Shown: positions 1 to 23,246 of the stretch, piece by piece | Layout: every line of letters starts with the position of its first letter | Numbering within the stretch: position 1 is the first letter of the stretch | IMG/VR virus record: IMGVR_UViG_3300027896_000231 | Coordinates: 1 to 23,246 of that record | Length of the DNA: 23,246 nucleotides | Direction: 5' to 3' (one strand) | DNA from: a virus | Translations under genes and position numbers: made by a program | The notes under the pieces: model-generated | The model's database searches: none | What the model was told of the DNA's origin: nothing | The model's input: only the letters and a program-made list of their open reading frames with translations

Positions 1-167
1 TCTAGTACCTGACCAGTAACAATTGCTTGATCACTTGTTAATGTCTGGCCAGGTACTATAGTGTAATTAATACCTCGGCGCTTAAATACCTTTTCGTTCC
101 AATCTTGTAATTGTAACGTATATCGAGACTTGTATAACTCAAGTCCCATGTAAAATAATTTACGCAT
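1..167 (-). CDS. Conserved phage-type hypothetical protein, N-terminal fragment (3' part outside window)
   Basis: An open frame starts at an ATG (165-167) and runs off the left edge, giving about 55 residues that begin MRKLFYMGLELYKSRYT and end in a TGQVLD stretch. A GAGG Shine-Dalgarno sequence (172-175) lies 4 nt upstream, inside the short gap after the 78-aa gene, so the two are probably co-transcribed. The N-terminus resembles a protein I recall from aquatic T4-like phages that may have a glycosyltransferase-like fold. With only 55 residues visible I do not assign a function. No signal peptide or membrane segment is visible in this part. Confidence 0.7.
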   Translation of the reverse strand, partial: MRKLFYMGLELYKSRYTLQLQDWNEKVFKRRGINYTIVPGQTLTSDQAIVTGQVL

Positions 168-183
168 CGCGCCTCGATTTTAA

Positions 184-420
184 TTAAGTTGAACTACTAT
201 TACGAACAACAGTAGTATTTTTAGCTGCCCAATTGTCCTTGATGGGTTTGCCTGCTAAGAATTTAGTATATTGCCGCCAAACATAATTACGCTGACTATA
301 AAGATCAGATTCATCATATCTATAACCATAGTCCTTACAGAACTTCAAATAATCTTCAAGATCATTGAAAATCTGATTAACACGGTCGCGGGTTTCTTTC
401 TTAAATTCATACTTAGCCAT
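184..420 (-). CDS. Small hypothetical phage protein (78 aa)
   Basis: This is a charged, aromatic-rich soluble protein with a helical look and no membrane segment. It has a predicted helix around residues 10-30 (TRDRVNQIF, LEDYLKF) followed by a Tyr/Arg-rich segment. The ATG at 418-420 has a good Shine-Dalgarno sequence, TAGGAG (428-433), 7 nt upstream, and a sigma70-like promoter lies at 453-481. It ends 16 nt before the next start, so it probably leads a short operon into the partial gene at the left edge. The length and style match small conserved proteins of T4-like aquatic phages, but I do not recognise a functional family. Confidence 0.8.
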   Translation of the reverse strand: MAKYEFKKETRDRVNQIFNDLEDYLKFCKDYGYRYDESDLYSQRNYVWRQYTKFLAGKPIKDNWAAKNTTVVRNSSST

Positions 421-452
421 TTAATTACTCCTAATCACATTTAACATAATTT

Positions 453-481
453 ATTGTATAATGATTTTTATTCAAAATCAA
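453..481 (-). promoter_or_regulatory. Sigma70-like promoter upstream of the 78-aa gene
   Basis: Read on the minus strand, a -35-like TTGATT (476-481) is followed after exactly 17 nt by a -10-like TACAAT (453-458). It lies in the only gap between the QueD-like gene and the 78-aa gene, about 30 nt before the start codon. The -10 matches the consensus at 5 of 6 positions and the -35 at 4 of 6. In an AT-rich genome a chance match is possible. Confidence 0.5.
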
Positions 482-500
482 AGTTATTGGGAATACAACC

Positions 501-938
501 TTATCGTTTAAACAAAGTTGTATCATATTTTATCGTAGCACCATTCTCACCGTCTTCGCTTACAGTGATTTCGACGTTACGATCTGGATAACGACTAGCG
601 ATCATAAAATAAAGATCATCGCTAATCATTTCACAACTCTTATTATTCAATTCAAGCGTACCTCGATATAGACTCTCAAGCCAGCGTTTGAATTGAATAA
701 ATTCGATATCTCTATCGTTGTGAAATACTTGTATACCCACAGTGAAGTGAAAGATATGTCTGTGTGGGTGACCTAAAAAACTTACATCATATTCATCGTC
801 GGTCAACAATGATGGATCAGTTAATGCTGCTGGGTAACTATGAATTCCTTCACGGTGAAATGTTACCCAAATCATACGTCTAGCATTATTTTTAATGCTA
901 AGTATTTTTTCTAATTGTGCTTGTATTACTTGTTCCAT
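501..938 (-). CDS. QueD-like / 6-carboxytetrahydropterin synthase-like T-fold protein (145 aa)
   Basis: The pattern fits the T-fold family of QueD and 6-pyruvoyl-tetrahydropterin synthase. A candidate zinc triad is formed by H33 (GIHSYPAA) and H59-x-H61 (GHPHRHIF). It is followed by a strand and DIEFIQFKRWLESL (77-90), which aligns with the D-F-x-x-L-K stretch of QueD. Then come CEMISDDL (102-109), compare the PTSE region, and SEDGENGA (127-134), compare the C-terminal KET motif. The catalytic Cys that usually precedes the HxH motif is not in its normal place, so the chemistry may differ or the gene may have diverged. Its ATG directly follows the TAA of the upstream TGT/DpdA-like gene (TAAATG), with AGAGG as ribosome site, so translation is coupled. 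In the 7-deazaguanine pathway QueD makes the precursor of preQ0, the base that DpdA inserts into DNA, so the neighbourhood supports the call. I made this alignment by eye. Confidence 0.55.
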   Translation of the reverse strand: MEQVIQAQLEKILSIKNNARRMIWVTFHREGIHSYPAALTDPSLLTDDEYDVSFLGHPHRHIFHFTVGIQVFHNDRDIEFIQFKRWLESLYRGTLELNNKSCEMISDDLYFMIASRYPDRNVEITVSEDGENGATIKYDTTLFKR

Positions 939-2492
939 TTAAACCTCTATAGTTTGTGACATCAAATCATCACTATCTTCTTCTATTTCATCAACCATAG
1001 TATCGTCATTATTATCTATTGTAAATAATTTGTCGAACATAGTCAATGCATTTACTGTCCGTTTTCCGCTAAATCCTTGACTACCTGATTGCATTTGTGT
1101 CCAAAGATTAGAGTGTTGCTTGATTAAATCTAAACTCTCTTGTCTGTCTGTTAGGCTAAAGATTTCATCAATAATTTTACCAAAATGATTACCGTCAAAT
1201 TTGTTCATAACCATTTTAGGCATTACACCTTGTTCATACTGACGATTAGCTTCCTGCACAGCAGTGATATGCTGATAAACATTATGAGCCTGCAATAATG
1301 TATAACTCAATGTATCCCAGCTTGTCTTAGTTTCCTTACCATGCTGTCCTAAAAATCCTACACCACGATAGCAAAGGTCTTTCATCAGCATCTTATCTGT
1401 GATTGGACTATCAGCGAATACTTTATGAATACCATCAGCTATTACAGCGTCACTAAATTTACGATTATCATTGGCATACTTCTTATCTTCCGCAGTCTTT
1501 TCCATACTGTATGACCACTTCTTTCCATGTTCAATGTTATTATTGAAATACGCTAGACCTTTTGCTGCACTAAAGAATGGGCTTGCACAGTCAAATGTAA
1601 TCTGTAGATTTGGGTTATGATATTTACGAATAGCACGTTGAATATCAGTAAACAATACTGCGTATTCCATAATGCTCACACCCAAACAGTGAATTAGGTC
1701 ATGCTTACCTTCTTGCAACAACCCATCATGGATAATATTAACCATACGAGTTAACATTAATTCAACGTCAATCTTATTTTGACCTCCAAATGCCCAACCA
1801 TTAAAATGAGTATCTGGATAGACATTAGGGTCACAATACTTCTTCATTTCATTGTACCAATTGTCACTTTGTTCGTGATTTAATCCTTGTAGTACATTTA
1901 AGAATTTACAATTACCGTTACGGTTATTGATAAAGTATTCATTGTTGATATGTGTTGCTTTAGCTGCATCTTCAATAGTACTAATACCATGCTTATCGAA
2001 TAGATGCTGGTTTCGCACAGTTTGTGATGGAACGTCTAAACACATACCATAATCCATGTATGTGTCCATCCATTTCAATACAAGTTGACGTTGCTTCATA
2101 GCTTTAGGACAGTTAGGATTCTTCCAATCTGCCGGCCATTGACCCTTCATGATTTGGAAACCACCTGAATCACCTAACATAAAAGTACCTTCTTCACGCT
2201 TGCGAATAATACTTTCACTAGGATCATCAACTGTAGTATCTAAGTTAGCATGACCTGCTGAATATAAGGACCATTTATAATTAAACAGTCCTTTCTTACT
2301 ATTCAAGAAATTTAAAGATTCTACGTCACCATTAAATCCTGCAGGAATACGTTGAGCAGGAAAATAATCTATACCTTCACGTTGCTTCCCTAATCCTGAG
2401 ATAAAGAAACTAGACATAGCGGGTAAGAATAATGCCCAATCGGGTTTATGTTGTGCTGAAAGATTTTCTTGGTTCATGTAGTTACTATTCAC
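939..2492 (-). CDS. dpdA: DpdA-like tRNA-guanine transglycosylase superfamily enzyme (7-deazaguanine insertion into DNA)
   Basis: TGT-fold landmarks appear in order along 517 residues. GDSGGFQ (107-113) contains the conserved Asp of TGT. CLDVPS (151-156) corresponds to the substrate-recognition Asp region, and VLQG (200-203) to the VQG loop. WAFGGQ (233-238) corresponds to the IGG loop. GVSI (271-274) and ITFDCASP (298-305) follow; D301 aligns with the nucleophilic Asp of the FDC-P motif. A late LLQAHN segment matches the LL-HN motif. The CxCxxC zinc site of bacterial tRNA enzymes is not visible, and the tail is long and acidic, which fits a phage DpdA better than a tRNA enzyme. Known phage DpdA proteins exchange guanine in DNA for preQ0-type bases and so resist host restriction. 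The longest frame starts at a GTG (2490-2492) overlapping the previous gene. An ATG at 2475-2477 would give 512 aa, and neither has a strong ribosome site. The QueD-like gene follows without a gap. Confidence 0.75.
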   Translation of the reverse strand: MNSNYMNQENLSAQHKPDWALFLPAMSSFFISGLGKQREGIDYFPAQRIPAGFNGDVESLNFLNSKKGLFNYKWSLYSAGHANLDTTVDDPSESIIRKREEGTFMLGDSGGFQIMKGQWPADWKNPNCPKAMKQRQLVLKWMDTYMDYGMCLDVPSQTVRNQHLFDKHGISTIEDAAKATHINNEYFINNRNGNCKFLNVLQGLNHEQSDNWYNEMKKYCDPNVYPDTHFNGWAFGGQNKIDVELMLTRMVNIIHDGLLQEGKHDLIHCLGVSIMEYAVLFTDIQRAIRKYHNPNLQITFDCASPFFSAAKGLAYFNNNIEHGKKWSYSMEKTAEDKKYANDNRKFSDAVIADGIHKVFADSPITDKMLMKDLCYRGVGFLGQHGKETKTSWDTLSYTLLQAHNVYQHITAVQEANRQYEQGVMPKMVMNKFDGNHFGKIIDEIFSLTDRQESLDLIKQHSNLWTQMQSGSQGFSGKRTVNALTMFDKLFTIDNNDDTMVDEIEEDSDDLMSQTIEV

Positions 2493-2838
2493 TTAATGTT
2501 TTAACAATGCTAATTTGTTCATCAATTTTATTTCTTTGCGTTACTAAATCAGCAATAGTTGGGTTAGCTTTAGCTAAATCTTTAATGCGTTTCTCTTCGT
2601 CACGTTTTTGTTTAACCCAATCTAGTAATTCTTCAGCCTCAGGTGACAGTGTGACTGAAACTGAGTCAGTTTGCATAGGAATCCAAGAATATCCATCATA
2701 GATTTCAGTGTTCTGAGTTAAACTATTAAATCTCAACTGTCCAATGCCCATACCACCGGAATTAACATTTATAGATGTATGGGCTCCATGGCCGTAAGTT
2801 ACGATATATTTTCCGGCACCTGAGATAGTTTTAATCAT
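2485..2838 (-). CDS. Hypothetical phage protein with beta N-terminus and helical C-terminus (117 aa)
   Basis: The first 55 residues are rich in Gly and beta-formers and include LRFNSLTQNTEIYDG, a pattern common at the tips of phage tail-fibre-like proteins (RxN-x-T-x-x-x-E-x-YDG). Residues 65-117 are charged and probably form a helix or coiled coil (EELLDWVKQKRDEEKRIKDL). Its ATG overlaps the clamp stop codon (ATGA, 2835-2838), and its TAG overlaps the GTG start of the DpdA-like gene, so it sits inside one operon between replication and DNA-modification genes. That setting argues against a plain tail-fibre role, but I cannot assign a function. A clamp-associated or structural role would both be possible. 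Confidence 0.75.
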   Translation of the reverse strand: MIKTISGAGKYIVTYGHGAHTSINVNSGGMGIGQLRFNSLTQNTEIYDGYSWIPMQTDSVSVTLSPEAEELLDWVKQKRDEEKRIKDLAKANPTIADLVTQRNKIDEQISIVKTLSE

Positions 2839-3557
2839 TTTGCTTGTGCTGGAAGTAGATAACGATACGTTGCCAGTCCACTAACTACAGTGATTTCAGT
2901 AGCACCTTGATCGCTGATCTTAACAGATTTGTCACCAGGAAGATCCATGATAGCTAAGAATACCTTAACTGGCCACTGCCATGCACGATTTAATGTACCA
3001 CCTACGTCTGAATGAAATACAAAGTTACCGCTATGTGTACTAGCATCTCCGAAGTAGATTTTCAAATCTTTATTATCGGTCTTAGTAACAAAATGTACTT
3101 CTTCGCTATTAGCTTGTGCTTGCTTCTTCAAACGCATAATACCTGCGATAGTAGGCTCGAATGTAACGTCCCACTTAGCACCCTTAAATTGGAAATTTTT
3201 AATTTTTTCTTCAACGATTGTTTGAGCCATTAGCCTATAGTCGTTTTGGAAGTCACCAGTCTTTGTTTCAAAGTGAATAGAGCTTGGCGCTCCATCTTTA
3301 TTCTGTGCTACAGTGATCTTTGCATCTGCGTCGTAATCATCAAATCCTAAGATAGTTTTTAGTTTACCTAGATTCGGCATACCAAATGTACCGATGAATT
3401 CTGCCAATGGTGTATTCAGTGTGCCTTCAACAATAACGCTCTTATCTTCTGCGATTGCAGCGATTGTTGTTTGCTTATCTGTGCCAACAACCTTAATAAG
3501 GTCGATAACACCTAGTCCGTTTGTATATTGAATCAAGTCTTGTAAATTGTCTTTCAT
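2835..3557 (-). CDS. 45: DNA polymerase sliding clamp, T4 gp45-like (240 aa)
   Basis: The length is close to T4 gp45 (228 aa), and the C-terminal part shows the gp45 pattern: a hydrophobic strand, then LPGDKSVKIS (around 204-213), a Thr/Val-rich strand and a terminal TYRYLLPAQ strand. The N-terminal half has repeated beta-alpha-beta stretches (FIGTFGMPNLGKLKTIL) typical of clamp subdomains. Family proteins form trimeric rings that tether the polymerase and, in T4, also activate late transcription. The ATG has a GAGG ribosome site, and a near-consensus sigma70 promoter lies upstream (3595-3623). It is encoded just downstream of the polymerase, and the polymerase C-terminus carries a clamp-binding-like tail, which supports the pairing. 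Confidence 0.85.
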   Translation of the reverse strand: MKDNLQDLIQYTNGLGVIDLIKVVGTDKQTTIAAIAEDKSVIVEGTLNTPLAEFIGTFGMPNLGKLKTILGFDDYDADAKITVAQNKDGAPSSIHFETKTGDFQNDYRLMAQTIVEEKIKNFQFKGAKWDVTFEPTIAGIMRLKKQAQANSEEVHFVTKTDNKDLKIYFGDASTHSGNFVFHSDVGGTLNRAWQWPVKVFLAIMDLPGDKSVKISDQGATEITVVSGLATYRYLLPAQAK

Positions 3558-3594
3558 GTTTGCCTCTGTTAATATTTAGGAATACCTATAATGC

Positions 3595-3623
3595 ATAATA
3601 GTGGATTTTATTACGTGTGTCAA
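3595..3623 (-). promoter_or_regulatory. Near-consensus sigma70 promoter for the clamp/DpdA operon
   Basis: On the minus strand a perfect TTGACA (3618-3623) is followed after 17 nt by TATTAT (3595-3600), about 40 nt before the clamp ATG. It sits in the 73-nt gap between the polymerase stop and the clamp start. This is the strongest host-type promoter in the window. It suggests that the clamp, the 117-aa gene, the DpdA-like gene and the QueD-like gene can be transcribed early and independently of the polymerase operon. Confidence 0.7.
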
Positions 3624-3630
3624 CTTTATG

Positions 3631-6324
3631 TTAACCAAAAGAAAATAAGCTATCAAATGTACTACTAACATCAGTATTTTCTTTTAGTTCCCAGTTTAAC
3701 ACACCTAATAGGTTTTCGATTTTCTTATCGACCAGTGTTGTTTCCATTGCACTATCATCAAATGGAAGTTCTGTGAACCAAGACGGAAGTCTTAGTTCGT
3801 CAGTTGGATATGCTATGCTAGTAAAGCCAATTGGATTCTGCTTTAGTTTGCATACAATAATCTTCATACCGTCAACGATCTTCATGCTGTAATTGTCACT
3901 ATTCACTCTGCGTAAGAAGTTCCAATTCAATGCAGCACGAACATGTCCCGGCATGTTTGCTTTACCCGTTTTGCTATTTTTCTCAAGTTCACCATACATA
4001 GTCAAGTTGTTTACAGATTTGGGACTACCTTTAGTCCAACTGTCTTGTTTACATAGTTCAGTTTTAAACTGTTTGATATGTTCAATAACATCCTCACGAG
4101 TCTTGCCTGCAAGGACCATGTCAAGTACTTCGGATAAGAATGCTTGAATATACTTAGGAGTATCACTTCGCTTCAAATCAAGACCCATAGCTTTGATCTT
4201 GCCCAACTTGCCGTTTACATCTAATCGTTTGCCTTCTTTATCATAAATGTTTACAGCATAACGCTTCTTTTTAATAAAGATGCTGCGATCAGCAACTAGT
4301 TCACGACCAGCTTTGATTACACACAACCTACGCGGTACATGGAATGCACGTTCGCAGAAACTTGGGAATGTATCATTAGCTTGATCCGCGATATGATCGT
4401 ACAATTCTACAGCAATGTCCTTATTAAGCTGATCTTTCAATATAGGATGTGCCGAGAAGTAACAAGAGTCAGTGTCACCATATACAATTGAATCACCATA
4501 ATAATCATAATTGCCTGTTATGATTTCATTTATCTGCGCACTCATATGCTTAACGATCTGGCGACCACACAATGTTACGCTCTGCCCAAGACGTTTATCA
4601 TAGAATCTACAATGTGCATTCAATAGTGCGCCATATGCTGAGTTAAGCAAAATCTTACGAACTAACTGACGTTTATCCCAGTACTCAATATCTTCTTTTG
4701 TAGTACTTTCTTTGAGTTTCTTTTGCATGTCTTTACGATCACTATACCAACGTGTTAGTAGACCGGGAATCACACCTTCTTGATCGGTACGGAAGATTGT
4801 ACCATTAGCACTGATCACATAAGGCTTGTTGCTATCAAATATAAACTTCCATATCTCGGCAGCACTCATCTCTACGCTTTCACCATTTTCAAAATCAATA
4901 GTGAGCATAGTACCGCGCTCTTGCTTCATGATAGCTTCATACTCTAAGCTACCAAACAAGCCTTCCCATAGTAACGAACTCATTTCAAGTTCATCGTCTT
5001 CATCGTAGTTGCGCTTCTCACTAGCAAGTTGTCTTGCCTTGTCTGCCAAATACTTTTCAGTAAGTGTCTGACGAACCTGACCAACAATAGTTTCTGGCGC
5101 CATGTTAAGTGTACGAATAGCACTAGGATATAGACTGTTAATATCTACTGCACCTACATATTCATGTAGACCTTTCTTTGGTACTGCCACATAAGCACCT
5201 GCTGCTGCCATTCCATTTTCATTAGGATCTTTCTTTTTATCAGGAACCATAACCCCACGTTCATGTGCTTCGTTCATGATAGCCATTTCAATCATAGCTA
5301 CAGAACCCATAACAGTTGGTAACAACACAGTATTTTCATGTGCCAGTGCATTAGCAAGATCAAGGAACTTTAGTTTGTTATGAATTTTAACCATCAACAT
5401 AGTATCTTGACGATTATACTCTATGAACTTTTTAAAGTCGTTGTTATAGAGTTGGTCAAGAGTACCTTCATATTGTGTCTTACGTTCGTTGACTTCCATT
5501 TCACCGATAGCATCAAGACTATAGCTATGACGGCTTTCATAGTTATACTTCTTGTACAACTGTAGATAGTCCATATGAACACGACCAACTAGGTCATATG
5601 TTATATCTTCTTTACCGAAACGCTCATATGTTCTTGCTTTAGGCATTTGACCAAGCAAACAGAATTTGCGTGTGTCATCCTTACTCATAATACGTGTAAC
5701 ACGATTAACAAGATAAGGAATATCGTACCCTTCTGAGTTCCAACCTGTTAACACATCGCCATCTTTGATCAACTCAAAGAATGTTTCAAACATTTCTATT
5801 TCACTACGAAATAGTACTGTATTTGGAAAGTCCTTGCTAAGTTCTTGAGCAGTTTCATCGCTCATGTGTTTGGGAGGTATAGCAAGAGTTACAAGTGTGT
5901 CTTGCCAATCCAGATATAATGAAATAGCAGTAACAGGATTGAAAGGATCCGATGTTGGACTAAAGCCTTTCTCTGGATCGAAATCTACTTCAATATCAAA
6001 GAATACTGTATGTAGTTTTGGAGGTTCTTTGCCTAAATAGTTTTCACTTAGACAACGGAACACCACATTCACATCAGATTCATACAGTTTCTTGTTACTG
6101 TATATACGTTTTTCTTTTTCAAATTCACTGCGTTTTCTAGTGCTGAACCTTGAGATAGATTCTCCATATAGACTACGATACTTACCCTTAGGATCGCTGT
6201 AGTAAAATGTATAGTTTGCAGGAAACTCGTTGTAAGTGCGTTCACCATTTGACTGGCGTTCTACAACGTAAATTCTATCACCATCTTTGTCATATAAAGC
6301 GTCAACGTAACTCAATTGATACAC
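3631..6324 (-). CDS. 43: Family B replicative DNA polymerase with proofreading exonuclease, T4 gp43-like (897 aa)
   Basis: All hallmark motifs are present. Exo I is FFDIEV (D110, E112). Exo II is GWNSEGYDIPYL (N196, D201). Exo III is EYNRQDTM (Y303, D307). Polymerase motif A is DINSLYPSAI (D394), motif B is KILLNSAYG (557-565), and motif C is VYGDTDS (614-620). The length equals that of T4 gp43 (about 898 aa). The C-terminus ends FDSLFSFG, which resembles the clamp-binding tail of T4/RB69 polymerases. The frame has no ATG: translation must start at GTG (6322-6324) or TTG (6313-6315). Both overlap the end of the upstream membrane-protein gene, and the nearest AGGA is only well placed for the TTG. 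Translation is therefore probably coupled and weak, as suits a replicative polymerase. Confidence 0.97.
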   Translation of the reverse strand: MYQLSYVDALYDKDGDRIYVVERQSNGERTYNEFPANYTFYYSDPKGKYRSLYGESISRFSTRKRSEFEKEKRIYSNKKLYESDVNVVFRCLSENYLGKEPPKLHTVFFDIEVDFDPEKGFSPTSDPFNPVTAISLYLDWQDTLVTLAIPPKHMSDETAQELSKDFPNTVLFRSEIEMFETFFELIKDGDVLTGWNSEGYDIPYLVNRVTRIMSKDDTRKFCLLGQMPKARTYERFGKEDITYDLVGRVHMDYLQLYKKYNYESRHSYSLDAIGEMEVNERKTQYEGTLDQLYNNDFKKFIEYNRQDTMLMVKIHNKLKFLDLANALAHENTVLLPTVMGSVAMIEMAIMNEAHERGVMVPDKKKDPNENGMAAAGAYVAVPKKGLHEYVGAVDINSLYPSAIRTLNMAPETIVGQVRQTLTEKYLADKARQLASEKRNYDEDDELEMSSLLWEGLFGSLEYEAIMKQERGTMLTIDFENGESVEMSAAEIWKFIFDSNKPYVISANGTIFRTDQEGVIPGLLTRWYSDRKDMQKKLKESTTKEDIEYWDKRQLVRKILLNSAYGALLNAHCRFYDKRLGQSVTLCGRQIVKHMSAQINEIITGNYDYYGDSIVYGDTDSCYFSAHPILKDQLNKDIAVELYDHIADQANDTFPSFCERAFHVPRRLCVIKAGRELVADRSIFIKKKRYAVNIYDKEGKRLDVNGKLGKIKAMGLDLKRSDTPKYIQAFLSEVLDMVLAGKTREDVIEHIKQFKTELCKQDSWTKGSPKSVNNLTMYGELEKNSKTGKANMPGHVRAALNWNFLRRVNSDNYSMKIVDGMKIIVCKLKQNPIGFTSIAYPTDELRLPSWFTELPFDDSAMETTLVDKKIENLLGVLNWELKENTDVSSTFDSLFSFG

Positions 6325-6602
6325 ATCCTAATTAAACCGATACTATCTATAGTAGTTAACAATAGATAGTTTAACAACATACCAAAACTTTTTCTAGTAT
6401 ATGCTGCCCAAGCGTACAATGCACAACCTGTCATCCAGATAGGATATAATGTAAGCAATGGTGCATTTGGTACTGTCATTGCCATTGTTATGGAACAACC
6501 GATGCTGATTGCCCATGCCAATAGTTCTATTATGAATCGCAGACGATTGGATCGCCAATCGTCACGGATCCATTCAAATATTCCAAAGAATATGTCGTTC
6601 AA
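6312..6602 (-). CDS. Small integral membrane protein, about three helices (96 aa)
   Basis: Hydrophobic segments lie around residues 22-43, 48-68 and 73-92, separated by short loops; a charged N-terminus (EWIRDDWRSNRLR) precedes them. The segment YPIWMTGCALYAWAAYTRKSFG recalls small membrane proteins encoded beside polymerase genes in aquatic T4-like phages, and distantly PnuC- or SWEET-type helix bundles. I do not assign transport. The frame begins with a TTG (6600-6602) that overlaps the TGA of the DsbA-like gene, and no downstream ATG would keep the first helix. It overlaps the polymerase start by 13 nt at its own end, so it sits as a translational bridge between two replication genes. Confidence 0.75.
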   Translation of the reverse strand: MNDIFFGIFEWIRDDWRSNRLRFIIELLAWAISIGCSITMAMTVPNAPLLTLYPIWMTGCALYAWAAYTRKSFGMLLNYLLLTTIDSIGLIRMCIN

Positions 6603-6859
6603 AGAGTTCTACCGACAGTCTCTAGGATAGTATTCAGTTCTTCGTTTTCTTTGTTAGTTTCGCCCAATCTAGATTTATGGGCAACCTTAATAGCCTTCTT
6701 GAGAATGCTAGGTTTTACTTCTAGTTCTTCTGCTATATTCTTGATAGTGTCGTTAAGACCACCTTGTAGTGTTTCAATCTCAAGTGTAACAGCAAGACCT
6801 TCGTTGATCAATTGTGTTAATTTAGTTTTGGCTTCATTATTAAAACTGCGTTCAGACAT
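6599..6859 (-). CDS. DsbA-like small double-stranded DNA-binding protein (86 aa)
   Basis: This is a fully helical-looking, charged protein. It has the general layout of T4 DsbA (89 aa), a double-stranded DNA-binding protein linked to late transcription: an N-terminal helix, then IKNIAEELEVKPSILKKAIKVAHK (around 41-63), which resembles the helix-turn-helix-like core of that family, and an acidic C-terminal helix (ENEELNTILETV). The ATG (6857-6859) has a strong TAGGAG ribosome site 5 nt upstream, and a sigma70-like promoter lies at 6893-6920, making this the first gene of the polymerase operon. Another small phage transcription or DNA-organising protein remains possible, since similarity was judged by pattern only. 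Confidence 0.55.
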   Translation of the reverse strand: MSERSFNNEAKTKLTQLINEGLAVTLEIETLQGGLNDTIKNIAEELEVKPSILKKAIKVAHKSRLGETNKENEELNTILETVGRTL

Positions 6860-6892
6860 AAAATCTCCTATGTTGATTAATTTAGAGTAGTT

Positions 6893-6920
6893 AGTATATA
6901 CTAATACACAATTAAGTCAA
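6893..6920 (-). promoter_or_regulatory. Sigma70-like promoter for the DsbA/polymerase operon
   Basis: On the minus strand TTGACT (6915-6920) is followed after 16 nt by TATACT (6893-6898). The start point would fall near 6886, leaving a leader of about 27 nt with the TAGGAG ribosome site of the DsbA-like gene. Both boxes match the consensus at 5 of 6 positions. Confidence 0.6.
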
Positions 6921-6960
6921 ACATTTTGCGAAAGAAAATTAATGTATTGGACACCTCTGT

Positions 6961-7050
6961 TTATTCTTCACCTTTGAATACTTTATAACCCTGGTATGAT
7001 ACCAACAATAACGTTAACCACGTCATCGTCATTACTATGATAAAAGTCAT
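6961..7050 (-). CDS. Putative 29-aa single-pass membrane peptide
   Basis: A 30-codon frame in the otherwise empty 6860-7169 gap encodes MTFIIVMTMTWLTLLLV followed by SYQGYKVFKGEE. That is one hydrophobic helix of about 17 residues with a short, partly basic C-terminal tail. The ATG (7048-7050) has a near-perfect CAGGAG ribosome site (7058-7063) 7 nt upstream. Two late-promoter-like motifs (7069-7076 and 7097-7104) lie just above it on the same strand. That combination is unlikely in random AT-rich DNA. The size suggests a regulatory, lysis-related or superinfection-type membrane peptide, but nothing in the sequence decides this. Confidence 0.6.
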   Translation of the reverse strand: MTFIIVMTMTWLTLLLVSYQGYKVFKGEE

Positions 7051-7068
7051 TTTCAATCTCCTGTACTA

Positions 7069-7076
7069 TATTTATT
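7069..7076 (-). promoter_or_regulatory. Late-promoter-like motif AATAAATA
   Basis: AATAAATA on the minus strand lies 18 nt before the ATG of the 29-aa peptide gene, just above its ribosome site. It differs from the T4 late consensus TATAAATA at one position. Transcription would start around the ribosome site, so the motif at 7097-7104 is the better placed of the two. Confidence 0.3.
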
Positions 7077-7096
7077 AATTAGCTGCTCTCACAGTA

Positions 7097-7104
7097 TATT
7101 TATC
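7097..7104 (-). promoter_or_regulatory. Late-promoter-like motif GATAAATA
   Basis: GATAAATA on the minus strand, continuing into TACTG, lies 46 nt above the 29-aa peptide start. The same octamer appears before four other genes in the window, which makes it a better candidate than a lone AT-rich match. Confidence 0.45.
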
Positions 7105-7169
7105 ATCAATAACTGCTATTGCAGCAATAGTAACAAAAATTTAATATTTGGTAAAGAGTTTTGGATATT

Positions 7170-7406
7170 TTATTGATATTTGAGTTTCAGAAAGACGAAT
7201 TCTTCATCGGAAATGGATATGAGTAAATCCTCATTTACAGTGATTTTTGTTTTATAGCCCTTCAATTCTAAGAAATTACCCAAATACATGCGAGTCATTG
7301 CTTCATTAGAGTTGCTATACGCTGAAATGAATTCTAATAGATCATTATGCCACTGATCTTCCATCCATTTAAATAACCATTGATTTTTGTCGAAACTGAC
7401 AATCAT
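7170..7406 (-). CDS. Hypothetical protein (78 aa)
   Basis: This is a soluble protein with aromatic, acidic N-terminal helices (WLFKWMEDQWHNDLLEFI) and a beta-rich C-terminal half (ITVNEDLLISISDEEFVFLKL). The ATG overlaps the TGA of the metalloprotease-like gene (ATGA, 7403-7406), so it is probably translated by coupling and may be a partner of that protein. I recognise no family. Confidence 0.65.
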   Translation of the reverse strand: MIVSFDKNQWLFKWMEDQWHNDLLEFISAYSNSNEAMTRMYLGNFLELKGYKTKITVNEDLLISISDEEFVFLKLKYQ

Positions 7407-7795
7407 TGGAAAATCTGCTTGTTTTCCTTACCGTAGATTTTGATGTATTTTCCGGCCATCATGTCAGCCATAGACTCAATTGGGCTTCCGGGATAACTGT
7501 CACCAGCTTCAATCATACCTAATTCGCTTTGGCGCCAGTGTACGAGTTCATGAAAAACTGTACGTAGAATATCGACTAAATTACGATTTTTAACATAAAC
7601 CCAAACATTATTGCTGCCTTCAATATGTTTTCCAGTATGATGACCTTGCTGTGCTTCTTCATGATTGAAACTTAGAACGACTTTGGGTTTATTTTTAATG
7701 TGTAGCTGGTTAATCGTCCAATTAACAAATTTACCTACCTCATCTTTCAAGAACGAAGTATTATTATTTTCCGTAGTAAATTCTCTGCTGCGCAT
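7403..7795 (-). CDS. Small HExxH metalloprotease-like protein with capsid-targeting-like N-terminus (130 aa)
   Basis: FHELVHWRQSE (81-91) contains the zinc-protease signature H82-E83-x-x-H86. It is followed by PIESMADMMAGKY (105-117), where E107 or D111 could be the third metal ligand, as in small phage and SprT/WLM-like peptidases. A His-rich patch, GHHTGKH (51-57), precedes it. The N-terminus MRSREFTTEN has the same form as other proteins in this window and resembles T4 capsid-targeting peptides (M-x-x-x-E-F-x-x-E), so the protein may travel inside the head. A GATAAATA motif sits 5 nt upstream of the ATG and no Shine-Dalgarno sequence is visible. A non-proteolytic role is possible, since only the fold signature can be seen. 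Confidence 0.65.
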   Translation of the reverse strand: MRSREFTTENNNTSFLKDEVGKFVNWTINQLHIKNKPKVVLSFNHEEAQQGHHTGKHIEGSNNVWVYVKNRNLVDILRTVFHELVHWRQSELGMIEAGDSYPGSPIESMADMMAGKYIKIYGKENKQIFQ

Positions 7796-7800
7796 TAAAA

Positions 7801-7808
7801 TATTTATC
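7801..7808 (-). promoter_or_regulatory. Late-promoter-like motif GATAAATA, 5 nt before an ATG
   Basis: GATAAATA is followed by TTTTA and then the ATG of the metalloprotease-like gene; it overlaps the stop of the preceding gene. If it acts as a -10 element, transcription would begin at or near the start codon and yield an almost leaderless message. Confidence 0.45.
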
Positions 7809-8991
7809 TTTTTGATCTGGCTAATGCTAATACTCTAGGTGTGGGGTTTTTGATATATTCAATTGCCTCGCTATTTTGATTAACCGCAGCCAATTGCAAG
7901 GCTTCACTGGGGTCGTTGATATAGTAGATTGCTAGTCCATTCTGGTTAACTGCGGCCAATTGCACAGCTTCACTGGGGTTTTTGATATATTGGATATGAT
8001 GGCCATATCGTTTGATTGCGGCCAATTGCACATCTTCACTGGGGTTTTTGATGTAGTTAATTATGTATCCATTATGTTTAACTGCGGCCAATTGCACAGC
8101 TTCACTGGGGTTTTTGATATATTTAATTACATCATAGCCAGAAAGCATATTATTTTCATCATCATTCTCATATTTAAATGCGGCCCATATGATAGACTGC
8201 CCTATTATACCTGTATATTCTTGAGGTCCATGGTGTTCACCTACTTCAGTTATATAAAAAAAACATGGGTGACTTATTTTAGTCTCTGCCAGTAACTTCT
8301 CTAATTCAATATCTCGATTAAATGTTCCTTGCTTTTTCCATGCAGACATGCGAGTTTTTAATAAAGTCAATAGTTCTTTTCTATTTTGGCGAGCAGTGGT
8401 TATACGAGTATCGTTATGTGATACCATTGCTATCAATTTTTTGGGATTAAACCCAGTTTGTTTTTGGAATTGTTTAGCATCTATCCTTTTGTCATCTTTA
8501 TTGAAATATTGTGCTTTATCTAAATTTTTATGAGTAGCAATGGCCCACTTTTCACTGGATGTTTTATCTAAACAATAAATTAACACTATTTCTCTATCTA
8601 AGAAGTACGTATCAAAAGCACCCGCATGTGGGCGAGCAGTACACCACTTAGTATTACGTCCATGATAGCAACTGGCATCGTGGTTTAGAGGAATAACTAC
8701 CAACCATTGATCATTTTCAAATAGTGTGATGCTTTCGCCAACTGATTTCTTTCTCTTTATCTGAGTAGTAGTGGGGGTTGCAGATTTTGATTGAACAAAT
8801 TGACTGAATTTATCCCACCCTTGCCCTGCCCACCAGTCAATATTTCGTTCATTTCCCTGTACTTGGTTTTTGTTGACTAGTTGGCGATACTGTGCAATTG
8901 CTTTCTGCACCTGATTAGGGTCTGCTTCTGTATTAAATTTCACAGCAGCAGTCTTATAATCTTCAACCAATATTAATTCATAAAATCGCAT
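7804..8991 (-). CDS. Modular protein with WCT-type domain and five 22-aa repeats (395 aa)
   Basis: I place the start at the ATG at 8989-8991, giving MRFYELILVED, rather than at the longer TTG at 9004-9006, because the TTG lies in a GATAAATA promoter-like motif and the ATG restores a capsid-targeting-like N-terminus (x-x-E-L-I-L-V-E). Numbering from the TTG, a helical region (20-75) is followed by SVGES (88-92), a linker like those in the large proteins. Next comes a compact domain with WLVVIP (101-106), GRNTKWCTARP (116-126) and a following F-x-x-Y, a pattern seen in several phage proteins of unknown activity. Residues 296-400 form four full copies and one partial copy of a 22-aa repeat, YIKNPSEAVQLAAVxxNGxx, resembling DUF4116-type helical repeats used for protein contacts. 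An injected or head-packaged effector is a reasonable guess. Confidence 0.7.
   Translation of the reverse strand: MRFYELILVEDYKTAAVKFNTEADPNQVQKAIAQYRQLVNKNQVQGNERNIDWWAGQGWDKFSQFVQSKSATPTTTQIKRKKSVGESITLFENDQWLVVIPLNHDASCYHGRNTKWCTARPHAGAFDTYFLDREIVLIYCLDKTSSEKWAIATHKNLDKAQYFNKDDKRIDAKQFQKQTGFNPKKLIAMVSHNDTRITTARQNRKELLTLLKTRMSAWKKQGTFNRDIELEKLLAETKISHPCFFYITEVGEHHGPQEYTGIIGQSIIWAAFKYENDDENNMLSGYDVIKYIKNPSEAVQLAAVKHNGYIINYIKNPSEDVQLAAIKRYGHHIQYIKNPSEAVQLAAVNQNGLAIYYINDPSEALQLAAVNQNSEAIEYIKNPTPRVLALARSKR
7807..8121 (-). repeat. Tandem 66-nt coding repeats (22 aa each)
   Basis: Four full units and one degenerate unit encode YIKN/YIND-P-S/T repeats at the C-terminus of the WCT-domain protein. 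At DNA level the block recurs as variants of ggccaattgcacagcttcac (plus strand) with high identity, indicating expansion by duplication followed by drift. Confidence 0.85.
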
Positions 8992-8996
8992 TAATG

Positions 8997-9004
8997 TATT
9001 TATC
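8997..9004 (-). promoter_or_regulatory. Late-promoter-like motif GATAAATA, 5 nt before an ATG
   Basis: GATAAATA is followed by CATTA and the ATG of the WCT-domain gene. The motif, the 5-nt spacing and the next bases (TTAATGCG) repeat the arrangement at 7793-7808. No Shine-Dalgarno sequence is present. Confidence 0.45.
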
Positions 9005-9031
9005 AAGGGCTACTATTAAGCAGCCCTTATA

Positions 9032-9616
9032 TTACTTAGCCAGTGGGTTCTCCCATGCTTTTGATATCTTGTCATCTACCTTCTTTTCTAGTGATTTTAG
9101 GTTTACATCGTTTTCTTTTTCTACGCTATTCAATCTAGCATTTACTTCACGTAATGTGGTTACATTTGCTGCTTCCAATGTGTTGACAGTACTACGTAAA
9201 TCACGGTCTAATTCACGACCTCTACGCTCAGTATCATCAACTACCTTAGCTAACTCACGGACATCACCCTGTAGACCATTGCGTATGTCACGCACATAGT
9301 CCATAGTGTCACTACTTGCTTTTTCAGAAGATTGGATACGTTCTTCAATCTTAACCAAACGTTCGTTTATACCACTTAAATCTGGAGTAACATATTCTTG
9401 TATCTGTTTTTTCATACTTTGATAATCTTTGTAAACATTGAATGCACCATAAAGTCCACCAAGTATACTGGATATTAAGGTAAATGCAACCATCAACTTA
9501 GCTGGTGTAAACTCATACCCACCAATGCTAATTACAGTATCTTTGCTGGCATACTTTTTTGCTGCTGCCTCAAGATCATCAATTTTTTTATCAACACTTT
9601 TAATTTCTTCACTCAT
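9032..9616 (-). CDS. Membrane-anchored coiled-coil protein (194 aa)
   Basis: The N-terminal 40 residues are charged and helical. One hydrophobic segment, FTLISSILGGLYGAFNVY (about 45-62), is a likely membrane anchor. Residues 65-185 have strong heptad character with many Glu/Lys/Arg (INERLVKIEERIQSSEK, LREVNARLNSVEKE), predicting a long coiled coil. The ATG has a TAGGAG ribosome site about 10 nt upstream. It is the last gene of a three-gene cassette whose other products carry signal peptides, so it probably acts at the host envelope, for example as a scaffold, lysis accessory or virion stalk. No lysis motif such as a lipobox is visible, and I do not assign holin or spanin. Confidence 0.75.
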   Translation of the reverse strand: MSEEIKSVDKKIDDLEAAAKKYASKDTVISIGGYEFTPAKLMVAFTLISSILGGLYGAFNVYKDYQSMKKQIQEYVTPDLSGINERLVKIEERIQSSEKASSDTMDYVRDIRNGLQGDVRELAKVVDDTERRGRELDRDLRSTVNTLEAANVTTLREVNARLNSVEKENDVNLKSLEKKVDDKISKAWENPLAK

Positions 9617-9634
9617 TTTTATTTTTCTCCTAAA

Positions 9635-11482
9635 TCATTTATACTGATCTTGTACCATTTTGTTGTACATATCCGTATTTCCCTTTTCTAAAAAGTACAA
9701 GCTACGTGAGTTATCTTTGTATGTTATATTTTTATAAATATCGTCTGGTTTGTACCATACATTATTATCCGGTAACATCGCATTTCGATATGATGTAATA
9801 TCCGCATCTCCTGCTATAGCACCTATAAGTCCTGACTGATCAGCGTCCATGTAATTTTTATTAATCGCTTCCTGCTCTTCTTTATTAGCAGCAATTACCT
9901 TTTCTGCACGTTTTTCTGCATCGCTCTTATCTTCTTCTTTCTTTTCATTATTGGTGCTTATTCCATTATTAATTAATGTATCTGTAAATGTTGTGACATC
10001 TATTGAAACAGCTTGAGACTTAATAGAATTATCAATTAGAGATGCTACTAGTTCAACATCATCATTCTTTTCAATCGATTTATTACCATTAATAATGTTG
10101 TTAATTAGTTGATCAACGATAGGATCTACTGTTGACTCTGATTCAGTAGTATTAACGTACACATACTCAGAAAAATTATTCTCTGATGAGGTATTAGGTT
10201 GTTCTTCAAATGATACTGTATTATCATTTACTGATATATCAGCTTTATTTATTGCTAAAATAGATTCTTCTATACTTGAAGTATCATTGGTATTACTATT
10301 ATCGCTCTGAGATATACTACTTTGTATTTCTTGTTGAGTAGCATTATTCATAGCAATACCATTATTTAAAATATCCATAGTTAAATCTTGTGTGTCAGAA
10401 CCTGCTTCTTGTGTATTATCTGTGTTACTAATAGAAGATTCTTGTGCTACTGAAGACGTATTTTTAACTGGTGTAGAAGTTTGTTGGGTAGGCGTATCTA
10501 TAACTGACAATACTATCGATAGTATATTTTTATCTATATTATCTGATAATGACGGGGAAGCATCTGTTAACGATTGGATAGTAGGGGATACAGAAGATGT
10601 AGAAAGAGATGAGGCTATATCAGTAGTATTACTTCCAACTATAGTATCGTTTGTTGCTAGTTCTTGTACTGACGGTGTAGTGTCAACGATGCTACTAATG
10701 TTGGTATTAATAGCAGTTTTAACTGCTTGCGGAACTGTAGTTGATGTAGGGCTCGTCATACTTTTTATAATGCATGAAGTATCGCTAGGTGTTAATGTAC
10801 AATCTACTGTAGGTGGTTTATAATCAGATAAAAAAGTAAAGGTTTTATTTGATAATAATGGTACATTATTACCATTATAAATCTGATAATACTCTGTAGC
10901 TGTATTACCCATAATACCAGCTGTAAAAACATGATTACCAGATTGAGTCATGTTTCCATAATTGATCATGAAGTTGTTATTTGAAAACAAAGATATTTCA
11001 AAATTTACTAAATTTTGAGTTCCATATTCTTTAGTGTACCATCCTATGTCAAATTCATTAGCAGATGATCTTATAAAAGGGCTAAGTGGGTCAACTAGAT
11101 CCGCCCATGCAGCAAAAATACTATTACTCCAGTTGGTGTTAGGTAATTGAACTCCGTCACAACATCCATTACCATGATTAATAAAACTTAAAAATCCATT
11201 TGAACTAATAATAGCGTTATTATAATTATTACCGAAAAAATTAAAAGTAAACGGTAACGTAACAGTTGAAGTATTATCGTCACCTAAATATAAAGGCATT
11301 CCGTTAGTTATAGTTGAATTTATGTTAGATAACGGAATAGTGGTTGTATCTAGTGAATATGTCTTTACAGTTCCGTCAATCCCAGTACCTGATGCTACTC
11401 CTACTGTTATCTGAGTAGGAGCTTCCTGAGCATACACATCAGGTACAAACAATATGATCAGTAGTGCAAATAACTTTTTCAT
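9635..11482 (-). CDS. Secreted beta-sandwich protein with long Ser/Thr/Asn-rich region (615 aa)
   Basis: A classical signal peptide (KK, then LFALLIILFVPDV, cleavage near YA-Q19) predicts export by a Gram-negative host. Residues about 70-215 form a beta-rich domain with LPFTFNFFGNNYNNAIISSNGFLSF, a pattern of extracellular nidogen-like or adhesive beta-sandwich domains, and a CC pair nearby. Residues 225-520 are low-complexity Ser/Thr/Asn/Asp with recurring SIxxxD and S-Q-S motifs. The last 70 residues are a distinct conserved-looking tail (NNVWYKPDDIYKNITYKDN) that I recall from other aquatic phage proteins. Its ATG overlaps the stop of the Asn-rich gene (ATGA). Secretion before lysis is unusual for a phage product. 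Possible roles are cell-surface alteration or aggregation of cells. Confidence 0.75.
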   Translation of the reverse strand: MKKLFALLIILFVPDVYAQEAPTQITVGVASGTGIDGTVKTYSLDTTTIPLSNINSTITNGMPLYLGDDNTSTVTLPFTFNFFGNNYNNAIISSNGFLSFINHGNGCCDGVQLPNTNWSNSIFAAWADLVDPLSPFIRSSANEFDIGWYTKEYGTQNLVNFEISLFSNNNFMINYGNMTQSGNHVFTAGIMGNTATEYYQIYNGNNVPLLSNKTFTFLSDYKPPTVDCTLTPSDTSCIIKSMTSPTSTTVPQAVKTAINTNISSIVDTTPSVQELATNDTIVGSNTTDIASSLSTSSVSPTIQSLTDASPSLSDNIDKNILSIVLSVIDTPTQQTSTPVKNTSSVAQESSISNTDNTQEAGSDTQDLTMDILNNGIAMNNATQQEIQSSISQSDNSNTNDTSSIEESILAINKADISVNDNTVSFEEQPNTSSENNFSEYVYVNTTESESTVDPIVDQLINNIINGNKSIEKNDDVELVASLIDNSIKSQAVSIDVTTFTDTLINNGISTNNEKKEEDKSDAEKRAEKVIAANKEEQEAINKNYMDADQSGLIGAIAGDADITSYRNAMLPDNNVWYKPDDIYKNITYKDNSRSLYFLEKGNTDMYNKMVQDQYK

Positions 11483-12594
11483 TCTTCTGCGCTAGTGAAC
11501 CATGCTTTATGATAATCAGGACGGTCTTTCTTGTGATCACCCCAAGACTTTACCGCTTCAGTTCCAATCTTGCCCATATATGGACATTGTGTTCCTGCCA
11601 TTTCCATAGCCTTGAATACACGCTCGTCTTGACACATTAGGGCAACAGCAGCAACCTTCATACCCATATCATATAATGTCTTTGAAAGTTTTAATCTTTC
11701 GCAGTTTTCATCACGTATAGATTTACCTGCACTAATACCCACAATCTGTGTTTGTACGGCTCCACTTACCCCGCTTACGCAAACGTCCTGACTCATATTA
11801 CTAATTGCAGGAGAAATCGCACTTGGTGGCGGAGATTTCACAACCTGTTCTATTTTAGAATAAGAGTAGTTTTCGTTATTATTTAAGTTAGTATTCACGT
11901 TGTTTGTTAACACTTTACTGTCACTAGTACTAACACTGTTGTTTTGATTAACGTTGGTGTTTTTGTTATCACTAGCTGAAACATTATTATTTGTATTAAC
12001 ACTAACCGTATTATTACTGTTGTTATTGTTATTTGTGCTATTAATATTACTATTGTTGTTGTTAGTTGCAATACTATTACTATTTACGGTACTTATGTTG
12101 TTATTAGTATTAGTGCTAACACTAACATTATTGTTAGTACTTGTATTGGTATTAACATTATTGTTATTGCTAGTACTGGTATTAACATTATTGTTAGTAC
12201 TTGTATTGGTATTAACATTATTATTGGTTAATGTACCATAATTATAGTTTGTGTTACTATTAGTATTAGTACTATTAACTGTATTTAAATTGGTATTAGT
12301 ACTGGTTGTAGCATTGTTATTGTTATAGGTAACACTACCACTCATCACGTTGTTATTTGTATTAACATTGGTGCTGGTACTAACATTATTGTTATTATTA
12401 GTATTGGTGCTAGTGCTAGTATTTTCGTTTATGTTAGTACTAGTGCCGCTTTGAATATTATAATTGGTATTTGTTATATTTTCTGTTGTAGTATTATCTG
12501 TTTGAACTAAAGTTGCAGCCGTTTGACCATAAACGGTGACAGAACCAAAACCCAACAGTAAACAGCATAATAACTGTTTTTTAGTTGTATACAT
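11479..12594 (-). CDS. Secreted Asn/Thr/Ser-rich, prion-like protein with conserved C-terminal domain (371 aa)
   Basis: The N-terminus is a signal peptide (MYTTKKQLLCCLLLGFGSVTVYG, cleavage near G-Q24). Residues about 35-245 are almost entirely Asn, Thr, Ser and Val in short irregular repeats of the N-x-N/T-S-T type, a composition typical of amyloid-prone or adhesive low-complexity regions. Residues 250-371 form a separate folded-looking domain with four or five cysteines, containing SPPPSAISPAI, CVSGVSGAVQTQ, GKSIRDENCERLKLSK and CQDERVFKAM. I recall this domain from aquatic phages but know no function for it. The ribosome site GGAG is well spaced (7 nt). The leader from 12694 carries a late-promoter-like motif and a hairpin. 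It is the first gene of the envelope cassette. Confidence 0.8.
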   Translation of the reverse strand: MYTTKKQLLCCLLLGFGSVTVYGQTAATLVQTDNTTTENITNTNYNIQSGTSTNINENTSTSTNTNNNNNVSTSTNVNTNNNVMSGSVTYNNNNATTSTNTNLNTVNSTNTNSNTNYNYGTLTNNNVNTNTSTNNNVNTSTSNNNNVNTNTSTNNNVSVSTNTNNNISTVNSNSIATNNNNSNINSTNNNNNSNNTVSVNTNNNVSASDNKNTNVNQNNSVSTSDSKVLTNNVNTNLNNNENYSYSKIEQVVKSPPPSAISPAISNMSQDVCVSGVSGAVQTQIVGISAGKSIRDENCERLKLSKTLYDMGMKVAAVALMCQDERVFKAMEMAGTQCPYMGKIGTEAVKSWGDHKKDRPDYHKAWFTSAEE

Positions 12595-12616
12595 TTTTTT
12601 ACTCCATGTGCCTACG

Positions 12617-12634
12617 TCTCATTACCTAATGAGA
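12617..12634 (-). promoter_or_regulatory. Hairpin in the leader of the Asn-rich gene
   Basis: A perfect 8-bp inverted repeat, TCTCATTA-2 nt-TAATGAGA, lies between the promoter-like motif (12694-12701) and the ribosome site (about 12602-12605). No U-tract follows, so it is more likely an mRNA-stabilising or translation-tuning stem than a terminator. Confidence 0.45.
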
Positions 12635-12693
12635 TACATCGGCTTATATGCTATCCTATTCTTATTTTATTGTGATAGTCTCAACTCAATAAA

Positions 12694-12701
12694 TATTTAT
12701 C
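12694..12701 (-). promoter_or_regulatory. Late-promoter-like motif GATAAATA for the envelope cassette
   Basis: GATAAATA (extended TTGATAAATATTTAT) lies in the gap after the 68-aa gene, giving the Asn-rich gene a leader of about 90-100 nt. It is the only promoter candidate for the three-gene envelope cassette. Confidence 0.5.
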
Positions 12702-12713
12702 AAGTGACGAAAT

Positions 12714-12920
12714 TTAAAAACATCTATTTCTTAGTGATTTTATAGAATCTATTTCTTTGGATAGCTTTTCAAAAAGGTCGGCATCAAGAGTATATAAATC
12801 TTTTACCCATTGTGTTAGGTTAATATGATGCAGTGAGCGACGTATTTCTGCTGCGTTGCGATCATATATGTCAAGATCATCCCAATCTTTCATTGGGGTT
12901 GGTTCAAATTCTGATGACAT
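12714..12920 (-). CDS. Small hypothetical acidic protein (68 aa)
   Basis: This is a helical, acidic peptide (DWDDLDIYDRNAAEIRRSLHHI, LDADLFEKLSKEIDSIKSL) with no membrane segment. The ATG (12918-12920) immediately follows the T-tract of a predicted terminator, and no Shine-Dalgarno sequence is visible before it or before the alternative ATG at codon 10. It would therefore need read-through transcription and a weak or unusual initiation. The residue composition looks like a real protein, but expression is doubtful. Confidence 0.5.
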   Translation of the reverse strand: MSSEFEPTPMKDWDDLDIYDRNAAEIRRSLHHINLTQWVKDLYTLDADLFEKLSKEIDSIKSLRNRCF

Positions 12921-12960
12921 AAAAAAAAATCCCTATACATTTTATTTAGTGTACAGGGAT
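12921..12960 (-). terminator. Rho-independent terminator after the 171-aa gene
   Basis: On the minus strand a stem of 6 bp (ATCCCT/AGGGAT), one mismatch and 4 more bp (12929-12960, 10-nt loop) is followed by nine T residues (12921-12929). It begins 28 nt after the stop of the 171-aa gene. The T-tract abuts the ATG of the 68-aa gene. Confidence 0.75.
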
Positions 12961-12987
12961 AAAAATGTGAATTTTTTGTTAAAATTA

Positions 12988-13503
12988 TTATTTTCTTATG
13001 AATTCTGGAACGTTTCCTACACGATATCGGTTTCCAGAACCTTTTAGAGTCAAACCACCGTTACCCAATGCTTTTTCTACATCCTTAAATAAATGAGCAG
13101 GTACTGTAACTAATACTGCAACTGTTGGGTTTAGTTCGTTATATTCATTAACGTAAATGCTTTTATTTGGGTCTGATTTAACATCAGAGTTAATAACAGC
13201 CATGAATCCATCTAGACTTTGTCCTGCTTGTCCTTGCATCTTTTCTTTATCTGATGGTTTAGCCTTCATGTATTTTTTAACGAAAGCTATAAGCTGTGGC
13301 AATTCAATTCTATGTTTGAAACCGTCGTTAAACTTAATCTTATATTTTCCGTCTACGTCAATAGCCTTACGTACTTGCTGTAAGATATGCGGAACTTCAT
13401 CGAAATCAGCATCATCGTGTACGCTCTCAGGTAGGTACTTAGCTGCTTTTTTAGTTCTTCTATTTACAACTTTCGTTGATTCAATTATTTGTTTAGATTT
13501 CAT
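12988..13503 (-). CDS. Putative head-packaged protein of unknown function (171 aa)
   Basis: The N-terminus MKSKQIIES resembles a capsid-targeting peptide with an I-x-E cleavage-like end (I6-I7-E8-S9). The body has an acidic patch (HDDADFDEVPHILQQVRKAI), a small beta/alpha region (YKIKFNDGFKHRIELPQLIAFVKKYM) and a C-terminal part with VAVLVTVPAHLFKDVEKAL. I do not recognise the fold, although similar proteins occur in aquatic T4-like phages. It has its own late-promoter-like motif (13523-13530), a good AAGGA ribosome site (13510-13514), and a terminator right after it, so it is a monocistronic late unit. Confidence 0.7.
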   Translation of the reverse strand: MKSKQIIESTKVVNRRTKKAAKYLPESVHDDADFDEVPHILQQVRKAIDVDGKYKIKFNDGFKHRIELPQLIAFVKKYMKAKPSDKEKMQGQAGQSLDGFMAVINSDVKSDPNKSIYVNEYNELNPTVAVLVTVPAHLFKDVEKALGNGGLTLKGSGNRYRVGNVPEFIRK

Positions 13504-13522
13504 AACAATTCCTTATAACATT

Positions 13523-13530
13523 TATTTATC
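13523..13530 (-). promoter_or_regulatory. Late-promoter-like motif GATAAATA
   Basis: The GATAAATA octamer lies 19 nt before the ATG of the 171-aa gene. A start 6-8 nt downstream would leave a short leader that still contains the AAGGA ribosome site. The gene is bounded by this motif and the terminator at 12921-12960. Confidence 0.5.
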
Positions 13531-13534
13531 AAAT

Positions 13535-14824
13535 TTATTTAGAGTTGGGATTTTCAAATACTTTGCGACCTATAATACCATGACCTACTTCTCTAGGCTC
13601 TGGAAAACGTATAGGATTAACCATTGGATATAAGTATTTTGTTCCACCTGGCTTAATGTCAAAAGTACTACCCGGTTTAACTAAGTGATATGGTTCTAAT
13701 CTTCTGAATTTTGTTTCAGAAACAGCCATAGGATTACCTATTTTAACACTGCCTATAGCCATTGCTTTACCTTTACCAGTTTTAACTATAGCAACACGCC
13801 TACCTATATACGGTTTCAATGAGTCGGTATCTCTTGTCTCAAGTTTCTTTTTACCGTCAATAATTAATTCAGCATAATCTAAATCGCCGTCTGATCTTAC
13901 ATTGATGCCTATATCAGGTATTTCAATGCTTTCTTCTACTTGTTGCTTTTTATCAAGAATTTCATTCCATTTGTCAGCAATACTATTTTTTAAATCTACA
14001 GTAGACTTAAAGTTATTCTTTTGCATGTATTTGATTAACCAAACTGCGCTATCTCTGTCATTAGAATCAGGCTTACGTGCGTTACTTAAATCAACACCTA
14101 AGTTTTGGTCTTCGTGACGAGAACCATACCAACGTAGGTTCTTTAATAATCTACGGGCACGATCACTAAGATGTGATTCGTTGTCTTTAGTAATTAGTTC
14201 AATCCACGATTTAACAAAATCTGTAGGTTTTCTTCCCCAATACCCACCATGCATTGTCCCTCGCAATAAATCACGTTCACTGCTAGGACTAACTGATCTA
14301 CGTTTATCTAACAAACGCCATGCACGTTCATCGGTGTAAAGGTATGCAGGAATTCCTTGTTGTTTAGCACTTATTAATAATCTGCGGGTCTCTGTACTAC
14401 GTGAAGCACTTTGTTCTTTTAATAAGACATGTATTTCAGTAACAGGAGTTGTGGGTATTGTTGGTTCTTTGCTGAACACACGGTCTTCTGATTCTCTAGT
14501 ACGTGTTCCGTGACTACTCAACCACGCTCTTTCCCAATAATCAATTGGCTTAACGATATAATGTTGATTAAACCAATCGCCGTTAAGTTTAAATAAAACT
14601 GCGCTACTGCCTACAAATCTGTGATAGTCGCCTTGCGGTGTTCGTGTTAAGCTGAGAAAGAAAGGATAGCCTTTAGGTGCATAATATTCTTCACTGGTAT
14701 TTCCAGTAACACTAGATAATTCAAACTGTCCTGAACTTAATATTTTTAATGCTGCTCTAGTTCCAGTAAAGTGATAAACTACACTAGTAGCACGTTCCGT
14801 TAAAATAAATTCTTTTGCTTTCAT
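13535..14824 (-). CDS. ADP-ribosyltransferase-like domain fused to an ASCH/PUA-like domain, with capsid-targeting-like N-terminus (429 aa)
   Basis: The N-terminus MKAKEFILTERA matches the T4 capsid-targeting style and would be cut after L8-T9-E10. Residues 15-135 recall small ADP-ribosyltransferase folds: VYHFTGTRAALKILSSGQFEL (16-36), FFLSLTRTPQGDYHR (55-69), and TRESEDRVF (109-117) where E111-x-E113 could be the catalytic acidic pair. A helical middle follows, then QVEES (295-299), which resembles the linker/cleavage motif of the large proteins. Residues 300-429 contain YAELIIDGKKKLETRDTD (317-334), VAIVKTGKGKAMAIGSV (344-360) and F-R-R-L-E-x-Y-H, a pattern of ASCH/PUA-like RNA-binding domains. 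T4 injects a capsid-carried ADP-ribosyltransferase (Alt), so a similar early takeover role is plausible. Catalytic assignment is by eye. Confidence 0.5.
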   Translation of the reverse strand: MKAKEFILTERATSVVYHFTGTRAALKILSSGQFELSSVTGNTSEEYYAPKGYPFFLSLTRTPQGDYHRFVGSSAVLFKLNGDWFNQHYIVKPIDYWERAWLSSHGTRTRESEDRVFSKEPTIPTTPVTEIHVLLKEQSASRSTETRRLLISAKQQGIPAYLYTDERAWRLLDKRRSVSPSSERDLLRGTMHGGYWGRKPTDFVKSWIELITKDNESHLSDRARRLLKNLRWYGSRHEDQNLGVDLSNARKPDSNDRDSAVWLIKYMQKNNFKSTVDLKNSIADKWNEILDKKQQVEESIEIPDIGINVRSDGDLDYAELIIDGKKKLETRDTDSLKPYIGRRVAIVKTGKGKAMAIGSVKIGNPMAVSETKFRRLEPYHLVKPGSTFDIKPGGTKYLYPMVNPIRFPEPREVGHGIIGRKVFENPNSK

Positions 14825-14839
14825 TATTAGTGAACCAGT

Positions 14840-15274
14840 CTATCTTGTACTAACAACACTTTTGAGCATCCAACGATGTTTAGTGTGTGCTTCAATTCTT
14901 TCTGCTAGATAATTTTCTATGCCATATTGTTTTTCTTGGCCGGCAAGTTCAAAACAATTGTTTAAACATTGAATAACAATTTCGTTATCATTTATTAATT
15001 CAGCAAACATTAATTCTGCTTTTGGGATCATAAGCTGGCCTTTAATGTCACTCAATTCTACAAAACGCTCCATACTACCTGGAGTATATGCATTTAATGT
15101 ACGAATATGTTCAGCGGTTTTATCTATGCTACTATATACTTCTTCATATAAGTTACCAAAAAACTGATGATATTGAGGGAAGTTAGGACCCTCAACATTC
15201 CAATGAAATTGCTGCGCTTTAATAACAAAATTATAACTATTCGCTAGTAATTTTTTTAAACTTTCTGATAACAT
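14840..15274 (-). CDS. dps: Dps-like mini-ferritin with complete ferroxidase centre (144 aa)
   Basis: KAQQFHWNVEGPNFPQYHQFF (19-39) is the Dps signature. The metal ligands H24, H36, D51 and E55 keep exactly the spacing of Dps ferroxidase sites (12, 15 and 4 residues), and AEHIRTLN follows as AExIRxLG in the family. The remaining residues form the expected long helices of a four-helix bundle. The protein is shorter than most bacterial Dps because it lacks the basic N-terminal DNA-binding extension. Dps proteins form 12-subunit shells that oxidise and store iron with hydrogen peroxide, and protect DNA. The start overlaps the stop of the 980-aa gene (TAATG), so it is translationally coupled to probable virion proteins, and a protective or packaged role is plausible. 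Confidence 0.88.
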   Translation of the reverse strand: MLSESLKKLLANSYNFVIKAQQFHWNVEGPNFPQYHQFFGNLYEEVYSSIDKTAEHIRTLNAYTPGSMERFVELSDIKGQLMIPKAELMFAELINDNEIVIQCLNNCFELAGQEKQYGIENYLAERIEAHTKHRWMLKSVVSTR

Positions 15275-18216
15275 TATCTGCGTAATCCTTTCATAATTGA
15301 GCTTTCTTCTTGATATTCATCTTGGTCGTCAAGATAACTTACATCGCTAGAATGAAAACTATGACTACCGTAGTTATCTAAGTGTACAATTACGAATGCT
15401 TTTTGTCTACCGAAACTTTCGATGTTTCCCTTTTCACCTTGAAAGTTAACATTGCCTGAAATTACCACTCGATCATTAACATGCAAGTTTGATGCACCTT
15501 CCGTTATACCTTGACTGTATTCTTTAGCAGCACGAATATCGATATCACCGTTTTTATTACGATGACTCCAAGCAGCAATACGTTTACCGTTCATAGTAAC
15601 ATGTACACCATTTTGATCCGATTTAAAATCAGCACTATCATCTAATAGTAAACTGTTGACACGTTCTATATCTCTAGACCATTTTTCGTAGTTACTGTAG
15701 CGTTTAAAATCTTTAGTATCTGCTACTGGTAGATTGACACCGCGGGAACGAATACCAAATTTATCTGTGTGCGGAATACCAGTAGTACCACGAGGATCGT
15801 GAGAGGATCCTTCTTTGGTCATCTTTGGCATATTCCAAGGTCCTGCAGCCATCTGATCTTGAAACGCTTTATTCAAATCTGCTTGATTAGCCTTCATCAT
15901 ATTAGCTGATGCTGCCATGTGTTTATTGAACCAATCAGGATCGCCAGGATGCGGGAACCCATGCGGATTTGGTTGAGCTTGTCTTCCACCTGATCCCGGT
16001 GGGGGAGGTGGTGGTTGTTGTCTTCCACCTGATCCCGGTGGGGGAGGTGGTGGTTGTTGTCTTCCACCTGATCCCGGTGGGGGAGGTGGTGGTTGTTGTC
16101 TTCCACCGTAGTATTGTTGCTGACTTTGTTGATTACCACTGGCTGTATATTCTTCAGGTTTAAGTTGATATTTACGAGCTAACGCATTTAGTTGTCTCTT
16201 TAACAGATCGATTTCGTGTTGCGGTTTGCCTTTACTATTTTGAATTGCTTTATACAGTTGCTGTGCTGTGTTTAATGCTCCGGCACGAGTACCAGCTTCT
16301 TCTACATTTTCTTTTTCTGAGCCTTCCGCCACACCTTGCCCACCATCGTTGATAATGTCCTGCACTTCGTCTTCGCTCATGCCCATGTAACTGGCAATTT
16401 CCCACACTTCGTTACCGTTGCGGTATTGATCCATGACCATATCTTCAATGCTGATTCCTTCTGAGCCTTCCGACACACCTTGTTCATCACTGGTGTTTAA
16501 CTGTCTGCGCAACTTGCTTGCCATCTGTAGATAGTGTTGTTTCTTGATATCGTTCTTGGTTGCTTTGGCACGTTGTTCGTAGTCTGTGATCATTTGCCAT
16601 AAACGATTTTGACTTCGTTCAGTACCTTCCTCTACACCTTCTTGTTGTTTTTGACGCCATACACTAGAATTCTTTAATCTGCTAGTTGAACCCCATGCAA
16701 TATTGTGTCCGTTGTTTACGAAAATTAATTTATTTAACACTACTGCAGGTTTGAATGGATCAGAACCAAACGCACCGGACACATCTCCTATGTTTCTAGC
16801 ACCTTTGCTAAGTAACATTTGCCAAAATTTTTCAAGTGGATCTTGTTTATACCATATCTTATGTTCTTTATCATTTAAATTTCTGTTAAGAAAAATGTAT
16901 CCAGGGTCACGCATTCTTGCACCATCACCGCGAGTCCATACTCTTGTACCGGGTAATTTGAAGTGCAATGGAACAAATCCAGCACCTTTTGGATTCATTT
17001 CAGCGTTGAAGTCTAACACAAGTTTTTGTACAAAATCAGAAGAAGTTCTTTTTACTGAGCCTTCATTCACACCTTGTTCACGCTTTTCTTTCTCAGCTTT
17101 AATTATATCTCTAAGTTGTTTGCCTGGACCATCTAAACCATAATGACTTCTGCGAAGTGGATCTGTTATTTCTTGTGGTCGGTGTTCATATCCCGCTACT
17201 GTATGAACATGCATAGTTTTTTCGCCGTATTTTTGTTTAAGACGATCAAATTCACTCTTTCCAAATCTTTTAATTATTTCTTCGTCTTCCATCCCTGAGT
17301 TCCAGGCGTGCATTATATTGTTATGGTATGATTCCTTAACACCTTTCTTGCCTATTCTTTCAGCCATAATCGATTTGATCAATGGTATTTGCTCTTTAGC
17401 ACGTTTTACGACATGGTGATCCATTGGGGTCACTGGTTCTTCTTCTAAACTCTTTTTCCAAAAATCAAGTAATGATTGTAATTGGGCGTTTGTTTTAGAT
17501 TTTAATTCTTTAATTCTATCGTAATCTTCTTTACCCTTATTCTTACCTTCTGACACACCTTTCTTAGTAGGTTGTGGTCGACCGTTGCCCTTATTCATTT
17601 TTTTTAGTTTTTCAAGTTGTTCGGCTTTATTTAATTCGTTTTTTAGTCGAATAACTTCCTTTCTCAGCATAGGATCTTTACTTGTATCTGGATCCATTTG
17701 TAAGTCTTGTATTGCTTTACGTCTATCTTCAAGATCACTATACTCTTCCATCATACCAGATGCTTTAGGCTTAAACTTACGATATGATTGACCCATACCA
17801 CCTGGTGAACCTATATGTTCGTCTAAATCACCTAATGGCTTTTCTAATACTTTTTCCATTGGGCTTTTTTCAATGCCTAATCCTGCACCACCTACTACAC
17901 CTGCACGATAACCTTCTTCGATATCTTCTTCATGTAAACCAGACTTTGTTGCATGAGCTAATGCACCTAACGGATAAATAAACTGTTTTTTATAGTTAGA
18001 TGACATTGCTTGCTCTAATGCCTTTAAGAATTCTTCATTCTGAACCAATGCATTAAGTTTATTTGAATAATCTTTAATGTAATGTTTTAATGTGTCTACA
18101 GACATTTTTCCATAGCCCACTACATCAATTACTGCGCTATCATTATTTGGCTCTTGTGCCAATTCAGATTTTTCAGATAGTTCCCCAAATTCAAGACCTT
18201 TGATTATATTACTCAT
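15274..18216 (-). CDS. Large modular protein with repeated G-V-x-E-G/S linkers; candidate cleaved internal-head polyprotein (980 aa)
   Basis: Unrelated short modules are joined by near-identical motifs: GVSEG (220-224), GVKES (292-296), GVNEG (382-386), GVEEG (527-531), GVSEG (580-584), GVAEG (628-632) and GITEG (903-907). NVEEAG (637-642) and IEEG (99-102) are similar. Modules include a helical start (1-150), a charged helix (155-215) and a beta-containing domain (390-520, KLPGTRVWTRGDGAR). Short helical units (533-575 and 588-625, the latter like an HTH with ASYMGMSEDEVQDII) follow. Then come a Pro-rich repeat (705-745), another small domain (800-895) and an SH3-like end (909-965, VNDRVVISG, GEKGNIESFG). 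The linkers fit V/I-x-E before G/S, close to the (L/I)-x-E site of T4-type prohead protease. No known enzyme motif was found. The start has only a weak ribosome site, and the gene lies 1 nt after the 337-aa gene. Confidence 0.75.
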   Translation of the reverse strand: MSNIIKGLEFGELSEKSELAQEPNNDSAVIDVVGYGKMSVDTLKHYIKDYSNKLNALVQNEEFLKALEQAMSSNYKKQFIYPLGALAHATKSGLHEEDIEEGYRAGVVGGAGLGIEKSPMEKVLEKPLGDLDEHIGSPGGMGQSYRKFKPKASGMMEEYSDLEDRRKAIQDLQMDPDTSKDPMLRKEVIRLKNELNKAEQLEKLKKMNKGNGRPQPTKKGVSEGKNKGKEDYDRIKELKSKTNAQLQSLLDFWKKSLEEEPVTPMDHHVVKRAKEQIPLIKSIMAERIGKKGVKESYHNNIMHAWNSGMEDEEIIKRFGKSEFDRLKQKYGEKTMHVHTVAGYEHRPQEITDPLRRSHYGLDGPGKQLRDIIKAEKEKREQGVNEGSVKRTSSDFVQKLVLDFNAEMNPKGAGFVPLHFKLPGTRVWTRGDGARMRDPGYIFLNRNLNDKEHKIWYKQDPLEKFWQMLLSKGARNIGDVSGAFGSDPFKPAVVLNKLIFVNNGHNIAWGSTSRLKNSSVWRQKQQEGVEEGTERSQNRLWQMITDYEQRAKATKNDIKKQHYLQMASKLRRQLNTSDEQGVSEGSEGISIEDMVMDQYRNGNEVWEIASYMGMSEDEVQDIINDGGQGVAEGSEKENVEEAGTRAGALNTAQQLYKAIQNSKGKPQHEIDLLKRQLNALARKYQLKPEEYTASGNQQSQQQYYGGRQQPPPPPPGSGGRQQPPPPPPGSGGRQQPPPPPPGSGGRQAQPNPHGFPHPGDPDWFNKHMAASANMMKANQADLNKAFQDQMAAGPWNMPKMTKEGSSHDPRGTTGIPHTDKFGIRSRGVNLPVADTKDFKRYSNYEKWSRDIERVNSLLLDDSADFKSDQNGVHVTMNGKRIAAWSHRNKNGDIDIRAAKEYSQGITEGASNLHVNDRVVISGNVNFQGEKGNIESFGRQKAFVIVHLDNYGSHSFHSSDVSYLDDQDEYQEESSIMKGLRR
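15982..16107 (-). repeat. Three perfect 39-nt tandem repeats encoding a Pro-rich segment
   Basis: Three identical 39-nt units (15982-16020, 16021-16059, 16060-16098) plus a 9-nt partial unit encode GGRQQ-Pro6-GS repeats in the 980-aa protein. Perfect identity implies recent slippage expansion. The repeat keeps the reading frame (13 codons) and probably forms a flexible or polyproline linker. Confidence 0.95.
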
Positions 18217-18217
18217 A

Positions 18218-19231
18218 TTATTTTTTCACACAGTTGTTTACGCGGACGCCGCCTTTCATTTTAGTGCCTTGCTTTTTATAACCTTTCCAACATTTAGGAT
18301 CTAAACGTTGCTTTTCTTCTTTAACACTTTGTTTTTTAGTTTGGAAAAGATTGAATGCTTGTCGTGCAGTAACCGGCATTGATCCAGCACGAAAACTTAA
18401 AAAGTTAGGTGGATCATCAAGGTTGATATCGTATCCACCAAGTTCACCCCTATACATAATACCAAGATCAGCTACTGGTTTACTTGTACCGTCTTTAAAA
18501 AAGTGTATAATCTTGAAAGTTCCAGTTGGTCCGCTCAATCCATTTGGATTCTTTCTGATTCGCACAGTTAATGGTGCATCTTTATACGAGTCATACCATT
18601 CTAAATCTTTGTTATGACCGTGCCACTGATGTTTAGATTCTTCCATACCTTCTTCAAAGTTACTCATACCACCTGCAATTACACCGCCTGTCATTTCATC
18701 GGTACGTGTTTCATATTCTACTTTATTTGCTACGGTTTGTAAATAGTCTGCGGCTAATGTTATGTATGACTGTTGCCAAGCCATCAATCCTTGATCTTCA
18801 CTACGGTCTTTTAATAACTCATATAAACGCATAGCACTTTTGGCTGCTGCTAATAATTCGCTACGTGCCATAGAAACTTCGTGATCTCTACGGTCTGCTT
18901 TATGTGGAATAAAACTCTTATCTTTCTTTATGAGCTGACCAGGATTGATAATCAAATCCTGTTCTGATAATTCTGCTTCACTAATCTTATTTTCAACAAT
19001 ACTATTAGCGTATGGACCTTTCTTTTTGGTCTTACCTTTCATTACTTTTTTAATTGGTTCTAGACCTTCAACATCTGTAGCGTCACCTTCATAGAAAGGC
19101 TTATTGGTAGTTTTACCTTTGAACAATGAGCCTGCTCTTTTTTGTGGCTTACCCATTGGCATAGCTACAGTAGCTACTGAACCTGAAGCTGTTGCCCCTG
19201 CCGAAGATTCTAGAACTTGTTTAATTTTCAT
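18218..19231 (-). CDS. Putative head-packaged protein with capsid-targeting-like N-terminus (337 aa)
   Basis: The N-terminus MKIKQVLESSAG parallels MKSKQIIES of the 171-aa protein and could be cut after V6-L7-E8. It is followed by a low-complexity, basic segment (ASGSVATVAMPMGKPQKRAGSLFKGK) that I recall from structural proteins of aquatic phages. Residues 118-172 are helical (SELLAAAKSAMRLYELLK, WQQSYITLAADYL). MSNFEEGMEES (189-199) resembles the MSKFEEG stretch of the ligase-like fusion protein and may be another linker. A beta-rich domain (205-295) and a basic C-terminus with two Cys (LDPKCWKGYKKQGTKMKGG, NNC) follow. The function is unknown. The late-promoter-like AATAAATA (19255-19262) lies upstream. 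Confidence 0.7.
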   Translation of the reverse strand: MKIKQVLESSAGATASGSVATVAMPMGKPQKRAGSLFKGKTTNKPFYEGDATDVEGLEPIKKVMKGKTKKKGPYANSIVENKISEAELSEQDLIINPGQLIKKDKSFIPHKADRRDHEVSMARSELLAAAKSAMRLYELLKDRSEDQGLMAWQQSYITLAADYLQTVANKVEYETRTDEMTGGVIAGGMSNFEEGMEESKHQWHGHNKDLEWYDSYKDAPLTVRIRKNPNGLSGPTGTFKIIHFFKDGTSKPVADLGIMYRGELGGYDINLDDPPNFLSFRAGSMPVTARQAFNLFQTKKQSVKEEKQRLDPKCWKGYKKQGTKMKGGVRVNNCVKK

Positions 19232-19254
19232 GCTGAAATTCCATAGTAATAGTG

Positions 19255-19262
19255 TATTTATT
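19255..19262 (-). promoter_or_regulatory. Late-promoter-like motif AATAAATA (GAATAAATA)
   Basis: AATAAATA lies 23 nt before the ATG of the 337-aa gene and just after the terminator that ends the glycosyltransferase gene. It gives the 337-aa, 980-aa, Dps-like and ADP-ribosyltransferase-like genes, which follow with gaps of no more than 15 nt, a common late start. Confidence 0.45.
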
Positions 19263-19278
19263 CTTATTTGTTTTAAAT

Positions 19279-19306
19279 GATAAAAGGGGCCGAAACCCCT
19301 TTTATC
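19279..19306 (-). terminator. Strong stem-loop terminator after the glycosyltransferase gene
   Basis: A perfect 11-bp inverted repeat, GATAAAAGGGG / CCCCTTTTATC, surrounds a 6-nt loop (19290-19295). It lies 21 nt after the glycosyltransferase stop. The GC-rich stem core followed by T4 works in both directions, although the T-tract lies partly inside the stem. Confidence 0.8.
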
Positions 19307-19327
19307 TAATCAACACTTGATATCTTA

Positions 19328-20218
19328 CTATGATTTCTCATTGCCGTTTTCGTCAATTATTTTGACTTTACCGGCTTTTTCTTGATCATTTAGATACATT
19401 GGTCCAATATTATCATACAGGTGCTGTTGATTTTCCATACAGAAAACATATGAACCGCTGTGACGTAATAGCACTCGCTTGTCAACCCAAATACGACCAC
19501 CTAAATCTCTATGGTTCTCGCAGAAGGTCCAATCCTCACTATAGTAACGATTCTGACGTACTGCGGTATCAAAATATGTCTTTAAATACTTGTCGTACTT
19601 TGGATCAAGACCGATATCGTTCTTATACTGTTTAACAGCAGGATGTGCGTTTAGTTTTTCAAATACATGCTTCTTCATTAGTAAGAAACCTGTACCTGCT
19701 TTACTTACTTCCTGTAGACCATCTGGTCCTTGTTCAGCACCTTCAAATCCGTTAACTACCCACTTGATTGGCATAGTCTTCATTGGATACAAACCACCGA
19801 TAACGTCTACGTCACGATTGAGTAGTACTAACAAGTGCCATGGTTCCCAACCAATGTCAGCGTCAACAAAGAATAAGTGTGTTGCTTCTGGCATGTCTAA
19901 AAACTTAGCAGTAAGTGTATTACGTGCGCGGCTGATTAAACTTTCATTGACCATTGTTTCCAATGTCCAATCGATGCCTAATTGTCGAGCAGTGTTTGCC
20001 CATTTAATAAAGCTCATGAATGTTGATTCTGTCAACATACCACCATAACATGGCATAGCAATATGCACACGGGTAGTTTTAAGGAAGTCTACATTTACCT
20101 GAACCTGATTCTGTCCAGGAGCAGATGCTTGCTGGGCTTGTTCTTGTGCTGCTTGTTCAGCAATTTCCTGTACCTTTTCTACGGGTACTGTCTTCTCTTC
20201 TTGTTTCTTATTGGCCAT
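19328..20218 (-). CDS. GT-A-like glycosyltransferase (296 aa)
   Basis: After a Gln/Ala-rich N-terminal helix (5-40), the domain starts at VHIAMPCYGGMLTEST (51-66). SRARNTLTAKFL (96-107) follows, and then HLFFVDADIGWEP (114-126), where D119-A-D121 is the metal-binding DxD motif of GT-A enzymes. GGLYPMK (141-147) and GTGFLLMKKHVFEKL are typical acceptor-side elements, and SEDWTFCENHRDLGG may provide the catalytic acidic residue. Similar enzymes occur in T4-like phages of aquatic bacteria. The substrate could be modified phage DNA, virion proteins or host glycans, and nothing here decides. It has its own promoter-like motif, a ribosome site held in a hairpin (20223-20267), and a strong terminator, so it is an independently controlled single-gene unit. 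Confidence 0.8.
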   Translation of the reverse strand: MANKKQEEKTVPVEKVQEIAEQAAQEQAQQASAPGQNQVQVNVDFLKTTRVHIAMPCYGGMLTESTFMSFIKWANTARQLGIDWTLETMVNESLISRARNTLTAKFLDMPEATHLFFVDADIGWEPWHLLVLLNRDVDVIGGLYPMKTMPIKWVVNGFEGAEQGPDGLQEVSKAGTGFLLMKKHVFEKLNAHPAVKQYKNDIGLDPKYDKYLKTYFDTAVRQNRYYSEDWTFCENHRDLGGRIWVDKRVLLRHSGSYVFCMENQQHLYDNIGPMYLNDQEKAGKVKIIDENGNEKS

Positions 20219-20222
20219 ATTT

Positions 20223-20267
20223 CCTCTTGATGTTGCAATAATGTATAGTTATTTACATCTCAAGAGG
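20223..20267 (-). promoter_or_regulatory. Ribosome-site-sequestering hairpin with internal late-promoter-like motif
   Basis: On the minus strand CCTCTT-GA-GATGT (20255-20267) pairs with ACATC-AAGAGG (20223-20233). This gives 11 bp with a 2-nt bulge around a 21-nt loop. The 3' arm contains the AAGAGG ribosome site of the glycosyltransferase gene, whose ATG starts 4 nt later. The motif TGTAAATA (20250-20257) lies at the loop edge, so a transcript starting there would lack the 5' arm and leave the ribosome site free. Confidence 0.6.
20250..20257 (-). promoter_or_regulatory. Late-promoter-like motif TGTAAATA inside the hairpin
   Basis: The octamer differs from the T4 late consensus TATAAATA at one position. 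A start 6-8 nt downstream falls in the hairpin loop, about 25 nt before the glycosyltransferase ATG, leaving a normal leader with the AAGAGGA ribosome site. Confidence 0.4.
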
Positions 20268-20276
20268 AGTATGAAA

Positions 20277-23246
20277 TTATTTTTCCGGTAGATAGTCTTG
20301 TGATTCTTCTACAGGAGCTGCTGGATTTTTATTTATTTTAGAAAGTATGTATGTAATTCTATGATTGTCCTCGTCTATGGATGACTTATATCCCCAAGAA
20401 TTGGCATAACGCTCAACTAGTTTATTATATAATTTGATTCTACTTTGGTTATGAATTTTATTTGCTTCAAAAACCAATTTGTTTGGGTGTTTCTTTTTAA
20501 TAAACTCTTTGATAGCTTTTAAAACAGTAGCAAATACTCTTTGCGAGTCGCCTTCTCCTGTTACTACAAATTTATTGTTTCTATGAAATTCAACTACGTA
20601 TTCATTGTGGTTTTCTTCATCTGCATTGTGGTTTTCTTCATCGAATGCTACAGTTAAATACGTACCGTCTTCTAACATCGTTATAGCAGCATAAGAACCA
20701 TACTTTCTGTCTACCCAGTCAAAAGAATATGGCTTATCAAAACTTTCTTTTACACCGTTGGATGAACCTGCTGCACGGTATGCGTCCCACTTCTGACTAA
20801 AGCCCGATGCAGGTGCTTGATCACCCTGCATTACTTTATAGTATTGTACTATTTCTGCTGGTACTTTACCTGTTGCTTTATAATCTCTATAAGCAGAATC
20901 AGTGAATGTACTCAGCATGCCTGGATCCCATTTAGGGTGCATATCTTGTAAAGCATCATGTATCTTCTTATACATGCCATCTTGTTTATTGATCGTACCT
21001 GATTGTGTAGCGGTTGTAGTTGTCTTTGATACGCCTGTATCGGCAGCCTTTGCACTTGATGCAGGATTTAATGCCATTGCTGCACCTAATCCTATAGCAC
21101 CTAATGCTGTTCCAAATTTGCCTTCTTCAAATTTACTCATACTGCTGGAACTGTTTACGTGTTCATTAAAACCATCTGCTTGACTCTCATCGCAGTCATA
21201 ATCACAATTTACGTCCCCGCAATATGGGCATTCTATATGACCTACGCCATATCTATGTTCATCATCATGTTGTTTAGAAAATGCATCAGCATACTTTTCA
21301 TGCTCTGATTTTTTCTTTTTAAATGAAACAACATCACCTTCCTTAACACCTTTCTTTTTCTTTTTAGCAATAGCAATAGCTGCTTGCTGTGCAGGGTTAG
21401 CTGCTTCTAGCTGTTTCTTACTAGCTTCTAATAACTTGTACAATCTATTTTTCTGTTCACCAGTAGCTTCATTGATTAATGGTTTGATTCTATTATACAA
21501 TGTTTTGATATCTTCCATAGTAGCAACAGCATTGTTAACTAGATATTTGTCTAATATTTGCTTGATTTGTTTGTGTTGCTTACTTCTTGGATATAGTTGC
21601 TTGATGATACTAAGTCTACCAGCATCATCTGCATTCTGATACATATCACGAACTTGTGTTCCTGAATATACACTATTACCGTTGATATTAAAATCATGTT
21701 TGCTTGTTACAAACACGTAGCCGTGATTAGCAAATGGTTGTAGTGGTTGATTTGGATTATAAGGTTGGAAGTAACCAGGACTACCATCTTTCTTAGTATA
21801 TGCCATCGGATCACGTTCACTACGTACTAATATGAATGCATCCTTTTCTGGATCATACTTTTGTAATATTTCTTTAGGGTTGATAGGGGTACTAACAGCA
21901 ATATCAGGGAAGTCTTCTGGTTTAACACCTGTTTGTGTTGCTAAGAATTTCTTTTCTTGATACGGTATAGGACGTTCTTTTACATTTCCACTAGCAGCAA
22001 CATAGAAGTCTGCATTTGGAAATGCTTTCTTTGCTTGTAAGTATGATGATAAATGACCTTGATGAAACGGTTGAAATCCACCACCATATACAACTACTGT
22101 TTTACCAGTCGCTCTTGCGTTTGGATTCTTAGCCATTCTTTCTTTCATTTCACTGCTAGTTACTTTTGCTGCTAAGCCGCTAGGTAATTTAATAACAAGT
22201 CCTTCAATCATATTACCCAATTGATCTTTACCTTTGATGTTAGGGCTTGCTATGATAGTATCACTTAATTTCTTTCTTGCTTCTGCTAATAGTTCTTTCG
22301 CTTTAGTTTTTTGTTCTGAATCACCACGTGATTTAATTGCAGCTAGTAATTTGTCAGCATTTTTAGCAATAGGATTAACAATCTTACTCACATCTAAATT
22401 AGTTTGTGATAATTGGTTATTAACCATTTTAATTTCTTTATTGCTATAACTCATTAGCATTTGTTTGATCTTGTCACTATATGGACTTTCTTCACCAGTG
22501 CTATATGTTTTAACACTATGAGGAACTATAGTTAATACACTGCCTAACTTCTTAGGATCATACGCAATTCTAACAAATCTAATACCCTTAGCATCTGTTT
22601 TACCTGCAGGGGTATACATCATTTCTGCTTCAACGATTGTATCTTTAGGAATCTTTTTAATAAAGTCTGATGACAATACTATCTTTAATACTTCATCATA
22701 CTTTTTAAGTTCTGGACCTATATTACGTGTATAGTCGCCATAGTTATTAATGTACATTGGTTTAGCATCTTTACCAGTCATAAAGAATGCCTTGCCCTGA
22801 GGGTCTTTACCGAAACGAATAGGACCGCCGTCTACTTTTAAACTAATGTCAGCATCATCTAGCTTGCCGCCCATGTTAGCAATTTCTTGACACATACGAA
22901 TGAATTCAGCATCTTTCATTTCTACTGAACTACCTGGATTATAAATGTGCGGTATTCCTTTACGCTTATAACTAGGTTCTGCGTCTTCATTGACTGGTGT
23001 CATTCTATACGATTTCTTGTAATCCATCATCATCTGATCAAGGTTGTCTGGCCTTGATATACCTAACTTTTTCATAGCATGATTGATTGCTACTGACTTT
23101 TCTGCTAAGTCTCTATTAGGATCATTTTTATACATTCCTTGTGCATCAGGTCCTATAGTCTTTTGCAAGAACTGTTGAAATACTATAGCCTTTTGTTTTT
23201 TAGTCATCAACTTGTTCATAAGATCAAGAATGCCATCAAATGACCA
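20277..23246 (-). CDS. Ligase-like adenylation domain / HxGH nucleotidyltransferase fusion with C-terminal modules (5' end outside window)
   Basis: The frame stays open to the right edge (nine codons above the first ATG at 23217-23219, which lacks a ribosome site), so the true start is probably outside. Numbering from that ATG, KVDGG (128-132) fits motif I of DNA/RNA ligases, VEAEM (196-200) could be motif III, IEGLVIK (338-344) motif IV and AAKV (350-353) motif V. VYGGGFQPFHQGH (377-389) is an HxGH cytidylyl/NMN-adenylyltransferase motif, with SGTQVRDMY (519-527) as its likely C-terminal signature. After GVKEG (624-628) come a Cys cluster (C664, C667, C672, C676), a hydrophobic Ala-rich segment (701-727), GVKES (822-826) and an alpha/beta domain (830-960, with RVFATVLKAIKEF and SRIKLYNKLVER). 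It could act in nucleic acid repair or NAD metabolism. The G-V-x-E linkers tie it to the 980-aa protein. Confidence 0.7.
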   Translation of the reverse strand, partial: WSFDGILDLMNKLMTKKQKAIVFQQFLQKTIGPDAQGMYKNDPNRDLAEKSVAINHAMKKLGISRPDNLDQMMMDYKKSYRMTPVNEDAEPSYKRKGIPHIYNPGSSVEMKDAEFIRMCQEIANMGGKLDDADISLKVDGGPIRFGKDPQGKAFFMTGKDAKPMYINNYGDYTRNIGPELKKYDEVLKIVLSSDFIKKIPKDTIVEAEMMYTPAGKTDAKGIRFVRIAYDPKKLGSVLTIVPHSVKTYSTGEESPYSDKIKQMLMSYSNKEIKMVNNQLSQTNLDVSKIVNPIAKNADKLLAAIKSRGDSEQKTKAKELLAEARKKLSDTIIASPNIKGKDQLGNMIEGLVIKLPSGLAAKVTSSEMKERMAKNPNARATGKTVVVYGGGFQPFHQGHLSSYLQAKKAFPNADFYVAASGNVKERPIPYQEKKFLATQTGVKPEDFPDIAVSTPINPKEILQKYDPEKDAFILVRSERDPMAYTKKDGSPGYFQPYNPNQPLQPFANHGYVFVTSKHDFNINGNSVYSGTQVRDMYQNADDAGRLSIIKQLYPRSKQHKQIKQILDKYLVNNAVATMEDIKTLYNRIKPLINEATGEQKNRLYKLLEASKKQLEAANPAQQAAIAIAKKKKKGVKEGDVVSFKKKKSEHEKYADAFSKQHDDEHRYGVGHIECPYCGDVNCDYDCDESQADGFNEHVNSSSSMSKFEEGKFGTALGAIGLGAAMALNPASSAKAADTGVSKTTTTATQSGTINKQDGMYKKIHDALQDMHPKWDPGMLSTFTDSAYRDYKATGKVPAEIVQYYKVMQGDQAPASGFSQKWDAYRAAGSSNGVKESFDKPYSFDWVDRKYGSYAAITMLEDGTYLTVAFDEENHNADEENHNEYVVEFHRNNKFVVTGEGDSQRVFATVLKAIKEFIKKKHPNKLVFEANKIHNQSRIKLYNKLVERYANSWGYKSSIDEDNHRITYILSKINKNPAAPVEESQDYLPEK
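20603..20642 (-). repeat. Short 21-nt tandem duplication
   Basis: A 19-nt sequence occurs twice with a 2-nt spacer (20603-20621 and 20624-20642) and duplicates seven codons (DEENHNA/DEENHNE, residues 860-873 region) in a predicted surface loop of the C-terminal domain. It looks like a recent slippage event that kept the frame. Confidence 0.9.

Follow-up and report, generated by a model that had tools for sequence, protein, structure and literature searches.

A candidate head-cargo polyprotein of a jumbo T4-superfamily phage whose modules meet at a conserved in-frame 18-nt joint

In the linker or boundary-sequence model of lambdoid phage mosaicism, short conserved sequences at module borders serve as recombination sites. 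The protease gp21 of phage T4 cuts after L/I-x-E (PMC9026906). In the sections that Iyer et al. (2017, PMC5512222) devote to them, polyvalent proteins (including P1 DarA and DdrB) are large, multi-domain and fast-changing proteins that are thought to be packed and injected, and a zincin-like peptidase domain is credited with processing them. From its sequence and those of relatives, the protein described here is probably cargo of the head of a jumbo T4-superfamily phage: a polyprotein assembled from exchangeable cassettes, whose joints would act both as recombination joints and as probable maturation sites.

The stretch of DNA analysed (the window), a virus record of 23,246 bases, encodes a DNA polymerase whose nearest counterparts are in jumbo T4-superfamily phages (48% for Agrobacterium phage Atu_ph07). 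An open reading frame on its minus strand (15274..18216) encodes a modular polyprotein of 980 amino acids, in which the initial annotation had reported seven G-[VI]-x-E-[GS] motifs; all seven lie where it had placed them, in frame and on the minus strand, compared with 0.11 expected from composition shuffles (0 of 20,000 shuffles reached seven). The motifs form the linkers between eight modules that, as had also been claimed, are mutually dissimilar, the best matches between them (E 0.007–0.03) involving helical segments and none being convincing. Queried at full length, the polyprotein matched none of 50,697 phage records, while IMG/VR yielded three loci (L001, L002 and L003), the last within a 124-kb contig (G003) that keeps the gene order of the window, i.e. 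a phrog_1574-like gene, a p337-like gene, the polyprotein, Dps and DNA polymerase.

All modules and linkers are on the minus strand, and in what follows a slash marks a predicted cut. Module 1 (aa 1–223; 17548..18216) starts with MSNIIKGLE and ends in the GVSE of linker 1 (GVSEG, 17545..17559), where the proposed cut falls between 17548 and 17547 and the DNA shows 4 mismatches to an 18-nt core, CAAGGTGTGGCGGAAGGC. Module 2 (aa 224–295; 17332..17547) leads to linker 2 (GVKES, 17329..17343; 7 mismatches to the core), and module 3 (aa 296–385; 17062..17331), whose counterpart in L003 is 51% identical and follows EQGVAEG, leads to linker 3 (GVNEG, 17059..17073; 3 mismatches). Modules 4 (aa 386–530; 16627..17061) and 5 (aa 531–583; 16468..16626) are separated by linker 4 (GVEEG, 16624..16638; 4 mismatches) and recur in other phages behind different sequences, module 4 at about 60% identity in L116 and L105 after NLKE/S and QINE/S, and module 5 at 80% identity in L116 after KEQGVAE/G. 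Linker 5 (GVSEG, 16465..16479; 1 mismatch) precedes module 6 (aa 584–631; 16324..16467), the sole part in common with L002, where it is 91.7% identical at the DNA level over 169 bp, with linkers at both ends and unrelated flanks; linker 6 (GVAEG, 16321..16335) matches the core exactly. Module 7 (aa 632–906; 15499..16323) is marked by a proline-rich repeat (15979..16107; a 39-bp unit in 3.3 tandem copies, coding for RQQPPPPPPGSGG) and is followed by linker 7 (GITEG, 15496..15510; 4 mismatches) and module 8 (aa 907–980; 15277..15498), which ends in SSIMKGLRR. The C-terminal part of the protein is 96% identical in L001, which has about 100 extra residues beside linker 7 and, within the module 7 region, a GVAEG junction absent from the window. 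No Pfam or PADLOC domain was found in the window polyprotein; a relative contains a GNAT-like module. An AlphaFold model of modules 2–6 was of moderate confidence (60), with dips near the joints, and a PDB comparison at a cut-off of E 0.001 gave no match; the model of an ASCH/ART-like neighbour reached a pLDDT of only 38. We therefore claim no function for any module.

A second linker-bearing protein of 980 amino acids is encoded on the minus strand at 20277..23219, a fusion protein with a cytidylyltransferase-like module (PF01467, aa 377–465) and a DUF6934-like C-terminus. The two further motifs that had been assigned to it, GVKEG (21336..21350) and GVKES (20742..20756), are present against 0.05 expected (p 0.0016, composition shuffles), and a homologous module in L124 begins after ESLDE/A. 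The looser motifs VEES (13928..13939) and VGES (8731..8742) were likewise recovered, and the strict G-[VI]-x-E-[GS] motif does not occur in the remaining window proteins (5,499 aa).

The initial annotation overlooked that the joint is conserved at the DNA level and that recently transferred modules end exactly there. The joint is an 18-nt element that reads Q-G-V-A-E-G and is conserved at synonymous sites, QGVAEG being coded nearly everywhere as CAA GGT GTG GCG GAA GGC. Codon usage at the joints differs from the background of the same proteins (GCG 90% vs 9%, GTG 90% vs 19%, GGT 95% vs 43%; percentages free of the GGT-or-GCG pre-filter applied in the near-copy scan). In matched alignments, codon identity at four-fold sites was 0.83–0.92 in joints and 0.43–0.57 in module residues of 45–90% protein identity, and a conserved control module gave 0.37 (expected 0.30). 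In 1.92 Mb, 347 of the 352 near-copies from the pre-filtered scan were sense and in frame, with conservation ending sharply at the edges of the element. Allowing up to two mismatches, we found the element dozens of times in 16 contigs (reversed control, zero); it has the same sequence in phages of differing GC, and its DNA is conserved in about a hundred contigs among the matches listed. The shortness of the motif might by itself allow chance or an ordinary low-complexity linker, a reading that the shuffles and this conservation reduce to a negligible probability.

A degenerate E-Q-G-V-A-E-G pattern search retrieved at least 120 stretches, many of which code for proteins of several modules (up to seven joints among the matches listed); a synonymous-variant control pattern retrieved 85 stretches, 16 of the 80 classified matches being in multi-motif genes. 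These linker-sharing relatives are uncultured jumbo T4-superfamily phages. Two other sources of the element were considered and set aside. A bacterial or host origin was rejected after 257 Gb of GTDB genomes gave 26 matches, which, being single and unclustered, were taken as chance level, and a Chi- or tRNA-like site was rejected as no genome-wide or other-frame element was found. The element was absent from seven related isolates and from the cyanophage proteins with modules in common, and we found no paper on GVAEG in a phage context among the open-licence papers searched. Among the nine joints of the window, themselves selected by the V/I-x-E-G/S motif that all nine keep, one is an exact copy; the DNA element has thus mostly decayed in the window lineage while the protease-type residues persist. 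Restriction to the sense strand and reading frame, conservation of the rare Ala codon GCG and the similarity of GGAAGG to a Shine–Dalgarno core would also suit codons acting on the mRNA or ribosome, through a pause between modules or internal initiation, but homology that stops exactly at the element has no explanation there and eight of the nine window joints lack the exact element, yet their ORFs are open, so we hold such a role to be very improbable.

The joints coincide with the limits of homology. Of 701 boundaries of homology between contigs, 132 (18.8%) fell on a joint in both partners, compared with 0.5% expected, and 29 segments had joints at both ends. Modules up to 100% identical occur in unrelated contexts, with homology stopping exactly at the joint: L024 and L081 share a joint-bounded module at 100% identity over 199 bp, internal in L081 and near the protein start behind MKTLRDYINLIE in L024, and L107 and L117 share another at 99.8% over 507 bp. 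Just beyond the joints, flank identity drops to 0.16–0.35. Assembly chimeras are an unlikely cause, because joints occur in about a hundred contigs among the matches listed and in many samples, and because the transferred modules range from 79 to 100% identity. Since the joint is conserved as DNA and forms an exact transfer boundary, a protease site alone is insufficient as an explanation.

What is observed is module transfer; a recombination event or enzyme is not among the observations. G003 encodes RecA/UvsX-like, UvsW-like and weakly gp32-like proteins, and we suggest that modules would enter, leave or be replaced at the joints through homologous recombination between short identical copies by a phage UvsX/gp32-type system, which may also keep the joints identical. 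The element could instead be the recognition site of a dedicated cassette-moving enzyme (a homing endonuclease or recombinase), integron-like, with the coding of a protease site perhaps an added use. Its size (about 18–20 nt), sharp edges and uniform sequence across phages of different GC agree with such a target, as do free-standing ORFs near these genes in L002 and L003 that looked GIY-YIG-like on visual inspection. However, almost no copies of the element lie outside coding frames, whereas a pure DNA target needs no frame, and no enzyme was identified, the one GIY-YIG-like ORF tested having no Pfam match; we consider this alternative unlikely.

Copies of the joint that have decayed show which residues are retained. 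In copies with 1–5 mismatches, the non-synonymous share of changes was 0.87 at P5 (0.89 expected) and 0.64 at P4 (0.67 expected), i.e. close to expectation and indicative of neutral drift there. The corresponding shares were 0.29 at P3 (0.67 expected; V, M and L only), 0.35 at P2 (0.67 expected), 0.19 at P1 (0.89 expected) and 0.29 at P1' (0.67 expected). With six mismatches allowed and the copies selected by the scan itself left out, P3 (p 4.5e-6), P2 (3.5e-10), P1 (8e-9) and P1' (2.8e-3) were below expectation and P5 and P4 were not, although these p-values are optimistic because joint copies are non-independent. Linkers read via alignments of diverged homologues gave weak constraint and a noisy substitution spectrum. 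Decayed joints thus keep a hydrophobic P3, Glu at P1 and a small P1', the residues that a protease would need; the constraint at P2 is unpredicted by the T4 consensus, where this position is 'x'. The alternative raised in the initial annotation, that the motif is no more than a flexible linker, leaves the retention of P3, P1 and P1' unexplained.

Similar N-terminal sites are found on neighbouring proteins of the window, again encoded on the minus strand. A T4-like N-terminus, MKIKQVLE/S, opens the protein at 18218..19231, whose C-terminal module follows KQGVAEE in L032; MKAKEFILTE/R opens that at 13535..14824, with an ASCH-like C-terminal module after KKQQVEE/S; MKSKQIIE/S opens that at 12988..13503; and MRSREFTTE/N opens a protein with an HELVH motif at 7403..7795. 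Directly downstream of the polyprotein lies a Dps/ferritin-like protein (14840..15274, minus strand), in the same order as in G003. Targeting-type N-termini are clear in these neighbours (MKAKEFILTE, MKIKQVLE, MKSKQIIE), whereas the MSNIIKGLE of the polyprotein fits less well. The ASCH-like module, internal in 13535..14824, follows a T4-like targeting peptide, MRATEFIVE/NS, in L044, and a nucleotidyltransferase module in L064 and L069 is preceded by MYSFELFE/A. As the same module may stand behind either a joint or a targeting peptide, the internal joint and the N-terminal cleavage-like site are positionally equivalent. Across all loci, joint-bearing proteins showed an excess of a loose targeting pattern (52 of 99 against 359 of 1369) but not of a strict one.

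These results bear on a reading in which the joints are recombination joints and flexible linkers only, and the chain remains uncut, acting as one large effector of many domains in the manner of polyvalent proteins. Neither conservation of the DNA nor exact module boundaries require cleavage, and in the sections of PMC5512222 concerned with them, polyvalent proteins are large multi-domain phage proteins of which some are packaged unprocessed. Against it, the Q and G of decayed joints drift freely while the hydrophobic P3, Glu at P1 and small P1' stay, and cleavable-looking targeting peptides occupy the equivalent position of modules elsewhere, which leads us to regard this reading as unlikely.

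Because head genes are absent from the window, the protease and capsid were sought in relatives, extending a comparison that the initial annotation had proposed for the phage itself. S77 and gp23 searches of the three nearest contigs gave no match, these contigs being without head genes. Four linker-bearing contigs (G004–G007) encode a gp23-family capsid protein (PF07068) and an S77 gp21-type protease in the order portal, core protein, protease, scaffold, capsid, with portal, core protein and scaffold assigned from position and appearance. An S77 protease is present in nine linker-bearing contigs, including all six tested contigs of at least 167 kb. The scaffolds examined contain 11–13 [LIVMF]xE[GSA] sites, some with V at P3, compared with 2.4–2.9 expected, an excess not seen in DNA polymerase, and the capsid protein has L-x-E/N, S or T close to the position of the mature N-terminus of T4 gp23. 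The linkers read V/I-x-E/G, S or A, and V in place of L/I departs from the T4 gp21 consensus. The proposed comparison, carried out in relatives, thus bore out both an S77 protease and scaffolds rich in similar sites.

A link to virions comes from cyanophages. The cyanophage 'structural protein' T4-GC0119 (Syn9 gp114, S-E7) also contains modules of these polyproteins, and S-CREM2 gp137, detected in virions (PMC10665884), has a DUF6321 module in common with them (44–58% identity). S-CREM2 gp154, a cytidylyltransferase with the N-terminus MKNFSSFLTE/A, was detected in virions as well (PMC10665884), and the cytidylyltransferase T4-GC190 was found in virions of S-SM1 (PMC3037559); the same Pfam family, PF01467, is represented by a module in the fusion protein of the window. 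These detections place relatives, rather than the window polyprotein itself, in virions, and are indirect in this respect. The initial proposal of a cargo polyprotein cut by the prohead protease accordingly gains partial computational support from protease, scaffold, residues, targeting peptides and virion homologues, but leaves the joint at the DNA level unexplained.

In the reading that we favour, each joint would be the 18-nt in-frame element or its descendant, and its translation, V/I-x-E/G, S or A, would suit the sites that the phage's gp21-type prohead protease prefers. The chain would probably be packed into the prohead together with the scaffold and cut behind the Glu of every joint, giving individual small proteins that probably enter the host along with the DNA; the predicted GVxE sites could also be cut elsewhere or stay uncut. 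More tentatively, the joint may define a new viral cassette system in which one 18-nt sequence is both recombination and protease site, so that an inserted module is automatically packed and released singly; if true, an integron-like, self-processing cargo polyprotein would be common to jumbo phages. A joint of such dual use would let giant phages keep reshuffling proteins that are seemingly packed in their heads. It would connect two questions, how an arsenal of ejected head proteins is rebuilt fast and whether short conserved joints drive phage mosaicism, and open both to experiment through a single 18-nt sequence. Were this correct, the joint would in addition flag many uncharacterised modules for host takeover or counter-defence, packed by uncultured jumbo phages, and would supply a natural principle by which a phage head can be loaded with multi-protein cargo.

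Among known systems, the internal head proteins of T4 (IPI–III and Alt; PMC9026906) resemble the locus in the gp21-type protease, the L/I-x-E type of site, the T4-like N-terminal peptides (here on window neighbours), the site-rich scaffold and a cargo that varies between phages. Each cargo protein of T4, however, has a gene to itself and a short propeptide at its N-terminus, whereas the window strings many modules with internal sites in one chain and, unlike in T4, these sites coincide with a conserved DNA joint. For polyvalent proteins, the sections of PMC5512222 that treat them do not describe a repeated in-frame DNA joint or a prohead-protease site at each module border, nor do they use the word 'linker'. 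The cyanophage proteins T4-GC0119 (Syn9 gp114, S-E7) and S-CREM2 gp137 are alike in having small modules in common, DUF6321 and others, strung by x-x-E/G, A or S joints (e.g. VQME/G and VTNE/G), but without the 18-nt element. Unlike the border sequences of the lambdoid model, the joint described here lies inside a reading frame, and its own translation is a probable processing site.

Among the joint-bearing proteins of relatives, one of 1481 aa (locus L033, 3032-7474) contains a GNAT acetyltransferase-like module, a hint that part of the modules in such proteins are enzymes. A polyprotein of locus L029 (233-2863) carries two copies of one module (HPKTWHDVDPKLGK...), both adjoining joints.

A small metallopeptidase-like HELVH protein is free-standing in the window (7403-7795), and its homologues at loci L032 and L012 are fused to the end of larger modular proteins. 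Judged by eye, the N-terminal part of the 13535-14824 product looks ADP-ribosyltransferase-like, perhaps akin to T4 Alt; the structure model is of poor quality.

Within module 7 of the window polyprotein, a perfect tandem repeat (15979-16107; 39-bp unit, 3.3 copies) encodes a proline-rich stretch. Asn/Thr/Ser/Val repeats make up most of a 371-aa ORF (11479-12594) with a signal-like N-terminus. The 7804-9006 protein, which matches phrog_17056, displays near-identical repeats at its C-terminus (YIKNPSEAVQLAAVK..., DUF4116) that are possibly fast-changing.

The cyanophage cytidylyltransferase detected in virions (locus L287, OR473000, 18709-19569) has the N-terminus MKNFSSFLTE, closely resembling a T4 targeting peptide.
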